Shown here: positions 1 through 64,000 of the stretch, in pieces
Layout of the letters: each line of letters starts with the position of its first letter
How positions within the stretch are numbered: the first letter of the stretch is position 1
Origin: Candidatus Zixiibacteriota bacterium
GTDB taxonomy: Bacteria > Zixibacteria > MSB-5A5 > JAABVY01 > JAHJOQ01
Reading direction: 5' to 3'
DNA: 64,000 nucleotides
NCBI GenBank assembly: GCA_018820315.1
Contig: JAHJOQ010000060.1
Coordinates: 1-64,000, forward strand
The notes under the pieces: model-generated
Seen by the model: the letters and a program-made list of their open reading frames with translations, nothing else
Databases searched by the model: none
What the model was told of the DNA's origin: nothing
Position numbers and translations under genes: made by a program

Positions 1-776
1 GCACCGTCATCAATCATCACCTGTACACTTGCTCTTAGCGCGCGTTGTAACGAACATTGATCTGGTGCTAGAGACACAGACTTCAGGTTAGGAATGAAAT
101 TCCCCATGGTCTGGGCGATCTGTTTCGAGACGCGCTCTCGTACAGGACGTTGGAGCTCATCAAGTTCTCGAATTGACTTCTTATAACTTTCGCTTTTCTC
201 AATGGAGGCGAGTTCAGCCTCAAGTAGCTCGTTTACAACTGCATGTGCCATCTCCGAAGTTCGCGTTGCTGGTATATATTGGACGAGTATCTTGCTGCCT
301 ATAAATTCCGCGATCTGAGGAGCTTTAGTCTTAAGGTACTTCTTCGCCTTTCCCTGTATCATTACGTCGAACACTGCGTCCTCTTGGCCCAGATCAAGTT
401 TGACCTTCAGGTCTGTTTGGAGATTGCTCTCGACTCTTGTTCTGAAGTCTTGAAAGTCCGCCTTCGTCAACTTAAACGTAAAATAGAGCGATGTACCAGA
501 GTCTGGTTTTGATGCCTGTAAGGAAACGGGGAAATCTCGGATCCAGTCATAGTCAAACCTTTCCATTTCACGATAGCGTAACCGCATCCGACTCCTCCGA
601 GTTGTGGCTACCGCTCGTCCGCGCGAAAGCAACTTCAGTCCAAGTCCCAAAGCGCGAAGGATGTTCGATTTCCCTTCGTTATTCGGTCCTACCAGAACCG
701 TGTACTCAGAAAGGGGAAGATTATAGGCAGTAGTGATAGAGCGATAGTTCTGTGCGCTGAATTCCTTGAGTCTCAT
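1..776 (-). CDS. RecF/OLD-type AAA ATPase, N-terminal part (runs off left edge)
   Basis: About 258 N-terminal residues are visible; the gene continues beyond base 1. The protein opens MRLKEFSAQNYRSI, the usual beginning of RecF/OLD/SMC-like ATPases, followed by a Walker A loop GPNNEGKSN near residues 30-38. The remainder is a charged, partly helical region without a recognised catalytic motif in the visible part. Proteins of this class act in DNA repair or as ATPase components of defence systems such as OLD/Gabija-like nucleases; the deciding C-terminal domain lies outside the window. The start at the ATG complementary to 774-776 is the first after the upstream stops. A perfect TTGACA (complement of 830-835) lies upstream, but no good -10 box accompanies it. 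The gene follows dch in the same direction after a 127 bp gap, and nothing links it to aromatic metabolism. Confidence 0.75.
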   Translation of the reverse strand, partial: MRLKEFSAQNYRSITTAYNLPLSEYTVLVGPNNEGKSNILRALGLGLKLLSRGRAVATTRRSRMRLRYREMERFDYDWIRDFPVSLQASKPDSGTSLYFTFKLTKADFQDFRTRVESNLQTDLKVKLDLGQEDAVFDVMIQGKAKKYLKTKAPQIAEFIGSKILVQYIPATRTSEMAHAVVNELLEAELASIEKSESYKKSIRELDELQRPVRERVSKQIAQTMGNFIPNLKSVSLAPDQCSLQRALRASVQVMIDDG

Positions 777-903
777 GGCGTATCCTCAATCCTGCGGCTT
801 AGGACCTAAACGTTCTTACTACTCACCTTTGTCAACTCAATCGCCAGAAGAACCCTTCGTCTCCACCGGATGGACAGAGGTCATGATTTGCGCTGTAGCT
901 CGG

Positions 904-1680
904 CTACCGGTTCTGCCATTCCGGTTTGCGCCGCTCAAGGAATGATTGAATCCCTTCGTTGGCGTCATGCGTGGCCATTAATTCATCGAGGTAAAGCCGC
1001 TCCTGTTTCTGGAGTCCATCTTTAATGACGCAATTAAACTCCATTCGCGCAGCTCTAACGGCGTATCTTAATGATGAGGCGCTCTTGGGAAGGATATGTT
1101 TCTCAACCCATGCGTCAACGCCCGCCAGCATCGAATCATGATCATCGAATACTTCTGTGGCGAGCCCAATTGCCACCGCTTCCTCCGCCGATATGATCTT
1201 GCCGGACAGCAGAAGTTCATCCGCTCTTGCCTGACCTACCTTCATCGGTAGTATCAACGAGGCGGGTGGTGCGAAAACACCGAGATTGATCTCCGGTTGC
1301 CCCAGCTTTGCAGATCTGTCCACGAACAGGAAATTACACATCAACGCCAATTCCATTCCACCGCCCAGACATTGGCCGGACACTAACGCTGCCGTTGGAA
1401 CAGCCAGGTCTGCAAGAGCATAGAACAACGCGTGAAACTCCTTCAACATCTGAGGAGCTTTGTCGTATGTATGTTCTGCGACGCTTGCGCCGAAGCAGAA
1501 ATGATCCCCCGCGCCGGTGAACTGCAGAAACTTCACGCTACCCTGCTGGCTTACATCGCCCAGTGCCTTCTGCAGATCAGCCATCATCTCGGAATCTAAG
1601 ACATTCGCTTTGGGTGCGTTCAACGTCAGTCTAACGACCTGGTTGTCGTGCAAGGATTGAGTTAGAATTCTGTCAGACAT
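904..1680 (-). CDS. dch: Cyclohexa-1,5-diene-1-carbonyl-CoA hydratase
   Basis: A 258-residue crotonase-superfamily protein, the normal length for dienoyl-CoA hydratase (Dch/BzdW/BamR). The family adds water to cyclohexa-1,5-diene-1-carbonyl-CoA, the product of benzoyl-CoA reductase, to give 6-hydroxycyclohex-1-ene-1-carbonyl-CoA in the cytoplasm. The oxyanion-hole segments are visible: GDHFCFGAS near residue 60 and GQCLGGGMELALMC near residue 103. The ATG is preceded by GAGG at good spacing. The gene lies 5 bp after oah and is the last gene of the long operon. The assignment rests on the fold plus its position beside oah and had, which complete the upper ring-modification sequence. Another enoyl-CoA hydratase function is the main alternative. 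Confidence 0.85.
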   Translation of the reverse strand: MSDRILTQSLHDNQVVRLTLNAPKANVLDSEMMADLQKALGDVSQQGSVKFLQFTGAGDHFCFGASVAEHTYDKAPQMLKEFHALFYALADLAVPTAALVSGQCLGGGMELALMCNFLFVDRSAKLGQPEINLGVFAPPASLILPMKVGQARADELLLSGKIISAEEAVAIGLATEVFDDHDSMLAGVDAWVEKHILPKSASSLRYAVRAARMEFNCVIKDGLQKQERLYLDELMATHDANEGIQSFLERRKPEWQNR

Positions 1681-1685
1681 AATAT

Positions 1686-2771
1686 CTACCTCGGTAATAT
1701 GGCGTCAAGGAGTTCCTCATCCCACGGATGTCCCTCGGAGAGCATCTTACGAAGCTTAATGAAATCGACTTCCCGGTTACCTTTGGGTCCTTCATTGAAT
1801 GCTCTGAACCCGGCTTTCGCCTCAGTCATCATGTTCAATCCAAGCCAGTCGCGGTTTGATTGCTGATTTCTGTCCCAGTGTTCCAGTTTCTTCTTTCTCA
1901 AACTATTGAGTGTTTTGTTAATGCAGTCCGGCATCAAATACATCATCTTCGTACAGAGAGAATCTACCAACTTGTCCAGAGGTGACAGGTCGATTGTTCC
2001 GCCTTTCAGAGTTTCCTTACCCGCTTTCATCTCATCGCCCGATTTTGTTCTGCCATACACGATTTCCCCGGAGTCATCGAGCCATTGATCGGTAATAACC
2101 AGCGGATTCCGTACGAATTTGTCATCCACCTTGAGTACCGGGACCGCCTTTGTAATCAGCCCATAATTCTGCGCTTCGTAGGCGGTCCACATCTCGCATA
2201 GTGTGCAGCTCTGCATGGCGCGTTCGATCCCAACAAAGAGGTGCAGGAAATCAGTACTGCCGCCTTCCGGAGCACTCCCGTGCCTTGGGCCCGCCTGGCC
2301 GAAAACAGCCAAATCACTGGCGATAGTGAAATCGCAAGCCATTCCGATTTCTTGTCCGCCGGCGACTCGCATCCCGTTAACACGGCAGATAACGGGTTTG
2401 TCACACATGAGAATTGACGTTATCATGTCATTGAAAAGCCGCATATATTGCTTGTATTCCAACGGCCTGCCTGAATAGTACTCAGCATACTCCTTGGTGT
2501 TGCCTCCTGTACAGAATGCCTTATCTCCCACCGCGGTAAAAACAACAGCAACGACTGAACGGTCATTCGAGGCCTTACGAAATGCCAATATGACTTCCTT
2601 GACTGCGGCGGTCGTATATGAGTTGTATTGCTTGGGATTGTTTAGTGATATCCAGGCGTTATTCAATCCATCGACCGGATCGCCATTTAGATCCAGACAT
2701 GGCCGCAACTCGTAGATTATCTCTTTGAATTCTACGTCGACCAAATCGTGACTAACGATATTCATACCCAT
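1686..2771 (-). CDS. oah: 6-oxocyclohex-1-ene-1-carbonyl-CoA hydrolase (ring opening)
   Basis: A 361-residue crotonase-fold protein with the long N- and C-terminal extensions typical of Oah/BamA/BzdY, the ring-opening hydrolase that is the standard marker for anaerobic benzoyl-CoA degradation. It hydrates and cleaves 6-oxocyclohex-1-ene-1-carbonyl-CoA to 3-hydroxypimelyl-CoA. Recognisable family blocks are GDKAFCTGGNTKEYAEYYSG (about residues 82-101), NGMRVAGGQEIGMACDF and FGQAGPRHGSAPEGGS in the middle. The ATG has GGAGAG just upstream. It is flanked by dch (5 bp) and had (82 bp), the same trio found in bzd and bam clusters. This is one of the most secure assignments in the window and anchors the interpretation of the operon. 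Confidence 0.95.
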   Translation of the reverse strand: MGMNIVSHDLVDVEFKEIIYELRPCLDLNGDPVDGLNNAWISLNNPKQYNSYTTAAVKEVILAFRKASNDRSVVAVVFTAVGDKAFCTGGNTKEYAEYYSGRPLEYKQYMRLFNDMITSILMCDKPVICRVNGMRVAGGQEIGMACDFTIASDLAVFGQAGPRHGSAPEGGSTDFLHLFVGIERAMQSCTLCEMWTAYEAQNYGLITKAVPVLKVDDKFVRNPLVITDQWLDDSGEIVYGRTKSGDEMKAGKETLKGGTIDLSPLDKLVDSLCTKMMYLMPDCINKTLNSLRKKKLEHWDRNQQSNRDWLGLNMMTEAKAGFRAFNEGPKGNREVDFIKLRKMLSEGHPWDEELLDAILPR

Positions 2772-2853
2772 TCTCTACTCTCCTATTCTGACAGATATTG
2801 TCATTCTGCAATTCCTGACCTCTCAGAATATGTTACCCAAGCAAATAGGCACT

Positions 2854-3909
2854 CTAAAAGTCAGGAATTAGGACCGATCGTTTCAAGAGTTTATGTTCTA
2901 ACGTCTGTTGAAATATGTCGTTAATCTGTGACAATCCGAAAGTGTCAGTAAACGGTTTAAGTTTCAGCTTACCTTCAGTTGTTAGATTTATGACATCGGT
3001 ATAGAGCTCAGGCTTGCATCCCCAGGTACCGATAAGTTTTGCATCAAAAGCCATGAGGTTGCTGAGACGGACTTCCAACTTATCGAGAGTGAATCCGACG
3101 ATGGAAAGCGTCCCTGCAATACCTAAAAGAGCAAAAGCCAATTCCTGGCCTGCTTTGGTGCCAGACATCTCGAAGATCTTCCACCCGAACGGTGACGCAC
3201 CCAACTCCTTGCAAGCATCCTTCACTTTCTTCTTTATCTCTTTGATATCGAGACCTTTGGAATTCAACCCGGTTGACACGCCGACCTCCGCAAGCTGATC
3301 CAGTTTGTCCTGCGCTATGTCGATCGCAAGGACCCTGGCTCCCAAAATCTTCGCTAGTTGGGCCGCATAGATGCCTATGCCACCTACGCCGATGACGATG
3401 GCAAAGTCACCCTCCTGCAGATCACTCTTGACGATGACCTGATATGGTGTCGATACGGCATCAGCAATGACTGAGAGTTCTGCCAGCGAATGAGTCTCCA
3501 AAGCTGCATCAGGCACCAACGTCAGGTATCGGGCTGGAACAACGACATGGCTGGCAAACCCTCCATTGAAATCGTTGCCCGGCATCTTCTGATTCTGGCA
3601 GATATTGCTCTGTCCTTTCTTGCACAACTCACATTCGCCGCAAGGCAGAACTGCCGGAATAATGACTGGTTTACCTTTGAATTCAGAGGGTCCCTTGAGA
3701 ACCGTGCCGCTGATCTCATGTCCCAATACAAGGGGCAATTCGTGGCGTGTCGGAACCCCGTAATGCCAGAAACTTAGATCGGTATGGCAGACGCCACATC
3801 CGGCAACCTCGACTAAGGCCTCACCCTCGCCGATTTCCGGTACTGGGAAAGTAACCTGTTCAAAGGGCTTATCCTTCGCAGTCATTTGATAAGCGCGTAT
3901 TTCTTCCAT
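2854..3909 (-). CDS. had: 6-hydroxycyclohex-1-ene-1-carbonyl-CoA dehydrogenase
   Basis: A 351-residue zinc-type medium-chain dehydrogenase. Near the N-terminus it has the catalytic zinc segment GCGVCHTDLSFWHYG and the GHEISG block, then a structural-zinc cysteine cluster CGECELCKKGQSNIC (about residues 91-105), and a Rossmann loop GVGGIGIYAAQLAK in the middle. Family members named Had/BzdX/BamQ oxidise 6-hydroxycyclohex-1-ene-1-carbonyl-CoA with NAD+ to the 6-oxo compound that Oah opens. The start ATG follows AAGGAG. It sits directly upstream of oah and dch, which makes this substrate far more likely than a generic alcohol. Confidence 0.88.
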   Translation of the reverse strand: MEEIRAYQMTAKDKPFEQVTFPVPEIGEGEALVEVAGCGVCHTDLSFWHYGVPTRHELPLVLGHEISGTVLKGPSEFKGKPVIIPAVLPCGECELCKKGQSNICQNQKMPGNDFNGGFASHVVVPARYLTLVPDAALETHSLAELSVIADAVSTPYQVIVKSDLQEGDFAIVIGVGGIGIYAAQLAKILGARVLAIDIAQDKLDQLAEVGVSTGLNSKGLDIKEIKKKVKDACKELGASPFGWKIFEMSGTKAGQELAFALLGIAGTLSIVGFTLDKLEVRLSNLMAFDAKLIGTWGCKPELYTDVINLTTEGKLKLKPFTDTFGLSQINDIFQQTLEHKLLKRSVLIPDF

Positions 3910-4008
3910 GATTATCTCCTTCGGAGCATCATACGGATAATTACGTGGAGTGTCAACTGCAATCTCGTTTTCAGTGACCTTCTGCTTCTATTTGCGATAT
4001 GATTGCAT

Positions 4009-4959
4009 TCATTTCGCTGAGTGTTCCATCATGTGAACCAGGCAGGTTATTGTCTGGTTGACAGGAGTGGGCAGGTTATGCTTACGTCCGTACTCTGCGA
4101 TTCTCCCATTCAGATAATCAATCTCTGTCAGAAGACCATTATCCAAATCTACAAGCATTGAGGGGCGATGGTATCCGGCGCCTTTCAGGTAATTGATGCT
4201 GAACTCGCGGAAATCTCTCTTGAGACTAATCCCCTCGGCTTCGGCCACGCGAAGCGATTCATCAATGATTGCCTTCACAAGCGCCAGACCATCAGGGGAG
4301 TCCATGACATCTTTCATCGTTAGCTTGGTAATTGCACAGACCGGGGAAAGAGCAGAATTCAAGATAGCTTTCTCCCAGGCATGATCTCGGAAGTCAGCAG
4401 AGACTTCTGTCTTCAGATCAACGGAGTTAAGCATTTTGACGATCCTGTTTGCTATTGCTTCTCCTCTCTTTGTCAAGGCTGAGATATAGTTGGGCGGATT
4501 GAAGAACATAACATTCACGGTATTAGGACTTGACATACTCCCGGCAAAATTCACAGCCATTCGTAGCGTTCTGTCATCACCAAGAATCTCGGCCACCTCC
4601 TGTTCGTTGTCCAGACCATTTTGGGCGCACATTACGTATGCGTCCTCCGGAACAATCTCTGAGATGATGGAGACCACTTTCTTAAGGTTTGGAGTTTTCA
4701 CGGACACGACAACAAGATCAAGATCGTACTCTTTCAACTCCTGAACCGAATAGCATGCTTCCTCAACACTGACTTCCTTCTGGATGGTGTTCTCTAAACG
4801 GACTCCCTCCTTCTTGATCAGATCGATCTTCTCACGATCAATATCACACGGAACAACAAATGCTCCCGCATCAATGAAATGCGCCGTCAGCCCCGAGCCA
4901 GTGGGCCCCATACCGATCACGCCTACGCGCAACCGGGCATCATCGGATTTTTCTGTCAT
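4009..4959 (-). CDS. Ketopantoate reductase (PanE/ApbA)-family oxidoreductase
   Basis: A 316-residue protein with an N-terminal Rossmann motif GVIGMGPTGSGL (residues 13-24) and the 2-dehydropantoate 2-reductase layout: NAD(P)-binding domain, then an all-helical C-terminal half beginning near residue 190. The segment VKTPNLKKVV is the PanE signature region that normally reads VKAxxT. PanE makes pantoate for coenzyme A. A role in CoA supply is possible, but paralogues act on other 2-oxo or 3-oxo acids, and its place inside the benzoyl-CoA operon (between the symporter and had) suggests a pathway-specific oxidoreductase. SD GGAGA lies before the ATG. The substrate is unknown. Confidence 0.65.
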   Translation of the reverse strand: MTEKSDDARLRVGVIGMGPTGSGLTAHFIDAGAFVVPCDIDREKIDLIKKEGVRLENTIQKEVSVEEACYSVQELKEYDLDLVVVSVKTPNLKKVVSIISEIVPEDAYVMCAQNGLDNEQEVAEILGDDRTLRMAVNFAGSMSSPNTVNVMFFNPPNYISALTKRGEAIANRIVKMLNSVDLKTEVSADFRDHAWEKAILNSALSPVCAITKLTMKDVMDSPDGLALVKAIIDESLRVAEAEGISLKRDFREFSINYLKGAGYHRPSMLVDLDNGLLTEIDYLNGRIAEYGRKHNLPTPVNQTITCLVHMMEHSAK

Positions 4960-4974
4960 AATTATCTCCGAAGT

Positions 4975-6387
4975 TCAGTTGCGTACTAGTATTCTTCTTT
5001 TATCCACCACTGCCACGACAAGAAACGTCACAAGACTTACTATCCAACAGAGAAATATCGGGTGAGCTAATCCCGCTTCCTTGAAGAAGGAGGGGACCTG
5101 AGGGAAAGTAAGCCAGACTGTAAGGGCTCCCATCGCCATAAGCAAGGTCCACACCGCGTGAGAACGCCTGCATACTTGAGGCCAGAATATAGTCATCAAT
5201 GTCAGCAGAGTGTATGCGGTGGTCAAGGTCAGACCGATGAGCAATGTCTTGAGGATGCCTGATACCGAAACAGCAAGAATATATGTGACAACACTCAACG
5301 CCAGGACCGAAATTCGAGAGACAACTCTCTCTCCTTTTTCATCGAGGCCAGGAGCCACGAATCTCTTGACCAGGTCTCCCACAACCAAAGTGGCGCTTCC
5401 AATCAGGAGGGCGGATGCGGTCGACACATCGGCTGCCCAGAGCCCTGCAAGAATAACACCTGCCACGAACGGACTCAGACTCAGAACCATGCGAGGAAGA
5501 GCTTCGGTGGGAACAATCCCCGGATGAAGAACTGCCGCGGCAACACCAATCAATGCGCTGACGAAGCCAATAGGCAGGATGATCAAGCCGCCCATTATGA
5601 AGCCCTTTCTGGCAGATTGACCGTCCTTGGCAGCAAAACTAATCTGGACGATCGATTGCACCGAAAAAACCGTTGTGCACATAACCACAAACCACGCGAT
5701 AATCAAACCCCAACCAATCGCCCCAAGATCGAAACCGGGATGCTGAGGCGGGAGTTTGGACACAATGTCGCCGATTCCTCCAACTTTGCCCACCGCCATG
5801 ATGGCTCCCAGGACAACTCCCGCGTATATGAACGTCACATTGATGATATTTGTTATGCCTGCCGCCCAGAAACCCCCGATCAGAGTTGTGCCGACGAAGA
5901 CAATCGCAGTAACCAGCATCCCTGTCTGGAAGCTGAATACTTCGGGAAGCAAAGATGAAAGAATAGCACCACCGGCCACATACTGGAGGGATGTGATGAC
6001 AACCTGAAGGACCAACTGCCCGATCACCCCGATTACCCGACCGGAGACGTTGTAGTGTCTTTCAAAAAGTTCCGGCAGTGTGGAGACTTCCAATCGACGA
6101 TAACGGTGAGCTGCAAATAGGCCAACCAGTAGTGCACCTGCTGCCCAGGCGGCATTATACCACCCGGCTGATATTCCAGAACTGTAGGCTCGCTCCGCAA
6201 CGCCAATAGTGGATGCTCCACCGACAGCCAGACCAGTCAGAAGAGGGGCAATAACCCAGGATGGAAGATTGCGTCCCGCCAATAGATACGCTATCATCCC
6301 TCCTCGACTGAGATGTCGGGTCAACCAGGTAATGGCAAAGAGGAGAACGATGTACGAACAGACAATGCTCAGGGGAATCCAGTTCAT
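4975..6387 (-). CDS. Sodium:solute symporter (SSS family)
   Basis: A protein of about 470 residues with roughly 12-13 hydrophobic segments across its length. The family segment LLAGRNLPSWVIAPLLTG lies near residues 36-53 and glycine-rich helices follow (GLAVGGAS). These are features of the solute:sodium symporter family, which imports carboxylates, amino acids or sugars across the inner membrane with Na+. The annotated ATG at 6387 lies two codons inside a TTG-started frame; the ATG is preferred. It is embedded between the ADP-forming acyl-CoA synthetase and the PanE-like gene with gaps of about 15 bp. Uptake of the aromatic acid feeding the operon is therefore a reasonable inference, but the substrate cannot be read from the sequence. 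Confidence 0.8.
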   Translation of the reverse strand: MNWIPLSIVCSYIVLLFAITWLTRHLSRGGMIAYLLAGRNLPSWVIAPLLTGLAVGGASTIGVAERAYSSGISAGWYNAAWAAGALLVGLFAAHRYRRLEVSTLPELFERHYNVSGRVIGVIGQLVLQVVITSLQYVAGGAILSSLLPEVFSFQTGMLVTAIVFVGTTLIGGFWAAGITNIINVTFIYAGVVLGAIMAVGKVGGIGDIVSKLPPQHPGFDLGAIGWGLIIAWFVVMCTTVFSVQSIVQISFAAKDGQSARKGFIMGGLIILPIGFVSALIGVAAAVLHPGIVPTEALPRMVLSLSPFVAGVILAGLWAADVSTASALLIGSATLVVGDLVKRFVAPGLDEKGERVVSRISVLALSVVTYILAVSVSGILKTLLIGLTLTTAYTLLTLMTIFWPQVCRRSHAVWTLLMAMGALTVWLTFPQVPSFFKEAGLAHPIFLCWIVSLVTFLVVAVVDKRRILVRN

Positions 6388-6400
6388 CGTCAACTCATTC

Positions 6401-8491
6401 TTATCCGGCGTTTGATGTTTTCAGGCGGGCATCAACCACTTCTACGCCTTTTCCTTCTTCAAACGCAAAGACAGGATTCAAGTCCATTTCGTCTATTTCC
6501 GGGAAATCGGAGCAGAGCTGCGATAGTCGCATTAAGGTCTCAGCCAGCTTGTCTATGTCAGCCGGTTTTGCCCCTCTTGCACCCTGTAGAATAGGGTACC
6601 CCTTGATCGAGGAGATCATCCAATTGGCATCCTGTTGTGAAAGCGGCGCCAGCCTGAATTGAACATCCTTGAGAGTCTCCACAAAGATACCACCCAAACC
6701 AAACATAAGCATCGGCCCAAGACCGGCAGTTGCTTTGGCTCCCATGATCACCTCTGTGCCAGCGACCACGTGTTCCTGGAGAATGAAACCGGGCTTATGT
6801 TCTTTGAATTGCGAGGACATTCTGTCGAATGCGTCCAGAAGTGAAGCCTCATCCTCAAGATTCAGACAAACACCCCCGGCATCTGACTTATGAACGATTC
6901 CTTCTGCATCGACCTTCAAAACCAGCGGATACTTGAGCTTCTGCGCTTCCTTCTTAAGATCCTTCTCGGTGTCTATCCGTACGGATTTCACGGTCGGAAT
7001 TCCGTAGCACTGAAGCAACTCAAATACGTCGGCTTGTGGTAAGAACTTCTCCTGACCACGGTAACGGCTCATGATCCCTGCTGCCTTTTCGTTGTCAGTC
7101 TTATACTCCACATACTCAGGGGTTTCTCTCCGCAGAATCTGACCATATTTGATCAGTGCTGCAAGAGCTCTCGATGCTGATTCGGGGAAATTGTATACGG
7201 GAATGCCGCTTTCTCTGATTAACCGAATAACTTCACCGAATTTCTCTTCAATAGTGAGGATTATACAAATGATCGGTTTTTCAGCAGTCGCTCCGATCTC
7301 AGCAAGCTTGCGAGCCACAGCTTCGCAGTCGACAAAAGGAGGCGTGACGAAACAGAGAATAAGCGAATCCGTATTCGGGTCTTTCAGGAGAAGCTCGACA
7401 GCTCCGCCATACTCCTTAGCACCGGCAGTCGCAATCACATCGACCGGGTTGGAGACAATTGCTTCGGAGAAGAGCAGTTCCCCTAGCGCCTTTCCGGTAT
7501 CGGGACTCAACTTCGCCAATTTCAGGCCGGATGAAATGCATTCATCGACAGCAATAATTGCCGGTCCCCCGGTATTCGTGACAATGACGATATTCTCAGA
7601 TTTCGGGATCGGCTGTGTTGAGAAGGAGATGGCGGCTTCAACCATTTCCTGCTGAGAGTGAAAGCGCATGACACCGCTTTTCTCGAAGATTGCATCCGAC
7701 AATGTTTCCTGCTCCAGCAGGGAGCCGGTATGTGAAGCAACAGCCGCGACTCCCTCGGATGTCTTTCCAGTCTTCAAAGCCAAGATAGGCTTCTTTCTGG
7801 TAACCCTGCTGGCGACTTCGAGAAAACCGGCGGGATCCTTGAGTGTCTCGATATGTACCATGATGGCTTTGGTCTCTTCGTCCTGACCAAAGTAATCAAT
7901 GATTTCATTCATACTCACATCAGCTTCATTCCCGAAGCTGGAGTACATCCTTATTCCGATACCGATGCGATGAAGCTCCAGTTTCAATGTCTCGCCAACA
8001 CCTCCACTCTGCGCTACTATTGAGATGTTCCCGGGTGTCATCGGCACAAAAGTGAAGTTGGCATAGATCGATACGGATGGATCGGAATTCTGAATTCCCT
8101 GGGAGTTGGGCCCGTAGATGCGCATTCCGTACTTGTGTGCAATCTCGACTATCTGCTTTTCGAGTGCGAGCCCCTCTTCGCCTACCTCTTTGAAGCCGGC
8201 CGTATGAACAATGGCAAACTTCACACCCTTCTTGCCACAGTCTTCGAGGACAGCGGGAACCAGAGAGTTCTTAATGGATATGTTCACAAGATCTATTTCA
8301 TCCGGCACATCGCCCACAGATGGATACGTCCTGAAGCTTTTGATGACCTTTGATTTTGGATTGATAGGATATATGGGGCCTTTGAAATCATGGTCAACAA
8401 GGTTCTGGATTACGATGTGGCCGATACTCAAGGGGTTATTTGAAGCGCCGATAATCGCCACTGATCTGGGTTTGAATAAACCGTCAAGCAT
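6401..8491 (-). CDS. Acyl-CoA synthetase, ADP-forming, fused alpha-beta
   Basis: A 696-residue single-chain ADP-forming acyl-CoA synthetase. The N-terminal CoA-binding Rossmann domain begins LFKPRSVAIIGASNN. A succinyl-CoA-synthetase-like domain follows, with the phospho-histidine segment ASHTGSLL near residue 250. The C-terminal third (from about residue 470) is an ATP-grasp domain ending in MDLNPVF. The family interconverts acid + CoA + ATP with acyl-CoA + ADP + Pi. In this operon it could activate benzoate or another acid at the cost of one phosphoanhydride bond, or run in reverse to make ATP from a pathway thioester. The ATG has a full SD AGGAGG and overlaps the upstream ATPase gene by 8 bp. 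A paralogue lies at 35079-37199. No AMP-forming benzoate-CoA ligase is present in the window. Confidence 0.88.
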   Translation of the reverse strand: MLDGLFKPRSVAIIGASNNPLSIGHIVIQNLVDHDFKGPIYPINPKSKVIKSFRTYPSVGDVPDEIDLVNISIKNSLVPAVLEDCGKKGVKFAIVHTAGFKEVGEEGLALEKQIVEIAHKYGMRIYGPNSQGIQNSDPSVSIYANFTFVPMTPGNISIVAQSGGVGETLKLELHRIGIGIRMYSSFGNEADVSMNEIIDYFGQDEETKAIMVHIETLKDPAGFLEVASRVTRKKPILALKTGKTSEGVAAVASHTGSLLEQETLSDAIFEKSGVMRFHSQQEMVEAAISFSTQPIPKSENIVIVTNTGGPAIIAVDECISSGLKLAKLSPDTGKALGELLFSEAIVSNPVDVIATAGAKEYGGAVELLLKDPNTDSLILCFVTPPFVDCEAVARKLAEIGATAEKPIICIILTIEEKFGEVIRLIRESGIPVYNFPESASRALAALIKYGQILRRETPEYVEYKTDNEKAAGIMSRYRGQEKFLPQADVFELLQCYGIPTVKSVRIDTEKDLKKEAQKLKYPLVLKVDAEGIVHKSDAGGVCLNLEDEASLLDAFDRMSSQFKEHKPGFILQEHVVAGTEVIMGAKATAGLGPMLMFGLGGIFVETLKDVQFRLAPLSQQDANWMISSIKGYPILQGARGAKPADIDKLAETLMRLSQLCSDFPEIDEMDLNPVFAFEEGKGVEVVDARLKTSNAG

Positions 8492-9272
8492 TCTGACCTC
8501 CTCTGGTATCTAAAGAGTACAGAGCCGCACCAAACGCGCCTGTCAACTGCGGAAGCGGGGGAACGGAAATTTCCCTTCCCAGTCTCTCTTCAAACATCTT
8601 AACAAGGTATGGATTGTGGGCCACCACTCCTCCACTCATCACTATATCTCCATTCATTGAGTCCATCTCAAGGACTCTCTTGATTACTGAAACAAAAATG
8701 CCCTTTATGATGTCCGCCACGTCGATGCCTTCTCTTATTTTGGCCAGGATTTCGGTACCGGTGAATACAGTGCAATAGCTGCCGATTTGAATACTATTTC
8801 CCGCCTTTTGAGCTAGCCCATCGAGTTTCCCCAACTCAATCTTCAGACGATTTGCAATCTCTTCGAGAAACGCGCCGGTGCCAGCAGCACATTTCCGATT
8901 CATCTTGAAGCTGGTTCTCTTTCCGGCATCATTGATTTTTATGATCTTGCTGTCCTGCCCTCCGATGTCGATCAAGGTGTGGGCGCGGGGAAAATAGTGG
9001 AAGCTGCCGGTGGCATGGCAGCTTATCTCGGTTCTTGTGTCGTCGGCATACGGAACATTTCGTCTCCCGTATCCAGTTGTCACTGTAGTACATTCGCCCA
9101 TGTCCAGACAGCCGGCTTTCTTACGAGCTGTCCGAAAGGCCTGGTCGGCTGCAGATTCAAAATCAGCTCCGGAATCGTTTACCGAATGGCCGAGAATCTC
9201 TTTTTTTTCGTTGATAATGATCGCCTTAGTAGTGGAGGCGCCTATATCAATCCCTGCAAAAAAGTTCTTCAA
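8484..9272 (-). CDS. BcrAD/BadFG/HgdC-type ATPase (reductase activator), stand-alone
   Basis: A 262-residue ASKHA-fold ATPase of the 2-hydroxyacyl-CoA dehydratase activator family. It shows the phosphate-1 loop GIDIGASTTKA (residues 7-17), DIGGQDSK in the middle, and the two cluster-ligand cysteines in NRKCAAGTGAF and GSYCTVFTG, which in a homodimer hold one [4Fe-4S] cluster between subunits. Family members couple ATP hydrolysis to delivery of very low-potential electrons to a partner HgdB/BcrBC-type protein. The partner is almost certainly the gene just upstream (9303-10550). The initiation codon appears to be TTG. It is distinct from BzdP and BzdQ further upstream, so the operon encodes three such ATPases. 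Confidence 0.85.
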   Translation of the reverse strand: MKNFFAGIDIGASTTKAIIINEKKEILGHSVNDSGADFESAADQAFRTARKKAGCLDMGECTTVTTGYGRRNVPYADDTRTEISCHATGSFHYFPRAHTLIDIGGQDSKIIKINDAGKRTSFKMNRKCAAGTGAFLEEIANRLKIELGKLDGLAQKAGNSIQIGSYCTVFTGTEILAKIREGIDVADIIKGIFVSVIKRVLEMDSMNGDIVMSGGVVAHNPYLVKMFEERLGREISVPPLPQLTGAFGAALYSLDTRGGQNA

Positions 9273-9302
9273 AACCGTTTACACATGTCCATGGCATAGA
9301 TA

Positions 9303-10550
9303 TCATCTACTAGTCTCTAATTGCTCTATAAAGGCTTCGATATTGGTCTTAGCCTGCTCTTCGGAGAAACAGCGCAGGTCATTCAAATCGCCATTAATGG
9401 TTACCGTAGGAATGTTAAGTCTCTTCTCGAGCCTCTCGGGCATGCCATAGCGATTATTGGAGTTGTTTGGACACGTCTTGGCATCATGGAAGAGAATTCC
9501 ATCCAGCTTGAACCTCTTGACGATGTCTTCGATGTATTTCTCCTTGAAATTCTCGTCTCTTACAATGAATATCTCGGTATAGGCCCTGGCCATGCTCAGA
9601 ATCGGGTCAGCCGGGTCGAAGGCCTCGAAAATCCAGCTGTTGCAGTAGGTAGAAGCGATTACAGCTGTGTTAAACCCGATGAAAAACTCTGACATGTCTC
9701 TCAGCTTGCCCCAGATTGGCATCCCCTCCCAGTAGAGGCGGAATTTCTCGCCCTCAACCGCTCCCACACCATTCTTGGCTCTTTCCTCCAATTCCTTCAG
9801 AAGCAGCTCGTAGTATTCAACGGCGGTTTCAGAACCCCTCAGGACAACAGCAGGTCCCATATGTATCGTCGCGTCAAAGAAACTGAGAGGAGCCGGAGCC
9901 GACATGTTAGTTTCCAGGACTTTCTTCCATGATGCGCTGCATTTCTTGGACAAGGCCACAACCTCTCGGAATCTGTCGATATCGAACTTGTTGCCTGAAA
10001 TCTTCTCCAGAGGAGGGATTATATCCTTTATCTGTTGGACTATGCCCTCAAGGACTTCATCGGTGATCTTGCCGATATTCCGGAATGAGGAGATTCCCAT
10101 TATGGGAACCTGGAACTCCCTCGAATACCAGGAGAGCCAATCCTGGACATCGCGGCATTGATTGGTGTTGAATACCAGCACATCGGGTTTGGGCAAACCC
10201 TCGATTCCCTCATAAGCTCGCGTAAGCGGGGTTTCCTTTCTCAGATAAGCTCCAACATCGCTTGTAAGATATGAGCATATATCAGGGGAGTAACCAATAG
10301 CATTGGCGGCCGGTATGCAGTTGGTAGCCATCCGCGTGGCTCCCAGCATGGCTCCGTGATTCTCCGGATAATAGACACGAAATCCCAGACTCAATAACAA
10401 CTCGGCGGGTCCGACACTTGTACACCAGGCGACTTTTTGCGAGTCATCGCGGGCAGCAGCGTCCAATTCATAGAAGTAGTCGGCCATTATTTTTCTCATC
10501 TGGCCGGTAGCCTGAATCTTTTTTATGGTAGCTTTCTTTTCCTCACCCAT
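9303..10550 (-). CDS. HgdB/BcrC-family 2-hydroxyacyl-CoA dehydratase-type reductase subunit
   Basis: About 415 residues of the 2-hydroxyacyl-CoA dehydratase D-component family. Candidate cluster cysteines are in VAWCTSVGPAELL near the N-terminus, DICSYLTSD, QCRDVQDW, and in the C-terminal third TYCNSW and KTCPNNSNNRYG. The chosen ATG is preceded by GGAG about 7 nt upstream; a second ATG at 10568 and a longer frame overlapping the upstream gene are alternatives. There is one such subunit here plus one dedicated ATPase, unlike the paired BzdN/BzdO. It could be a second ring or enoyl reductase, an atypical dehydratase, or a double-cubane-cluster-type protein of the YjiM/YjiL kind. Its substrate cannot be read from the sequence. 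Confidence 0.75.
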   Translation of the reverse strand: MGEEKKATIKKIQATGQMRKIMADYFYELDAAARDDSQKVAWCTSVGPAELLLSLGFRVYYPENHGAMLGATRMATNCIPAANAIGYSPDICSYLTSDVGAYLRKETPLTRAYEGIEGLPKPDVLVFNTNQCRDVQDWLSWYSREFQVPIMGISSFRNIGKITDEVLEGIVQQIKDIIPPLEKISGNKFDIDRFREVVALSKKCSASWKKVLETNMSAPAPLSFFDATIHMGPAVVLRGSETAVEYYELLLKELEERAKNGVGAVEGEKFRLYWEGMPIWGKLRDMSEFFIGFNTAVIASTYCNSWIFEAFDPADPILSMARAYTEIFIVRDENFKEKYIEDIVKRFKLDGILFHDAKTCPNNSNNRYGMPERLEKRLNIPTVTINGDLNDLRCFSEEQAKTNIEAFIEQLETSR

Positions 10551-10570
10551 CGCTAACTCCGATGACATCT

Positions 10571-12658
10571 CTAAACGTTCATGATCTTCGCGCATTCCGT
10601 ACCGATGACACCCTTCTGGCAAACGCGGGAACTCATGAACCCGGCAGAGTGCTTTGCCTGCACGTCAAGCGCCTCAGCAAGTGAAGAGTTACATGACTCC
10701 CGGATGCAGTCCATAATAGCCTTTCGGGCTGCGTCTATCGCAGGGTTGTTGGCATTCGGCAGGCTAGTTTCTGTCGGCATCCCACTCAATGCTTCCTTCG
10801 CTACTTTCCTCCGCTGGATTGGACCCTGGTCTCCCTCCATTGCTATCTTCCAGGCGGTTTGCAGTGAATCTTCCATAGATCCCACGAAGTCCACCAGCCA
10901 GCCGACGGCGTCTCCGGCATTAACCGGTCTTCCGGTCAGCAACAGATTCAGGAGTTTGGGCCAGTCCTCGGAGCGAGTTTTCCTGAACGGCCAGTGACAT
11001 CCTTCCATTCCGGGGACAACGGGCAGTGTTACTTCCGGCATGCCTAAGGTGCTGCCTTCCGTTGCGACAAGATAATGGCAATGCAAAAGCAACTCCAGGA
11101 ATCCTCCCAGGCAGCGCTTACCGTTTATGAAACCGACCGAAACCTTGAATTTGTTTTCGAATCGTCTTGCCGTTCGCGACCATGTGCTCGAAATCTGCAA
11201 GCCTTTCTCCGCCTTGCTGAGAGCAGGGAAGAACTCGCTCGTATCGGCGCCGACCATCTGCGATGCAAGATGAAAATCGCCGGTAACAATCACGCGGTCA
11301 ATTCCGTCGTTCAGCAGCCAATCGATAGCTCGGTTCACTTCAGCGTCAACATCGCTGTTGTAGCTTTCCCGGCCAATCGTAATAACGCCCACATTTCCAT
11401 CGTGTTCAGCATTGACATAAAGCTGTTGCCATTCCTGTCCTTCGATCTGGCTGAACGCATCAGGATACCAGCAGCATCCAGCTGCCTCGGGATGCAACGT
11501 GTGATAAGATTCAACCTTCTTGATTGCGGAGTCCGCTCCCAGTCCTCGGATGTATGCCAGAATCCCCGGGCGGAATTGGGCACACAACTCACCGATAGCG
11601 TTAATGTGGGACAGGTGCGACCTTCTCTCGTGCAGCATCAGGCTGGTCATCTGGATCACAGGACCGAGTATCCAACTCTGGAAATCAGCTTCCTCATCGT
11701 CGCCCAGCGACCAATCAACCAATGGCCTGAAATGGTTCAAAGGATACCAGTTCTGCCCGCTTTCTCTGTGTTCATCCAACTCGGGAGTCGGAGTGAACAG
11801 TGCCCCGTATTCTTCGCTCAGATGATGCAGGCACGACCATGTCAGGAAGTTGGCTCCCTGTGCGCCGATAGCATCATGCGCACGGAATGGATTGGGTCCG
11901 ATCTGCTTTCGGACGAACTTGTCAATCTTCCAGAAAGGCATGTTGGAAGCCCGATGATACCTCAATCCCGCAAGGGTCAAACCGCAAAAGAGAACATCCA
12001 GAACAAAAGACCAGTGATCGCTGACAGGTGTTGGTATCATACCCAGCGCCCAAAAAAGCTGAGTAGCTGGAGAAGCACTTGGTTCCACAATCTCCCACAC
12101 TTTGTTGATTTGGTGAGGAAAAGCCGGATGGGCAATGCCTACGCCCAACTCAGAGCTTGGGAATCCTGACGTTACCGAACGAATCTCTATGGCGGGGAAA
12201 GTCTCTCTGAAAATCCCGTAATGGGCTTTCTTGATATCGAGTATTTCAGGTATCGCTTCCAAAAGAAAGCAGGGGCGAAATCCTTTTAGCTCAGATGGGA
12301 GCTGCCGACCGTCATAGTTCATCCTGATAACATTCGCCATGATCTTGTCAGCCTTTTCCTGCCCAAATGAGGCTCTCAATCCCTGGTATTGATCGCCAAT
12401 GCCATCTGATGCGCCGGGAAAATCCAGACCGATCATCGTGACGCCGTACGGCAGCAATCTGGAACCGAGTTGCATGGTCTTTCCAGCTCCGACTATTCCG
12501 TTTGCGCCGGAGATAACCATCGCTCCGCGATTACCGGATTCACCAAAAATCTGATCTACAAGGTTTCCGGCCGTCGCAGGCATCTGCCCACGCCGGAAAA
12601 TATCGAGGACGGTACCCAGCCCCAATGTCTCGAGAGTTGGCTGCCTTAGTGATTTCAT
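10571..12658 (-). CDS. Fused 3-hydroxyacyl-CoA dehydrogenase / enoyl-CoA hydratase
   Basis: A 695-residue fusion. The N-terminal part has an NAD-binding glycine loop GANGIVGAGKTMQLG (residues 51-65) and resembles 3-hydroxyacyl-CoA dehydrogenase. The C-terminal part from about residue 430 is a crotonase domain containing GKRCLGGFLELLLHCHYL and LGMPEVTLPVVPG. The order is dehydrogenase first, crotonase second, the reverse of FadB/FadJ. With the thiolase immediately upstream (4 bp ATGA overlap) it would carry out beta-oxidation steps on 3-hydroxypimelyl-CoA and related intermediates, leading to glutaryl-CoA and acetyl-CoA. SD GGAGGGAG lies upstream of the ATG. The family assignment is good; the exact chain-length specificity is inferred from context. 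Confidence 0.78.
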   Translation of the reverse strand: MKSLRQPTLETLGLGTVLDIFRRGQMPATAGNLVDQIFGESGNRGAMVISGANGIVGAGKTMQLGSRLLPYGVTMIGLDFPGASDGIGDQYQGLRASFGQEKADKIMANVIRMNYDGRQLPSELKGFRPCFLLEAIPEILDIKKAHYGIFRETFPAIEIRSVTSGFPSSELGVGIAHPAFPHQINKVWEIVEPSASPATQLFWALGMIPTPVSDHWSFVLDVLFCGLTLAGLRYHRASNMPFWKIDKFVRKQIGPNPFRAHDAIGAQGANFLTWSCLHHLSEEYGALFTPTPELDEHRESGQNWYPLNHFRPLVDWSLGDDEEADFQSWILGPVIQMTSLMLHERRSHLSHINAIGELCAQFRPGILAYIRGLGADSAIKKVESYHTLHPEAAGCCWYPDAFSQIEGQEWQQLYVNAEHDGNVGVITIGRESYNSDVDAEVNRAIDWLLNDGIDRVIVTGDFHLASQMVGADTSEFFPALSKAEKGLQISSTWSRTARRFENKFKVSVGFINGKRCLGGFLELLLHCHYLVATEGSTLGMPEVTLPVVPGMEGCHWPFRKTRSEDWPKLLNLLLTGRPVNAGDAVGWLVDFVGSMEDSLQTAWKIAMEGDQGPIQRRKVAKEALSGMPTETSLPNANNPAIDAARKAIMDCIRESCNSSLAEALDVQAKHSAGFMSSRVCQKGVIGTECAKIMNV

Positions 12659-13869
12659 CTCTGGCTCCCTCCGTCATTCACCTTGAAGATAGCTGCAATA
12701 GCAATGTCACCGGCAGCACAGCCCAAAATCAGCACGTAGCCACCGCCCAGTGAAACCGCCTCTTCCAGAGCTTCGATTACTACTCTTGTCAGCGTCGGTC
12801 CTTGAGGATGTCCCCAGACCAGCGGGCAACCGGTTGTATTCATCTTCTTCCAGTCATATTCCAGCAGCTTAGCGAAAATGACATCATTGACCGCGAACGG
12901 ATTGTGGTTCTTGACCACTACCATATCATCCATCGTCAGAACTGTCTTGCTTAGCAGCTTCTTCACGGCAAGGGCCGGAGCCTCTGGCATGAGACTAGGA
13001 AGGGTCCTTATCTCGGCCTTGGCCACGAGTTGAATGTCTATCTCGGGTCGGGGACTGAGTTCACGTGCCTTCTCCTGATTGGTTACGAGCAGGGTGGCCA
13101 TCCCGTCTGAGGCATGAGTCTGAGTACCGGCTGTCACACAGGTATCGAGCTCGTGCATCGCTCTCAACCCGTCAAGCGACAATTGACGAACACCTGCGTC
13201 CGAGTCGATCCGTCCTAAGTGACGACCTTGAATATTCAGCACATCAAGAGGAATAAGGACTCTGTCAAGAAACCCGGAGTCTTTCGCCTTGAAATACTGT
13301 TCATAGCGGTAGAAAGCTAACTCGTCAACTTCTCTGCGATCACTCCTGTGCTTTCGCGCTGCCATGCCGGCACACGCAATCATTGCCCTGCCTGTGGCAG
13401 GATCGAAACCGAAATTATCCCAGACGTCGCTGAGTGCCATCGTTCTTTCATATGCCCGCCGCTCAGGAAAAACACCAACAGGTGAGTCACTCGTCCGATC
13501 GAATGTAAGAACGCCCACAACGTCGTTCGCACCGGTCTGTATCTCAGCGGCTGCGGAGATAACGGCCTGAAGTCCAGTTGCGCACGCCTGTTCCATGTGA
13601 TATCCGGGAATCCTGCGACCGAGACAACTCGCCACCAACGGGGCGGTCCAGAATTTCCAGTGCCACGGAATGGTCGATCCGATGATTAAATACTCAAGCA
13701 CACTGGTTGGGACCTTCCGTATGCCCATAATCCTGTTCATCGCCTCACCGGCAAACTGTCCAATATTAACCTCCGCCAAAGCGGTCGTTTGCCAGGCAGG
13801 GAAGAAGCTACTGCCCCAAGTGCCGTACGGAACCCTGGCTCTGGCAAACATCGGAGCAACCTCAATCAT
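12655..13869 (-). CDS. Thiolase (acetyl-CoA C-acyltransferase family)
   Basis: A 404-residue thiolase-superfamily enzyme. The nucleophilic cysteine is C96 in MEQACATGLQA, the catalytic histidine is H322 in KNHNPFAVND (usually HEAFA), and GHPQGPT at 353-359 corresponds to the GHPxGxxG block. The last motif is GCAAGD with C384, where most thiolases have CxGGGxG, so this is a divergent thiolase or SCP-x-like member. It would cleave 3-oxopimelyl-CoA with CoA to glutaryl-CoA and acetyl-CoA. It is translationally coupled to the dehydrogenase/hydratase fusion by an ATGA overlap and has a strong SD AGAGGAG. A gap of 176 bp separates it from moaC upstream. Confidence 0.82.
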   Translation of the reverse strand: MIEVAPMFARARVPYGTWGSSFFPAWQTTALAEVNIGQFAGEAMNRIMGIRKVPTSVLEYLIIGSTIPWHWKFWTAPLVASCLGRRIPGYHMEQACATGLQAVISAAAEIQTGANDVVGVLTFDRTSDSPVGVFPERRAYERTMALSDVWDNFGFDPATGRAMIACAGMAARKHRSDRREVDELAFYRYEQYFKAKDSGFLDRVLIPLDVLNIQGRHLGRIDSDAGVRQLSLDGLRAMHELDTCVTAGTQTHASDGMATLLVTNQEKARELSPRPEIDIQLVAKAEIRTLPSLMPEAPALAVKKLLSKTVLTMDDMVVVKNHNPFAVNDVIFAKLLEYDWKKMNTTGCPLVWGHPQGPTLTRVVIEALEEAVSLGGGYVLILGCAAGDIAIAAIFKVNDGGSQR

Positions 13870-14045
13870 CGCTGTCTCCTCTGGTTCTTGTCATTGTCCA
13901 TGCTGAATGTTCAAGCCCGTTAAGATCACTATCGAGGATTTCCCGATATCTTCTGGTTAACCCGGGCCGATATCAACACGTTATACTAATTGAGATTGCC
14001 TGCGATGGCAAGTACTTTCGGTGGTGGGTCCGGGAGACCGGTTCT

Positions 14046-14558
14046 TCAACTGGCATCCTCCCTGCTCCAGTTGCCGCTTTGCCCGCCGCTCTTCTCCACC
14101 AGCTGGATCGATTCAATAGTCATGTCTCTATCGATAGCCTTTCCCATATCATAGATAGTCAATGCGGCAGTCGATACCGCAACGAGAGCCTCCATCTCAA
14201 CACCGGTCTTGTAATGGGTACGGGCTTCCGCCCTAATTTTCACCATCGGAGGATATTCCACAAGCTTCAGATCAACCGCAATGAACGTCAGAGGCAGCGT
14301 ATGGCACAGCGGAATAATGTCCGATGTCCTCTTAGCAGCCTGGATGCCGGCTATACGGGCCGCCGACAGGGCGTCTCCCTTATCGAGAGTATTCTCCTGC
14401 AGTTCCTGGAGAAGCTCTTTCGATATCCGTACTTCTGCCGACGCGACGGCGCATCTCTCAGAATTCGGTTTGCCGCTGACATCCACCATACGAACCTCTC
14501 CCTTTTCACCAATATGGCTGAGTTTCTTCCTTTTCATCCTTATCCGCCGATTTTCCAC
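14046..14558 (-). CDS. moaC: Cyclic pyranopterin monophosphate synthase MoaC
   Basis: A 170-residue MoaC, the usual length. It converts 3',8-cyclo-7,8-dihydro-GTP (made by MoaA) to cyclic pyranopterin monophosphate, the first tricyclic molybdopterin precursor. Family blocks seen are KLSHIGEKGEVRMVDVSGK near the N-terminus, IPLCHTLPLT in the middle and TGVEMEALVAVSTAALTIYDM toward the end, which includes the Lys/Asp region of the active site. The start may be GTG at 14558 or an ATG at 14537. It is the second of two molybdopterin genes (with moaB) inside the benzoyl-CoA operon, while moaA sits in a separate operon at 40574-41518. Co-expression with a pathway needing molybdoenzymes is implied. 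Confidence 0.92.
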   Translation of the reverse strand: MENRRIRMKRKKLSHIGEKGEVRMVDVSGKPNSERCAVASAEVRISKELLQELQENTLDKGDALSAARIAGIQAAKRTSDIIPLCHTLPLTFIAVDLKLVEYPPMVKIRAEARTHYKTGVEMEALVAVSTAALTIYDMGKAIDRDMTIESIQLVEKSGGQSGNWSREDAS

Positions 14559-14574
14559 GTATACCGAGTCGATA

Positions 14575-15075
14575 TCATGGGTCCGGCGATCCTCCAGTTA
14601 TCAGCTCCAGCGCATGTTCCAGAGCCGGTTCGATGACTTTTAGGTTCTCCATCGCGCCCTTCGGGCTCCCGGGGAGATTGATGATAAGACTGTTGCCGAC
14701 ACAGCCGACCACGGCTCTTGATAGGATTGCGTGAGGTGTTATTTCTAAGGATGCCCTTCGCATCGCCTCCTCCATCCCCGGGATACGCCGCTCAATAACT
14801 TCGAGAGTCGCCTCTGGTGTGACATCTCTGGGGCCAAGACCAGTACCTCCCGATACCAGTATCACGTTGATCATATCCTCGCTGACCCACTTCTGTAAGA
14901 CTGATACAATAGATTGTCTGTCATCCGGAACGATATCCAGGAAGACCACATCATACCCCAGACTCTGAAGATACTTCCTCAATCCAGGTCCGGTCTTATC
15001 AGAACGCACTCCTTCGAATGACCGGTCACTCGCAACCATAACTGCTGCGCTAAAACGGACACTTCTTGTTTGCAT
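14575..15075 (-). CDS. moaB: Molybdopterin adenylyltransferase (MogA/MoaB family)
   Basis: A 166-residue MoaB/MogA protein. It adenylates molybdopterin before metal insertion by MoeA. Recognisable are the N-terminal VMVASDRSFEGVRSDKTGP, the SGGTGLGPRDVTPEAT block at about residues 78-93 with the conserved Asp, and NLPGSPKGAMENL near the end. The ATG is preceded by CGAGG. It is 16 bp upstream of moaC in the same operon. MoaB and MogA cannot be separated firmly from sequence alone; the length matches either. Confidence 0.9.
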   Translation of the reverse strand: MQTRSVRFSAAVMVASDRSFEGVRSDKTGPGLRKYLQSLGYDVVFLDIVPDDRQSIVSVLQKWVSEDMINVILVSGGTGLGPRDVTPEATLEVIERRIPGMEEAMRRASLEITPHAILSRAVVGCVGNSLIINLPGSPKGAMENLKVIEPALEHALELITGGSPDP

Positions 15076-15209
15076 TGTTCAAGAAACCTCGACGCCTCGA
15101 TTAGGGCCTGCCCGGCAGATCCTGGGTGCCTCTGTCCTGTTCAAAGTAATATTTCGATAGGCCTTAGCCACTGACATATCGTGTCGAATCATTAATCACC
15201 ATCAGTCAT

Positions 15210-15437
15210 CTATTTGTGATGCGACTCTTTTCTTGTGAAAATCATTACCGTATCATCATTCTCGTCTTCAAAACAGACAGAGCAGTCATTCTGATCGAGC
15301 TCCTTGACTGGAATTGTCTTGACCTCATATCCCAGCGTACGGTAGTTCTCGATCGCTTCCTGCAGACGGGAGCCAGACGCTGTGAATCGCTGGACCCATC
15401 CTTCTGATTTCAGTCTGTCGACAGATTCTGGTCTCAT
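15210..15437 (-). CDS. Small conserved-looking protein of the benzoyl-CoA operon, unknown function
   Basis: A 75-residue acidic protein with no hydrophobic segment. It contains one CxxC pair (DCSVCFEDENDD, about residues 51-62) and a preceding helix-strand arrangement EAIENYRTLGYEVKTIPV that suggests a small alpha/beta fold. I do not recognise the family. It lies between the BzdV-like electron-transfer gene and moaB on the same strand, with gaps of 161 and 134 bp. Bzd clusters of Azoarcus carry small unknown genes (bzdS, T, U) at a comparable position, but I cannot show homology. The strand, context and codon pattern support a real gene rather than a chance frame. Confidence 0.55.
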   Translation of the reverse strand: MRPESVDRLKSEGWVQRFTASGSRLQEAIENYRTLGYEVKTIPVKELDQNDCSVCFEDENDDTVMIFTRKESHHK

Positions 15438-15598
15438 TACAGCGATCGTTACTCCATACTATCCAGCATCAAGGTGACGCTGCTGTTGACGGCAGATCTT
15501 TGGATCTCACGACTCCTGTCCACGTCTGCATCTTCTTGTTGCCAGGCTCCCAGCACAAAGTATGCACCTGTTATACGTCATCAACTGCGACAAGGTGA

Positions 15599-18148
15599 TT
15601 AGAATAAATCGTCCAAATCGTCATCGCTCCCGCCGCCACCGGGCAACTCTCCGTGCTCCTGAAGATACTGCTGGATTAGTTCGCTTTCCCGTTTCGTATA
15701 CATGGGATCCTCTTCCCACAAGAACCATTTGGCGTTTCCGGGATTTTCGAGCCAACTCCTAAGGTCCTGCCGCATATTCGGCGTTCCCGTAATGCGAATT
15801 ATCCTCTTCTCATCATTGAGCAACTGAAAAACACCTTCTACATCCGGCACAGAATCCATAGCCTCTTCATTCAATGGTAACCATCGCTCAGGAGGCAGGA
15901 CAACCGGCGTAATCTGTCGTCTAAGATGACATTGCAGGCAGCGCTGGGCCTCTAACATCGCCTCCTGTTCCGAAAGGGTCTGTTGAATAAGGCCAAAACC
16001 GGATTTCCGTTCCTCAGGGTCTGCAGACCTGCATTGTTGCCTGTGTTGCAGGAACTGATCCCGGGAAACATCTGCTGTCGGGATATCGATCTCGGCCGAA
16101 GTTTGGTCCGAATCAGCAAGGCCGTTGCCTCCGATGTATCTGTCGATTATATCTGCGACACGCCGTCCATCTGCTATTGCTTCGACAACGGATGAAGGAC
16201 CTCGGATCATATCGCCAGCAGCAAAGACACCTTCCAAACCGAAGGAAAAGTCCTTATCCACGTTCAAAGCGGCTCCGGGTCCCCTCGACAGGTTCTTAAC
16301 ATGGTTCAGCGGCTCAAGATCGACTTGCTGGCCAATAGTCACGATGACCGATTGAGCCGAGATATGTTTGATTTCGCTTTCATCATATTGTGGGTCAAAG
16401 TCACCCTGTTCATCGAATACCCTGGTGCAGCGTTTGAGTTCAATGCCCGATATCCGGCCACGGCTTGATGTGAATTTTCTCGGGCCCCACGAAGGATGAA
16501 TCTCCACACCCTCCTCTTCTGCCTGAGCAATCTCCCAACTATAAGCAGGCATCTCATCCCGTGACTCTAAGCAGACCAGGTGAACGAAGCGGGCGCCAAG
16601 GCGTATAGCGGTCATCGCGGCGTCAACAGCCACATTCCCGCCGCCGATAACCACTACCTGATCGCCCAGCAGTAATTCCTGAGATAGCTTGGCCGATTTC
16701 AGGAATTCGAGACCCAGGTATACTCCATCGAGGTCTGAGTTTTCAATCGGTAAGGCCTTGCTTACGGAAGCTCCGATGGTGACAAGAAGAGCATCAAAAC
16801 CCTGAGATTTGAGTTCGCTTATACGGTTTTCACTGTCGAACCGGTGATCCATGTGAAGGCTTATCCCCAGAGTGTCCAGGACTCCCAGTTCGCCATCCAA
16901 GATCTCGGGGGGGAGCCTGTAGTCGGGGATACCATAGCGCAGCATACCTCCCGGTCTGTGTTCTTGATCAAACAGGCTGACTTGATTGCCCAGACTGCCA
17001 AGATAATATGCGGCAGTGAGGCCAGTAGGGCCGGAACCGATAATGGCAACTTTCTTGCCCGTATCCGACTTTCTATTGATTGGGCGTGAGTCTGCGTTGA
17101 CAACAGCATCAGCCACGTAACGTTTCAAGTCGCATATGGCAACCGGTTGATCTATCTCACTCCGGCGACAAACGTCCTCGCATGGATGGAAACAAACATA
17201 CCCCAAGATGCCTGGAAACGGCACGCGGGAGCGTATGATATCCAGGGCCACACGATTGCGTCCAGCAGCGATTGATCGCACGTAGCCGGGAATATCTATA
17301 CCGGCCGGGCAATTCGCCACGCAGGGGAGTGGAGAATCTCGCCGGACCGCGGGGACACCTTCCTTGTCGAGTAACGCTCCAGTAGGGCAGACTTCCACAC
17401 AGGCGCCGCAAAACCGACACTGTGCTTCTTTAAGTCCGGCGCCGGTAAGTGTTCCAACCCATGCCCGATTATTCTTCCAGATCGCCCCCAGGACATCGAG
17501 ACCTTGGACTTTCCGACAGACTCTAATGCAACGCAGACAACCTATGCACAAGTTGTAATCCCTGGTGAAGAGCGGATCGTTTTCAGTCGACGTGAGCTGT
17601 TGGGGAATGTACCTGTGTGTATCGTTAGGAATACCTATATACTCGCTGACCTTTCCCAATTCGCAGCGACCTAATAGAACGCAGCACCGTTCCTCCACCG
17701 GAACGTTCGCCGAACAGTCGGTTCGGCTGCACCCCTCCCTTTGATCGCAGGTCAGACACGCGTGGGGGTGATCAGCAAGCAGTTTGCTCAACGCCTCTTT
17801 GCGACGCCGTATCACTTCTTTAGTGTCCGTCTGTACGATCAACTCGTCGTCTACTAAGGTTATGCAAGAGTTCACCAGCTCGGGCTGCCCCTCTATCTCA
17901 ACCAGGCACAGATTACAGTGGGCCTCCTTTCCAATGTTTGCACCCCGGTTCTCTCCGACGATTCTGGTCTCTGCCTGATAAACGACATCGGCCCGGGTCA
18001 CTTCGCTGACCGGCGACAGGTCGGGATGATGACAGATCCGGGGGATATAGATGCCTGCCGCGTCGGCTGCCTCGATGATGGTTCTCCCCGCGGAGCACTC
18101 GATCGACTGTCCATCGATTGTTAGTTTTACTGTGGCCATGGCACTCAT
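15599..18148 (-). CDS. Multidomain NAD(P)H/ferredoxin oxidoreductase (BzdV-like: NuoG-type Fe-S + GltD-type flavin)
   Basis: About 849 residues from the ATG at 18148 (an upstream in-frame ATG gives 867). Domains in order: an N-terminal plant-type [2Fe-2S] region with NuoG-like cysteines (RICHHPDL, HCNLCLVEI, HACLTCDQREGC); two [4Fe-4S] motifs (CIGCLRCIRVC and CRFCGACVEVC, about residues 200-255); a GltD-like cysteine region (CVANCPAGIDIPGY); an FAD loop IGSGPTGLTAAYYLG near 371; an NAD(P)H loop VIGGGNVAVDAAM near 495; and a C-terminal tail of about 85 residues resembling a GIY-YIG-type fold, ending in an acidic run. BzdV of Azoarcus is a GltD-like oxidoreductase proposed to pass electrons to the reductase ferredoxin. 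The ferredoxin and reductase genes directly upstream support the same role. Confidence 0.8.
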   Translation of the reverse strand: MSAMATVKLTIDGQSIECSAGRTIIEAADAAGIYIPRICHHPDLSPVSEVTRADVVYQAETRIVGENRGANIGKEAHCNLCLVEIEGQPELVNSCITLVDDELIVQTDTKEVIRRRKEALSKLLADHPHACLTCDQREGCSRTDCSANVPVEERCCVLLGRCELGKVSEYIGIPNDTHRYIPQQLTSTENDPLFTRDYNLCIGCLRCIRVCRKVQGLDVLGAIWKNNRAWVGTLTGAGLKEAQCRFCGACVEVCPTGALLDKEGVPAVRRDSPLPCVANCPAGIDIPGYVRSIAAGRNRVALDIIRSRVPFPGILGYVCFHPCEDVCRRSEIDQPVAICDLKRYVADAVVNADSRPINRKSDTGKKVAIIGSGPTGLTAAYYLGSLGNQVSLFDQEHRPGGMLRYGIPDYRLPPEILDGELGVLDTLGISLHMDHRFDSENRISELKSQGFDALLVTIGASVSKALPIENSDLDGVYLGLEFLKSAKLSQELLLGDQVVVIGGGNVAVDAAMTAIRLGARFVHLVCLESRDEMPAYSWEIAQAEEEGVEIHPSWGPRKFTSSRGRISGIELKRCTRVFDEQGDFDPQYDESEIKHISAQSVIVTIGQQVDLEPLNHVKNLSRGPGAALNVDKDFSFGLEGVFAAGDMIRGPSSVVEAIADGRRVADIIDRYIGGNGLADSDQTSAEIDIPTADVSRDQFLQHRQQCRSADPEERKSGFGLIQQTLSEQEAMLEAQRCLQCHLRRQITPVVLPPERWLPLNEEAMDSVPDVEGVFQLLNDEKRIIRITGTPNMRQDLRSWLENPGNAKWFLWEEDPMYTKRESELIQQYLQEHGELPGGGGSDDDLDDLF

Positions 18149-18220
18149 GATATGAATCCTATTTGCCCCCTCTTGCTTCCACATCGCGGGCCAGGTCGTC
18201 ATCGGACGCCATATGTCCAG

Positions 18221-18502
18221 TTACCAGGAGTGAGAGATCGCCCCTGGTGTACAAGCAACGACACAAGGTAGCGGCTGTCGATCGGAAACAGGCTTACAGG
18301 GAGAGCAATCGTATTTCAGTTTCTTGCGCTCATCCTCTTTTATTGCCGCCACCTCATCATCATAATCATCAACAATAATCTCGAATAACCCCGCCGGGCA
18401 GGCGCCAACGCAGCCGCGATGAGTACATTCGATGCAAAGATCGGTGTTGATGGTTATGAAAAACTCACCGCTGCCATCCATATACCCATAATTGGCTTTC
18501 AC
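18221..18502 (-). CDS. bzdM: 2[4Fe-4S] ferredoxin, benzoyl-CoA reductase electron donor (BzdM-like)
   Basis: A 93-residue ferredoxin with two cysteine groups, CIECTHRGCVGACPAG (residues 23-38) and CSPCKPVSDRQPLPCVVAC in the second half. The second group has an enlarged loop between its cysteines. Ferredoxins encoded next to class I benzoyl-CoA reductases carry low-potential electrons to the ATPase module. It overlaps the end of bzdQ by 4 bp and precedes the BzdV-like gene, matching the bzdQ-M order of Azoarcus. Both the position and the cysteine pattern support the call. Confidence 0.85.
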   Translation of the reverse strand: MKANYGYMDGSGEFFITINTDLCIECTHRGCVGACPAGLFEIIVDDYDDEVAAIKEDERKKLKYDCSPCKPVSDRQPLPCVVACTPGAISHSW

Positions 18503-19386
18503 TGTGCAACCTTCTTCCGCTGCTTCTCAACTAACGCTTTCGCAAAGAGAGCGGCGCCAAGTGCCCCGGCAATCTGAGTGTCATACTTGGATTTCAGTGA
18601 TGTGAGATTCAGTTCCCTTTCCAGTCGGACAACTACCCCGCTGTTCTTGGCAATACCGCCGGTTATTGCGAAGTCCTTTTCGACTCCGATTCGCTCGAGA
18701 AGCGAGACCACCCGATGTGCCATTGCAGAGCAGTATGCAGCCAGAACCCGCTTTTTCGACCACCCCTCGCGTAACAGGGATGATGCCTCGGACTTGGCAA
18801 ACACCACACAGGTCGAGGAAACCGGTGGCGGCTCATCATCGACATCCAACGATAAGTCACCCACTTCCTCGACAGGGACTGCCAGTAGATCAGCGAAAAC
18901 CTCCATGCCTCTACCGGTGCCGGCAGCACATTTGTCATTCATCAGGAAATTGGTGACCTTGCCTTTCTCGTCGCAGCGGATCGCCTTGCAGTCTTGGCCT
19001 CCCATGTCCAGGATAGTCCGAACAGTCGGACCATACATGAGGTTACCGCCACGACCGTGACATGCGATCTCTGTTATCGCCCGATCGGCAAAAGGGACAT
19101 TCACACGACCGTAACCGGTTCCCACCGTGTAATGGATATCGTCCAATGTCAAACCGGTGTTTTCCAGAGCCCAGTCCATAGCTTTTCGCGAACTATCTGG
19201 GCTATCGGAGCCGGTACGCATATTTGAGTAAGCGTAAAGCTTACCGTCCACTATCACGACCGCCTGAGAACTGACGGAACCGACATCTACTCCGGCGGAA
19301 ATTGTCTCAGCGCCCTTGGGATTGATGGTCTCATCACGCCAATTGTATTCTTTCCAACGCCAAAATTCCTTCTTATCTTCCGACAT
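18499..19386 (-). CDS. bzdQ: Benzoyl-CoA reductase ATPase subunit BzdQ-like
   Basis: A 295-residue BadF/BcrA-type ATPase. Before the ATPase fold there is an N-terminal extension of about 28 residues with FWRWKEYNWRDE, typical of the larger of the two ATPase subunits. The phosphate loop is GVDVGSVSSQAVV (about 32-44), and the cluster cysteines are in NDKCAAGTGRG and SSTCVVFAKSE. With BzdP it forms the heterodimer that hydrolyses ATP and drives electrons from ferredoxin to the BzdNO catalytic module. It overlaps bzdP by a single base and the ferredoxin gene by 4 bp. Confidence 0.88.
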   Translation of the reverse strand: MSEDKKEFWRWKEYNWRDETINPKGAETISAGVDVGSVSSQAVVIVDGKLYAYSNMRTGSDSPDSSRKAMDWALENTGLTLDDIHYTVGTGYGRVNVPFADRAITEIACHGRGGNLMYGPTVRTILDMGGQDCKAIRCDEKGKVTNFLMNDKCAAGTGRGMEVFADLLAVPVEEVGDLSLDVDDEPPPVSSTCVVFAKSEASSLLREGWSKKRVLAAYCSAMAHRVVSLLERIGVEKDFAITGGIAKNSGVVVRLERELNLTSLKSKYDTQIAGALGAALFAKALVEKQRKKVAQ

Positions 19387-20159
19387 CAGTGGCTCCTTTC
19401 GCCAGCGATAATCGCAGCCCCCAGCGCTCCAACATAATCCGGATCTTCCGGGACGATCACCTGGGTTTCGAGTCCACGGTTTAAAGCGTCCACGAATCCA
19501 GGATTGTGCGAGACACCACCGATCAGAGCTACTTCCTTGTTAATCCCTACCCGTCGGACCATGGAGACAATGCGACTGGCAATCGCGTCGTGAACCGCCT
19601 TGGCAATATCGTGCTTGGGTGTCTTGGCATGGACCAGCGACACCACCTCGCTTTCGGCAAAAACAGCGCACTGAGCATTCATCGGGATCGTCTTGTCCGA
19701 CTTCAATGATAGTTGGCCGAATTCCTCAAGAGACACATCCAGAGCGCGCGACATCGCCTCAGCAAAGGCGCCCGCTCCGGCGGCACATTTCTCGTTAACG
19801 GCAAGATCAACCACCTTACCGTTAGCATCTATCTTGATACCCCTGCCTTCTTCAGCACCGATGTCGATGATAGTCTGTATGCCCTCGAGCAGATGGACGA
19901 CTCCTCTGGCAGCAGCGCTGACATCAGTAACGTCGGAGCTTATGTTTGGCGCGACTTTTCTACCGGCGCCGGTCGAGGTGATGTGATCCATAGCTGATAT
20001 CTCTATGCCGGAATCTGTAGCGGCCTTTTCAAGACACTTTTCGGCTGCAGCTACAGGTTCAAAACCAGTAGCACCAATTGCCTTGCCCCGGATCACTCCG
20101 TCCTTTAAGACGACTACCTTCACATATTTGGAGCCCATGTCTATTCCAGCAGTGATCAT
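19386..20159 (-). CDS. bzdP: Benzoyl-CoA reductase ATPase subunit BzdP-like
   Basis: About 257 residues from the ATG at 20159, which follows a perfect GAGGAGG; the longer frame to 20213 lacks such a site. ASKHA ATPase motifs: GIDMGSKYVKVV at the N-terminus, DIGAEEGRGIK (where relatives read DIGGQD-K), and cluster cysteines in NEKCAAGAGAF and NAQCAVFAESE. Paired with BzdQ it supplies ATP-dependent electron activation for benzoyl-CoA reduction in the cytoplasm. The DIGAEE variant in place of DIGGQD is also the mark that separates the P subunit from Q and from the third ATPase at 8484-9272. Confidence 0.86.
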   Translation of the reverse strand: MITAGIDMGSKYVKVVVLKDGVIRGKAIGATGFEPVAAAEKCLEKAATDSGIEISAMDHITSTGAGRKVAPNISSDVTDVSAAARGVVHLLEGIQTIIDIGAEEGRGIKIDANGKVVDLAVNEKCAAGAGAFAEAMSRALDVSLEEFGQLSLKSDKTIPMNAQCAVFAESEVVSLVHAKTPKHDIAKAVHDAIASRIVSMVRRVGINKEVALIGGVSHNPGFVDALNRGLETQVIVPEDPDYVGALGAAIIAGERSH

Positions 20160-20212
20160 TATTCCTCCTCTAATTAGATCCTTGGCTCTGACTGAGTCTG
20201 TAACCTGGCACA

Positions 20213-21538
20213 CTAACTGGACTGTACAGCACCGGCAGGTTTGTCCAACATCTTCATGCCCAGGGTCTCCATGAAAGAGTCGATTCTCGACACCACTCGT
20301 TTCTCATCGAATTCCCGCTCATCTCCCATATTGCCTTCGAAAGTCATGACCGGCACTCCAGCTTCCGCGATGCCGATTCTGTTTTCCATAATTCCACAGG
20401 AGAGACCTTCACATCCTCTGTTCAGGTGCAGCATGACGCCGTCCACTTGCCATTGCTTGACGATCTGCAGCATCATCTCCGTCTTGAGATTTGGATCATA
20501 GAAATGTTGCCATTCAGGCTTAGAGAGATTCCAATCAGCCAGAACCCGCAATGCTTCGTCCCTGCTCGTGATTTTCTTACCCTTCTGCATCGGCGTTGTT
20601 CTCGGCCCCCAACTACCGTCAGGTTTACTTTCCCAGATGCCAATCAAGCCAAAGGTATATAGAGACCCAATAGAGACGGCGCCGAATTGCTCAAGGTAAC
20701 GAAAGACTTTGAGGAAACCCCATGGCGGCTGTGTATCCGACATCAGTCTGCATCTTTCGTCGGGTATGGCGGCAATCTGGTTGTCGACGCGATACTTGAC
20801 TTCGTCGCGAAGCTCCTCATAGAAATCCGCTATTTCTTTGGAATGCTTGGCCAAAGTGCCATGGACGTAGAGAGAATACATCGTCTTTTCATCCAGAGGC
20901 GCGGGCTTGGCCATATTGAGGCAGCATACCTCAGCCCACGCAGACGTGCATCGGGTTTCGTTTTCTACCGCCTCGATCAAGAGTTCGTCCTGATACTTGC
21001 GCCCGGTGATTTTCTCCAGCCACTCGATCGATTCGTGCATCTGATTAACAACAAACATCAACCTGTTCTCGTCCAGGTCTTTGTAAGGGCCGACCGAGAC
21101 ATCAATACAGAAATAGGGAATGTTCTTGTATTCGGCTACGTGCTGATACCACTTGCCGTGGCTGCAGCAGATATGGTCCTGGAAGCAGAAATCAGGATTA
21201 GGGTATTCTCCTCCAAAGGCATACTTGCTAAGGTACATTGATCCCCAGTAGTTTCGCATGTAGCTACAGAGGTCACGAGCCCATCCTTTCGCCTCCGCTG
21301 CTTCCAGGCATTCCAGAGACAGCTCCCGGTTGAAAGCAAGGGACGCTCCATATGGCTCGCCGGTGATGTGATAGACATCCCGGCCCAGACCTGCCGGTAT
21401 GGCGTCAAAGGCCCAAGCGCCGCCTGTCCAGCGGATACCGCCCTTACTGTGAGCCTCCTGATAGTCCTTATAATACTTGAGCCGCAATTCCTTGGCTTTC
21501 TTCCAGCACCGCAAAGGCTCAGTCTTGTACATAGTCAT
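20213..21538 (-). CDS. bzdO: Benzoyl-CoA reductase catalytic-module subunit BzdO-like
   Basis: About 441 residues from the ATG at 21538, chosen because GAGGAG lies just upstream. It belongs to the HgdB/BcrB family. Cysteine-bearing blocks are [39 protein letters not shown] and, in the C-terminal third, [16 protein letters not shown]. Together with BzdN it forms the active-site heterodimer with [4Fe-4S] clusters that reduces benzoyl-CoA to the 1,5-dienoyl-CoA by stepwise electron transfer. The stop lies 53 bp from the bzdP start. The length fits BzdO (about 450) and is larger than BzdN, as expected. Confidence 0.9.
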
Positions 21539-21561
21539 TGTTCTCCTCTTCGCTATTCGGA

Positions 21562-22686
21562 TCAAAACAGCTCTTCTACACCCAGCATCTCCAGAAAAGC
21601 CTCCACCCTGATTCGCATCTGTCCCACGGGCACAGTTACATCGAACTCAAGGAATAAGGTCGGGTAACCATTACTGTTGAGATAGTCTTTCAGAGGTACC
21701 ATATCGGCCTCATGTGGATCACAGAATTTCTGTTGTATGAGAATGATTCCATCGACTTTGAATTCCTTTGCGAGATTCAGGATGTGAGGCAACCTGGTAC
21801 GCTCCTCCCAATCCTTAGTCGGACAGGGCGGTCGGTTGATATACCTGGTGGCGATGTCCGGGAGCACATTGCCGGTGAACTCTGTTAGATTCCAGAAGTA
21901 GCGGGAGCCGGTGCAATGGTCATCTACCACTATAGTGCTTCCCACCGATTCCACCATCTTGACGAACTCCGTATCATCATCTTCAGATCCGACTATCATC
22001 AGACGCACTCCCGTCTCACGATCGAGCTTCCGCGACTTTAGATCCGGCAGGATGCGCGTTAGTTCAGCGTTATGTTCCTTCTTGTCAACAAAGAACGATG
22101 AGGCAACCATGACCATCGCGTCCAGGCCGGTCAGGGGAGGATTCGACTGCTTGCGCAGATCATAAACCTCGCGCATCAAACGGCGGTTCTCATTGTACAG
22201 TTCAGCCGTTTCCCGCAGTGACTCATCGGTAATCTTGCGCCCAGTCCATTTCTCCAGCGATTTCCTGAACTTCACCAACTCTTCCGAATAGTAGGAATAG
22301 GCATGATCCGTCTGAACCTTGTTTGGCATATACAGATAGAACGAATAGTCAACCGGCACATGGTTCTTCCAGGAAGTATACGACTGTCTCAAGTGTAGGC
22401 AGGATTGAGCCAGAGTGATGCCCTTCATGTAATCATATCGGCCTTTCAGCCCCTGAGCCAGGACATCGCGACAAAATGGACAGAACATGCCGAAGATGTG
22501 AGGTTCGGTGACGTCCTGCGGTTCATGAGAACCAAGCACTCTCACCGGCAGCAGCCCGGCAGCGTAGATCAGTTCCTCAGGAGCATAGCTGCAGAAGCAG
22601 CCCACCACTTCTCCATCGTTCTTAGCAAGCCAATCGCGAGCGTAATCATGGCGGTTTTCATACCAGTCAAAAAACTTTGCAAACAT
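21562..22686 (-). CDS. bzdN: Benzoyl-CoA reductase catalytic-module subunit BzdN-like
   Basis: A 374-residue HgdB/BcrC-family subunit. Cysteines that can ligate the active-site cluster appear in [18 protein letters not shown] (residues 28-45), [11 protein letters not shown] and, near the C-terminus, [12 protein letters not shown]. It pairs with BzdO as the substrate-reducing half of the ATP-dependent class I reductase. It is the first structural gene after the TetR regulator (7 bp gap), and the order N-O-P-Q-ferredoxin is that of the Azoarcus bzd cluster rather than the bcrCBAD order of Thauera. The class II BamB tungsten enzyme is absent. Confidence 0.9.
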
Positions 22687-22693
22687 AACTTAC

Positions 22694-23320
22694 CTATAGC
22701 TCTTGGGATTTGTTTATTCCGTTTAGTAAGACTCTCAGGTACTGAGAGGACAACTTATTGATGTCGGAGTCCTTCTCGGGATCATACCACATATATACCC
22801 AGTTCAGCGACCCGAACAGGAAGAGAGTGGTAATATCTGTTTCATGCTTTGCTCCGCGAAGCACCTCATCGATGACTCTCCTGACAAGCTGGAAGTACTC
22901 CTGACGTATCTTGAGAACGGTCTTGTAGTACTTACCTGACAACGATTCCATTTCATGCACACAGACTCGAAATTCATCCCTGTTCTTCACGAAAAACTGG
23001 AAATGGTTATCTATAACCGCTTTCAATCGGTCCTCAGGCGAGGAACATGTTTCGAGCCTTTCCTTGAGAAGCCTCACCAGAGTTGAGAAAGAATGATGCT
23101 GAATGGCATAAAGCAATTCATCTTTACTCTTGAAATAGTAGTAAATACCGGACAGCCCGATTTTCCCCTTGGCTGCAACATCGCGAACCGAGGCTCCCGC
23201 AAAGCCGTCTCTGGCAATGACTTTCGAAGCTGCTTTCAATATCAACGACAGTCGCTTTTCGTACTTGTCATGGTGCCGTACTGAAGGCTTTGATTTTGTA
23301 CCTGATGAGTGGGTAGCCAA
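22694..23320 (-). CDS. TetR-family transcriptional regulator, probable operon repressor
   Basis: A 208-residue TetR-family protein. The N-terminal helix-turn-helix lies at about residues 45-65: FAGASVRDVAAKGKIGLSG followed by IYYYFKSKDELLYAI, the hallmark of the family. The C-terminal ligand domain is all helical. The initiation codon is TTG, preceded by AGAGGT. It is the first gene of the benzoyl-CoA operon, and its promoter carries a 16 bp palindrome over the start point, so autoregulation and control of everything downstream is likely. An acyl-CoA such as benzoyl-CoA is the expected inducer by analogy with other TetR regulators of acyl-CoA pathways, but this is inference. BzdR-type and BadR-type regulators are not present. 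Confidence 0.85.
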   Translation of the reverse strand: MATHSSGTKSKPSVRHHDKYEKRLSLILKAASKVIARDGFAGASVRDVAAKGKIGLSGIYYYFKSKDELLYAIQHHSFSTLVRLLKERLETCSSPEDRLKAVIDNHFQFFVKNRDEFRVCVHEMESLSGKYYKTVLKIRQEYFQLVRRVIDEVLRGAKHETDITTLFLFGSLNWVYMWYDPEKDSDINKLSSQYLRVLLNGINKSQEL

Positions 23321-23336
23321 TTCTGACCTCTATGAA

Positions 23337-23381
23337 TCGAACGTCCGTTCGAATAATACCGAGTATTGTCCGGCCAGTCAA
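23337..23381 (-). promoter_or_regulatory. Sigma-70 promoter with abutting TetR-type operator
   Basis: On the minus strand, TTGACT (23376-23381) and TATTAT (23353-23358) are separated by exactly 17 bp. Directly downstream of the -10 box lies the perfect inverted repeat TCGAACG-TC-CGTTCGA (23337-23352), which covers the expected start point. A bound dimer there would block the polymerase. The TetR gene begins 17 bp further on, so this single promoter appears to govern the regulator and the bzd operon behind it. Confidence 0.8.
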
Positions 23382-23449
23382 GTAGAAAATGGAGGATAAT
23401 CGAAATTTACCGTGTTGCAGTGTTTCTGCAGCCGAGAAAGCTGAAAACT

Positions 23450-23474
23450 CTGTCAGGTGAAACTCACCCGACAG
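23450..23474. promoter_or_regulatory. Imperfect inverted repeat between the two divergent promoters
   Basis: CTGTCAGGTGA, spacer AAC, TCACCCGACAG: 11 bp arms with a single A/C mismatch. It lies about 70 bp upstream of both the hcr-type promoter (23526-23554) and the TetR promoter, so it could be a binding site for an activator of either unit. It has no T-run and is unlikely to be a terminator. Its spacing and sequence differ from the TetR operator. Confidence 0.45.
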
Positions 23475-23525
23475 TACGGCTGGATACATCTGACGAAACC
23501 ACAGACTCCGACAGTCAGTTTGCCG

Positions 23526-23554
23526 TTGCCAAACAGATTAAATGCTTCTATATT
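23526..23554 (+). promoter_or_regulatory. Sigma-70 promoter for the molybdenum hydroxylase operon
   Basis: TTGCCA (23526-23531), 17 bp spacer, TATATT (23549-23554): five of six matches in each box. It lies 60 bp upstream of the FAD-subunit start and is divergent from the TetR promoter. Confidence 0.65.
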
Positions 23555-23613
23555 TCAGATTCTGAATGTTGAGGATGAGTAGTAGACGGATTCAGTGAAA
23601 TTGGTGACCGTAG

Positions 23614-24648
23614 ATGATTCTTCCCCGTTTTGATGTCCTCGTACCGGAAACGGTGGATGAAGCTTGCGCCATGCTATCCGACCATGCCGATGAAGGTGTG
23701 CGTCTCTTAGCCGGTGGCACCGACCTTCTTGTAGACCTGCGGCGCCCGATTATTCCCCAGCATGTGCCCCGGTGTGACGGTTGCCCGACCCATCCGGAGG
23801 GAAGAGTTCTCTCTACGACCGAATGCGCACCATCTGATACTGATCCACTCATGGCTTCGGGTGGTTCTATCAGAACGGCCCTGGAGGATCCCCGACATGC
23901 GGCTCCTGCATACCTCGTGTCTCTACACAAACTGGATCAGCTAAGAGGTATTGAACGGCTGGCGGACGGTGGCATGAGAATCGGTGCTCTGACATCAATC
24001 AGTGAAATCGAGCGTTCACCTGATGTCCGTGAAGGTTGGACGGCCCTCGCTGAGGGTGCGGACAGCTTAGGTAGCCCGCTTGTACGAAACCGCGGCACCC
24101 TGGGCGGGAATATTGCCAACGCGCGTCCTGCTGCCGACATGGCTGTACCGACGATAGCTCTGGGCGGAACGCTGACATTAAGAGGATCATCGGGAACACG
24201 CAATATCCCGGCGAAGGATTTTCCAAGAGGGCCCGGACTCTCGGTCATAAAGCAGGATGAGATACTGACCGACATTCACTATCCGCCTCCTGTGCCGTAT
24301 TCCGGGAGCGCCTACTATAAGCTTGCCAATCGTAAGGCACTCGAAATCTCCACAGTGGGTGTTGCTGTCTGGCTTACACTGAAGGAGCCGGGTGGTCCCG
24401 TGGCTGATGTACAGGTCGCCCTTGGTGCCGCAGGACCTGTTCCTATTCTGGCTGAGTCAGTGCGGGGAGTCCTGATCGGAAAAGTACCGAATGAGGAAAC
24501 CCTTCTGCGAGCCGCACGGGCGGCCGCTGGAGATTCACGTCCCATTGATGATCACCGTGGTTCGGCCTGGTACCGAGTGCAGATGGTTGAACAACTTACG
24601 CTGCGTCTGTTGAGAGCAGTGCTCAAGCGAATTCAAGAGGGTCAATGA
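23614..24648 (+). CDS. FAD-binding (medium) subunit of a xanthine dehydrogenase-family enzyme; 4-hydroxybenzoyl-CoA reductase beta candidate
   Basis: A 344-residue CoxM/HcrB-type flavoprotein. The FAD loop AGGTDLL is at residues 33-39 and the second FAD block LVRNRGTLGGNIANARPAADM is near 155-175. Between them, at about residues 53-96, is an extra stretch with C54, C57 and C71 that ordinary members lack. In Thauera HcrB a cysteine-bearing insertion that binds a [4Fe-4S] cluster sits near residues 122-155, a different place. The gene overlaps the small subunit by 4 bp. With the two following genes it makes the usual three-subunit enzyme; reductive dehydroxylation of 4-hydroxybenzoyl-CoA to benzoyl-CoA is inferred from the neighbouring bzd operon. 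Confidence 0.8.
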   Translation: MILPRFDVLVPETVDEACAMLSDHADEGVRLLAGGTDLLVDLRRPIIPQHVPRCDGCPTHPEGRVLSTTECAPSDTDPLMASGGSIRTALEDPRHAAPAYLVSLHKLDQLRGIERLADGGMRIGALTSISEIERSPDVREGWTALAEGADSLGSPLVRNRGTLGGNIANARPAADMAVPTIALGGTLTLRGSSGTRNIPAKDFPRGPGLSVIKQDEILTDIHYPPPVPYSGSAYYKLANRKALEISTVGVAVWLTLKEPGGPVADVQVALGAAGPVPILAESVRGVLIGKVPNEETLLRAARAAAGDSRPIDDHRGSAWYRVQMVEQLTLRLLRAVLKRIQEGQ

Positions 24649-25112
24649 AGAAAATAGTATCAGTCACTGTTAATGGCGTCCTGCATGAGCTTGCAGTAGA
24701 ACCCCGCCGCACACTCCTTGAGCTGTTGCGCGAGAATCTCGGTTTGACCGGGACCAAGAAGGGATGCGGAATCGGCGACTGCGGCACGTGCACGGTGCTT
24801 CTGGACGGTGTTGCCACGTTTAGCTGTCTGACACTGGCCATTCAGGCAGATGGATGTTCTGTCGAGACCGTTGAAGGGCTGGCAAGAGACGGTAAGCTGA
24901 GTCGTTTGCAGCAGGCATTCGTCGACCACGGCGCTATTCAATGCGGCTTTTGTTCGCCCGGTATGTTGATGACGGCTACTGAACTGCTACGACGCAGCAA
25001 CAATCCCAACGAACAGGACATCCGCAGGGCGATTTCCGGCAATCTCTGTCGTTGCACCGGCTACCAGAAGATTGTCGAGGCTATCAAGGCTGCTTCAGAG
25101 GATACATTATGA
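24645..25112 (+). CDS. [2Fe-2S] small subunit of xanthine dehydrogenase-family enzyme; 4-hydroxybenzoyl-CoA reductase gamma candidate
   Basis: A 155-residue protein with two [2Fe-2S] domains. The plant-type ferredoxin motif GCGIGDCGTCTVLLDG is at about residues 41-56 with the fourth cysteine at FSCLTL. The helical C-terminal domain has IQCGFCSPGM and NLCRCTGYQKIV. It moves electrons between the molybdenum site and FAD. Its length and motifs are standard for HcrC/CoxS. Stop and start codons overlap as ATGA with the large-subunit gene, showing translational coupling. Confidence 0.9.
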   Translation: MKKIVSVTVNGVLHELAVEPRRTLLELLRENLGLTGTKKGCGIGDCGTCTVLLDGVATFSCLTLAIQADGCSVETVEGLARDGKLSRLQQAFVDHGAIQCGFCSPGMLMTATELLRRSNNPNEQDIRRAISGNLCRCTGYQKIVEAIKAASEDTL

Positions 25113-27487
25113 GTAATCATCGCATCCTCAATACGCGCACCCCTCGTGTGGATGCCGCAGATAAAGCCACGGGAAAAGCGCTCTATACTGACGACCTCAA
25201 GCGGCCCTGCTTGCTGACCGGAGCTATTCTGCACAGCCCTTTGGCACATGCCCGCATACTTAATATAGATACGTCTCGTGCTGAAAAGCTGTCCGGAGTC
25301 AGAGCGGTGGTAACTCACCGCGAGGCGGGCACGACGCCTTATGGGGTCAGCCCAGCCCGTTATGATGAGACCGTTTTCTGTCACGACAAGGTGCGTTACG
25401 TTGGCGATGAGATTGCAGCTGTGGCCGCCATTGACTTGGACACAGCTCTTGAGGCCACGAGCCTGATCAAGGTGGATTTTGAAGAGTTGCCGACGGTTCT
25501 GGATGGTCGCACCGCAATGGATGAAGGGCAGCCGCAGCTCCACGAGATGTACAAGAACAACATCTGTGCCCAGGTTCACTGGCATTTCGGGGACATCGAG
25601 AAGGGGCGCCATGAATCACACCTGATTCGTACAGATCGCCTCTCGAGCAAGATGCAGGACGCCGCTTTCCTGGAACCACAGAGCATTCTGGCTGAAACGA
25701 GTTCGAGTGGTAATCTGACCATGTGGAGTTCCACACAGGCTCCTCATTACATACAGCGCACCCTGGCAATGGCTCTGAATATTCCGTTGCACAAAGTGCG
25801 AGTGATCAAACCGGCAGTCGGCGGTGGTTTCGGGCCCAAGGCCTCCTGCTCAAGCGCAGAACTGGCAACATGCCTGTTAGCCATAAAGACCGGCCAACCA
25901 GTGAAGCTCACTTTCGACCGGGAGCAGGTCTTCCTCCATTCGCGGGCCAGGCATCAGTTTTTTCACACTATGACCACCGGCGTAAAGAAGGACGGCAGCC
26001 TGGCGTTTCTCGAGCATGAGTGTGTGCTCGACGGGGGAGCTTATGCCAGTTTCGGCATTGCCACGATTTACTACTCCGGATCTCTTCTTGGCGGACCGTA
26101 CCGGCTCAAGAATATGAAATACGACGGCCACCGGGTTGTTACCAATAAGCCGGCATGTGGTGCGCAGCGGGGACACGGTGCCGTCATTGCCCGCGCACTC
26201 TTTGAGGTGCAGCTTGATCGCATCGCTGAGGAACTGGGCATGGACCCGATCGAGTTGCGCCTGAAAAATGTAATGGAAGCTGGCGAGACAACCTGCAATG
26301 AATTGTTCGTCAGCAGCTTCGGCATGCGTGAGGCTCTGGAAGCGGTGCGTGATTCCGCCGCCTGGAAGAAGAAGCGTTCGTCGGGCGGCAAAACCCGCCG
26401 CGATGGGAAAGGAATAGGAGCCGCTTGCGGTTTCTTTGTCTCGGGCGCAGGGTATCCGATATATCGCTCCAGGACATATCATTGCACGGTAGTGACGAAA
26501 GTCGATGAGGTCGGCGGTGGAGTGACTGTCTCTTCGGGTGCGGCCGATATCGGTCAGGGATCGGATACTGTGCTGGCAATGATTACCGCCGAGGAACTCG
26601 GCCTATCTCTTGATGAAGTGAGAGTCCTCTCGGGCGACTCCAGCCTCAGTGTCGATTTGGGTGCCTATTCCAGTCGCACGACTCTTATGACCGGTCATGC
26701 CTGCCGCGAGGCTGCCCTCGACGTGAAAAAGCAGATTCTGGAAGCTGTGGCCGGTATGCTGGAAATACCATCCGAAACACTTGATCTTAGAGATGGGCAG
26801 GTAGTGAGTCTTGCCGGTGAACTCGATTTCTCAAAGATCAGGAAAGAATATCTCCAGGAGCATAAGGGCTTCTCGGACCTTCCTGATGCCCCACAATTGA
26901 CATTTGCCGAAGCCAGCCGAATCGCATTTCTCGAACTCGGCACCATTATAGGCACGGGCAAGTATCGTCCTCCGCCATTGGGCGGTTCGTTCAAAGGAGC
27001 CAAGGTTGGTACCTCACCAGCTTTCGGTTGCTCGGCGCAGATTGCCGAGGTTACCGTTGACCTCAAGACTGGCGAAATCACGGTCGGACATATCACCGGC
27101 GCCCATGATTGTGGCTATGCCATCAATGTCACGCAGGTCGAGGGTCAGATGCAGGGTTCGATGATGATGGGCATGGGGGAGGCGCTGATGGAGCAGATAA
27201 TATATGACAACAAGGGCCGAATCGTGAATGCGAACCTCGCAGAATACAAAATTCCGACCGCGCTTGACATGCCTCATCTCGATGCAATCATCATCGAATC
27301 CAACGAACCGAGTGGCCCGTACGGTGCAAAAGAGGTCGGCGAGGGAGCGATAATGCCGGTTATTCCATCCATTCTCAACGCCATCTACGATGCAACGGGA
27401 GTGCGTATCGACGAGCTACCTGTGACGCCAGAAAGGCTGATAGCAGCACTACGTTCTAAGAATGACAAACGTGAAGCAGACGCCTAA
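25109..27487 (+). CDS. Molybdopterin-binding large subunit of xanthine dehydrogenase-family enzyme; 4-hydroxybenzoyl-CoA reductase alpha candidate
   Basis: A 792-residue catalytic subunit from the ATG at 25109 (a longer frame reaches back to 25052 but is internal to the small-subunit gene). Cofactor segments seen are GGGFGPKASC near residue 235, the QGSDTVLAM pterin block near 485 and YGAKEVGEGAIMPV near 740, which carries the active-site glutamate. The family uses molybdopterin cytosine dinucleotide, and genes for MCD synthesis and sulfuration lie nearby (30773-33041). 4-hydroxybenzoyl-CoA reductase is the likeliest function beside a benzoyl-CoA operon. Other hydroxylases of aromatic or N-heterocyclic substrates cannot be excluded. 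Confidence 0.82.
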   Translation: MSNHRILNTRTPRVDAADKATGKALYTDDLKRPCLLTGAILHSPLAHARILNIDTSRAEKLSGVRAVVTHREAGTTPYGVSPARYDETVFCHDKVRYVGDEIAAVAAIDLDTALEATSLIKVDFEELPTVLDGRTAMDEGQPQLHEMYKNNICAQVHWHFGDIEKGRHESHLIRTDRLSSKMQDAAFLEPQSILAETSSSGNLTMWSSTQAPHYIQRTLAMALNIPLHKVRVIKPAVGGGFGPKASCSSAELATCLLAIKTGQPVKLTFDREQVFLHSRARHQFFHTMTTGVKKDGSLAFLEHECVLDGGAYASFGIATIYYSGSLLGGPYRLKNMKYDGHRVVTNKPACGAQRGHGAVIARALFEVQLDRIAEELGMDPIELRLKNVMEAGETTCNELFVSSFGMREALEAVRDSAAWKKKRSSGGKTRRDGKGIGAACGFFVSGAGYPIYRSRTYHCTVVTKVDEVGGGVTVSSGAADIGQGSDTVLAMITAEELGLSLDEVRVLSGDSSLSVDLGAYSSRTTLMTGHACREAALDVKKQILEAVAGMLEIPSETLDLRDGQVVSLAGELDFSKIRKEYLQEHKGFSDLPDAPQLTFAEASRIAFLELGTIIGTGKYRPPPLGGSFKGAKVGTSPAFGCSAQIAEVTVDLKTGEITVGHITGAHDCGYAINVTQVEGQMQGSMMMGMGEALMEQIIYDNKGRIVNANLAEYKIPTALDMPHLDAIIIESNEPSGPYGAKEVGEGAIMPVIPSILNAIYDATGVRIDELPVTPERLIAALRSKNDKREADA

Positions 27488-27566
27488 CGCGCACTAACCG
27501 CCGCTGGTAATCGCTTTCATGAATCAAGGGTAATTCGGATTGCTGATAGGAGATTCTTCAGTCTGA

Positions 27567-28106
27567 TCAATTCTCTTGCTCTGCGAGAGCCATCCCTTCC
27601 CGCATGGCATCCAGATTTAGATCCTCTGTTCCTTTGGGAACACTTAACGAGATTGCCTTCGCCAGAGCGTCCGAAGTCACAAGTTGCAGAATGGAGTTCA
27701 TGTAGCCGAGTATCACCATGTTGGCGACGATCTTGCGTCCAAACTTCCTGGAAGCGATATCAGTCGCACTTATGCCATATTCGCGAATTCCCTGCGGATT
27801 GAGATTCGAATCAGGTAACACCAGATCTTTATCACAAATCAGGATCCCTCCCGGCTTCAGATCGGAGATGAACTTCTCATAGCCAGGTTGAGTCATCGAA
27901 ACGAGCACATCATGCTTTGAAGGTTCCAACTCGTAAATATCGGTATCCGAGATGATCACATCTCCGCGGCATTCACCACCTCTGGATTCGCTTCCGTAGG
28001 ATTGGTTTTGAACAGCTTTCTTTCCATCGAAGACAGCCGACTGCCCCACGATATAGCTGGACATGACAATCCCCTGACCACCAAAGCCGACAAACCTAAT
28101 TATCAA
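27567..28106 (-). CDS. korC: 2-oxoacid:ferredoxin oxidoreductase gamma subunit
   Basis: A 179-residue gamma domain of the 2-oxoacid:ferredoxin oxidoreductase family, beginning MIIRFVGFGGQGIVMSSYIV, the conserved N-terminal glycine-rich strand of this subunit. It includes QSYGSESRGGECRGDVIIS near residues 38-56. It associates with the alpha and beta subunits to oxidise a 2-oxoacid to acyl-CoA and CO2 with reduction of ferredoxin. Its start overlaps the beta-subunit stop by 4 bp. 2-oxoglutarate is the likeliest substrate, because Thauera uses such an enzyme to reduce the benzoyl-CoA reductase ferredoxin. Confidence 0.85.
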   Translation of the reverse strand: MIIRFVGFGGQGIVMSSYIVGQSAVFDGKKAVQNQSYGSESRGGECRGDVIISDTDIYELEPSKHDVLVSMTQPGYEKFISDLKPGGILICDKDLVLPDSNLNPQGIREYGISATDIASRKFGRKIVANMVILGYMNSILQLVTSDALAKAISLSVPKGTEDLNLDAMREGMALAEQEN

Positions 28107-28954
28107 CTTTCGCTCTCCATAGCTAATTTCTCGACCTGTTCTTTGGTGAGCCTGTGTAGCTCGGTCACGAATTCAGGTCTACTCTGATCACACAACTTGC
28201 CCACGACGATCTTGTCCTGTAGTTCGTCGTCAGACATAGTCTGGGCTTTGCTGATATTGACGGATTGTTCCTTGAACTTCTTGAGGAAACTCGTTCCATT
28301 TCGCAGACCGACTCTGCGCCCGTAATTCTCGGGACATTGAGAAACGATCTCGATAAAACTGAAGCCTTTTCTGGTCATAGCGTCTTGCATGGCCTTTTGG
28401 AGCTGAAACACATGATATGTTGTCCAGCGAGAGACATAGCTCGCCCCTGCCGCAACCACGAGGTCAGCGACCTTAAAAGGCGGCTCGATATTTCTGTACG
28501 GCGTCGAAGCTGTCTTCACACCCTCAGGAGTCGTTGGCGCAGCCTGCCCGCCGGTCATGCCGTAGATCATGTTATTCACCATGAATACGGTAAGATCGAT
28601 ATTGCGCCTCGCTGCGTGAATCAGGTGGTTTCCTCCGATGCCGGCAATGTCTCCGTCTCCGGCAATTGCGACTACTTTCATATCAGGGCGCATGATCTTC
28701 ACACCTGTCGCAAATGCGATCGGTCGGCCATGAGTGGTGTGAAGAGTATCTGATTTGAAGTAAGGACTTGGAATCCATGACGAGCAGCCGATTCCGGAGA
28801 CACAAACCATCTGCGTTGGATCCAGATCTAAGCTGTCGATTGCGTTGAGGAAAACATTCAAGACAGTTCCACAGCCGCATCCTACACAGAAGCGGTGCGG
28901 CAGGCTGTCCTTCCGAACATAATCTATCAGTCTGTGCTGAAGCTGGCTCATCAA
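28103..28954 (-). CDS. korB: 2-oxoacid:ferredoxin oxidoreductase beta (TPP) subunit
   Basis: A 283-residue thiamine-diphosphate-binding subunit. The N-terminal block HRFCVGCGCGTVLNVFL and GIGCSSWIPSP precede the Mg-TPP motif GDGDIAGIGGNHLIHAARRN (about residues 98-117) and the NNMIYGMTGGQ block. This is the standard KorB/VorB architecture without its own ferredoxin domain. It overlaps both neighbours by 4 bp (korA upstream, korC downstream). The beta subunit catalyses decarboxylation. Phenylglyoxylate is a possible alternative substrate, given the PadBCD-like genes further along. Confidence 0.88.
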   Translation of the reverse strand: MMSQLQHRLIDYVRKDSLPHRFCVGCGCGTVLNVFLNAIDSLDLDPTQMVCVSGIGCSSWIPSPYFKSDTLHTTHGRPIAFATGVKIMRPDMKVVAIAGDGDIAGIGGNHLIHAARRNIDLTVFMVNNMIYGMTGGQAAPTTPEGVKTASTPYRNIEPPFKVADLVVAAGASYVSRWTTYHVFQLQKAMQDAMTRKGFSFIEIVSQCPENYGRRVGLRNGTSFLKKFKEQSVNISKAQTMSDDELQDKIVVGKLCDQSRPEFVTELHRLTKEQVEKLAMESES

Positions 28955-30114
28955 GCGATCTCCACAATAGCTCTGGTGATCTCTTCCACCGAGTGAGAGA
29001 CACCTCCGATCTTGGACACAGGCACCACTTTGCAGCCGACAAATCGTTCAATCTCTCTCGATATCTGTCCCAGGTTCATTTCAGGAACCAGTATGACATC
29101 AAGGTTCTTTCCAAACTCCGCCACCTGCTTTCGAGCAAATGGCCAGATGGTGATCAACCTCATGAAATCCACGTCCACACCCTCATTTCGAGCCTCTTTA
29201 ACTGCGCCATAGGCTGGTCTGGCGGTAGCTCCAAATGATATGACGCCTACACGTGCTGTGCCGTCTTTGCCAATATCAGACTCAACACGAACAATCTTCT
29301 CTCTGTTGTCATCTATCTTGCGGTATATTCTTCTCACGAGTACATCGTGTACCTCGGGAGTAGATACGTCCCGCATGCCATTTGCCAGGTGAGTAGAGCC
29401 GGTCACGTGAACATTGCTCCCCTGGCCATAGTGAATCATCCCCGGAACGAGCTCGGACCCACCGAAAATATCCTCACCGACTTGAGCCGCTTTTCTCGCT
29501 GAAAATCTGGCTTCCAAAGGTTCTGGCATTACGACGCTTTCCCGTATATGGCCGATTTCTCCATCCATCAGCATAATCACCGGAGTCCGATAGGTGTCGG
29601 CGAGATCGAAGCAATCCCTTATGAGGTCGAAGCACTCCTGCGCGGAATTCGGGGAAAGAGCTATGATATTGTGATCACCGTGTGTTCCCCACCGCGCCTG
29701 CATGACATCGCCCTGGGCAGGCTTCGTGGCCTGTCCGGTCGAGGGTCCTGAGCGCTGCACATCGACTATCACACAGGGAGTTTCGGTCATGATCGCGTAT
29801 CCCAGGTTCTCCTGCATAAGTGAGAAACCGGGGCCACTTGTGGCCGTCATCGTACGCGCGTCAGTCCAGGAAGCGCCAATGATCGCAGCTATGCTCGCGA
29901 GTTCGTCTTCCATCTGAACACAGATTCCTCCCGCTTTAGGGAGTTCCCTCGCCATCAATTCAGCCACCTCGCTCGCTGGCGTAATGGGATACCCCGCAAA
30001 GAAATCGCAGCCAGAGTAAAGCGCTCCATATGCACAGGCTTCATCACCGAGCAGAAAATACGTTTTACCCGCAAGGCGATCAAGATACCGTATCCTGTTG
30101 GTGTTATCTGTCAC
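28951..30114 (-). CDS. korA: 2-oxoacid:ferredoxin oxidoreductase alpha subunit
   Basis: A 387-residue alpha subunit. The pyrimidine-binding domain starts LLGDEACAYGALYSGCDFFAG, followed by YPITPASEVAELMA and the TATSGPGFSLMQENLGYA block (about residues 91-108), and then the C-terminal transketolase-like domain with MRLITIWPFA. The gene lies 3 bp downstream of the ferredoxin gene and overlaps korB. KorA-type alpha subunits normally serve 2-oxoglutarate or branched-chain oxoacids; sequence alone does not choose between these and phenylglyoxylate. Confidence 0.88.
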   Translation of the reverse strand: MTDNTNRIRYLDRLAGKTYFLLGDEACAYGALYSGCDFFAGYPITPASEVAELMARELPKAGGICVQMEDELASIAAIIGASWTDARTMTATSGPGFSLMQENLGYAIMTETPCVIVDVQRSGPSTGQATKPAQGDVMQARWGTHGDHNIIALSPNSAQECFDLIRDCFDLADTYRTPVIMLMDGEIGHIRESVVMPEPLEARFSARKAAQVGEDIFGGSELVPGMIHYGQGSNVHVTGSTHLANGMRDVSTPEVHDVLVRRIYRKIDDNREKIVRVESDIGKDGTARVGVISFGATARPAYGAVKEARNEGVDVDFMRLITIWPFARKQVAEFGKNLDVILVPEMNLGQISREIERFVGCKVVPVSKIGGVSHSVEEITRAIVEIA

Positions 30115-30117
30115 AAC

Positions 30118-30414
30118 CTATTTCGTTTCCGTGTTGTCAGATTTTTGTGCATACGTTATAACAATCGCCAGCTCGGGGCACAGGAGTTCACATAGCTGGC
30201 ATCCTGGGCATTTCTCCATGTCGGCGACGATTGGGAGATAATAGCCACGTCTGTTCAGCTTATTAGATGCCTGGAATACGTCTACCGGGCAGAATTCGAT
30301 GCAGATATCACATCCCTTACAAAGATCCCCGTCAATCTCAATTGACTCAACGCTCTTCTTGCGTTTCTTGGGTGAACTTTGAGCAGACCTGTCAAGGCAG
30401 TCTTTATTGTCCAT
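30118..30414 (-). CDS. korD: 2[4Fe-4S] ferredoxin (delta) subunit of the oxidoreductase
   Basis: A 98-residue ferredoxin with two canonical motifs, CKGCDICIEFCPVDVF (about residues 32-47) and CPGCQLCELLCPELAI (about 69-84), after a Lys/Ser-rich N-terminal segment. It is the first gene of the korDABC operon and takes electrons from the oxidoreductase. An 18 bp palindrome lies 16 bp upstream of the ATG, which suggests repression at this unit. Confidence 0.88.
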   Translation of the reverse strand: MDNKDCLDRSAQSSPKKRKKSVESIEIDGDLCKGCDICIEFCPVDVFQASNKLNRRGYYLPIVADMEKCPGCQLCELLCPELAIVITYAQKSDNTETK

Positions 30415-30772
30415 ATCGATGCAGACTCAGTCACGACCGGTCGTGACATGCATGCGATTGTTTGACACCGTACATCCCGCAGTCCGGCTAAACGGCGATT
30501 ACTACATTGTAGATATAATAGATGAGTTTGGAATTTCCAACCTGCTTTTTCTGGTGAAGGCCGATGATGATTTGTCCTGCAGCCAAGGCAAATCTGGACT
30601 TGGCATCGCGATCTACCCCAGACTATCGATCTGATCGACTTGACAACGGGTTTTTGTTCATTATGTTTCTAACTGTGAGAGATTTGAAGGATTCCGAACT
30701 TGTCTCCGGCAGTTGGAGTGCGAACCCGACAGTGACTGCCCCAGTTGTTTCGATAACGGGGCTGAGCCAATT
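30415..30772. promoter_or_regulatory. Divergent intergenic region between korD and mocA
   Basis: A 358 bp stretch without a convincing gene; short frames here lack start sites and family features. It holds the 18 bp palindrome at 30430-30447 and a 13 bp palindrome TTGGAA-T-TTCCAA at 30528-30540. On the minus strand TTGGAA, a 17 bp gap and TATATC (complement of 30512-30540) form a weak promoter for korDABC. No clear promoter for mocA was found. Confidence 0.4.
30430..30447. promoter_or_regulatory. Perfect 18 bp palindrome, probable repressor operator
   Basis: GTCACGACCGGTCGTGAC is fully symmetric and centred on CCGG, as in many TetR- and related-family operators. It is 16 bp upstream of korD and just upstream of a TTGACA on the plus strand. 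Its sequence differs from the operator in front of the TetR gene, so another regulator, not encoded in this window, is implied. Confidence 0.6.
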
Positions 30773-31384
30773 ATGAACATCACCGGCATAATACTCGCTG
30801 CAGGCATGTCTTCGAGGATGGGTGCGATTAACAAGCTTCTGCTGAAGTACAGGCACCATACGATTGTGGAGGAGACCCTGGAGCAATTATCGAATTCGAT
30901 GGTTGACAATATACTGGTTGTCACCGGTTTTGAAAATGATCGGATCGAAGAACTGCTGTCCAAGAAGGTGACGGACAGGATCAGCATTATCCATAACTGC
31001 GACTACCATCTCGGAAGGGCAGAATCCATCAAATGCGCAGTTGGGCTCATTAAGAACAATGTCGATGCTCTCTTGTTTATGGTGGCAGATAAGCCCGGGG
31101 TGACGAGCGATCTGATTGCTGAAGCGATTGACCGATTCAGGAAAGATCGGCCTGCCATCCTCTATGTCGAGACACCAGCCGGTCGGGGCCATCCAATTGT
31201 ATTCTCGAAAGAGGTGTTTGGTGACCTACTGCATATGCAGGGCGATCATGCCGGTGACAGACTGCTCGCGAAATACAGAGACGACACTGTCAAATTGAAA
31301 GACGATGCAGAGCAAATAGATGTCGATAGTGAGGCAGATTACCAGAGATTATTGAAACAAAATGCCGGTAAGAAGGTGCGTTGA
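30773..31384 (+). CDS. mocA: Molybdenum cofactor cytidylyltransferase-like NTP transferase
   Basis: About 203 residues from the ATG at 30773, where the family's first strand begins: ITGIILAAGMSSRMG followed by NKLLL, the nucleotide-binding loop of MobA-like transferases. FMVADKPGVTSDLI corresponds to the usual LADQP metal site, and GRGHPIVFSKEVF to the GHP block of MocA. MocA attaches CMP to molybdopterin, making the MCD cofactor required by xanthine-dehydrogenase-family enzymes such as that at 23614-27487. It is followed by xdhC and yqeB on the same strand, a typical hydroxylase maturation group. A longer frame from 30713 is unlikely. Confidence 0.8.
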   Translation: MNITGIILAAGMSSRMGAINKLLLKYRHHTIVEETLEQLSNSMVDNILVVTGFENDRIEELLSKKVTDRISIIHNCDYHLGRAESIKCAVGLIKNNVDALLFMVADKPGVTSDLIAEAIDRFRKDRPAILYVETPAGRGHPIVFSKEVFGDLLHMQGDHAGDRLLAKYRDDTVKLKDDAEQIDVDSEADYQRLLKQNAGKKVR

Positions 31385-31443
31385 GCATTTGCCATAGCAG
31401 ATCTGCTTAGCCGGTCTCTTACAGACAGGATTGGTGGGAACCT

Positions 31444-32226
31444 ATGAGTATTTTTGAGGAAATATGTGACAGACAAAAGGCAGGGAAGCCGTTTGTACTG
31501 GCTACTATCGTCAGAACCGCTGGAGCATCGCCGCGGGCACCGGGTGCGAAAATACTGGTACACCCTGACGGGAGCATTTCAGGAACGATCGGTGGCGGAA
31601 CATTTGAGAAACAGGTAATAGAAGATTCTCTTGACCTGTTAGGGTCGACAAAGAACCATCTTTTGAAGAGATACAATTTCTCGGACATCGGCGAGGACAC
31701 CATAGGCATGACCTGCGGGGGGGAGGCAGAAGTATTCTTCGAGGTCAGCGCCAAACCAAAACGTCTGATAATCGTCGGAGGAGGGCACATCTGTCGGGAT
31801 CTCGTGAAGCTCGCCCTTGGATCTGATTTCCAGATTACAGTTGTCGATGATCGCCCCGAGATTCTCAAGGAGTATGATCGGCCGGTTACGATCGTGCAGA
31901 CTGACTCAAGCTATCAAGAGAGTTTCCCGTCTCTTGATAGCGACTCTTATGTGGTTATCGTTACCCGCTCACATAAATACGACGAACCGGTCCTGGCTCA
32001 GGCCATAAAGCAGCCTTGTGCATACATCGGCATGATAGGATCCAGGGCAAAAGTCACCAAAGTACTGGCGACTCTGGAGGAGTCGGGAGTTGACCGATCG
32101 CTTCTTGAGCGAGTACATGCGCCGATTGGCCTGGACATAAAGGGAGAGGGCCCCTTTGAAATCGCCGTCTCAATTCTTGCCGAATTGATCGCAACGAAAA
32201 ATGGCAGCAGCCTGAGCGTGAGATGA
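31444..32226 (+). CDS. xdhC: XdhC/CoxI-family molybdenum hydroxylase maturation factor
   Basis: A 260-residue XdhC. The N-terminal CoxI domain contains RTAGASPRAPGAKILVHPDG followed by GTIGGGTFE, and TCGGEAEVFFEV; the Rossmann-like C-terminal domain starts KRLIIVGGGHICRDLVKLA near residue 109. XdhC binds and sulfurates the molybdenum cofactor and delivers it to xanthine-dehydrogenase-type apoenzymes. It lies 59 bp after mocA and overlaps yqeB by 4 bp. An SD-like GGTGGGAA precedes the ATG. Its presence supports a sulfurated MCD enzyme, in line with the adjacent large subunit. Confidence 0.85.
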   Translation: MSIFEEICDRQKAGKPFVLATIVRTAGASPRAPGAKILVHPDGSISGTIGGGTFEKQVIEDSLDLLGSTKNHLLKRYNFSDIGEDTIGMTCGGEAEVFFEVSAKPKRLIIVGGGHICRDLVKLALGSDFQITVVDDRPEILKEYDRPVTIVQTDSSYQESFPSLDSDSYVVIVTRSHKYDEPVLAQAIKQPCAYIGMIGSRAKVTKVLATLEESGVDRSLLERVHAPIGLDIKGEGPFEIAVSILAELIATKNGSSLSVR

Positions 32227-33041
32227 TCCAGCACTCTGTTCGTGGAAGGGTAGTCGTTCGCGGCGCCGGTGAGATGGCATCCGGTGTTATCCGGTGTCTG
32301 GTTATGGCTGGATTCGAAGTGATTGCCATCGAGAAACCAGCTCCAACTTGTGTCAGACGCCCCGTATGCTTTGCCGAAGCGTTCTTCGAACAGAGAGTGA
32401 CTGTTGAAGGCGTCACTGCTGTTCTGGTGAACTCAACGGAGGAAGCGACAGCAATCATGGGCAGCCGATCCGTTCCCCTCCTGATCGATCCGGAAGCGAA
32501 GCAATTGCCTGCTTTGGAACCGACGGCAGTTGTCGATGGTCGCATGCGAAAACGGGATGTCGATACTGATCTTGATATAGCTCCTATTGTGATCGGTCTT
32601 GGTCCCGGGTTTGTTGCAGGTGAGAATTGTCACGCTGCTGTGGAGACGAATAGAGGAAGGGATCTTGGGCGTGTTATCTATGCCGGTCGTCCCGAACCTT
32701 ATACCGGCACTCCTGCTTCTGTTAACGGTTTCAGCCACGAAAGAGTTTTACGATCTCCCGCTGATGGAGTGTTCACCACGCACTGCGAAATTACCGATCT
32801 TGTCGAATCGGGCCAGGTTATCGGTGAGGTGGATGGAATCCCGGTTGTCGGTAGGATAGATGGGATGGTCAGGGGTATGATTCGTACCGGTATGGATGTT
32901 TCTTTTGGACAGAAGATCGGCGACATTGATCCTCGATGCAGGAAAGATCTCTGCTTCAAAATATCTGACAAAGCTCATGCAATTGGCAACGCGGCACTCC
33001 AAGCGCTTACGGAATTGCGGGCTACAGTGCTCGATCACTAG
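32223..33041 (+). CDS. yqeB: YqeB/EF2563-family protein linked to selenium-dependent molybdenum hydroxylases
   Basis: A 272-residue protein beginning with a Rossmann-like strand RVVVRGAGEMASGVIRCLVMAGFEV. It contains VVDGRMRKRDVDTDLDIAPIVIGLGPGFVAG, the family core, and YTGTPASVNGFSHERVLRSPADG. EF2563/YqeB genes occur with XdhC-like and MocA-like genes in clusters for selenium-dependent molybdenum hydroxylases, although some members occur without the selenium genes. It is coupled to xdhC (ATGA overlap). It probably finishes the MCD hydroxylase in this window. Whether selenium is used needs selD and related genes, which are not in view. Confidence 0.8.
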   Translation: MIQHSVRGRVVVRGAGEMASGVIRCLVMAGFEVIAIEKPAPTCVRRPVCFAEAFFEQRVTVEGVTAVLVNSTEEATAIMGSRSVPLLIDPEAKQLPALEPTAVVDGRMRKRDVDTDLDIAPIVIGLGPGFVAGENCHAAVETNRGRDLGRVIYAGRPEPYTGTPASVNGFSHERVLRSPADGVFTTHCEITDLVESGQVIGEVDGIPVVGRIDGMVRGMIRTGMDVSFGQKIGDIDPRCRKDLCFKISDKAHAIGNAALQALTELRATVLDH

Positions 33042-33092
33042 GCTGCTCTAAGCTTCAGCAATTAGCTGCGAACAAACGTATTCATTTCAGCG

Positions 33093-33117
33093 CTGGTTAG
33101 GAGGAGAATCTAACCAG
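33093..33117. terminator. Hairpin between convergent genes, possible bidirectional terminator
   Basis: CTGGTTAG, 9 nt loop, CTAACCAG: a perfect 8 bp stem between the ends of yqeB (plus) and the thioesterase gene (minus). There is no good T-run on either side, so it may be a transcript-end stabiliser rather than an intrinsic terminator. Confidence 0.45.
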
Positions 33118-33167
33118 AAACGCTGTCATGGAGCGTAGCAAATCACTAATTCTGATCGAATAATCAT

Positions 33168-33611
33168 CTATGTATCATCATCTTCTACAGACTCGCGGAG
33201 TCTGTCACTCAGCCCACTTCTGGGTCTGACATATCTGGCCGCGGCCTCGGCTACAGTTTCGCCACTTTGATTTATGGCCCTGCCATTTGTGAAATAGTCT
33301 GTCTGCTGCTCGCCAGTCCTCCAGCCTTCAAAATGTATTCTGTCACCTGTGTGAACTGGCTTTCTGAACCGAACCGTGATCTCGGCCGTTACAGCGAATA
33401 TCTCCTCAGCGAGGAGCGATTTTATCATCACCTCATCGAGCAAAGTTGCGACAATGCCGCCATGGAGAATTCTCTTATAGCCGGCATACACTTCATCGGC
33501 GGTGATATCACAGAATGCCCTCTCTCCATCCCAGAAAAAGTGAGCCTTCAGACCGACCTGGTTCTTCTGCCCGCACACAAAGCATCTCGGAACCGACGCA
33601 ACCTCTTTCAT
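33168..33611 (-). CDS. PaaI-type hotdog thioesterase
   Basis: About 147 residues from the ATG at 33611, chosen because AGGGAA is suitably placed upstream (an upstream in-frame start adds ten residues). It begins with a small CFVCGQKNQVGL motif, and the hotdog core has RILHGGIVATLLDEVM, where the helix and Asp/Glu of PaaI-type thioesterases lie. Such enzymes hydrolyse acyl- or aryl-CoA thioesters and may relieve CoA trapping. It follows the acyl-CoA dehydrogenase gene by about 100 bp on the same strand. The substrate is not determinable. Confidence 0.75.
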   Translation of the reverse strand: MKEVASVPRCFVCGQKNQVGLKAHFFWDGERAFCDITADEVYAGYKRILHGGIVATLLDEVMIKSLLAEEIFAVTAEITVRFRKPVHTGDRIHFEGWRTGEQQTDYFTNGRAINQSGETVAEAAARYVRPRSGLSDRLRESVEDDDT

Positions 33612-33714
33612 GATTGGATTCCCTGTCAATGTCAAACCCAAGCCGGCGAGCAGTCTGCCGGCACTTAGACGTGTTAGTTCAACTCACAAGGAAAAGGTGC
33701 TGCGATCTTATCGC

Positions 33715-34848
33715 TTATTTCTCTTTCTTTATGCGATACTCACCACCGATGATCATTCGCATCGCCTCGGATGTACCTTCGTAAATCCTGGTGATTCTCG
33801 CATCCCTCCAGAGTCTCTCGGCATTGTAATCCTGTGTGTAACCGTAGCCTCCGTGGATCTGAATGTTCTCATCTCCAACGAACGAGGCGACTTCGGAAGC
33901 CTTCAGCTTAGCCATAGCGGCTTCCGTTGAAAAGCGCCCTCCCTCACAGCATTTGGCAAGTGCATGATAGAGCAGGTAACGCGAAGCGTCGATTTCAACT
34001 CTCATATCGGCAAACTTGAACTGCGTTGCCTGGAAACTGGCTATCGTCTTGCCAAACTGAACGCGGTTCTGGGCGTAGTCAACCGCTTCCGAGAAAGCCT
34101 GCTCTGCCATCCCGAGAGCTCCGGCAGCAACTCCCAATCTGCCGTAATCGAGCACATTCAGACAGACCCTAAGGCCTTTCCCGGGCTCCCCGATCATGTT
34201 CTCAGCAGGAATCTTGACATCCTGAAAATGGACGCTGCATGTCTTCGAGGATTGGATTCCCATCTTCTTTTCCGGCACCCCGACCGTAAGGCCATCGGTG
34301 TCACGCTCAACAAGAAAGCCGGCAGGGCCTTTTTCGGTCTTACAGAACACAACAAAGAGTCTTGCAATATCGGCAGATGTGATGAACTGTTTCTGGCCAT
34401 TGAGAATGAAAGTATCCTTGTCAGATTCGGCTTTGGCTTGTATCGAGAATACGTCTGTCCCGGCATTGGGCTCTGTGATACAGAAGGATACGATAGCACC
34501 CTTGGCTGCTTGAGGCAGGTACTTTTGCTTTTGCTCCTCGTTTCCGAAGAGCTCAATCGATTTGCAGCCGAGGCTCAGGTGCGCAGCAAACAAGGTCGCC
34601 AGTCCACCATTCGCGCGCGCAAACTCTTCGATCATACAGGCGAGCGCGAACGGGTCAACTCCCATGCCACCATACTTCTCTGGAATGGAGGAGCCGAGAT
34701 AGCCAAGATCTGCCAACTCTGATATTAATTCGTCAGGCAACCCTTCCTCATCAAGTTTCCTGGTGATGGGATACACGCGTTTCTCACAGAATTCACGTGC
34801 CAGTACACCTAACTCAAGCTGTTCATCCGTTAAACTAAACGAATTCAA
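33715..34848 (-). CDS. Acyl-CoA dehydrogenase (glutaryl- or pimelyl-CoA dehydrogenase candidate)
   Basis: About 377 residues from a TTG at 34848, which has a perfect AGGAGG five bases upstream. The longer frame to 34902 would start upstream of the predicted transcription start. FAD and substrate segments seen are CITEPNAGTDVFSIQAKA, ARLFVVFCKTEKG, YAQNRVQFGKTIASFQATQFKFADM and the C-terminal IHGGYGYTQDYNAERLWRDA followed by RITRIYEGTSEAMRMIIGG; the E in YEGT is the usual catalytic base. In this context it may act on glutaryl-CoA or a dicarboxylyl-CoA from ring cleavage. Decarboxylating and non-decarboxylating types cannot be told apart here. Confidence 0.85.
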   Translation of the reverse strand: MNSFSLTDEQLELGVLAREFCEKRVYPITRKLDEEGLPDELISELADLGYLGSSIPEKYGGMGVDPFALACMIEEFARANGGLATLFAAHLSLGCKSIELFGNEEQKQKYLPQAAKGAIVSFCITEPNAGTDVFSIQAKAESDKDTFILNGQKQFITSADIARLFVVFCKTEKGPAGFLVERDTDGLTVGVPEKKMGIQSSKTCSVHFQDVKIPAENMIGEPGKGLRVCLNVLDYGRLGVAAGALGMAEQAFSEAVDYAQNRVQFGKTIASFQATQFKFADMRVEIDASRYLLYHALAKCCEGGRFSTEAAMAKLKASEVASFVGDENIQIHGGYGYTQDYNAERLWRDARITRIYEGTSEAMRMIIGGEYRIKKEK

Positions 34849-34890
34849 TTTTTCCTCCTCTGGTTCAAGTCGTCCGATTCTTGATAACGA

Positions 34891-34920
34891 AATATACATC
34901 ATCTATGGTGCCCGGGGCAA
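34891..34920 (-). promoter_or_regulatory. Sigma-70 promoter for the acyl-CoA dehydrogenase-thioesterase unit
   Basis: On the minus strand TTGCCC (34915-34920), 18 bp spacer, TATATT (34891-34896). The implied start point near 34884 leaves about 36 nt of leader before the TTG codon at 34848 and argues against a start at 34902. Confidence 0.5.
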
Positions 34921-35078
34921 GCCCAACTCTCGGTCACGGCATAATAAACCGACTGGCATTCACTACAAGCTGACCGCGCTTCGGCGAAATGCGGATTTTT
35001 CTGATTCCCCTTGCGCGGCATGCCTTTTTTGCATAAATTCCGAAAGATTTGACCAGCAATTTCACTGATGTTTCGCAT

Positions 35079-37199
35079 ATGAAGAACAATCTCGACGGAA
35101 TCTTCAAACCCAAGTCAATCGCCATAATCGGGGCATCCAGTAGAGAGGGGACGATTGGCCATCGAATCTTGCATAATCTAATCGAGTACAATTTCAACGG
35201 CATGGTTTTTCCGGTCAATCCAAAGGCCAAGGTGATCCACTCGATAAAATGTTATGCGACAATTCGGCAGATTCCGGACGCAGTCGACCTGGCCATAATA
35301 GTCATTCCGAGTGAATATGTGGCTCAGGCAGTCGAAGAGTGCGGCGAGAAGGGTGTCAAGGGCGTAGTCGTCATATCTTCCGGATTTAGAGAAATCGGAG
35401 CAGAGGGTGCGGCCAAGGAAGCCGAACTGATGCAAATCGTTCGCAAATACAATATGCGAATGATCGGCCCCAACTGCTTTGGTGTCTTGAATACGGACAC
35501 CGATGTCTCGATGAATGCAACGTTTTCAAGAGCACAGCCGCTGAAAGGAAAAGTCGGATTCATGTCCCAGTCGGGGGCTTTGGGTGAAGCGATTCTCGGA
35601 TATGCCGAAGAGCTGAACCTCGGATTTTCGATGTTTGCTTCTGTAGGTAACAAAGCTGATATTTCCGGCAGCGCTCTGTTGGAGTACTGGCGTGATGACC
35701 CTCAAACTGAAGTTGTCCTTCTCTATCTTGAGAGCTTCGGTAACCCCGGGGAGTTCACCCGTATTGCTCGCGAAATGTCTCGCAATAAACCTATTGTTGC
35801 TGTCAAAGCCGGGCGTACGGATGCCGGAGCCAGTGCGGTCAGTTCACATACGGGAGTACTTGCAGGATTCGATATTGGCACGGATGCGCTCTTTCAGCAA
35901 TGCGGTGTCCTGCGGGCAACGTCGGTTGACGAGCTCTTTGACACTGCCGTCGCACTCGCCAACCAGCCCCTGCCTCGTGGAGACAGGATTGCAGTCATCA
36001 CAAACGCGGGTGGACCGGGGATTCTTGCTACTGACGCAGTAGTGAGCCTGGGAATGAGAATGGCGCTGTTCAGTGATAGGACGCTGGAACTGCTCAGGAA
36101 CAATCTCCCCGCTGTGGCTTCCGTCAACAATCCGGTCGACGTAATCGCCGCCGGCGGAGCCGATTCCTACCGAATAGCGATGGATGCTGTCCTCTCCGAT
36201 GACAATGTCGATGCCGTGATAGTCATTTTCGTTCCGCCGGTGGTGGTCGATCATCGTGCGGTGATAAGCGCCATCGTTGAGATGATCGAAAAGCATGAGA
36301 ATGATAAGACAGTGCTCGGCTGTTTCATGGCAGTTGCCTCGGGTGTCGCCGGCTCCGAGCAGATGGTCAAGCACAGAATACCAATTTACACATTTCCCGA
36401 GTCTGCAGCAAAGGCGATGGCCGCATTGGTTCGTCGGCGCAATTGGATTAGCAGACCGGAAAGCGAGACCGTTACTTTCTCAGTCGACAACGGTCGCGTT
36501 GCACGAATCATCGACAGCGCGATAGAGCTAAACCGCTCGACGATCGTTGGCAGTGAGGCGCTGGATCTGCTCAAAGCCTACGGTGTCAGTGTTGCGAAGT
36601 CGATCAAAGCAGAGACCTTGCTTGATGCGAAACATGCGACATCAAAGCTCGGATTACCGGTTGTCATGAAAATCGATGACCCTCAAGTTTTGCACAAGAC
36701 TGACGTCGGTGGGGTGAAAACTGATCTCAGGACTGAGACTGAAGTGGCAAGAGCCTTCGAGATGATGGAACGGGAATTCAGCAAGCCTGGAGAGGAATTC
36801 ACGGGGGTTTTCATGCAGGAGATGGTACAGGGTGGTGTGGAGACGATCATCGGGATGCATCAGGATCAGACGTTCGGACCTTTGATAATGTTTGGGCTTG
36901 GAGGAGTCTATGTAGAAGTAATGAAGGATGTGGCTTTCAGGATCAATCCGGTAACTCCGTATAATGCGGAAGAAATGATCAAATCGATCAAAGGCTATCC
37001 GCTTCTCACGGGCTTCCGTGACGGTCCTGCTGTTGACCTAAAGTATCTTGAGGAGACGATTCTGCGACTCTCTCAACTGGTCTCGGATTTCCCGCAGTTG
37101 GAATCGTTCGATGTGAACCCCTTTATTGTGACTACCGACCGCAAGACCTCAAGAGCGGTAGATGCCAGGTTTGTGCTTAAGGGCCACGGTTTCACTTAG
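35079..37199 (+). CDS. Second ADP-forming acyl-CoA synthetase, fused alpha-beta
   Basis: About 706 residues from the ATG at 35079; a TTG ten codons upstream is an alternative and neither has a clear SD. The domain plan is as in its paralogue at 6401-8491: CoA-binding domain (FKPKSIAIIGASSREG), the phospho-histidine region SSHTGVLAGFD near residue 255, and an ATP-grasp domain with VMKIDDPQVLHKTDVGGV and the DVNPFIV ending. It interconverts acid, CoA and ATP with acyl-CoA, ADP and phosphate. It is divergent from the acyl-CoA dehydrogenase gene and could recover ATP from acetyl-CoA, or activate a second acid. Confidence 0.87.
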   Translation: MKNNLDGIFKPKSIAIIGASSREGTIGHRILHNLIEYNFNGMVFPVNPKAKVIHSIKCYATIRQIPDAVDLAIIVIPSEYVAQAVEECGEKGVKGVVVISSGFREIGAEGAAKEAELMQIVRKYNMRMIGPNCFGVLNTDTDVSMNATFSRAQPLKGKVGFMSQSGALGEAILGYAEELNLGFSMFASVGNKADISGSALLEYWRDDPQTEVVLLYLESFGNPGEFTRIAREMSRNKPIVAVKAGRTDAGASAVSSHTGVLAGFDIGTDALFQQCGVLRATSVDELFDTAVALANQPLPRGDRIAVITNAGGPGILATDAVVSLGMRMALFSDRTLELLRNNLPAVASVNNPVDVIAAGGADSYRIAMDAVLSDDNVDAVIVIFVPPVVVDHRAVISAIVEMIEKHENDKTVLGCFMAVASGVAGSEQMVKHRIPIYTFPESAAKAMAALVRRRNWISRPESETVTFSVDNGRVARIIDSAIELNRSTIVGSEALDLLKAYGVSVAKSIKAETLLDAKHATSKLGLPVVMKIDDPQVLHKTDVGGVKTDLRTETEVARAFEMMEREFSKPGEEFTGVFMQEMVQGGVETIIGMHQDQTFGPLIMFGLGGVYVEVMKDVAFRINPVTPYNAEEMIKSIKGYPLLTGFRDGPAVDLKYLEETILRLSQLVSDFPQLESFDVNPFIVTTDRKTSRAVDARFVLKGHGFT

Positions 37200-37355
37200 G
37201 CTGCCCGTTTCAAGCTTTGCCACAGCAAGAGCAAGATCAGCTGACCGGATTGACTTGACCGACGGCTTGTAGAAGACGAACTGCATGAAGTACGCACTGT
37301 CTAGCCGGCATGTAACTGATGATTCAGAGGCGCCGCATTTGGGATGGAAGGTAAT

Positions 37356-38465
37356 ATGATTACGATACCAGAACATGTTCTGACACTCGAGCCCTACCAG
37401 GCTGGGAAGTCGATAAGTGAACTAGCGCGCGAGACAAAACTGGGCCGCATCGTCAAGTTGTCCTCCAATGAGAACCCGCTCGGCCCTTCGCCAAAGGCAG
37501 TAGCCGCTGTGCAACAGGTAACTGCCGAACTGCATCGGTACGTAGATCCCCGTTCAACCGAACTGGTGGCTGCAATTGGCGATCGATATGGCAGGAATCC
37601 ATCGCAGATTGTGTGCGCTCACGGCACCGATGCCTTGTTGGGGTACATCGTCAATGCCTTTACCTCAGAGCAGGATGAAGTCTTGACCTCGGAGGGGAGC
37701 TTTGTCGGGATTTATGTCAATGTCCGCAAACTGGACCGAAAGTTGCGGTTAGTTCCACTGAGGGATTATGCCTTTGACCTGGAAGCCCTGGCCGATTCGA
37801 TCTCCGCTGATACCAGGATTGTCTACCTGGCCAATCCCAACAACCCGACCGGTACAGTATTCACCGGCGACCGGTTTGAAGCGTTTATGAACCGGATACC
37901 TCAAGATGTACTGGTCATTCTTGACGAGGCCTACTACGCCTATGCCGCCGAACAGCACGACTACCGAGATGGTCTGAGCTACCACTACGACAACCTGATA
38001 GTCACGCGCTCTCTGTCCAAAGCGTATGGATTGGCTGGACTCCGGATCGGTTTTGCCGTCGGACCAGAGTATCTTATTAGTGCACTTGCTAAAGTGAAGC
38101 TTCCGTTCGAACCGAACCTGTTAGCTCAAGTGGCAGCTATAGCGGCATTAGATGACACCGAATTCCTGGATCGAACAATCGAAGCCAATCGCCGATCGCT
38201 GGCACGGTTCACATCCTGCTTTGACGATTTGGGTATCCGGTATATAAAGACAGCCGCTAATTTCGTTCTGATTTTGCTGCCGACAGAAGAACATGCTCTG
38301 CGGTTTTTTGAGCACTGTCTTGACCAAGGTCTTATTGTCAGGCCGGCCAAACCTTTTGGGATTGGCAACGGCATACGTATATGTTCCGGCACCGACGATG
38401 AAACCGCCTTCGCCGTGAACGTGATTGAGCAGATATACGCACGCTTTGAGATGAAGTTGACTTAA
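37356..38465 (+). CDS. hisC: Histidinol-phosphate aminotransferase-like PLP enzyme
   Basis: About 369 residues from the ATG at 37356, which has GGAAGG six bases upstream (the frame opens four codons earlier). It is a class I/II aminotransferase of the HisC type: KLSSNENPLGPSPKA near the N-terminus, YLANPNNPTGTVF in the middle, and the PLP lysine in TRSLSKAYGLAGLRIGFA near residue 217. HisC transaminates imidazole-acetol phosphate in histidine synthesis; relatives act on aromatic or propionate-type substrates. No other his gene is present in the window and the flanking genes concern acyl-CoA and molybdopterin metabolism, so the biological role is open. Confidence 0.8.
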   Translation: MITIPEHVLTLEPYQAGKSISELARETKLGRIVKLSSNENPLGPSPKAVAAVQQVTAELHRYVDPRSTELVAAIGDRYGRNPSQIVCAHGTDALLGYIVNAFTSEQDEVLTSEGSFVGIYVNVRKLDRKLRLVPLRDYAFDLEALADSISADTRIVYLANPNNPTGTVFTGDRFEAFMNRIPQDVLVILDEAYYAYAAEQHDYRDGLSYHYDNLIVTRSLSKAYGLAGLRIGFAVGPEYLISALAKVKLPFEPNLLAQVAAIAALDDTEFLDRTIEANRRSLARFTSCFDDLGIRYIKTAANFVLILLPTEEHALRFFEHCLDQGLIVRPAKPFGIGNGIRICSGTDDETAFAVNVIEQIYARFEMKLT

Positions 38466-38783
38466 GCGACCTAAAGCTAAGACATACTCTGCCTGACGAC
38501 ATACAGCGCGCCATTTTTCGCTCAAATTCCAAGAAACAGTAAAGCGACTATCAATTCATTTGTCGGCCTCGTGTCCATGAAGGCCAGGAAAGTGCCTTGA
38601 TTGTCTTCAGACTTGATGCCAGAATCCCCAATGCGGGCAGAGGCATCTACCTCGCTTCCGGAAACCCAGAGAGGTCTCGATTGCGGAGAACTCCATTACA
38701 GGAAACCGCATGGCGCCAACGTTATTTCGGATACACTTCCATGCACGCCGCAGTTCAGTCGGAACGGGGCTTGGCGAGAGGGA
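38466..38783. other. Intergenic region between convergent hisC and moeA
   Basis: About 318 bp between two gene ends. Short frames here have no start signals or family resemblance. I see no RNA gene and no clear intrinsic terminator. Confidence 0.5.
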
Positions 38784-39995
38784 TCACAGTTTAAGTATAT
38801 GGCTCCACGGGATTGCCTTGACGATAACCTCTCCAGGTCCTCCATCCGTGGCATCCTGAATTATTAAACCGTCGGTACCGAGGAGCGCCGTCAGTGCCGC
38901 GGACGATTTCTTAGGCGAAAAACGGACAACCGTGCGGCCAGCTTCTTCTCGTATGAAACCGGGCCAGATCAGTTTCCGTCCAGATTTGCGGATCGCCTCC
39001 GGCACCAATTGGGCCGGCTTTGGGCACAATCGGTAATCAGCTAACCCTGCCATTTTCTTTAGAGCGGGTATCAGGAACACGGAACAGGTAACAGCGGCGG
39101 ATAGCGGGTTTCCAGGTAGACCAAACAGGACTTGTTTCTCGCGCACGGCGAAATAGACTGGCTTGCCGGGCTTGATTCGAACCTTGTGAAAAACTCGTTG
39201 CCACCCGCATGATTCAGCGATATCAACAACGAGATCCCGCTCACCGGCTGATACCCCGCCGCTGGTTACGATGACATCGTGCGACGAGAGAAGTACGTGC
39301 CGCAACTCCTTTTCCCTGTCCGGCAAGCGGGAGATGCGTTCCGCCCGGTCGCAATAAGGCGCGACCAGCGAGAGGATGGTGTAAGTATTGGAGTCGTATA
39401 TGCCGTTGCCGGTCAGTTTGTCACCAGGATCAGTCAGTTCATCACCGGTACCTATTATCATTATCGAGGGCTTTCGGTAAGTCATCACCGAGCGCAAGCC
39501 GATCGCTGCTAGGACACCGATGTCGAGCTGGCCCAGCTTAGTCTCCTTGGTATATAGCTTCTGGCCGCAGGCTATGTCTTCCCCCGCTTCGCGGATATGC
39601 TGTCCGGGAACTGCAGGATTGAAGAAGCGAACCTCATCGTCGGCGTAGTCGGTTTCTTCGAATGGAACCACGGCATCGAATCGGTCCGGCACCCGAGTAC
39701 CGGTCATCACCTTCACTGTGTGCCGATCGTCGACATGATTTGCAGCAGAGTCACCGGCAAATAGGGTGGAACTTATCGGGACCTCCCTGGGGCTGTCCGT
39801 CGAGCATTCCCTGAGCCATTGAGACTTTATGGCAAAACCGTCCATGGCCGAGTTCCTGAACGGCGCAACGTCGATTGGAGACACCACGTCCTGAGCCAAC
39901 ACGCACCCAATCGCGCTTTCAATCAGCCGCTCCTCAGTTCCGAGCCGACTGGTGTTCTCAAAGATCAGTTCACATGCTTCATCAAACTCAATCAC
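38784..39995 (-). CDS. moeA: Molybdopterin molybdenumtransferase MoeA
   Basis: About 403 residues from a GTG at 39995 with GGAGGG directly upstream; the annotated frame opens 14 codons earlier. It inserts molybdate into adenylated molybdopterin. Visible family blocks are the N-terminal DVVSPIDVAPFRNSAMDGFA, VMTGTRVPDRFDAVVPFEETD (about residues 95-115), IIGTGDELTDPG, SGGVSAGERD and FGLPGNPLSAAVTCSVF. The length is normal. It is the last gene of the mobA-mobB-moaA-MOSC-moeA operon, with about 100 bp between it and the MOSC gene. Confidence 0.93.
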   Translation of the reverse strand: MIEFDEACELIFENTSRLGTEERLIESAIGCVLAQDVVSPIDVAPFRNSAMDGFAIKSQWLRECSTDSPREVPISSTLFAGDSAANHVDDRHTVKVMTGTRVPDRFDAVVPFEETDYADDEVRFFNPAVPGQHIREAGEDIACGQKLYTKETKLGQLDIGVLAAIGLRSVMTYRKPSIMIIGTGDELTDPGDKLTGNGIYDSNTYTILSLVAPYCDRAERISRLPDREKELRHVLLSSHDVIVTSGGVSAGERDLVVDIAESCGWQRVFHKVRIKPGKPVYFAVREKQVLFGLPGNPLSAAVTCSVFLIPALKKMAGLADYRLCPKPAQLVPEAIRKSGRKLIWPGFIREEAGRTVVRFSPKKSSAALTALLGTDGLIIQDATDGGPGEVIVKAIPWSHILKL

Positions 39996-40096
39996 GGTTT
40001 CCCTCCGTCGATGCGCAATAACCGGAACCTCCGGCAATCAGGTGCGGTGCCTTCGGCTAGTCGGAGATACGATACTTACTGCTGCCGGGACGTCCC

Positions 40097-40546
40097 TCAA
40101 ACACTGCTGTTTTCCCAGCGGATTCTGTCGCCGACCCGAACCAGCCCACCCTCAGCGATTGAGGCGAATATGCCCAGGCGCGGCATGATACAATCTCCCA
40201 CCGCCTGCCGAATCTGGCAGTCGTTGTGACATTCCTTCCCGATTTGGGTGATCACCAGTCGCACGCCGTCACCGATGCGCAATTGGTCGCCCACTGTGCT
40301 GAATGAAAAATCGATGCCGCGCGTGGTAATGTTCTCGGCAAAGTCGCCGGGCTTTACGTCAGGCAGGCGCTCACGAACGAGGTCAAATGCCTCAAACGGC
40401 AACAGCGATACCTGGCGCTCCGATCCGGCGTGAGCATCACCAACGATGCCGAAATTCTCTATGAACGACACCTCACCGATATTGCTCTTTCCCGATCCCT
40501 TCCGGGCAGAAATCGAAAGACGATACACCTCACCGTATTCAGTCAT
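40097..40546 (-). CDS. MOSC-domain protein
   Basis: A 149-residue stand-alone MOSC domain. Core features are GVVGDAHAG-like IVGDAHAGSERQVSLL (about residues 34-49), the PGDFAENITTRGID block and IGKECHNDCQIRQAVGDC, which contains the conserved cysteine used for sulfur carriage. MOSC proteins are thought to handle sulfur for molybdenum cofactor maturation. Its location between moaA and moeA supports this. The exact partner enzyme is unknown. Confidence 0.85.
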   Translation of the reverse strand: MTEYGEVYRLSISARKGSGKSNIGEVSFIENFGIVGDAHAGSERQVSLLPFEAFDLVRERLPDVKPGDFAENITTRGIDFSFSTVGDQLRIGDGVRLVITQIGKECHNDCQIRQAVGDCIMPRLGIFASIAEGGLVRVGDRIRWENSSV

Positions 40547-40573
40547 TAGAGCTATCTCCCGTCTCAGCCACCG

Positions 40574-41518
40574 CTAACCTCCAATGGCGGAGAAAGATGG
40601 CAAGGAGGTGGTTGGCTTGGCCGCATTATGGCAACCTCGGAATCGCTTCAGCCGCGCTAATTCCATGAATTCCGCTTGAGCCCGCCTGGAATCATCCGCA
40701 AGTAGATCGAAAAGATTGATATTGTTGGAATCATAGAGACAGGTATGCAGCAGACCGTCGGCAGTTAATCTAATTCGATCGCAGCCAGCGCAGAACGGGC
40801 TGCTGACCGAACTGATGAATCCGACTCTTATCCCGAGTGAGGGATCCGTGAAGTACCGAGCCGCGCTGTTGGCCCCAGTCGGTGCTGCCCGAAAGTCCCA
40901 AGGCAGCCGAGAGCGGATTTCTTCGCTCGAGACAAACCGCGGATCACCGGAAGCACTGTAACGATTCGGCATGAATTCTATGAACCGGATGTCCAGTCCG
41001 CGACTGTTGGCAAATGAAATCAACCGGTCAGCTTCATCATCATTGACACCTCGGATCAATACACAGTTCAGTTTGACGTCGCCGATATACTCGGCAGCTG
41101 CGTCAATCCCGGATATTACCCGGTTCAGAACGTGACTGCCGGTCAGCGCTCGAAACTTCGCTGGATCAAGTGTGTCGAGGCTTATGTTTGCAGAATCCAG
41201 TCCGGCCCTAGACAACTCCTTTGCCTTGGACTCGAGAAGAACGCCGTTGCTCGTGATAGCGGTGTGAACATCCTTATCCATTGCTTTGACAAAGGATACC
41301 AGTCGACACAGGCCTTTGGATAATGTTGGCTCGCCTCCCGTGAAACGGATTTTTCTTATGCCAGAGCCATGTAGGAACCTAATAGCCGAACACACTTTGT
41401 CTTCCACCGCCAAAACCGCCGGTCGGTATTTGCCTCCAGGCTGGCAGTACGAACACTGCAGATTGCAGGTCGATAGCAGCGACACACGCAGGTATCTGGG
41501 CGTATGACTCATCCTCAC
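40574..41518 (-). CDS. moaA: GTP 3',8-cyclase MoaA
   Basis: A 314-residue radical SAM enzyme. The SAM cluster cysteines C18, C22 and C25 are in STCNLQCSYCQ, and the second cluster motif is FCAGCDRIRLTADGLLHTC in the C-terminal third (CxxC plus a Cys 13 residues later). It ends in SAIGG, the double-glycine tail needed for activity. With MoaC it makes the first molybdopterin precursor from GTP. The probable start is GTG at 41518 with GGAG upstream; an ATG at 41512 is an alternative. It overlaps mobB by 4 bp. Confidence 0.93.
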   Translation of the reverse strand: MRMSHTPRYLRVSLLSTCNLQCSYCQPGGKYRPAVLAVEDKVCSAIRFLHGSGIRKIRFTGGEPTLSKGLCRLVSFVKAMDKDVHTAITSNGVLLESKAKELSRAGLDSANISLDTLDPAKFRALTGSHVLNRVISGIDAAAEYIGDVKLNCVLIRGVNDDEADRLISFANSRGLDIRFIEFMPNRYSASGDPRFVSSEEIRSRLPWDFRAAPTGANSAARYFTDPSLGIRVGFISSVSSPFCAGCDRIRLTADGLLHTCLYDSNNINLFDLLADDSRRAQAEFMELARLKRFRGCHNAAKPTTSLPSFSAIGG

Positions 41519-42015
41519 TCTCGAGTCTCCGTTTTCTTATCAAGAATGGTACTGCTCACAAGAGAGCCCAGTCCGCCATGATCCCCGGCTTCAAAGTGCG
41601 CGGGCACTTCGCTAACCCGTTCCGGACCGATTGTCGCCACGACATTATCGGGCAGCGTACCGGGCAATTCCTTCAAATGGCGCGTGACCAGTACCTTGGG
41701 GCGATCGGCTTGCCAATCGCCCTCGATAATCCAGATATCGATCTGCCGGCGGGTTATGTGCTGAAGTTGACAAATATCCAGCAAATCCGGTCGCGTAAAG
41801 ATTGCAACTTCCTCATCACTCACAGCGACTGTTAATCCGGCGCCAGCCTGGCGGTGGCGATAGCTATCCTTGCCGCGCGTGTCAAACCGATGCGAATGCG
41901 AAGTGTGCTTAACGGTCGCCACTCGATAGCCCTCGCCGACAAGATAGCTGACCAGACCTTCAACTACGGTGGTCTTGCCTGAATTCTTGGCCCCCACCAC
42001 AGCAAGCTCAACCAT
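41515..42015 (-). CDS. mobB: MobB-type GTP-binding molybdopterin dinucleotide protein
   Basis: About 166 residues from the ATG at 42015 (a GTG at 42027 is also possible). It starts MVELAVVGAKNSGKTTVVEGLVSYL, a P-loop GAKNSGKTT, and includes VATVKHTSHSHRFDTRGKDSYRHRQAGA, the MobB family block. MobB assists formation of molybdopterin guanine dinucleotide (MGD). It overlaps mobA by 8 bp and moaA by 4 bp. MGD enzymes in the window include the molybdoenzyme at 46760-49438. Confidence 0.9.
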   Translation of the reverse strand: MVELAVVGAKNSGKTTVVEGLVSYLVGEGYRVATVKHTSHSHRFDTRGKDSYRHRQAGAGLTVAVSDEEVAIFTRPDLLDICQLQHITRRQIDIWIIEGDWQADRPKVLVTRHLKELPGTLPDNVVATIGPERVSEVPAHFEAGDHGGLGSLVSSTILDKKTETRE

Positions 42016-42574
42016 TGACACCCCCAAACGCCAGGTCCTCTGGACTATTTATATTCCGCCACTGACCTGCAGGCAAGGTTATTCCGCCGTGATCCAATGC
42101 GTTCAGAGCCTCCGCCATACGAAATTCACCATCCTGCCCGCATCGATAGAGAACTTCGAGTGAAGACTTATGATAGACTCCGCACAAGGGCTGCACACCG
42201 CTCGGTTCAATCAAACCCAGATACTGCTGACCGCGGTATTGAGTAACCACTGATGCAATCACTTCGGTACTCAGATCAAACAGATCGGCCGCTGTCAGAA
42301 AGCAGCTGTCAGTATCGCAGTCCTCGAGAGCGGCAATAACACCCGCCATAGGACCACGCGCCCTGGGGCTGTCCAACACCACCGCGTAGTCAAGCGACGA
42401 GAATTTGGCCGAGGCCCCTGCTACCAGCTTAACCTGTCTGAAACAGGCTTCACAGGTAGCTACAGTGCGTTCAAGCAATGACTGGCCATCTATTTGTATG
42501 AACAGCTTGTCGACTTTCATCCGGTGACTGCTGCCGCCGGCGAGTACATAGGCAGTGAAGTCACTTCTAATCAT
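42008..42574 (-). CDS. mobA: Molybdenum cofactor guanylyltransferase MobA
   Basis: A 188-residue nucleotidyltransferase that opens FTAYVLAGGSSHRMKVDKLFI, the LAGGxSxRMGxDK nucleotide loop in a slightly varied form. DSPRARGPMAGVIAAL and CFLTAADLFDLST (the metal site, usually xxCDxP) follow. It attaches GMP to molybdopterin to make MGD for DMSO-reductase-family enzymes. It is the first gene of the five-gene molybdopterin operon. It differs from the MocA-type transferase at 30773-31384, so both dinucleotide forms are provided for. Confidence 0.88.
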   Translation of the reverse strand: MIRSDFTAYVLAGGSSHRMKVDKLFIQIDGQSLLERTVATCEACFRQVKLVAGASAKFSSLDYAVVLDSPRARGPMAGVIAALEDCDTDSCFLTAADLFDLSTEVIASVVTQYRGQQYLGLIEPSGVQPLCGVYHKSSLEVLYRCGQDGEFRMAEALNALDHGGITLPAGQWRNINSPEDLAFGGVNG

Positions 42575-42713
42575 AAGGAACTATTGCCGGTTCGCGGCGG
42601 ATGAGAGGTGATGCCACGGTCAGTAACTCCGAACACTTGCTTTCCATGCCATTCCGAAAAGAACACACCTTGAGTTACCACATTCTTCGGCCCAACGTCA
42701 GACAACAGGCTAC

Positions 42714-42742
42714 ATGTTACACAAAATCCATCGGCTGGTCAA
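42714..42742 (-). promoter_or_regulatory. Sigma-70 promoter for the mobA operon
   Basis: Minus strand TTGACC (42737-42742), 17 bp spacer, TAACAT (42714-42719): five of six and four of six matches. Confidence 0.45.
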
Positions 42743-42836
42743 GCGAATGATGCTATCGTCCGACGAATTCTCTCTGAGCTGGTCAACTCTTCCTGGAAAA
42801 CTACTTGATTGCTCGATACGCGCAGCAAAAAAAGCT

Positions 42837-42865
42837 TTGGAACATGGTATCCGTCCGACTATTTT
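42837..42865 (+). promoter_or_regulatory. Sigma-70 promoter for the CoA-transferase gene
   Basis: TTGGAA (42837-42842), 17 bp spacer, TATTTT (42860-42865). The start point near 42872 leaves about 44 nt before the ATG at 42916, which favours that ATG over the upstream TTG at 42883. Confidence 0.45.
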
Positions 42866-42915
42866 AATTTGCTGACGGCTTATTGGAAACGTTCAAGTTA
42901 GATCGAGATTATAGG

Positions 42916-44127
42916 ATGAATGATGCTTCCGCAACTGAGCTATCGTTAACAGGGTACCGGGTTCTCGACCTGTCCCGGATTCTTGCCGGTCCATACTGCA
43001 CCATGATTCTCGGGGATCAAGGCGCCGAGGTGATTAAGGTGGAGCAGCCGGGCACCGGCGATGATACCCGCACCTGGGGACCACCTTTCTCCGGCGGTGA
43101 AAGCGCCTACTATCTTTGCTGCAACCGGAACAAGAAATCAATCGTCATCGACCTCAAGCAACCTGCGGGCTTGGAACTCGTACGCGATCTGGTCAAAGTC
43201 TCCGATGTCCTGGTTGAGAATTTCACACCCGGTTTGACGAAACGCTTCGGTCTGGACTACGGAACGCTTCACGAACTCAACCCGCGACTGATCTACGCCT
43301 CCATCACGGCATACGGTCACGATGGCCCTTATCGGGAACGGCCCGGATACGATATGGTGCTCTCCGCTGTCGGCGGTCTCATGTGGATTACCGGCGAACA
43401 GGACGGGAACCCATGCAAAGTCGGTGTGGCGGTCACCGATGTGCTCACGGGTGTCTACGCGTCGAGTGCGATCACCTCCGCCCTGTTATGGCGGGAACGC
43501 TCCGGCCGGGGACAATTCCTCGACATCAGTCTCCTCGACGTCCAGGTCTCCGGTCTGGCCAACATCGCCAGTAACTACCTGGTCGCAGGCAAGGAGGCCC
43601 AGCGCTGGGGTACTGCGCACGAGTCGATTATTCCTTATCAGGTATTTAACACCAAGGACCGTCCGATTGCAATCGCGGTGGCGAATCAGAAACTATGGGT
43701 TAATTTCTGCAAGCTGGTCGGCAAGGAGGGCTGGCTGAGTGACCAGCGGTTCGAGTCTAATCCCAAGCGCGTCGAGAATCGCGAGACACTCCTGCCGCTT
43801 GTCGCCGCGTTGTTCGCTCAGAAGACGTGTGATGAGTGGATGGAACTGCTGGTCGGCGCAGCGATTCCGTGCGGTCCAGTCAACAATATGCAGCATCTGT
43901 TTGACGATCCGCAGGTGCGGCACAGGGGCATGATCGCCGAAGTGCCACATCCCACAATCGGCACGCTCCGTCTCACCGGAATACCTATTAAGGCTTCCGA
44001 AACGCCGGGAACCATTCGCCTTCACCCACCCCTCCTTGGCGAGCACACGGACGAGGTGCTGTCCGGAGTGCTGGATTACTCATCCGATCAAATCGAGGTG
44101 TTGAAAGCTCAGGGTGCAGTCACATAA
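42916..44127 (+). CDS. Class III (CaiB/BaiF) CoA-transferase
   Basis: About 403 residues of the CaiB/BaiF family: GYRVLDLSRILAGPYCTMIL followed by GDQGAEVIKVE at the N-terminus, NRNKKSIVIDLKQPAG, and the catalytic aspartate expected in RPGYDMVLSAVGGLM near residue 150. Such enzymes swap CoA between acids, often with succinyl-CoA as donor. Glutarate and aromatic or benzylsuccinate-type acids are known substrates in the family. Lying beside the molybdoenzyme operon in an aromatic-degradation region, it could activate an aromatic acid or glutarate without ATP. The gene stands alone with its own promoter; the substrate is inferred only loosely. Confidence 0.82.
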   Translation: MNDASATELSLTGYRVLDLSRILAGPYCTMILGDQGAEVIKVEQPGTGDDTRTWGPPFSGGESAYYLCCNRNKKSIVIDLKQPAGLELVRDLVKVSDVLVENFTPGLTKRFGLDYGTLHELNPRLIYASITAYGHDGPYRERPGYDMVLSAVGGLMWITGEQDGNPCKVGVAVTDVLTGVYASSAITSALLWRERSGRGQFLDISLLDVQVSGLANIASNYLVAGKEAQRWGTAHESIIPYQVFNTKDRPIAIAVANQKLWVNFCKLVGKEGWLSDQRFESNPKRVENRETLLPLVAALFAQKTCDEWMELLVGAAIPCGPVNNMQHLFDDPQVRHRGMIAEVPHPTIGTLRLTGIPIKASETPGTIRLHPPLLGEHTDEVLSGVLDYSSDQIEVLKAQGAVT

Positions 44128-44151
44128 GGCTGACCAGAGCGAGTAGTCGAA

Positions 44152-45003
44152 CTACCCGCCTGTACAGATAACTCGGGCGGAATGTGTGAACACAGTTGCG
44201 CGCGTCTCACGAACAAAAGCACATAGCGTGATGTTGCATTTGCTCGCCACGTCGATCGCCATTGATGTCGGAGCGGATACGGCGGTGATCAATTCGATCC
44301 CAGCGCGAGCGCACTTGCCAACCATCTCCAGGCTGAGTCGGCTGGTGAGCGCCGCCCCCCGACCGGAGGTCCGGATGTCGGCCAGCAGGCACTTTCCGAT
44401 TGCCTTGTCGAGCGCATTGTGGCGGCCAGTGTCCTCGGCGTAGGAGAGAATCTTTCCGGCCTCATCATATACAGCCGCTGCATGTGTCCCACCACTTGCT
44501 TCGAACAGACTCTGCCGCTTGCGTAGGGCGCCGTGGACGGAACGCAGCAGTTTGGCCTTGATTCTTAACGTATCGTCGACGCTTGGCAGTGCATCAATTC
44601 GCTCCTTGAGATTCTCACTCCCGCATGCTCCGCAGGAAGAAACGATCATCAAATTACGGCCTGCATCGCCGATCCTCGGAATCCTGTCAGCCAACCGGAC
44701 GCGAATGATGTTAGGATCATCGTCGCATTTCTTGAGAGCTTCGAAATCGCCCATCTGCTCGACGATGCCCTCGGTAAGAAGGAAACCAACCGCCAAGGCT
44801 CGCCTGTCGGTGGGAGTGCACAGAAGTGTATAAGTTTCCACGCCCTCCACGTCGATCGTCATAGGGACTTCCACGACGACACAGACTTCCTCCTCCTTAG
44901 GCTGATCCGCAGCATCTCCCGTCGAGATGCGATCCGCCAGCACGTACCGCACGGCTTCTGGAGACTGGTCTGGTCTATCCTCGGTCAACTCACTCCACTC
45001 CAT
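44152..45003 (-). CDS. fdhD: FdhD-type sulfurtransferase for bis-MGD enzymes
   Basis: A 283-residue FdhD. The C-terminal two thirds show LLCTPTDRRALAVGFLLTEGI, the essential cysteine loop SSCGACGSENL (about residues 124-134) and YAEDTGRHNALDKAIG. FdhD passes sulfur from a cysteine desulfurase to the molybdenum of bis-MGD cofactors. It is the last gene of the operon with the molybdoenzyme at 46760-49438, which points to that enzyme as client even though it is not a formate dehydrogenase by active-site sequence. Gap to the NrfD gene: 48 bp. Confidence 0.9.
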   Translation of the reverse strand: MEWSELTEDRPDQSPEAVRYVLADRISTGDAADQPKEEEVCVVVEVPMTIDVEGVETYTLLCTPTDRRALAVGFLLTEGIVEQMGDFEALKKCDDDPNIIRVRLADRIPRIGDAGRNLMIVSSCGACGSENLKERIDALPSVDDTLRIKAKLLRSVHGALRKRQSLFEASGGTHAAAVYDEAGKILSYAEDTGRHNALDKAIGKCLLADIRTSGRGAALTSRLSLEMVGKCARAGIELITAVSAPTSMAIDVASKCNITLCAFVRETRATVFTHSARVICTGG

Positions 45004-45051
45004 CGATGCACTGATTTTCGAATGTAGCGATGTCTTCGCAAATAACCGGCA

Positions 45052-46026
45052 TTACTTGGGCGGAAGCAAGCCGATGTCCGGCTTCGGCTCCTTGGGTCGG
45101 TGGATCCGACGGAACTCGAAACCAGCTATGTTTAGCGTTGGCAGAGCACCACAAATTAGAACTGCCTGTCTCAGGATCAGTCCGCCCACCAGTCCTAATA
45201 TCGCACCAATCGCAACGACGGTGGAAACGCCTGTTCCAGCTTCGGCTGTTGAGCGATATACGATTAGCATCAGAATTAGCGGCGCGGCCAGTCCAAGGAT
45301 GAAGTATCCGATGATGAACATGCGCTTGCGCAGGATGCGCATCGCCGATTCTCTGGGGTCGGGCTGACGAAAAGCAGCCTGCAGGAAGAAAATGATTACA
45401 AGCACTTCCAGAACTACCAGGCCGGCCGCTTCGAGCGCCATTGTCCACAGAGGCTCCAGTGTGGCAGCGGTCGTACCGAACAACGTTATACCGAGCATGA
45501 TAGCGAAATGACCAGTCACCGTCGCAGAGACAACGAATACCACCGGCACCACACCCGAGCGCCAGAACGGTATCCCTTTGGACGCGCTGAGCAGGATACC
45601 AGTGTAGGCCATCGTCCCGATGGCAAACACGAGTCCCGCAATAGCGATGACGTCAATGGTAGTTTTGCCTCCGGCCGTCGCACCGACATTCGTGAACTGA
45701 TGAAGGATCAGATGCATGAACGACAAGATCATGAAACACGCAATTATCAAGGTGCCGCGGGCGATCCAGGAAGTCCCTGGCTTCATGGCGGCGAGAACGG
45801 CTCGGCTCGGCGAACCAAGGTCCGCAATGAGGAAGAGAGTTCCAATCAGGAGAGCCGGGAAACCGATCCACAGCCCAACGGTCGTAGACAGTTCGAGACC
45901 TGTTCCCAGGAATCTGTTGACGGCGGCGATCGTGTAAGCTCCGCCGCCGACGCCTCCGAGAAATAAGTAGACGGCAATAAGCCAACCCCAGTCATGTTGC
46001 AACTGACCATTAACTTTCGGATCCAT
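45052..46026 (-). CDS. NrfD-type membrane anchor (PadD-like candidate)
   Basis: A 324-residue integral membrane protein with eight or nine hydrophobic segments. The first contains WGWLIAVYLFLGGVGGGAYTIAA, the conserved NrfD/PsrC beginning. NrfD proteins anchor Fe-S and molybdenum subunits and exchange electrons with quinones. A GGGAGAAG SD precedes the ATG. It is the third gene of the three-subunit complex; its size (about 35 kDa) fits the PadD subunit of phenylacetyl-CoA:acceptor oxidoreductase, but NrfD proteins of many other complexes have the same length. Confidence 0.82.
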   Translation of the reverse strand: MDPKVNGQLQHDWGWLIAVYLFLGGVGGGAYTIAAVNRFLGTGLELSTTVGLWIGFPALLIGTLFLIADLGSPSRAVLAAMKPGTSWIARGTLIIACFMILSFMHLILHQFTNVGATAGGKTTIDVIAIAGLVFAIGTMAYTGILLSASKGIPFWRSGVVPVVFVVSATVTGHFAIMLGITLFGTTAATLEPLWTMALEAAGLVVLEVLVIIFFLQAAFRQPDPRESAMRILRKRMFIIGYFILGLAAPLILMLIVYRSTAEAGTGVSTVVAIGAILGLVGGLILRQAVLICGALPTLNIAGFEFRRIHRPKEPKPDIGLLPPK

Positions 46027-46083
46027 AGCACTTCTCCCAAATGACTGCCCGCTGTATGCGGCCTGTCCGATTCTCTGGCACGA

Positions 46084-46767
46084 TCACCTCGGAAAGAGGT
46101 AGTACACCTTGGGCTTGTTCCCGAACTCCAGATTCAGTACCTGCCCGCGCTCCTTCTTGATCAGGATGGACACTTCGCTGTTCGGGTCGTCGATAAGTCC
46201 GAATATACGTGCCTTGGCAGGGCACGCCTCTACGCACGCCGGCTGTTTGCCCTCGACGATCCTGTCCAGGCAAAAATCGCATTTCGTCGCCACGCCGACG
46301 CCTGATTTTTTCTCCCACGCCTTTTTCTGGAACTCCTCCAGAGGCGAAAGAGGGAGTCCATCGGGGAAATAACTCTCCCACTTCTCCACGCTGTACCGCG
46401 CGCCATAAGGACACGCCATCATGCAGTACTTGCATCCCATACACTTGTCTTTTTCCACTATCACGATCCCGTCGTCCCGCTTCTGTGTGGCTCCAGTAGG
46501 ACACACTTCCATACACGATGGTTCCTCGCACTGCATGCAAAGCACAGGAAGGGCTTGCCGGACGGCATTGGGATAAGTGCCCACCTCACTCATTAGCACA
46601 CGTGCCCAGAAAACGCCCGGTGGCGTATGGTTCGCGGTCTTGCAGGCCATGGCGCAGGCGTAACACCCGTAGCACCTCTTGAGATCGATGACCATTCCGT
46701 ATTGTGGCATATCTGGCTCCGGTCGTGACGGTTTCACGACATCCTGACTCATTATTCGACTATTCAT
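46084..46767 (-). CDS. Four-cluster Fe-S electron-transfer subunit (PadC/DmsB-like)
   Basis: A 227-residue ferredoxin-like subunit with four cysteine groups for [4Fe-4S] clusters: CYGCYACAMAC, CMQCEEPSCMEVCPTGA, CMGCKYCMMACPYGA and CDFCLDRIVEGKQPACVEAC. This is the standard DmsB/PsrB/PadC arrangement that bridges the molybdenum subunit to the NrfD anchor. There is no signal peptide. It overlaps the catalytic-subunit gene by 8 bp. Confidence 0.88.
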   Translation of the reverse strand: MNSRIMSQDVVKPSRPEPDMPQYGMVIDLKRCYGCYACAMACKTANHTPPGVFWARVLMSEVGTYPNAVRQALPVLCMQCEEPSCMEVCPTGATQKRDDGIVIVEKDKCMGCKYCMMACPYGARYSVEKWESYFPDGLPLSPLEEFQKKAWEKKSGVGVATKCDFCLDRIVEGKQPACVEACPAKARIFGLIDDPNSEVSILIKKERGQVLNLEFGNKPKVYYLFPR

Positions 46768-49438
46768 CTGCCTTGTAGATCTTCACTCGGGCGCAGATGT
46801 CCTGGTTGAAAGTAAGCGGATCGGTGTGATCCAGATCCATCTCCACCAAGTCGTTAAAGAATGTTCCCTTGTTCCTGGCAATAGGCATGTACTTGCCCCA
46901 GTGACCCGCGACGGCGGCTATGGCAAGATGATGTGGTTCGATCCCCTCGCTGAGGGAGACCCAGCCCTTTACACGATGGCCCTCCGGATTCTCAAGCCAG
47001 ACCTTGTCGCCGTCAGCAATCCCCTTCGCCCTGGCTGTCTCCAAATGCATTTGCACTGCGTAAACGTTCGGATCCTCCTGCGAACATTCATCGAGATAAG
47101 GATTCTGCTGCGTCATCGAGTTGGTGTGCATGACTGCGCGCCAGTAGAAAGTGTGCATATCGTATTCAGGATTGTCTTCGGTGTGCGTTGGGCACGGATA
47201 CCAGTCCGCTAGCGCTTTGAAGCGAGACCAGTCAAAGTCGAAAAAGTCCTTGCCGCCATATTCGTTCCACAGCTTGTCGATTTGCTCACCGGAGTCGATG
47301 AAGTACTCGAAGTAGATCGGTACCCTCGAGGGATTGAACCACTTCCAGTATACGTCCTCCTTCTTCTTCGGCCAGGTGAACACACCTGTTTTCCTCACAT
47401 GTTCGAGGCCGTGCTTTTCGCCAAACCGGTCCTTGAGCAGGCGGTCGGTAACATCCTCCCAGGAATGAAAGACGCTACCGTCTTCCGTCAGCTTGTACTT
47501 TTCTTCCATCTCACCGCCATACCGCACTCCGATCGAGTCGTTGAGCCCCTTGTAGAAACGGCCGTGGATGTCGAGGCGCTTACAGATTTCCAGCATGACC
47601 TCGTTGAAATCGCGCCGTTCGTGTAGCGGGTCGACCACCGGCTGCCGGATTGTCCAGCCCCAATCGTCCTCACCTTGCGGATGAGAGAAGGTCGAGGGGA
47701 AGCTCACTGCCGGTGTGTAGCGCTCGAGGAAACAGGCATCAGGCAGCACGATATCCGCCACCGCCTCTTCAAATTCCGTGATATAAAGTTGGAACGAAAA
47801 GATAAAGTTGAATTTCTTCAGAAAGTTTTCCGTTACCGCCTCCGAATTGCCCATCGTCATTACGGAGTTAGAGCCAAAATTGATCATGACATCCGGCTTG
47901 TACGGGATTTTGAAGCGTTCCAGCATCTCGAACCATCTCGGGCTGGTTATGGTAAATGCATTATAAATCGAAGTCGGAAACATGTCGTGCAAATCCAGTC
48001 GGGTCGGTGCCTGCGGCACACGCATTGGGTATGGCTTGTGGTCGTACACCCAGGTCTTGGCGACCAGCAGACCGTCCGGACATGGGTACGGTATTTGATA
48101 AGGTTTGCCGGTCTTTTCGTATCCACTTCCGACCGCTGCTCCCAAACCGAGTGCGCTGCCGTAGGTGTCAGCCGCACCGACCATGTGGTTCACCATATCG
48201 ATTGAGAGACAAGTCCAGCCGGAGTTAGTGTGTCCCTGGCTGCCACGGAAGAAGTGTGTCGCGACAGGACGTTTGGGGATCCTTTTCGGACCGTTGCTGG
48301 TCTCGATTGTGACCGTTGATCCGATCTCGGCCGCTTCGCCGAATTCCCTGGCAATGCGGCTAACGGTAGCAGCCGGCACCCAGGTGATCTTCTCTACATA
48401 CTCCGGCGTATACCTCTTGACGTGTTCCTTCAAGAGGTCGAAGGACGGACGGCACTCTGTACCGTTGACAGGGTAGGTGCCGGTAAGCGCGACCTCGTGG
48501 GCTTCATCCTCGTACTCGACCCGCGTCACAGATGGATCGTTGTGGACCTTGGGGCAGTTATCGATCAGGTCCCACACGAGCGGCTTGTTGGTCTCCGGAT
48601 CGCGCATGTATCGCCCGTCGGAGGGCTGAATTAGGTACGGACCATTGGTCTTGTACATCAAATACTCGGCGTCGTAGATGCCGTGTTCGTTGAGGAGCGA
48701 GTTGACCAGTCCGAGAGCCAGTGCACCATCTGTGCCGACACGGATTGGCACCCACTCGTGCGCTTTGGAGGCCTGGGCACTCTGGAAGGGATCGAAGACA
48801 ATATTCTTGAAGCCGCGAGCCCGGGCGTCGGCAACCTGCGTGGCGTTCTGGACGGCCACGTGACCTGCGCCGTGTCCCTTGGAGCAACCGAAGTTCAGTG
48901 CGTAGTTACAGTGCGCGAAGTCCGGGATGATCGACCAGGATACATGCATGATGCCGTTCATGAAGTGGGCGCCGTTGCCGCAGTGCAGCCCGCCGCCGGA
49001 TACCCAGTAGTTTGGTGTGCCGAAACCCTTCATGAAGCCGATGACCCCGAAACGGATCTCCGATGCCTGAGTCGTTGTCGCCTGGAAATAAGCCCCTCGC
49101 GGGTCTCGCTCGCGACACTCCTTCAGTTTCTGCACAATCGTGTCGAGTGCTTCTTCCCACGAGATACGCTTCCACATGGGATCGACCTTAAGCCCTTTCT
49201 CAGGATTGGTGCGTTTCAGAGGGTAATTCACCCGATAGGGATCGTATAACAACTGCTGCGCAGCCAAACCCTTAACGCAGATATGACCCCGCCCTGTGGG
49301 TGCATCCGGATTCCCGGCCAGCTCGGTGACGATTCCATTCTGACGGCGTGCCCTGATACCGCACATACAGTAGCATTGTCCACAACTGGTTGGTATCCAA
49401 ACATCTTCGTCAACATGGGACTTGGGTGAAACGACCAT
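46760..49438 (-). CDS. Molybdopterin (bis-MGD) oxidoreductase catalytic subunit, cytoplasmic; PadB-like candidate
   Basis: An 892-residue DMSO-reductase-family enzyme. The N-terminal [4Fe-4S] cysteines are C19, C22, C26 and C54 (TSCGQCYCMCGI, GHICVKG). C153 in GGGLHCGNGAHF aligns with the metal-ligand cysteine of Phs/Psr-type enzymes (compare THASTCPAGK). No twin-arginine signal is present, so the catalytic site should face the cytoplasm. The next genes encode a four-cluster Fe-S protein, an NrfD anchor and FdhD. These sizes (about 100, 25 and 35 kDa) fit phenylacetyl-CoA:acceptor oxidoreductase PadBCD, which converts cytoplasmic phenylacetyl-CoA to phenylglyoxylate. A thiosulfate- or polysulfide-type reductase is the alternative but would normally be exported. 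Formate dehydrogenase is unlikely because the Cys/Sec-His pair is missing. Confidence 0.78.
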   Translation of the reverse strand: MVVSPKSHVDEDVWIPTSCGQCYCMCGIRARRQNGIVTELAGNPDAPTGRGHICVKGLAAQQLLYDPYRVNYPLKRTNPEKGLKVDPMWKRISWEEALDTIVQKLKECRERDPRGAYFQATTTQASEIRFGVIGFMKGFGTPNYWVSGGGLHCGNGAHFMNGIMHVSWSIIPDFAHCNYALNFGCSKGHGAGHVAVQNATQVADARARGFKNIVFDPFQSAQASKAHEWVPIRVGTDGALALGLVNSLLNEHGIYDAEYLMYKTNGPYLIQPSDGRYMRDPETNKPLVWDLIDNCPKVHNDPSVTRVEYEDEAHEVALTGTYPVNGTECRPSFDLLKEHVKRYTPEYVEKITWVPAATVSRIAREFGEAAEIGSTVTIETSNGPKRIPKRPVATHFFRGSQGHTNSGWTCLSIDMVNHMVGAADTYGSALGLGAAVGSGYEKTGKPYQIPYPCPDGLLVAKTWVYDHKPYPMRVPQAPTRLDLHDMFPTSIYNAFTITSPRWFEMLERFKIPYKPDVMINFGSNSVMTMGNSEAVTENFLKKFNFIFSFQLYITEFEEAVADIVLPDACFLERYTPAVSFPSTFSHPQGEDDWGWTIRQPVVDPLHERRDFNEVMLEICKRLDIHGRFYKGLNDSIGVRYGGEMEEKYKLTEDGSVFHSWEDVTDRLLKDRFGEKHGLEHVRKTGVFTWPKKKEDVYWKWFNPSRVPIYFEYFIDSGEQIDKLWNEYGGKDFFDFDWSRFKALADWYPCPTHTEDNPEYDMHTFYWRAVMHTNSMTQQNPYLDECSQEDPNVYAVQMHLETARAKGIADGDKVWLENPEGHRVKGWVSLSEGIEPHHLAIAAVAGHWGKYMPIARNKGTFFNDLVEMDLDHTDPLTFNQDICARVKIYKADE

Positions 49439-49499
49439 GGATTGACTCCTGCTTCGTCTGAGTTAGTCCGGCTATTCCTGGCGAACGAAAACAAACCTG

Positions 49500-49527
49500 A
49501 GTATAACTCGGATAATCGCCAAGTCAA
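49500..49527 (-). promoter_or_regulatory. Sigma-70 promoter for the molybdoenzyme-fdhD operon
   Basis: Minus strand TTGACT (49522-49527), 16 bp spacer, TATACT (49500-49505): five of six matches in each box. It lies about 60 bp upstream of the catalytic-subunit ATG, which itself has CAGGAGT at good spacing. Confidence 0.65.
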
Positions 49528-49866
49528 ACAGTTTTTCGACGATCGAATGCAAATTTACACAGAAGAGGGGCTGTTGCCGAAGAGGGGTTTTGTGCTTCTG
49601 ATCTAAAGAGCTACTTTGTGATGCGAGCACGCTCGCGATAAAATGCGGAGGAATGGTGGGATGAAGTTGGGGTTTGCTATCTTGTAGTTGTATCGATTGC
49701 ACCTTTCTGGGTTACCAGCAGAGTAGGCGTTTCAGATTCAAGGCTGAAGCGGTGAAAGGCATCACACAAGCTTGTTCGAACCTTGGAACCAAGCCTTGGG
49801 GAATTGAGATCAAACGGCTATTTCTTACTTCAGCAGGCACATTGGGAAGATTGCTCAGGAGAATGA

Positions 49867-50381
49867 GACACTTCCTACCAATCTCCGGACACTAGTCGAG
49901 AGACGCTGCTGAGTCAGAAGACAACACTTAAGAGATCAATAGAGAATTTGTTGGTTGTAGCGGAAGAAGGCAAGCTCACGGATTCACTCAAGAAGCGGTT
50001 GGTTGTAAAGGAGTCTCAACTTCAGAATGTCGAGCGAGAGTTGGCGAATTTGACAGGCCAGATATCCACAATCGAAGACATCGACTCAGCGTGGGTGAGA
50101 AGGAAGCTCTCACGACTCAGCGAGCTGCTGCAGAATCACACCGAAGCTATCGGTGTATTTCGGACTGCATTGAAGAATGTGTTCCCCGACAAGCTTGTAG
50201 TCAGAGCAGTCGAACACTCCGGAAGAACTTCATCAAGATACATGGAAAGGTAATGCCGCTTAATATGCTCGCTGAAAGTGGACTTCCAATGGTGTTAAAT
50301 AGCGGTGCAGGGACTTGCAACACCATTGGAACAATCATACCAGTCGAAGTGACCATCGTCCAAAACCGCAAAGTGGCCTAA
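49867..50381 (+). pseudogene. Decayed serine recombinase, C-terminal region
   Basis: From 49867 one frame reads LKRSIENLLVVAEEGKLTD and later WVRRKLSRLSELLQNHTEA, the long coiled-coil tail of large serine recombinases that follows their zinc ribbon. Near 50220 the reading shifts to another frame, which carries IKIHGKVMPLNMLAESGLP, then SGAGTCNTIGTIIPVEV and a stop at 50381. The catalytic N-terminal half is missing and the upstream sequence is closed by stops, so this is a fragment. It implies that an integrative element once sat here. Nothing recognisable was found from 49528 to 49866 except a short palindrome at 49623-49636. Confidence 0.65.
50297..50381 (+). repeat. Dispersed tail repeat, copy A
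   Basis: 85 bp ending in a stop codon, colinear and gap-free with copy B at 58817-58901; copy C at 61218-61295 matches over the last 78 bp. The first 23 bases of A and B are identical. All three translate to a GAGTC(N/S)xIGxxIPxEVxV-type C-terminus. Confidence 0.75.
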
Positions 50382-50688
50382 AGACAGGGAGATACACACA
50401 CGCAGAGAAACAGATTTCGTTTGCAGATGCAAGGTGGATTCTGAGATCTGGCAATGGGACACTCATGATTGCCTCGATTCCGCAATGCCATACCTACGAA
50501 AATATTTTCCAAACCTTAGGCTATGAATGCTCGTTTCAAACAGAAGGAAGAAAGTCAAGAAACCCGGTGTTACACTGACAGGTTCTGACAGGGGCAATGC
50601 CTATAATTACACAGGGTTAATATAACTTGTCCACTCGATGTCAATTCGAAGTCGCACGATCAGATTGGCAGAAGAGATGGTTCTTGTA
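50382..50688. other. Intergenic stretch after the recombinase fragment
   Basis: About 300 bp with no supportable gene. It contains only short frames; no repeat or RNA gene was recognised before the promoter at 50689. Confidence 0.45.
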
Positions 50689-50717
50689 TTGACTGAGATT
50701 GAATATTGGTGTATTCT
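50689..50717 (+). promoter_or_regulatory. Sigma-70 promoter before the small secreted protein and sigma-54 activator genes
   Basis: TTGACT (50689-50694), 17 bp spacer, TATTCT (50712-50717). It probably expresses both 50798-51145 and the regulator 51172-53325, which are 26 bp apart. Confidence 0.6.
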
Positions 50718-50797
50718 AGTTTAGCATCCTTCTGATCCTGACAACTGAGCAGAGAGCATTTGAAGAAATAGATATTACTTTAACGGGAGATGTGACA

Positions 50798-51145
50798 ATG
50801 AAACGGGTGATTCTGTCCCTCACCCTCGCGTTGTTGATGCTGGGATTGGTCTGTCCCACGATCTCGCAAGCCGACGACAGCGCGACACCGGCCGCATCGA
50901 GCGCAAGCTCTGCCGCCGCACAAAGCACTCCTACCGCATCAGCCGAAACATTCCCGCCTGAAACTGAGAACAGCTCACTGGGGTCTGTTCTCGATGATCT
51001 CCTTGAAATGGCCTCATCGCTGACCGACCTGTTCGGAGACGATATCGAACCACCAAGCATGTCCGGCACTCCACCCGGAGATCCAGTAATCAGTGACAGT
51101 CGGCCGGATGGGGATGATGGTGGCTGGGATGATGACATGAAATGA
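50798..51145 (+). CDS. Small exported acidic protein, unknown function
   Basis: A 115-residue protein from the ATG at 50798 with GGGAG upstream. Residues 1-25 form a Sec signal peptide (MKRVILSLTLALLMLGLV... ending SQA). The rest is of low complexity: an Ala/Ser/Thr/Pro-rich linker, a short amphipathic stretch SLGSVLDDLLEMASSLTDLF, and an Asp/Gly-rich acidic tail. I recognise no family. It is co-oriented with and 26 bp upstream of the sigma-54 activator of the peptide system, so it may be a cell-surface partner or sensor input for that regulator, but this is a guess. There is only one cysteine, inside the signal peptide. Confidence 0.6.
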   Translation: MKRVILSLTLALLMLGLVCPTISQADDSATPAASSASSAAAQSTPTASAETFPPETENSSLGSVLDDLLEMASSLTDLFGDDIEPPSMSGTPPGDPVISDSRPDGDDGGWDDDMK

Positions 51146-51171
51146 GAATCCAGAATTTGGAGTAGAGGGTA

Positions 51172-53325
51172 ATGGTCTCTCGGACATTCAATGTCACTGA
51201 GCAGAAAGTAGAGAAGCTGATTTCAGAGTCGAATTACTCTGAAGCACTAGCTTTGATTGAACAGCTGCGCAACTCGGTAGTCAAAAGCAACGCGCATATG
51301 TTGAAAGCGCGAATGTTCTATCTCCACTCCAAGTGTCTGTTCAAGTTAGGGAAATACCGCGAAGCTCTATTGAAGATCCGATCAGCAGCGCGTATTGTAC
51401 GTGCAACAAATGACAATGCATTCCTTGCAGATATCAAGCATGTTCTTGGGTTAATCCTCATCCGCCTAGGAAGATTCGGTGATGCAGAGGAAGCCTTGAC
51501 AGAATCCTATGTATTTTACAAGAGGACTCTCGACTACAAATCCTTGTTCTTTCCGCTCAGCCACATGGCTCAGCTTCATTACATTACCGGCAACTTCAGA
51601 CGCTCATGTGAGGTGCTGGAGTTGACAATCAGGTATGCTGCCAAGTACCATTCTCAGGATAGAGTTGACAATGTTAAACGAAACCTGGCAAGAGTCCTCA
51701 CATACATGGGGCAGTTCCAAAAGGCTAGCACTGTCCTGGATTCAGTATCTCCGTCACCATCTGACTTGAGAGCGCAAGCAAGCTCTACATTCCTTGAAGG
51801 TATGATTGCCGTTTTTCGATTGCAGGCCCCGCTCGGACAGTGCCATATTGAATGTGCACTGCGACTATTCTCAGAGTTGAAAATGCCACAAGACATCAAC
51901 GTTTGTCTGGAATATCTGGGGCTTTTGTCGCACTTTGAAAGCAACTACGCCAAAGCACGCGAATGTTACCAGAAAGTTCTCGATATGCCGGAACCGACAG
52001 CATCGGCGGTGGCGCAGACTCTGCGTATGCTGACAGATGTCTATATCGCCGAAGAGAAATTCGACATCGCAGAAGAGACCGCTATCAAAGCCGAGGCATC
52101 AATCACCAAGATCAGCGAACGCATCGAACTCGGTGCGCTCTACCGTGCTTACGGTCAGATATATGCACACAAGAAAGAGAACGATTCCGCTCGCGACTAT
52201 TTCAGTAAGTCGATCGATCTTCTGCGCGAGATAGGTGCGCGCTACGAACTCGCGCTGTCGTATCTCGCAGCCGGCAAGTCTGAGTCATACAGTTTCGATG
52301 AACGCATGCGTCATCTCGAAATGTCGCGGATGTTGTTTATCGAAATGGATGTCCCGAAACGGGTCGAGCAGGTTGATGATGCGGTCAGGATGTTGAGACT
52401 GGATTCGATACCCGATGTAATTCAGAGCGATAGCGAACCTGTCATCATAGCGGGCAGCAAGATCATGAAGAAGGTCCTTGTGCTCGCAAGGAGTGCTGCT
52501 GAGAGTGACATAAATGTCCTATTGACCGGTGAAACCGGCACAGGCAAGGATTTGCTGGCACGCTATGTCCATTGTCAAAGTGGACGAACCGGCGAGTTCA
52601 TCACAGTCAACGCTGCGGCTATTCCGGACAGCATGGTGGAGGCCGAGCTATTTGGCTGTCGGAAGGGCTCATTTACTGGCGCTGAGGAGCACAAACGCGG
52701 ATTGATCGAGGCTGCGGAGGGTGGGACGTTCTACCTGAACGAGATTGCCGACGCGACACTGGTCTTTCAAGCGAAGCTTCTGGAGGTTCTGGAGACACAC
52801 GAAGTCCGAAGACTCGGCGAAACCACCAAACGCAAGGTAGATTTCCGATTGATTTCTGCAACCAACCACGACATCAAGAATCGCATCGCGGAGAGCGAAT
52901 TCCGCGCGGATCTCTTCCACAGACTGAAGGAGCTTCAGATAGAGCTGCCAACACTTAGGCAGAGACTTGAAGAAATTCCATTTTTGCTGACCCATTTTGC
53001 CAGGCAGCTCTTTCCCAATGCCGATAATGATTCGATCTGCAATTTGTCCAAACAAGTTCCTCTCTCACTGACCGAGTACGAATGGCCGGGCAACGTCAGG
53101 GAGTTTAGAGCATTCTTGCACTCGTGTGCAATCGAGAGCAACGGAGACTACGGACGATTCCTGAAGCTTCTCCGCACGGTTGATCGTCACGAAGGAGGCG
53201 AGAGAGACAGGTTGGAGCGTATCCTAAAGGAGACACGTTGGAACCGGAGAGCTACCGCCCGCAGACTGGGAGTTTCCGAGGGCACCGTTCGCAACCGCAT
53301 TAAGAAGTTCAGGCTCTCCCCTTAG
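51172..53325 (+). CDS. TPR-containing sigma-54-dependent activator (TPR-AAA-Fis)
   Basis: A 717-residue enhancer-binding protein. Residues 1 to about 400 are tetratricopeptide-type helical repeats (for example YSEALALIEQL, YREALLKIRSAAR, YAKARECYQKVLDMP) in place of a receiver or GAF domain. The AAA+ domain spans about 420-640, with Walker A TGETGTGKDLLAR near 451, the sigma-54 contact loop GSFTGA near 499 (usually GAFTGA) and Walker B GGTFYLNEI near 518, where the usual aspartate is asparagine. The arginine finger FRADLFHRL is present. The C-terminus (about 678-717) is a Fis-type helix-turn-helix NRRATARRLGVSEGTVRNRI. A -24/-12 promoter and repeated sites lie directly downstream, so its target is almost certainly the peptide operon. 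Confidence 0.88.
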   Translation: MVSRTFNVTEQKVEKLISESNYSEALALIEQLRNSVVKSNAHMLKARMFYLHSKCLFKLGKYREALLKIRSAARIVRATNDNAFLADIKHVLGLILIRLGRFGDAEEALTESYVFYKRTLDYKSLFFPLSHMAQLHYITGNFRRSCEVLELTIRYAAKYHSQDRVDNVKRNLARVLTYMGQFQKASTVLDSVSPSPSDLRAQASSTFLEGMIAVFRLQAPLGQCHIECALRLFSELKMPQDINVCLEYLGLLSHFESNYAKARECYQKVLDMPEPTASAVAQTLRMLTDVYIAEEKFDIAEETAIKAEASITKISERIELGALYRAYGQIYAHKKENDSARDYFSKSIDLLREIGARYELALSYLAAGKSESYSFDERMRHLEMSRMLFIEMDVPKRVEQVDDAVRMLRLDSIPDVIQSDSEPVIIAGSKIMKKVLVLARSAAESDINVLLTGETGTGKDLLARYVHCQSGRTGEFITVNAAAIPDSMVEAELFGCRKGSFTGAEEHKRGLIEAAEGGTFYLNEIADATLVFQAKLLEVLETHEVRRLGETTKRKVDFRLISATNHDIKNRIAESEFRADLFHRLKELQIELPTLRQRLEEIPFLLTHFARQLFPNADNDSICNLSKQVPLSLTEYEWPGNVREFRAFLHSCAIESNGDYGRFLKLLRTVDRHEGGERDRLERILKETRWNRRATARRLGVSEGTVRNRIKKFRLSP

Positions 53326-53336
53326 TTTTCCTCAAC

Positions 53337-53444
53337 TTGCGTAATTCACGGAGTACCTGTGCGCACTTCTACGCAACCAGTAATCCTCTGACCTTGATTA
53401 TCTTAGCCACTAATCGCAATCGCGTTGCGTAGGATGATGCGTAA
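53337..53444. promoter_or_regulatory. Cluster of four TGCGTA half-sites, probable upstream activator sites
   Basis: TTGCGTAA (53337-53344), CTACGCAAC (53369-53377, inverted), GTTGCGTAG (53424-53432) and ATGCGTAA (53437-53444). The second and third form a perfect 9 bp inverted pair. They lie about 95-200 bp upstream of the sigma-54 promoter, the usual distance for enhancer-binding proteins, and right after the activator gene. Confidence 0.65.
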
Positions 53445-53536
53445 ATCTGCGGGCGATCTCTCCTCATTTTTTGATTTCCAGATCAGTTTCTACTCAACTA
53501 CAGCCGTTTACAGTCATGATTCGCAAAGTGCCATAT

Positions 53537-53552
53537 TGGCATTTCATTTGCT
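53537..53552 (+). promoter_or_regulatory. Sigma-54 (-24/-12) promoter of the peptide-maturation operon
   Basis: TGGCAT-N5-TTGCT with GG at 53538-53539 and GC at 53550-53551, the exact 10 bp spacing required for RpoN. The start point would be near 53563, giving a leader of about 58 nt to the radical SAM start at 53622. Confidence 0.8.
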
Positions 53553-53621
53553 ATTAGTCCACAACAGAAAGTATGGAAAGGCTTGGTTAATGATCCTGTG
53601 AATGAAAATGGGGAATTCGCC

Positions 53622-55004
53622 ATGAAGAAGAGAGTCAAAGCATCAAGGTATAATCATATAGTCACCGGACAGGATGGTGATGTTCTCGGATTTAATGCAA
53701 TGTCGTGCGGACTCGGGAGTATTGATCCCGACAAGCGAGATCGCTTCGCTCAAATGACGGCTTCCAGGGAGCCGTTTGAGATCGACTCGGAAGATGAATT
53801 CTGCAAAGAGTTGTTCAGGGGTGGCTTTCTCATTCCAGAGGACCTGGATGAGCTGAGTTCAATCCGGGCAGCACATTATTCTGCAAGATTCAGTGAACAG
53901 TCCACCGGAATGACCATCATCCCGACTCTCAACTGCAACTTTGCCTGTGACTACTGCTACGAAGACTCAAGCGTACATGTCTCAAAGGACCCTTCCAAGA
54001 GAGCTATGTCCGAGGAGGTTCAGGACAATCTTGTGGAACTCGCGGAGTCCCGGATCAAGGAGAACTCAGTTTTCACAGTGACCTGGTACGGTGGAGAGCC
54101 GCTGCTGCGTCTTGACATTATTGAGTCACTCTCGAAGCGATTCAAGGAGATATGTGAGCGGAAGCAGTCGCGGTATTTTGCCGGAATAATCACGAATGGT
54201 TACTTGTTGACTCCCAGAACCGCAGTGATCCTGGCACAAAACGGTGTGAAATTCTGCCAGGTCACACTTGACGGCGTCAAAGCCGTACATGATTCAAGAA
54301 GACCGCTACGCGGCGGCTCTGGTACATTCGACCGAATAGTTGAGAACGTGACTGCTGTTTCGGAGCAGACGGACTTGACCCTATCCATTCGAATCAATGC
54401 CGACAACAGAAATAGCTCATCCATAAGCGAATTGCTGTGTGACTTACGGAAGCGCGGATTGCACGACCGAGAGAAGGTGAATATCTACTTCGGGCAGGTG
54501 CTTGAGTACTCGAACTCATGTCGTGATACCCCGGATTTCTGTATGGCAAACGAGGAGTTTGCTGACTTTCAGGTCGTTGCGTACAGGAAGGCTCTGGAGC
54601 TCGATTTCAGGATTTCAACATACCCATTCGCCAATTTGGGGAATTGTGGCGCAGTTAAGAGCGTAGCATCGATAATCGAACCGTCCGGTGATGTCCACAA
54701 CTGCTGGAATACGGTCGGAAGGCATGACATGCGAACCGGTGATTTGACTCATGAAGGTGTCGACGCAACTCGGAATTCTATCAACTGGCTTGGTTGGACA
54801 CCTTTCGCGGTGAAATGCAACGACTGCGAAGTTCTTCCCGTTTGTATGGGTGGCTGTCCTTATAGGTCGCTTTTCGGCGCAGACGAGAATGGTGGAGACA
54901 ACGGCACATGCATTTGGTGGAAGTTTAATCTTAGAAAGATGTTGGAATTGTTCAGCGAAGCACAGAAGCGGGGCAAACTTGCTGTTTCGCAACGGAAGAG
55001 GTAA
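53622..55004 (+). CDS. Radical SAM/SPASM peptide maturase
   Basis: About 460 residues from the ATG at 53622, with GGGGAA upstream; a TTG at 53583 would add 13 residues. The N-terminal region of about 95 residues (SRYNHIVTGQDGDVLGFNA ... GGFLIPEDLDEL) resembles the precursor-binding front of peptide maturases. The SAM cluster is C105, C109 and C112 in LNCNFACDYCYE, followed by TWYGGEPLL. The C-terminal SPASM region has NCGAV, GDVHNCWN, KCNDCEVLPVCMGGC and GTCIWW, enough for auxiliary Fe-S clusters. Such enzymes install thioether or C-C crosslinks in ribosomal peptides. Two Cys-rich peptide genes follow directly, making a RiPP maturase far more likely than a sulfatase-maturating enzyme; no sulfatase is present. 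Confidence 0.85.
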   Translation: MKKRVKASRYNHIVTGQDGDVLGFNAMSCGLGSIDPDKRDRFAQMTASREPFEIDSEDEFCKELFRGGFLIPEDLDELSSIRAAHYSARFSEQSTGMTIIPTLNCNFACDYCYEDSSVHVSKDPSKRAMSEEVQDNLVELAESRIKENSVFTVTWYGGEPLLRLDIIESLSKRFKEICERKQSRYFAGIITNGYLLTPRTAVILAQNGVKFCQVTLDGVKAVHDSRRPLRGGSGTFDRIVENVTAVSEQTDLTLSIRINADNRNSSSISELLCDLRKRGLHDREKVNIYFGQVLEYSNSCRDTPDFCMANEEFADFQVVAYRKALELDFRISTYPFANLGNCGAVKSVASIIEPSGDVHNCWNTVGRHDMRTGDLTHEGVDATRNSINWLGWTPFAVKCNDCEVLPVCMGGCPYRSLFGADENGGDNGTCIWWKFNLRKMLELFSEAQKRGKLAVSQRKR

Positions 55005-55007
55005 ACA

Positions 55008-55037
55008 AGCGTGATTGTTCATAGTGTAGATCACGCT
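55008..55037 (+). promoter_or_regulatory. Intercistronic hairpin between maturase and first precursor gene
   Basis: AGCGTGAT, 14 nt loop, ATCACGCT: perfect 8 bp stem starting 3 bases after the maturase stop codon and ending 13 bases before the SD of the first precursor. There is no T-run. It could stabilise a processed precursor mRNA or allow different expression levels. Confidence 0.5.
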
Positions 55038-55060
55038 CAAATCACTCAAAGGAGGTTCAG

Positions 55061-55204
55061 ATGAACTGGTTGGTGATCCCAATGCGTTCGGGTGACTTAG
55101 GCACTGTTTGTAGCATCGTCATATGCTGCAGTCAGGCATGTTTCTTCGATGTACATCCTTGCGTCCCCAACGCAGGTTGTTTCACAGATCCTGTGGTGCG
55201 CTAA
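55061..55204 (+). CDS. Cys-rich precursor peptide 1 (MNWLVxP family)
   Basis: A 47-residue gene with a perfect SD (AAAGGAGG, six bases before ATG). The start MNWLVIP is shared with the second small gene. After a short Gly-containing region come six cysteines: C17, C22, C23, C27, C34 and C40, with core segments VCSIVICCSQACFF and PCVPNAGCF. The size, tandem paralogue, strong ribosome binding site and position between a radical SAM/SPASM maturase and a protease/ABC exporter identify it as the probable modification substrate. It is shorter than usual gene-calling cut-offs. Which residues are crosslinked, and where the leader ends, is unknown. I do not recognise a described RiPP family with this beginning. 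Confidence 0.8.
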   Translation: MNWLVIPMRSGDLGTVCSIVICCSQACFFDVHPCVPNAGCFTDPVVR

Positions 55205-55278
55205 GCGAAATGTGGAAGGTCAAGAATAACCTTGCCGCGTTAGACTGAAACGATTTTATTAAGAGAAAGGGCAATTCT

Positions 55279-55419
55279 ATGAACTGGCTTGTTAATCCAT
55301 CAGGTTCGCCGATCAAGGGTGGAGGTCCTGAATGCGTAATTCTACCTTGGATATGTATTAGTCTCTGTTTGCTCAACTGTGACTATTGTCTCGTTTACTT
55401 CTACGACGATCTAAAGTAG
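55279..55419 (+). CDS. Cys-rich precursor peptide 2 (MNWLVxP family)
   Basis: A 46-residue gene with AAAGGG eight bases upstream of ATG. It starts MNWLVNP like precursor 1, then a Gly/Pro/Ser region (SGSPIKGGGPE) and a core with five cysteines: C19, C26, C30, C34 and C37, the last four in CISLCLLNCDYC with spacing 3-3-2. The tail is aromatic and acidic (YFYDDLK). The conserved first seven residues and divergent cores are what is expected when one maturase serves two products. Intergenic distance from precursor 1 is 74 bp, with a small AAGGT/ACCTT hairpin. The downstream protease frame can be extended to overlap this gene, but its likely start is later. Confidence 0.78.
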   Translation: MNWLVNPSGSPIKGGGPECVILPWICISLCLLNCDYCLVYFYDDLK

Positions 55420-55445
55420 TAGTTGAGTCGGTGAAGATCCTGAGA

Positions 55446-56183
55446 ATGCGAGAAGGATTCATAAGCGCTGTGGCACTCGGAAGTTTTGTTCGACCGTTTG
55501 ATCGATTGCATAGGCGGGAAGCTGGCTTGCTCTGCGTGTGCATGGTCTACGTCATCGGCGGTGCCGTGAGCAATGTGGTTCAAGCATCACAGGTTGATTT
55601 GACCATACTTGCTGCTGTGCAGTATCTGATGGTGGCGTTTTGGGTCATCCTGACGGCAGCGGCAATCAGGTTTGCCGTGGTATCGGGAGCCGATGTTTCC
55701 CGGTATGGACTCTCTGGAGGGGTCGTTAGCTGGACGACAGTCATCTTCTGCTCTGCTTACACTATCTATGCTTTCACCAGCCGTTCGTCCATCCTTGTTC
55801 CACCGTTGCTCGGCACTTGGTTAGGTCTGTTCGGTGTTGTTGTCGAGGAGGTTGTGTTTCGCGTGATTTTGGTGCACCTGTTCAGGAAGCTACTCGGGCC
55901 GCTGAACCACAGCCTGTTTTACTCGATTCTCCTCAGCAGCCTGATCTGGTCATCTGTTCACATTCCTACGAAGGACTTCTCACTTGTAATCGGGCTATTC
56001 ATAACGGCAATACTTGTGTCGACGTTTTACTGGTATACTCGAAGTCTCCTGCTTCCGATCTGGTTGCATGCCTTGGCTAACACGGGATTCGTTGGTGCGG
56101 GTGTGGCGGTGGTCCTGTATACTGCTGTCCTGGTTGTCCTGCGTTTCACCCGACATCGTAACAAGGTTGCACAGATGTCATGA
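55446..56183 (+). CDS. CPBP-family intramembrane metalloprotease (Abi/CAAX type)
   Basis: About 245 residues from the ATG at 55446; a GTG at 55431 or a TTG overlapping precursor 2 are alternatives. It is an integral membrane protein with about seven hydrophobic segments. CPBP motifs: EEVVFR (glutamate pair and arginine), SLIWSSVHI (histidine) and LHALANTGF (HxxxN), all near membrane segments. CPBP proteases are often found in bacteriocin and RiPP operons, where they cleave leaders or give immunity. Here it is the obvious candidate for removing the MNWLVxP leader, or for self-protection. It overlaps the ABC ATPase gene by 4 bp. Confidence 0.83.
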   Translation: MREGFISAVALGSFVRPFDRLHRREAGLLCVCMVYVIGGAVSNVVQASQVDLTILAAVQYLMVAFWVILTAAAIRFAVVSGADVSRYGLSGGVVSWTTVIFCSAYTIYAFTSRSSILVPPLLGTWLGLFGVVVEEVVFRVILVHLFRKLLGPLNHSLFYSILLSSLIWSSVHIPTKDFSLVIGLFITAILVSTFYWYTRSLLLPIWLHALANTGFVGAGVAVVLYTAVLVVLRFTRHRNKVAQMS

Positions 56184-57130
56184 TCACTCTCAACAACATA
56201 TGCTACCGCTATCCGAGAGCGGAGCGGTCTGCTCTCGATCGAGTTACTCTGACCGTTCGCCCCGGTGAGATATTCACTCTGCTCGGTCCCAATGGTGCCG
56301 GCAAGACTACGCTGATACGCATACTCTCCGGATTAATTATCCCACAGCAGGGGCAGGCATCCATCTGTGGGTACGACACGCTCAGAGATCAGTATGCCGC
56401 AAGGCAGCCACTCGGGTTGGTACTCGGCGACGAACGGACATTCTACTACCGACTTTCCGGGAGGCAGAACCTCGAGTTCTTCGGTGGGCTGCTGGGGCTA
56501 CGAGGCAGACGCATTGCCGACCGGATCAATGAAGTGCTGGAGATGGTCGGCATGACGGACTCCGCGAAGCATCCGTTTATGAAGTTCAGTACTGGAATGA
56601 GAAAGCGTCTGAACTTCGCGCGTGCGCTTCTGTCGGATCCGTCTGTCTATCTGCTCGATGAACCGAACAGCGGCGTCGATCCTGCGTCTGCGTCCCATAT
56701 CAGGGAGATCATCCTCGACCTGAAAAAAAGGGGCAAGACAATACTTCTCACGACGCACAACCTTCAGGAAGCCGAGAGATTGTCTGACGCGATAGGATTT
56801 CTGAAAGCCGGAATCTTGCTTCGAACGGGATCTGTCTCGGAGTTCAGAAGCGGTATCGAACGGAGCTGCATATCCGCGATTTTCGGCGCGAATGGGACTC
56901 CAATCAATGTTGAGATGGAGAAGCTCGTCAAGAGAATCAGAGTCTGCAGCCCGGACAGCAACGTGACCGTGAACGACAATCGTATCAGCATTTCATTGAG
57001 CGACAAGCTCGAAGCAAATGAAGTGATCAATCTGCTTTCCGGATCTTCGCTTCACCTGGAGGACGTCCGCTATGGAGACGCATCCCTCGAAGATGTCTTC
57101 TTCCACTTGGCTGGAGGCGGCAATGTATAA
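56180..57130 (+). CDS. ABC transporter ATP-binding protein
   Basis: A 316-residue ATPase. Walker A is GPNGAGKTTLIR (about residues 37-48), the signature loop is degenerate (KFSTGMRKRL instead of LSGGQ), Walker B is VYLLDEPNSGVDP and the switch histidine is in LLTTHNLQEAE. The C-terminal 90 residues are the regulatory extension typical of ABC-2 exporters of the DrrA/CcmA type. It forms a transporter with the following permease, probably exporting the modified peptide or giving immunity. It overlaps the protease gene by 4 bp and the permease gene by 8 bp, so the group is translationally coupled. Confidence 0.9.
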   Translation: MITLNNICYRYPRAERSALDRVTLTVRPGEIFTLLGPNGAGKTTLIRILSGLIIPQQGQASICGYDTLRDQYAARQPLGLVLGDERTFYYRLSGRQNLEFFGGLLGLRGRRIADRINEVLEMVGMTDSAKHPFMKFSTGMRKRLNFARALLSDPSVYLLDEPNSGVDPASASHIREIILDLKKRGKTILLTTHNLQEAERLSDAIGFLKAGILLRTGSVSEFRSGIERSCISAIFGANGTPINVEMEKLVKRIRVCSPDSNVTVNDNRISISLSDKLEANEVINLLSGSSLHLEDVRYGDASLEDVFFHLAGGGNV

Positions 57131-57926
57131 AGGCTACCTGTTCATCAAGCGTGGCATTGTAACAATGCTGAGCTACAGAACTGCGCTGGTGCTGGGCATC
57201 GTCGGAAGCTTCATCGGACTGCTGCAATTCTCTTTCATGGGGAGGTTCCTCACGGAAGGGAACAGTTTTCCGGCTCTGAACGCATACGGTGGAAACTTGC
57301 TTGCTTATCTGATAATCGGTACGGCGTTCACGAGCTTTGTTGGAGTCTCTCTCGGTTCGTTTCAGAACACCATCAGAAGCGAGCAACAGATGGGTACTCT
57401 TGAGTACCTGCTGATCACAAACACGAAGCTAGAGCTTCTACTCTCGTACTCAGGATTGGTCAGTTTCCTCGGTACGCTCCTGAATGTCACGCTGCTATTA
57501 CTTGTAGTAATCTTCGTCTTTGACATTCCCATGGAGGTGAATCTGGCTGGGGCCGCAGTCTGCATTCTGCTCACGATCACGTCGCTCTCGGGAATTGGCT
57601 TGATGGGTGCGGGAATTATCATGGTGACCAAAGTTGGGGACCCTGTGACATGGATATTCACAACGCTCACGGGTCTGCTAAGCGGCGTACTGTTTCCGGT
57701 GGAATACCTGCCCGGAGCGTTGAAAGCCATATCGATGCTTCTGCCGACTACACATGCCCTTCATGCACTGCGACTCACTCTGACGCAGAATGCGTCTATC
57801 GAGCAAATTTCTTCCCAGCTGCTCTTTCTCTTGATAGCATCCGCAATCACAGTCCCGTTGGGATTCTTCTCAATACGTGCCGGATTTAACAAGGCCAGAA
57901 GGGATGGTACGCTGGCACATTACTGA
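57123..57926 (+). CDS. ABC-2 type transporter permease
   Basis: 267 residues from the ATG at 57123, which overlaps the ATPase stop by 8 bp; an in-frame start at 57072 lies inside the ATPase gene and is disregarded. Six hydrophobic segments are present. The final third has FTTLTGLLSGVLFPVEYLPG, a conserved ABC-2 permease feature, followed by LLPTTHALHALRLTL. Together with the ATPase it makes one complete half-transporter pair. Export of mature peptide, self-immunity, or both are plausible roles. Confidence 0.87.
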   Translation: MYKGYLFIKRGIVTMLSYRTALVLGIVGSFIGLLQFSFMGRFLTEGNSFPALNAYGGNLLAYLIIGTAFTSFVGVSLGSFQNTIRSEQQMGTLEYLLITNTKLELLLSYSGLVSFLGTLLNVTLLLLVVIFVFDIPMEVNLAGAAVCILLTITSLSGIGLMGAGIIMVTKVGDPVTWIFTTLTGLLSGVLFPVEYLPGALKAISMLLPTTHALHALRLTLTQNASIEQISSQLLFLLIASAITVPLGFFSIRAGFNKARRDGTLAHY

Positions 57927-57947
57927 TTGACTACGAAGGGAGGCTCT

Positions 57948-58694
57948 ATGTCCAATGAAGCGCTCGTCAGGGAGACCGGAACCGAGATGGTCAGGCGACC
58001 CAGTACTTGGAGCGACGTCGTGAATCTGTTCGTCTCTCCACGCTCGACCTTTGAATCAGTTTCTCGGAGGGCTCGATGGGTTATACCCTTCCTGCTTCTG
58101 GTACTGTGCGCTGTAGTCTTTGAAGTCTCCGTGAGTGGGACCAGAATGGACGATCTTAAGTTACAGGTCAAGAACGATCCGGATATGTCGCAGGATGATA
58201 TCCAGCATCGTCTCGACAATATCGAAAACCAACGGTCTCCGGAATTGGTCAGTCTCCGAACCGGGCTTGGTGTCCTCGCGTTGGGCGTGCTGGAATTCGC
58301 CAAGCTACTTGGATTGTCGATTGTGTTGCTGCTTTTCTGCATGCTGTTCGTGAGCGAGTTGAGGTTCGTAGCGATCCTGTCGATCTGCGCATTCAGTTCA
58401 CTGATATTGATCCCCGAGATAGCCTTGAAGATTCCTTTGATTCTCTTGAAAGGGACGACTCATATATGGTTCAGCCCGGCAGCACTCTTTTCCGGCATGG
58501 ATGAGAATAACCTCATGTTCAGATTCATGCAGAGCATCGACATCTTTACTATTTGGAAGATGATTCTAGTCGGAATGGGATTACATACGGTGTTCGGCAT
58601 TGCGAAATCAAAGTCCTACTTAATTGTGACGGTTCTCTTCCTACTTTGGGTCGCTGGTCACTCTCTGCTGGGAGGGCTGATACATATAGCCTAA
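57948..58694 (+). CDS. YIP1-family membrane protein
   Basis: About 248 residues from the ATG at 57948 with GGGAGG upstream. The soluble N-terminus has WSDVVNLFVSPRSTFESVSRR, the phrase that opens bacterial YIP1-domain proteins, and five hydrophobic segments follow. The family has no well-defined bacterial function; it is often co-encoded with ABC-2 transporters. It ends the peptide operon, 21 bp after the permease, and may help transporter assembly or immunity. Confidence 0.75.
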   Translation: MSNEALVRETGTEMVRRPSTWSDVVNLFVSPRSTFESVSRRARWVIPFLLLVLCAVVFEVSVSGTRMDDLKLQVKNDPDMSQDDIQHRLDNIENQRSPELVSLRTGLGVLALGVLEFAKLLGLSIVLLLFCMLFVSELRFVAILSICAFSSLILIPEIALKIPLILLKGTTHIWFSPAALFSGMDENNLMFRFMQSIDIFTIWKMILVGMGLHTVFGIAKSKSYLIVTVLFLLWVAGHSLLGGLIHIA

Positions 58695-59039
58695 TACACC
58701 TGCACGTTACGATTGGACAGAAAGCTCTTGTGTGGGTTGCGAAACTGCATTCGAAGTACGAAGAGCGGTTATGTCTCTCAGCAAAATTTCTTCAAGCAAG
58801 TTTCCCCTGAGTGTCCAAATAGCGGTGCAGGGACTTGCAGCACCATTGGATATTCGATACCATTCGAAGTGGCCGTCAATTAGGAGCGAAAGGCGGCTTG
58901 ACGGCAGCGGCACGCTCACAGTCAGCAAATGCTAACCAAACCGTATCTCAGGTCACCTCCCCTATGTGTCCACTTTCTGCTGAAACGCGACAATATACTG
59001 GATGCGATACACTACGTCGTCTATATCAAGCTCGCAACG
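58695..59039. other. Intergenic region with recombinase-tail remnant
   Basis: About 345 bp between the YIP1 gene and the HEAT-repeat gene remnant. The only recognisable content is tail copy B at 58817-58901. No gene is supportable. Confidence 0.5.
58817..58901 (+). repeat. Dispersed tail repeat, copy B
   Basis: 85 bp, colinear with copy A. The reading frame GAGTCSTIGYSIPFEVAVN is broken by an internal TAG before the terminal TGA, so it is a dead remnant. Confidence 0.75.
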
Positions 59040-59326
59040 TCAGTCCGCATCTCCGGCCTCGGACTGCTCCAGGTCGTCGTTTGGAATGAATGCAATGCCT
59101 TCAACCACTATGGTCGCGCCATCGGGGTTTAGGGGCTCGTCCCAAGCCATCCCGCCGAAACTTATAACGATCTGATATAGGTGATCCATGTTGACACGAC
59201 CCGATTGCATGGATAGGTCTACCTTGATCGTCCGTGCCCTATCAGTAGGGAGAGGCGGAAGCCTAACCAGCCCTCTCCATTCGCCTAGATGATTAGGGGC
59301 GTCGATGAAGGTGAGCCATATTCTCT
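59040..59326 (-). pseudogene. 3' part of the HEAT-repeat protein, shifted out of frame
   Basis: After the run of eight C (eight G on the coding strand) at 59327-59334 the open frame continues one register over for about 95 codons: GGERIWLTFIDAPNHLGEW, then DLSMQSGRVNMDHLYQIVISF and TIVVEGIAFIPND. Joined to the end of the upstream frame (LSDYTMILRIRGEFGG) this makes one continuous beta-sandwich domain like carbohydrate-binding or galactose-binding-like modules. The break therefore falls inside a domain: either a sequencing error, a phase-variable tract, or recent decay. Confidence 0.65.
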
Positions 59327-60948
59327 CCCCCCCCAAATTCACCTCGAATTCTAAGGATCATGGTGTAATCGGACAAGGAGAAGACCGTGCGACCCGCATG
59401 CGAGGGATAGGGGTCACTCGATTCGATGGAGACAGATGCCCAGGTCGGTAGGCCAAGCCAATTCTTGCCTTCAGTGAAGAAACTCGCCGGTATCCACCAG
59501 TCCCGCCGTCCTCTCTCTACATCGGTATAAATCCTCCAATGTGCCTTCAGATTCTCTCCGGGAACCAGGGCGCCTTGCAGCAGTGTAGAATCGACGACTG
59601 ATCCCTGGGGTGGGCTTCTCCATACGACTGTCGTATCGATCTGGGAGACCGCCCACAAAGCTGCATCCCTTACAACGAAGCAATTATCCCGCGATCCCGT
59701 CCTGAGCCAAGCGAGGGCATCGGGGTGTCCAATCTTTCCAAGGGCGAGAGCAATCTCCTCTTTGAGAAGTGGTTCTTTGCAGTCTCCGGCCTCCTCGAGA
59801 GCAGGAATGGCCCGCCGATCTCCGATTTCGCCCAGTGCCCAAGCCGACATGCACCGAACGTTGTTATCTGGGTCCTGAAGTGCATCAATCAGCGCTTCTA
59901 CTTCTGATGGCGTCATCAGGAGGTTTTGGAAGCGGTTCCAAAGCCCATCTAGACCCTTGGACCATGCCGGCCGACTTATTAGCCCGATGGATTCCGCCGC
60001 ATAATAACGAACTTGGGGCTGGGTATCGGTCAGCGCATTGATTGCCAAGGAGCTGGCGCGTGCACTTCCCCGCATGTTCCCAAGGGCTTTGATGCTATTC
60101 TCTCGAATCCACGCGTTCTCGTCTTGACAAGCTTTCCCCAACTCTCCAAGCGCACCATGATTCTTGACAAGGGACAGTGCCACACCGGCATAATACCAAA
60201 CTCGATACGATCCAGTGCTCGAATGAACGGCATCTACGAGTCGAGGTATTACACTTGGGCTCGCCTTGGAAAGAGCCGCGGCTACCTCCTCCAAATCGCT
60301 TCCACCATGGATCAGTGTGTGAAGCAGTTCGTCCACAAAGGGATCTATTGCATTTGGGTGTCCAATCCTCATCATGGTTGACTTGATCCAATAATGCCCT
60401 GGGTGGCCGTTTGCCAGCGCCAACTTCAGACGCGGCAGGGCCGGCCCAGAATGCTCAGTAAGGCAAACCATCGCTTGGTCGCAGAGCCAGTCATCAGAAT
60501 AGGAATCGAAGCACCCAATAATCGCATCAACTGCCGAAGTGTGGCCCCTCTCAGATAGAACCCCTAATGCCCAGAGTGCCCACAATTGGATATCGTCATA
60601 TCCATATGCACGGGCCTCAAGATCAAGGAGTCCCCCGCGAAGCGTTGTCTTCCGTGGATATTCTGCGACTAGAGTGGAATCAAGACTAAAGGCCAATTCT
60701 ATGGCCGCGGCTGATACTGAACGGAAGTCGACAAGACCTCGATCTCGGAAATCCTGCTTTGTGCTATCATCATCAAAGTACCGAGCCTCATAATCAGCCG
60801 TGTAGTTCACAACCGTGTTCAGGTGGCCAATAAGTCTATCCACCGCGTCATTCGGATGGCCGCTGACCGCCTGGCGGATCGGCAAGACAAACGCAAGTGT
60901 ACAAATGACAGATATGAACACCGCTTCACAACAGATAGTGCGTTTCAC
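59293..60948 (-). CDS. Exported HEAT-repeat protein, frameshifted near its 3' end
   Basis: About 551 residues from a GTG at 60948, selected because AGGAGG sits six bases upstream; the longer frame lacks such a site. The first 30 residues (VKRTICCEAVFISVICTLAFV ... AVSG) form a signal peptide. The middle, about residues 80-430, holds many HEAT/PBS-lyase-type repeats, e.g. ENSIKALGNMRG, VRYYAAESIGLIS, VRCMSAWALGEIGDRRAIPAL and EEIALALGKIG. The last part begins a beta-sandwich module whose continuation is in another frame at 59040-59326. HEAT arrays bind other proteins, and export suggests a periplasmic or surface role. It faces the peptide operon tail to tail with no functional link visible. 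Confidence 0.72.
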   Translation of the reverse strand: MKRTICCEAVFISVICTLAFVLPIRQAVSGHPNDAVDRLIGHLNTVVNYTADYEARYFDDDSTKQDFRDRGLVDFRSVSAAAIELAFSLDSTLVAEYPRKTTLRGGLLDLEARAYGYDDIQLWALWALGVLSERGHTSAVDAIIGCFDSYSDDWLCDQAMVCLTEHSGPALPRLKLALANGHPGHYWIKSTMMRIGHPNAIDPFVDELLHTLIHGGSDLEEVAAALSKASPSVIPRLVDAVHSSTGSYRVWYYAGVALSLVKNHGALGELGKACQDENAWIRENSIKALGNMRGSARASSLAINALTDTQPQVRYYAAESIGLISRPAWSKGLDGLWNRFQNLLMTPSEVEALIDALQDPDNNVRCMSAWALGEIGDRRAIPALEEAGDCKEPLLKEEIALALGKIGHPDALAWLRTGSRDNCFVVRDAALWAVSQIDTTVVWRSPPQGSVVDSTLLQGALVPGENLKAHWRIYTDVERGRRDWWIPASFFTEGKNWLGLPTWASVSIESSDPYPSHAGRTVFSLSDYTMILRIRGEFGGGENMAHLHRRP

Positions 60949-62069
60949 ATCAAACCTCCTATAACCGAAGAGTAGGTTGTAGCGAACACATGTCGATTCA
61001 AACAAAGCATTTTGTGGTGTTGCACAGTGAACAGTCTCGATTCCAAAACCATTGTACGTCGTCAGAACGTTTCGGACATTTTGGTTTTGAATTTAGGGGA
61101 TTATTCTGTCTTTGGCAAGTATGATATCTGGCTGTCATCTTGCTGTTGATCCCACTCCACTTGATGCAGCCGGGTTGTTCTGTCGCCTTTATTGCATAGG
61201 GTACCGAGAATCAAGTAGACGCAGGGACTTGCAACGCTATTGGAATATCTCTACCGTTTGAAGTGATTGTGACCTCCAAGCGAAATGCAGCCTGATTGCA
61301 TTGATATGATCTCACTTGCCGTCGGATTTCTTCCATCGGAACCGGTAATCTGGCGGTCCTGTGGACGGTGAGAGTCTGAGATCTTCTACCTTCGTGTGAC
61401 GAGTACACGAATCTGCTCAGGCAACGGTAAACACCGGACACAAACAGGCAATAGCAATAGGAGCTTAGACAGAGTATTCTGTCCCGTGTCTCCCGTTATT
61501 GTCCGTTGTTCTGGTCAAATTTGTTAGTAAGATGTAGGAAAGAGTTGCGTGTCAACGTGGCTTGGCCAACCTTTATGGAACTGAAAACCAGAGAAGAGAA
61601 GATCAAAGAGCAAATGCCATCTGTTGCCAAGCTCACTCCGATTTCCCGGTCTCGTACGTTTGCATCAAAGACCTTTCGCCACGCTTACCCCGGATCAGAA
61701 AGGGGGATTCTTTGTATTTGGGATCCCACATTTGCGCGAGAAAAAGCTTGACTGAAAACGGCGGTATTCTTATAATGAAATTACCAAACAGGATTCAGGT
61801 TCGGTCCGATCGCGTTCTTCATCCAAAGTTACAGACTTCTGGATCGCCTTAAACTAATTTCGGGAATGTTGTTCTAGGCACCTTCATGGTTGATTGGCCA
61901 GATTAGAACAGCGGCGAGGAATGGTGTAATCCCGGTAAAACGTACTCATCGCACCGCCATGAATTGGTGGTGGTGAGCGGAAGCAGACCGATGAGATCGA
62001 AGGTATGTGCATCATCAGTGCAAAAATCTTCAGATTCAGCAACCTTTTGCCCCAAAGGGAGGGAGAGCG
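60949..62069. other. Intergenic region with recombinase-tail remnant C
   Basis: About 1.1 kb without a convincing gene. It contains tail copy C at 61218-61295. Short frames at 61506-61852 overlap one another in different registers and look like decayed coding sequence, but I cannot name a parent. No RNA gene seen. Confidence 0.45.
61218..61295 (+). repeat. Dispersed tail repeat, copy C
   Basis: 78 bp colinear with the last 78 bp of copy A; reads DAGTCNAIGISLPFEVIVTS, KRNAA and stop. More diverged than A and B at DNA level but the protein tail is intact. Confidence 0.7.
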
Positions 62070-64000
62070 ATGAGAAGCTTCAACCGCAGTGAACCGACGG
62101 GACACAATTATCTGGGAATTACCCTAAGTGTCCTAGTCCTGCTCATGGCGTGTCAGCAGACTGCCACTGCTGCACAGCCCATTGACAGGCAGAACATTGT
62201 CATGCTGGGAGATGTGTCTTTGACACAGGTTGGTGAGCAGAAACACATGGGACAATTCGGCGAAGGGAAGATGTCGAGACAGCTCGACTTGAGTCAAGTT
62301 GTTGTCCAGCCCTATGTTGGTGAGGAATTGCTGCCGCGAGAGCAAATCGCGCTCGAAATCAGCGGGCAGAGCACAGAGCTGTTGGATCGGCTGATGGCAA
62401 TGGAGTTCGATCCCAATTGCACAGATTGCGAAGGGAAAATCGAGGAATTGCTGACTTCACGAACCGCGTTGTCACAGAAGGACCTGGAAGATGCCGCGTT
62501 TCAGGATGTAGAACTCGAAAACACGCTGACCTACGCTCGGAGTCTTGGGCTGCTGTCCCCCGAGTGGGTCGAGAGCGTGACCTATATCGACGGATTGACC
62601 GCACTTATCGCGAGCTACGGACAGGATCGTAATGGAAGGCAGACCTTCGCAGTGCGGTTCTCTTTTGCGGAATTAAGCAAATCCTTGGTCATGCAATTTG
62701 AATCCACGAGGCTGATCCTTAGCGATCAGTATGGTGGGTGCACAATCGACCTGCAGACCGGGATTGCGACTGTGGACGGTATCACAGGCACGAAAGAAAA
62801 TTGTAGCTATTGGGAGTGTGTAGCCAATTGTTTTGGGGGAATAGGTGGTCTACCAGGAATCATATGTGGGGCGTTACTGGGTGTGTGCGTTGCTGCACCT
62901 AACCCCGTCACGTGTGGGGCAGCTGCCGTCTGCTTTGGAGCTGTTGGTGCGTACTGCCTGATAGACTGCAATGATCCATGTACTCACTGTGTTTGTCCAG
63001 ATGACCCTATTACTCTCAAGGGAAGAGTCCTGACGGAAGGAGGTTCACCCTGGGGTGGTGTGGAAATCTGTGTATTCGACTGCGCAGGGACTCCGCTGGG
63101 AGCCGGTTACTGCGTGATTACAGGTGACGACGGTCGTTTCTCGCTGGCATTCGAAGCACCCTCATTCAATATTGTTATCGGCTTCTGGCGGGGATGCGAT
63201 CCCGTATATGTTACTGACTGTTTACCTCCGACACCGGGAGTCTGGGATTTTGGTGACCAGGTGTTCCCCCCGTGTGATGCAAACCTGCTGCTCAACCTAT
63301 TTGAAGCAGGAGTGTACTGCTACGTGTTACCGTGTGGTTCTGATGAACCAGTGGCTGCTTGCCAAACTGATGGTTCCGGCACCTGTGTGGTATCGGTAGC
63401 ACCGGGATCATATTGGTTCGTTTTCCTCAGAGATTGTGACTGCTGGCAATACTACACCGAGTGCTTGGACATTCCAGCCGGGAACTGGCAAATTGATATC
63501 GGTCCTCTTCCATCTTGTCAAACCGAAATATGCCTGGAAGGCAGAGTCCTCCACTCAAATGGCAGTGCGTGGTCGAATCTCGATGTAATAATTGCGGACT
63601 GCAATTACAGTCCTATCACGTCGACAACAACCGATGGATCGGGGAGTTACTCAATCTGTTTCAGCGCACAGGACTTCGCATTCGTGTTTGACCGTGGCTG
63701 CTGTTCAGGAGAACTCCTCGGTACTGAGTGTATATCTGCGATCCCCTGTAACTATACAGTTGGTGATTTCACATTGGACGACTGCATCACAGATATAGAT
63801 GCGCCCAGCGGTTTCTCATGTACCCCTGGTTGTGGTGCGATATCAATGAGTTGGAACTCGGTTTCAGGAGCCGAGGGATATTGTATCTATAGGGATAACT
63901 CGCAGCTCACCTGTATATCGGGTACGAGCTATACCGATAACAGTCCTGGGACATCCCAGAGGTGTTACAAGGTTACGGCAGTGTTAGGAAATTGCGAGTC
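62070..64000 (+). CDS. Large Cys-rich secreted protein, N-terminal part (runs off right edge)
   Basis: 643 residues are visible from the ATG at 62070, which follows AAAGGGAGGG; there is no stop before the window ends. The N-terminus is a signal sequence (LGITLSVLVLLMACQQTATAA) with a possible lipoprotein site at LMAC. Residues to about 245 are charged and mostly free of cysteine. A striking Cys/Gly-rich hydrophobic stretch follows (about 248-308: CVANCFGGIGG ... CFGAVGAYCLIDC). Then come two carboxypeptidase-regulatory-like beta domains (starting near 316, LKGRVLTEGGSPW, and near 486, LEGRVLHSNGSAW) and a fibronectin type III-like domain from about 577. The whole second half is unusually cysteine-rich. 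A cell-surface or adhesin-like role is likely; no enzymatic motif was found. Confidence 0.7.
   Translation, partial: MRSFNRSEPTGHNYLGITLSVLVLLMACQQTATAAQPIDRQNIVMLGDVSLTQVGEQKHMGQFGEGKMSRQLDLSQVVVQPYVGEELLPREQIALEISGQSTELLDRLMAMEFDPNCTDCEGKIEELLTSRTALSQKDLEDAAFQDVELENTLTYARSLGLLSPEWVESVTYIDGLTALIASYGQDRNGRQTFAVRFSFAELSKSLVMQFESTRLILSDQYGGCTIDLQTGIATVDGITGTKENCSYWECVANCFGGIGGLPGIICGALLGVCVAAPNPVTCGAAAVCFGAVGAYCLIDCNDPCTHCVCPDDPITLKGRVLTEGGSPWGGVEICVFDCAGTPLGAGYCVITGDDGRFSLAFEAPSFNIVIGFWRGCDPVYVTDCLPPTPGVWDFGDQVFPPCDANLLLNLFEAGVYCYVLPCGSDEPVAACQTDGSGTCVVSVAPGSYWFVFLRDCDCWQYYTECLDIPAGNWQIDIGPLPSCQTEICLEGRVLHSNGSAWSNLDVIIADCNYSPITSTTTDGSGSYSICFSAQDFAFVFDRGCCSGELLGTECISAIPCNYTVGDFTLDDCITDIDAPSGFSCTPGCGAISMSWNSVSGAEGYCIYRDNSQLTCISGTSYTDNSPGTSQRCYKVTAVLGNCE

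Follow-up and report, generated by a model that had tools for sequence, protein, structure and literature searches.

The window (the whole stretch of 64,000 nucleotides that was analysed), from an uncultured Zixibacteria-type bacterium, holds a set of genes whose most likely products are two small, cross-linked, cysteine-rich peptides, along with the means to export them or to resist them. With a probability of roughly 0.7, we consider this set a two-precursor RiPP operon in which precursors A and B would both yield crosslinked products, the membrane protein and transporter genes would provide export and trimming or protection, and a neighbouring activator would operate a sigma-54 switch. The genes, the two conserved precursor types, the conserved order, the specificity of the start motif and the maturase clade can be read directly from sequence comparison; recognition of the leader, crosslink type, transport direction, immunity, an antimicrobial role and the inducing signal are inferred. 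The gene set is to be seen not as a system of unknown kind but as a new branch within an enzyme family already known. Its features are as follows.

50792 to 51145, + strand: small predicted secreted protein, 117 residues, with a hydrophobic N-terminus and the C-terminal tail GDDGGWDDDMK
51172 to 53325, + strand: TPR / sigma-54-interacting AAA+ / Fis-type activator, 717 residues (Pfam Sigma54_activat 7.7e-58, TPR_12, HTH_8)
53337 to 53450, no strand assigned: GCGTA/TACGC word cluster with four GCGTA-type words, candidate activator binding sites
53537 to 53552, + strand: sigma-54-type promoter site TGGCATTTCATTTGCT, with one mismatch to TGGCAYRN4TTGCW
53622 to 55004, + strand: radical SAM/SPASM peptide maturase, 460 residues, with CxxxCxxC and SPASM cysteines (TIGR04463, 342 bits)
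55061 to 55204, + strand: precursor A, 47 residues, MNWLVIPMRSGDLGTVCSIVICCSQACFFDVHPCVPNAGCFTDPVVR, kept as type A in genomes G087 and G043
55279 to 55419, + strand: precursor B, 46 residues, MNWLVNPSGSPIKGGGPECVILPWICISLCLLNCDYCLVYFYDDLK, with conserved type B counterparts in G087 and G043 that have the same end, CD[YF]C..FxY
55446 to 56183, + strand: CPBP-family intramembrane protein (PF02517, 1.7e-14), from an ATG; an alternative TTG start at 55386 is possible
56180 to 57130, + strand: DrrA-like ABC transporter ATPase (PF00005, 2.9e-28; TIGR01188, 256 bits)
57123 to 57926, + strand: ABC-2 type permease (PF01061, 1.9e-9)
57948 to 58694, + strand: Yip1/YknW-type membrane protein (PF04893, 1.5e-9; NF052650 YknW, 71 bits, cut-off 110)

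An earlier note, made from the letters alone, had described the operon as a co-directional, mostly overlapping array. The single direction holds for the whole block, but tight packing or overlap is limited to the CPBP, ATPase, permease and Yip1 genes; 56 nt separate the maturase gene from A, and 74 nt separate A from B. Likewise, the strong ribosome site claimed for both small genes is found before A (AAAGGAGG), that of B being weaker (AGAAAGGG). The secreted protein and the activator lie upstream of the operon, and the regulator-plus-operon block is bracketed by direct repeats (50297-50405, 58817-58925 and 61221-61300; 80-109 nt, 70-71% alike), the core of which, about 20 nt long, has a few further copies in the genome.

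The order maturase, A, B, CPBP, ATPase, permease, Yip1 is found again in G087 and G043, both from this phylum, and the grouping is therefore not due to chance. The window maturase forms one clade with those of G087, G089, G093, G043 and G053 (support 99, from a short tree search); several relatives lie on short contigs. In four of these five relatives one or two cysteine-containing small ORFs starting with M[NTK]W[LI][VA]xP lie downstream of the maturase gene, while the G053 contig stops within that gene. Some observations in the same clade count against the RiPP operon reading: the maturase of G043 is interrupted by a frame change, G089 and G093 have no CPBP, ABC or Yip1 genes nearby, and the precursor of G093 has three cysteines only and aligns poorly to A or B. 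In its favour, the precursor cores are orthologous by type. With the start motif removed, type A cores match type A (z 2.5, 2.6 and 7.8) and type B cores match type B (z 2.8, 4.7 and 7.4), whereas A against B stays between -0.5 and 0.8 except for a single pair (z 2.1). As judged from these cores, A and B are two distinct precursor types, each of them conserved.

The starts of the two precursors, MNWLVIP and MNWLVNP, belong to the type M-x-[FYW]-[IL]-x-x-P, of which MNWLVxP is, by its residues, a tryptophan variant. Across 133 genomes there are 24 matches to the codon pattern MNW[LIFVM][VA]xP; only five of them open a cysteine-rich ORF with a ribosome site, and these all lie beside this maturase clade. 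A further match in the same genome, on contig C57, was rejected as an additional precursor, being a 182-residue frame with no ribosome site and no cysteine-rich core. The RiPP system proposed by the earlier note was to be given up if small ORFs were absent or unconserved near maturase homologues. It is well supported in this respect: the two precursors are real and conserved beside such homologues, and of the 65 related maturases that the phylum provided (76 table rows minus 11 plasmid or repeated rows), 49 have a small cysteine-containing ORF with a M-x-[FYW]-[ILVM]-x-x-P start and a ribosome site within 2.5 kb, as compared with none in control loci totalling 482,612 strand-bases, where the ribosome-site filter was slightly stricter. 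It is very improbable that the small ORFs instead encode cysteine-rich proteins that bind metals or clusters and have no link with the maturase, which would then act on another substrate: their high cysteine content and fast-changing sequence would suit such proteins, but the start motif common with catalogued RiPP precursors, the strict linkage to the maturase clade and the two precursor types kept in order all speak against this.

The earlier note had also held the precursors to be unlike known ones. This fails for their start, which is common to the precursors of Clo7bot (MKFIKKP) and CefA (MQYLVQP), which belong to related maturases, and stands for family membership, as neither A nor B matches any NCBIfam or Pfam model, TIGR04333 included. 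Precursor B of G087 aligned to TIGR04333 from position 1 but stayed below its cut-off (11.3 bits, E 0.23, cut-off 31).

The maturase is best started at the ATG at 53622, in agreement with its relatives (MEKLKASRYNH, MADELKLSKYNH). TIGR04463 is its best NCBIfam match (342.1 bits over the full length, cut-off 525), followed by the Clo7bot model TIGR04334 (300.8 bits, cut-off 600), CefB (229 against 600), geopeptide (177 against 400), PapB (122 against 340) and SCIFF (77 against 425); being below every cut-off listed for it, it is assigned to none of those families. It would work like them, and it forms a separate clade within the superfamily of TIGR04463 and Clo7bot. Among 42 homologues the radical SAM cysteines C105, C109 and C112 are invariant, and the SPASM cysteines C342, C361, C399, C402, C408, C412 and C430 are kept in at least 90%. 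Its predicted structure (pLDDT 91, from an alignment of zixibacterial loci only) has the thioether-forming CteB as best solved match, and the N-terminal part of the model shows strands then helices, an arrangement as in an RRE. The full set of cysteines and the match to CteB argue for the RiPP operon reading, and radical thioether peptides are the most likely class of product. Related maturases (E below 1e-40) are present in 38 of the 133 genomes; relatives outside the phylum were sought in plasmid records and in one scan of genome contigs of limited reach. Titles and abstracts of the literature yielded no account of this operon's system, and searches on TIGR04463, Clo7bot, radical SAM geopeptide, and TPR with sigma54 and RRNPP found nothing.

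In the proposed mechanism, the N-terminal domain of the maturase would recognise the M-N-W-L-V-x-P start of both precursors, and the enzyme would then link thiols of core cysteines to other residues, probably through radical thioether bonds of the ranthipeptide or sactipeptide kind, so that two differently patterned products would arise from A and B. The ABC pair may move these products out of the cell, and CPBP and Yip1 may trim them, protect the producer, or both. The CPBP motifs EExxxR, [FW]xxxH and HxxxN are present as EEVVFR, WSSVH and HALAN. These catalytic motifs agree with the CPBP protease of the earlier note; a role as leader protease is not established, the inactive-looking extra copies and a maturase-free cassette pointing to immunity. 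The operon of G087 contains two extra CPBP copies without catalytic motifs, and G002 carries a CPBP-ABC-Yip1 set with no maturase on the contig. Together with the YknWXYZ pump of Bacillus, in which a Yip1-type protein and an ABC transporter protect the cell against the SDP toxin (PMC4887032), these cases favour self-protection, and the CPBP-ABC-Yip1 genes look like serving self-immunity at least in part; they may also act in export and leader trimming. The permease type is present in 11 of the 133 genomes, the G087 copy being 71% identical, and in G069 and G107 the same transporter type stands beside other cysteine-rich short-start ORFs, an association that also supports the RiPP reading.

An antimicrobial role combined with self-protection is our leading view of the products, held tentatively and at slightly less than even odds. 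A signalling or surface role ranks next: the products could be signals or surface-acting peptides, with CPBP trimming the leader and the ABC pair exporting. This is possible though doubtful. It would suit the position of the operon beside a regulatory module that includes a small secreted protein, and it agrees with the one active-looking CPBP copy retained in each complete operon, but the orphan set of G002 and the inactive-looking CPBP copies of G087 fit protection better.

Four genes of the same genome are close paralogues of the TPR/sigma-54 activator (45-52% identity), and the predicted structure of its TPR part resembles MalT domain III. An RRNPP-type peptide receptor was rejected as a reading of the activator: none was among the best 50 fold matches listed, and MalT domain III was better by TM-score. 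A small ORF, usually coding for a hydrophobic N-terminus, directly precedes 24 of the 28 related activators, and 18 of 22 small secreted proteins carry a motif [DEH]..[GPS]W..[DE], picked after looking, as against 2.3 in shuffles. These proteins may carry the activator's signal.

The earlier note placed the operon behind a sigma-54 promoter. Within the window such sites are at chance level (one found, 2.27 expected), and the site alone was rejected as evidence. It becomes credible through its position behind the adjacent activator, which is common to paralogous loci: it lies 211 nt after the activator stop, and the four paralogues of the same genome have theirs at about 258-273 nt. Downstream sequence of 300 bases or more was available for 26 related activators; in 12 of them, a site with no more than one mismatch lies in the 500 bases that follow the stop codon, as against 0.1 in shuffles and none on the other strand. 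The four GCGTA-type words fall between the activator stop and the site, and similar clusters (GCGTA, TCGCA or TCGTA) occur at several paralogous activator loci. With a correctly spaced site behind an activator and rpoN in the genome, sigma-54 control of the operon is plausible, and the activator would probably turn it on from the site at 53537 in response to some inducing signal. We judge it unlikely that the site is a chance match and the operon free of sigma-54 control; the chance-level count and the lack of a matching site upstream of the G053 maturase, which an activator relative adjoins, would agree with this, but the recurrence at paralogous loci, confined to one strand, argues against such a match and, with rpoN, for the RiPP operon reading as a whole. 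A fuller scheme is improbable taken together: a two-peptide crosslinked antimicrobial with CPBP-ABC-Yip1 immunity, whose activator senses a signal from the secreted protein, as a peptide-signalled, sigma-54-driven RiPP system of an uncultured phylum.

The module formed by small secreted protein, TPR/sigma-54 activator, word cluster and downstream sigma-54 site (50792-53552 in the window) recurs in the phylum (loci L122-L128 and L138-L157) with cargo genes that vary between copies. Other precursor loci were also encountered. A large separate group lies upstream of related maturases, starts with M-x-[YF]-[LI]-[IV]-[DE]-P and often ends like PLYG[VI]xP (L049, L056, L061, L062, L072, L074, L075, L078-L081, L083-L086, L089, L091-L103 and L105-L107); one example had no NCBIfam or Pfam match. 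In G089 (L109, 4.0-6.3 kb), a divergent maturase is accompanied by three small ORFs that start with MDFLIQP and have ends of the CGC and GCGCPQ type. The window's own genome has a second, more distant maturase (L014, contig C133), upstream of which lies a cysteine-rich MKYLNEP ORF with a GTG start; ABC transporter sequence is also found in the vicinity. In G069 (L207, 6221-7710, - strand), several small ORFs of the form M[EQH]F[IML]xxPFLL...LGCCCxxLT (e.g., MEFITNPFLL..LGCCC) have a more distant maturase on one side and the ABC transporter type of the window on the other; two examples had no NCBIfam match. In G107 (L208), two MRWLxxP small ORFs (C.QY.PC.CYC.PKL), at 7697 and 8073, directly follow a related ABC pair, with no maturase found within the 13 kb of this locus. 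The related maturases in 38 of 133 genomes point to a phylum that is RiPP-rich and little studied, and two conserved precursor types per maturase offer a clean test of one SPASM enzyme on different cysteine patterns.

Among known systems, YknWXYZ resembles the operon in that a Yip1-type protein and an ABC transporter act jointly, in Bacillus to counter a peptide toxin, but is a MacB-type transporter with an adaptor, whereas the operon has an ABC-2 type and its Yip1 protein falls short of the YknW cut-off. CteB of the SCIFF ranthipeptides, nearest among solved structures in both sequence and fold, shares about 16% identity with the maturase, which stays far below the SCIFF cut-off and has another precursor. 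The TIGR04463 system with CefA (Methylomagnum, L065) has the best-matching maturase model, but its CefA is a precursor of 679 residues with regular cysteine repeats, and a methyltransferase and an oxygenase are additionally encoded beside it. Clo7bot (TIGR04333 peptides and TIGR04334 maturase, on a Paraclostridium bifermentans plasmid, L066) has a homologous SPASM maturase (34% identity), several short cysteine-rich precursors starting with M-K-[FY]-I-x-K-P (MKFIKKP, MKYIVKP) and ABC transporter genes nearby. Unlike Clo7bot, the window has tryptophan at position 3, other cysteine patterns, precursors downstream of the maturase and a CPBP-ABC2-Yip1 cassette, with half the bits required of the maturase (301 of 600) and no precursor model match. 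We suggest M-x-[FYW]-[IL]-x-x-P as a common handle of these separately catalogued families (Clo7bot, CefA and the present one), and as a testable rule for finding their precursors.

Follow-up and report, generated by a model that had tools for sequence, protein, structure and literature searches.

A Putative Two-Peptide RiPP Locus with a Shared N-Terminal Tag and a Single Radical SAM/SPASM Maturase in Candidatus Zixiibacteriota

Gene Organization and Transcriptional Control

The window, i.e., the whole stretch of 64,000 nucleotides analysed here (positions 1 to 64,000 of contig JAHJOQ010000060.1, forward strand, from the Candidatus Zixiibacteriota assembly GCA_018820315.1), encodes on its forward strand a radical SAM/SPASM peptide maturase of 460 residues (53622..55004). 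Directly 3' of this gene lie two short ORFs, designated precursor peptide A (55061..55204; 47 aa, 6 Cys; MNWLVIPMRSGDLGTVCSIVICCSQACFFDVHPCVPNAGCFTDPVVR) and precursor peptide B (55279..55419; 46 aa, 5 Cys; MNWLVNPSGSPIKGGGPECVILPWICISLCLLNCDYCLVYFYDDLK), and both have orthologues in two other genomes of the phylum, G078 and G021. They are followed on the same strand by genes for a CPBP/Rce1-like intramembrane protease (55446..56183, with an alternative GTG start at 55431; EEVVFR, H and H motifs; Pfam PF02517, 1.3e-14), a DrrA-like ABC transporter ATPase (56180..57130), an ABC-2 type permease (57126..57926) and a Yip1/YknW-type membrane protein (57951..58694; Pfam Yip1, 1.3e-9; 71 bits with the YknW model NF052650, cut-off 110). 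The CPBP protein, whose gene occupies the same place in G078 and G021, is a candidate leader protease or immunity protein. The ATPase is 50% identical to its counterparts in both genomes, the permease 71% (G078) and 69% (G021), and the Yip1-type protein 32-33%; the gene order rSAM-A-B-CPBP-ABC-ABC-Yip1 is identical in the window, G078 and G021. No relatives of the CPBP, ABC or Yip1 genes were detected within about 9 kb of two related loci that encode a single peptide (G094 and G060). A relative of the same ABC permease and ATPase (47% and 37%) was also observed in G028 (L039 12799-14372), near a cluster of another maturase clade with MxYLIDP peptides (clade III), hinting that the exporter belongs to a wider family.

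The gene at 51172..53325 (+ strand) encodes a regulator composed of TPR, sigma-54 activator (AAA+) and Fis-type HTH domains (Pfam Sigma54_activat, 7.7e-58; TPR_12; HTH_8), which likely activates the operon. A full-length relative of this regulator (36% identity over 717 aa) was found in G087 beside the orthologous maturase. Paired with the activator gene is an ORF on the same strand (50792..51145) whose small product apparently has a signal peptide at its N-terminus; it had no significant family match in NCBIfam or Pfam, and its membership of the cluster is tentative. An unrelated-looking ORF with a signal peptide likewise precedes the orthologous regulator in G087.

A sigma-54 (-24/-12) promoter, TGGCATTTCATTTGCT, of the GG-N10-GC form was predicted at 53537..53552 (+ strand), 70 bases 5' of the maturase start. 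It scores 18.0/18.5, a value reached by 0/1000 shuffles, and the 64 kb window contains no other such site on its two strands. Sigma-54 sites at the other relatives were not significant (p 0.115 in G087, >0.5 in the others), so that control by sigma-54 is proposed for the window alone. Because the promoter precedes the maturase, an activator gene lies upstream and the remaining genes follow downstream, the maturase, peptide, protease and transporter genes are read as one sigma-54-driven operon with a single predicted transcript.

The Precursor Peptides

The preliminary description of this locus had reported that the two adjacent ORFs both begin with MNWLVxP and had placed the cysteines at positions 17, 22, 23, 27, 34 and 40 of A and 19, 26, 30, 34 and 37 of B; the ORF list agrees on both points. 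The cysteine spacings are 5,1,4,7,6 in A and 7,4,4,3 in B, and the cores of both peptides are hydrophobic (GRAVY 0.66-0.68) with a net negative charge. Precursor A is preceded by the Shine-Dalgarno sequence GGAGG (55051..55055, + strand), and that of precursor B in the window is weak. A small inverted repeat (AAGGT...ACCTT, 55214-55235), with no T run after it, was observed between the two ORFs and is a candidate processing or attenuation element.

A scan of the 3.78 Mb home genome located ATGAAYTGGYTNGTNNNNCC at these two sites only, and the reversed control gave none. Across 132 genomes of the phylum there are 4 instances of GGAGG followed by ATG-Asn-Trp-x-[VA]-x-Pro, in every case directly 3' of this type of maturase, with 0 in the control; a looser Trp-tag pattern that dispensed with the Shine-Dalgarno sequence matched the control as often as the real sequences and was uninformative. 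The residues shared by A and B use different codons (Leu TTG/CTT, Val GTG/GTT), so the two starts are alike at the protein level. Small size is the only point in favour of regarding A and B as chance ORFs, an idea that has essentially no probability, given the empty controls and the conserved orthologues; it is refuted by conservation in the relatives.

Searches of NCBIfam and Pfam assigned neither window peptide to a family. With the Clo7bot peptide model TIGR04333, neither was matched at E<=1, G078 A and G021 B were unmatched at E<=10, and a search of the home genome returned sub-threshold noise only, which was also seen in 12 control genomes. The earlier claim that gene callers would miss both ORFs is probably too strong, because the RefSeq annotation of a Paraclostridium locus includes Clo7bot peptides of 41-53 aa.

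The Maturase and Its Structure

The maturase has the features by which its superfamily is recognized: the CX3CX2C motif and the SPASM cysteines, which are conserved in the alignment, an adjoining precursor, and an N-terminus that is RRE-like by topology. Among NCBIfam models it scores highest with TIGR04463 (342 bits, cut-off 525), followed by TIGR04334 for the Clo7bot maturase (301 bits, cut-off 600) and CefB (229 bits, cut-off 600); the PapB model gives 122 bits, and 5wgg is the best phmmer match. The AlphaFold model (pLDDT 90.5) consists of N-terminal strands and a winged helix, followed by the radical SAM barrel and the SPASM domain. The closest solved folds are CteB (5why, the top match, a SCIFF maturase), TigE (8vpo), anSME and ChlB with bound leader. 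As judged from this model, the N-terminal domain is RRE-like in topology. No solved structure or characterised product was found for this maturase sub-family.

Several further observations concern the maturase genes. The cluster contains one, and the only other match in the home genome is on contig C133, where a second, divergent relative (C133 4983-6335; L033, L049) has ABC-type genes behind it and, upstream, a 70-aa Cys-containing ORF with the start MKYLNEP (GTG; L049 6652-6864, minus strand). About 8 extra residues (CYEDSSVHVSKDPSKRAMS) directly follow CX3CX2C in the maturases of the window's clade (53953-53979 in the window) and are absent from the two other clades. The G021 maturase (L038 9354-10506, minus strand) is split in two, with a TAA inside the reading frame and a gap of about 70 residues between the parts, and both adjoining precursors look intact. 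In the G078 maturase (L004 153-1490) one conserved cluster cysteine is absent from the SPASM domain (CMGG-PY vs CMGGCPY). The interruption in G021 and the cysteine loss in G078 could be assembly errors, or decay or real change.

The Tag across the Phylum and Beyond

Maturase relatives in Ca. Zixiibacteriota fall into three clades supported by the tree. Clade I (support 99/99) comprises the window, G078, G021, G094, G060 and a fragment in G087. Its members are spread over several families and, within the window's own family, the maturase had no match in the three genomes searched besides the home genome (G000); this distribution suggests that the clade I maturase was spread by horizontal transfer.

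The preliminary description had proposed that one enzyme serves both peptides through a shared leader, and had looked to homologous loci for the same start and to the first seven codons for purifying selection. The proposal is supported, and the shared start, whose absence from homologous loci would have refuted it, was found there. In 5/5 clade I loci with downstream flank, M[NKT]W[LI][VA]xP starts were found on one or two peptides behind the maturase (one in G094 and in G060), and the two other clades have versions of their own: MKFIEKP or MRYIVKP in clade II, and MxYLIDP in clade III, where up to four tandem copies occur and the peptides end in PLYGVPP. Among short, Cys-containing ORFs preceded by a Shine-Dalgarno sequence near maturase relatives, the tag M-x-[WFY]-[LI]-x-x-P is present in 43/102 on the sense strand and 0/30 on the antisense strand, an association seen phylum-wide. 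At its conserved positions the tag retains one and the same amino acid, encoded by varying codons (CCA/CCT/CCG/CCC for Pro7; six codons for Leu4 in clade III), which argues that the tag is under selection at the protein level.

The same tag occurs outside the phylum. Known Clo7bot peptides start MKFIKKPARKFEEGYC, and a Paraclostridium plasmid encodes eight tagged peptides, of which seven carry the Clo7bot annotation; MKFI[KR][KQ]P is the start of seven and MKYIVKP that of the remaining one. On a Methylomagnum plasmid, a CefA starting MQYLVQP adjoins a TIGR04463 maturase. This CefA from Methylomagnum ishizawai (L064 3879-5918; about 680 residues) has, behind the tag, long stretches with the appearance of beta-rich folded domains and a tail with a cysteine at every fifth position. 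An unannotated ORF starting MRWILKP (MRWILKPDSKKRDSFVCYLKAPPPPSSGEPDSG), with a good Shine-Dalgarno sequence, was observed on the Thermus thermophilus plasmid pTHTHE1601 (L066 5162), immediately 3' of a radical SAM gene that has IS elements on its flanks. Since Clo7bot, CefA and the Thermus ORF bear the same tag, it can be regarded, on the strength of these sequences, as a hallmark of the maturase superfamily as a whole, and the spellings MNWLVxP, MKFIEKP and MxYLIDP suggest that the form of the tag follows the enzyme clade. Peptides A and B are thus placed, very probably, among the substrates of the maturase. If they were instead small, unmodified, membrane-active peptides with an incidental maturase neighbour, their hydrophobic cores would be accounted for, but not the co-occurrence of tag and enzyme across clades and phyla, and we consider this a very long shot.

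Two Conserved Core Types

Behind the tag, each peptide has a core of its own type. In core A three or four residues separate the first cysteine from CCS (C-x3/4-CCS), and core B ends in CD[YF]C[LF], an aromatic stretch and Y[DN] (CD[YF]C[LF]x[FY][FI]Y[DN]). When the cores were compared without the tag in the three genomes that have both (window, G078 and G021), all six same-type pairs (A-A, B-B) were more similar than composition shuffles (p 0.002-0.044, the weakest being A-A of the window and G078), and 0/9 A-B pairs fell below 0.05, the lowest value being 0.052, within G021. The cores had been described as variable and completely divergent; A and B do differ from each other, but each type is conserved across the three genomes. 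Because A cores resemble A only and B cores B only, a conserved pair replaces the variable core, and the peptides appear as two constant partners and not as members of a pool of hypervariable substrates.

The two peptides probably represent a conserved two-peptide system. In another reading, the locus would belong to a promiscuous Clo7bot-type pathway in which one enzyme handles many substrates, and A and B would be independent products with a tag in common and cores free to diversify. The Clo7bot locus with its eight tagged peptides, the tandem copies of clade III and the single-peptide loci G094 and G060 are in line with such a pathway. It is nevertheless unlikely, as there are exactly two types, kept in the same order in three genomes and accompanied by accessory genes that are conserved as well.

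Precursor B of the window contains a C-x3-C-x-Y-C motif (55366-55389; chance on shuffling 0.005) that resembles the cluster motif of the enzyme, CNFACDYC; C-x3-C-x-[FY]-C is present in the window and G021, and G078 B has C-x4-C-x2-C instead. The products might accordingly be metal- or Fe-S-binding, redox or signalling peptides, secreted for a physiological role and not toxins. Many cysteines, net negative cores, the radical SAM cluster motif in two of the B peptides and sigma-54 control, which is typical for physiological regulation, all fit this idea; it is rather improbable, however, considering that the motif is not strict and that the CPBP and YknW-like accessory set resembles bacteriocin immunity and export. 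A bolder proposal, in which a single radical SAM enzyme reads a seven-residue cross-phylum tag, spelled differently in each clade, and matures two structurally different partners, of which B may hold an Fe-S cluster, is a long shot.

Comparison with Known Systems

On sequence grounds the system falls within the Clo7bot/CefA/TIGR04463 maturase superfamily and below every NCBIfam cut-off, and is thus a new sub-type, not a new kind. Clo7bot (TIGR04333/TIGR04334) likewise has tandem Cys-rich peptides whose N-termini bear the tag M-x-[FY]-I-x-x-P, next to the gene for a homologous radical SAM/SPASM enzyme; the Paraclostridium maturase is 34.5% identical over 98% of the window maturase as query, and the tag recurs here with Trp replacing Phe/Tyr at position 3. 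The window differs from Clo7bot in its Trp3, its two fixed core types, its other accessory genes and its sigma-54 control, as well as in a maturase score under the TIGR04334 cut-off and in peptides without a TIGR04333 match. TIGR04463 is the best-scoring maturase model and the Methylomagnum CefA starts with the same kind of tag, but the window maturase stays under the cut-offs of both TIGR04463 and CefB, and the window peptides, at about 47 residues with irregular cysteine spacing, are unlike CefA with its long tail of fixed spacing; the pattern of a cysteine at every fifth position was found in neither A nor B. The ranthipeptide/SCIFF (CteA-CteB) and PapA-PapB systems are related through the top fold, the best phmmer match and the PapB model score given above, whereas CteB is only 17% identical to the window maturase in sequence and the window peptides have neither a SCIFF nor a CX3D repeat pattern.

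Thuricin CD, a two-component sactibiotic, offers an analogy: it is encoded by adjacent genes for two different Cys peptides (TrnA/TrnB) and is matured by radical SAM/SPASM enzymes with an RRE (PMC12093266). Two such enzymes, TrnC and TrnD, are needed there as a complex, whereas the window cluster has one enzyme gene. Two distinct conserved precursors encoded together, the mark of a two-component radical SAM peptide, were found in three genomes.

Proposed Mechanism

In the proposed scheme, the adjoining TPR activator would fire the sigma-54 promoter, from which the maturase, A, B, the protease, the ABC exporter and the Yip1 protein would be transcribed jointly. The heptapeptide MNWLVxP would serve as a recognition tag and bind, probably in the form of a beta strand, to the RRE-like domain at the N-terminus of the maturase. 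An RRE of the same kind was described for TrnC of thuricin CD (PMC12093266), and in PapB-type maturases the leader is expected to dock on the RRE (PMC9413430). The maturase may then cross-link the core cysteines in A and B, most likely as thioethers; the CPBP protease would trim the leader, probably, or confer immunity; and the ABC and Yip1 proteins would export the peptide pair and/or shield the producer. YknW is a Yip1-type component of the Bacillus YknWXYZ pump, which exports the SDP peptide toxin and works against it (PMC4887032), and an immunity role would fit the Yip1 protein because YknW belongs to that pump. By analogy with two-peptide bacteriocins, the products of A and B may work jointly.

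As a whole, the explanation that A and B form a RiPP substrate pair is likely, and this grade applies to the pair and not to each step of the scheme. A secreted bioactive pair is favoured because export and candidate immunity genes are in the predicted operon, and antimicrobial action of the peptides is possible, though somewhat doubtful.

Significance

The locus adds a sub-family from an uncultured phylum to the maturase superfamily. In the literature library searched, no paper naming Clo7bot products was found, nor any for FlmE/OhkG. The results suggest a rule by which substrates are recognizable by M-x-aromatic-[LI]-x-x-P, in a spelling that tracks the enzyme clade; such a rule makes leader recognition testable by a few point mutants and finds precursors where peptide models are absent. 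Should one radical SAM enzyme indeed serve a conserved pair, the system would be a simpler counterpart of thuricin CD, which needs two.
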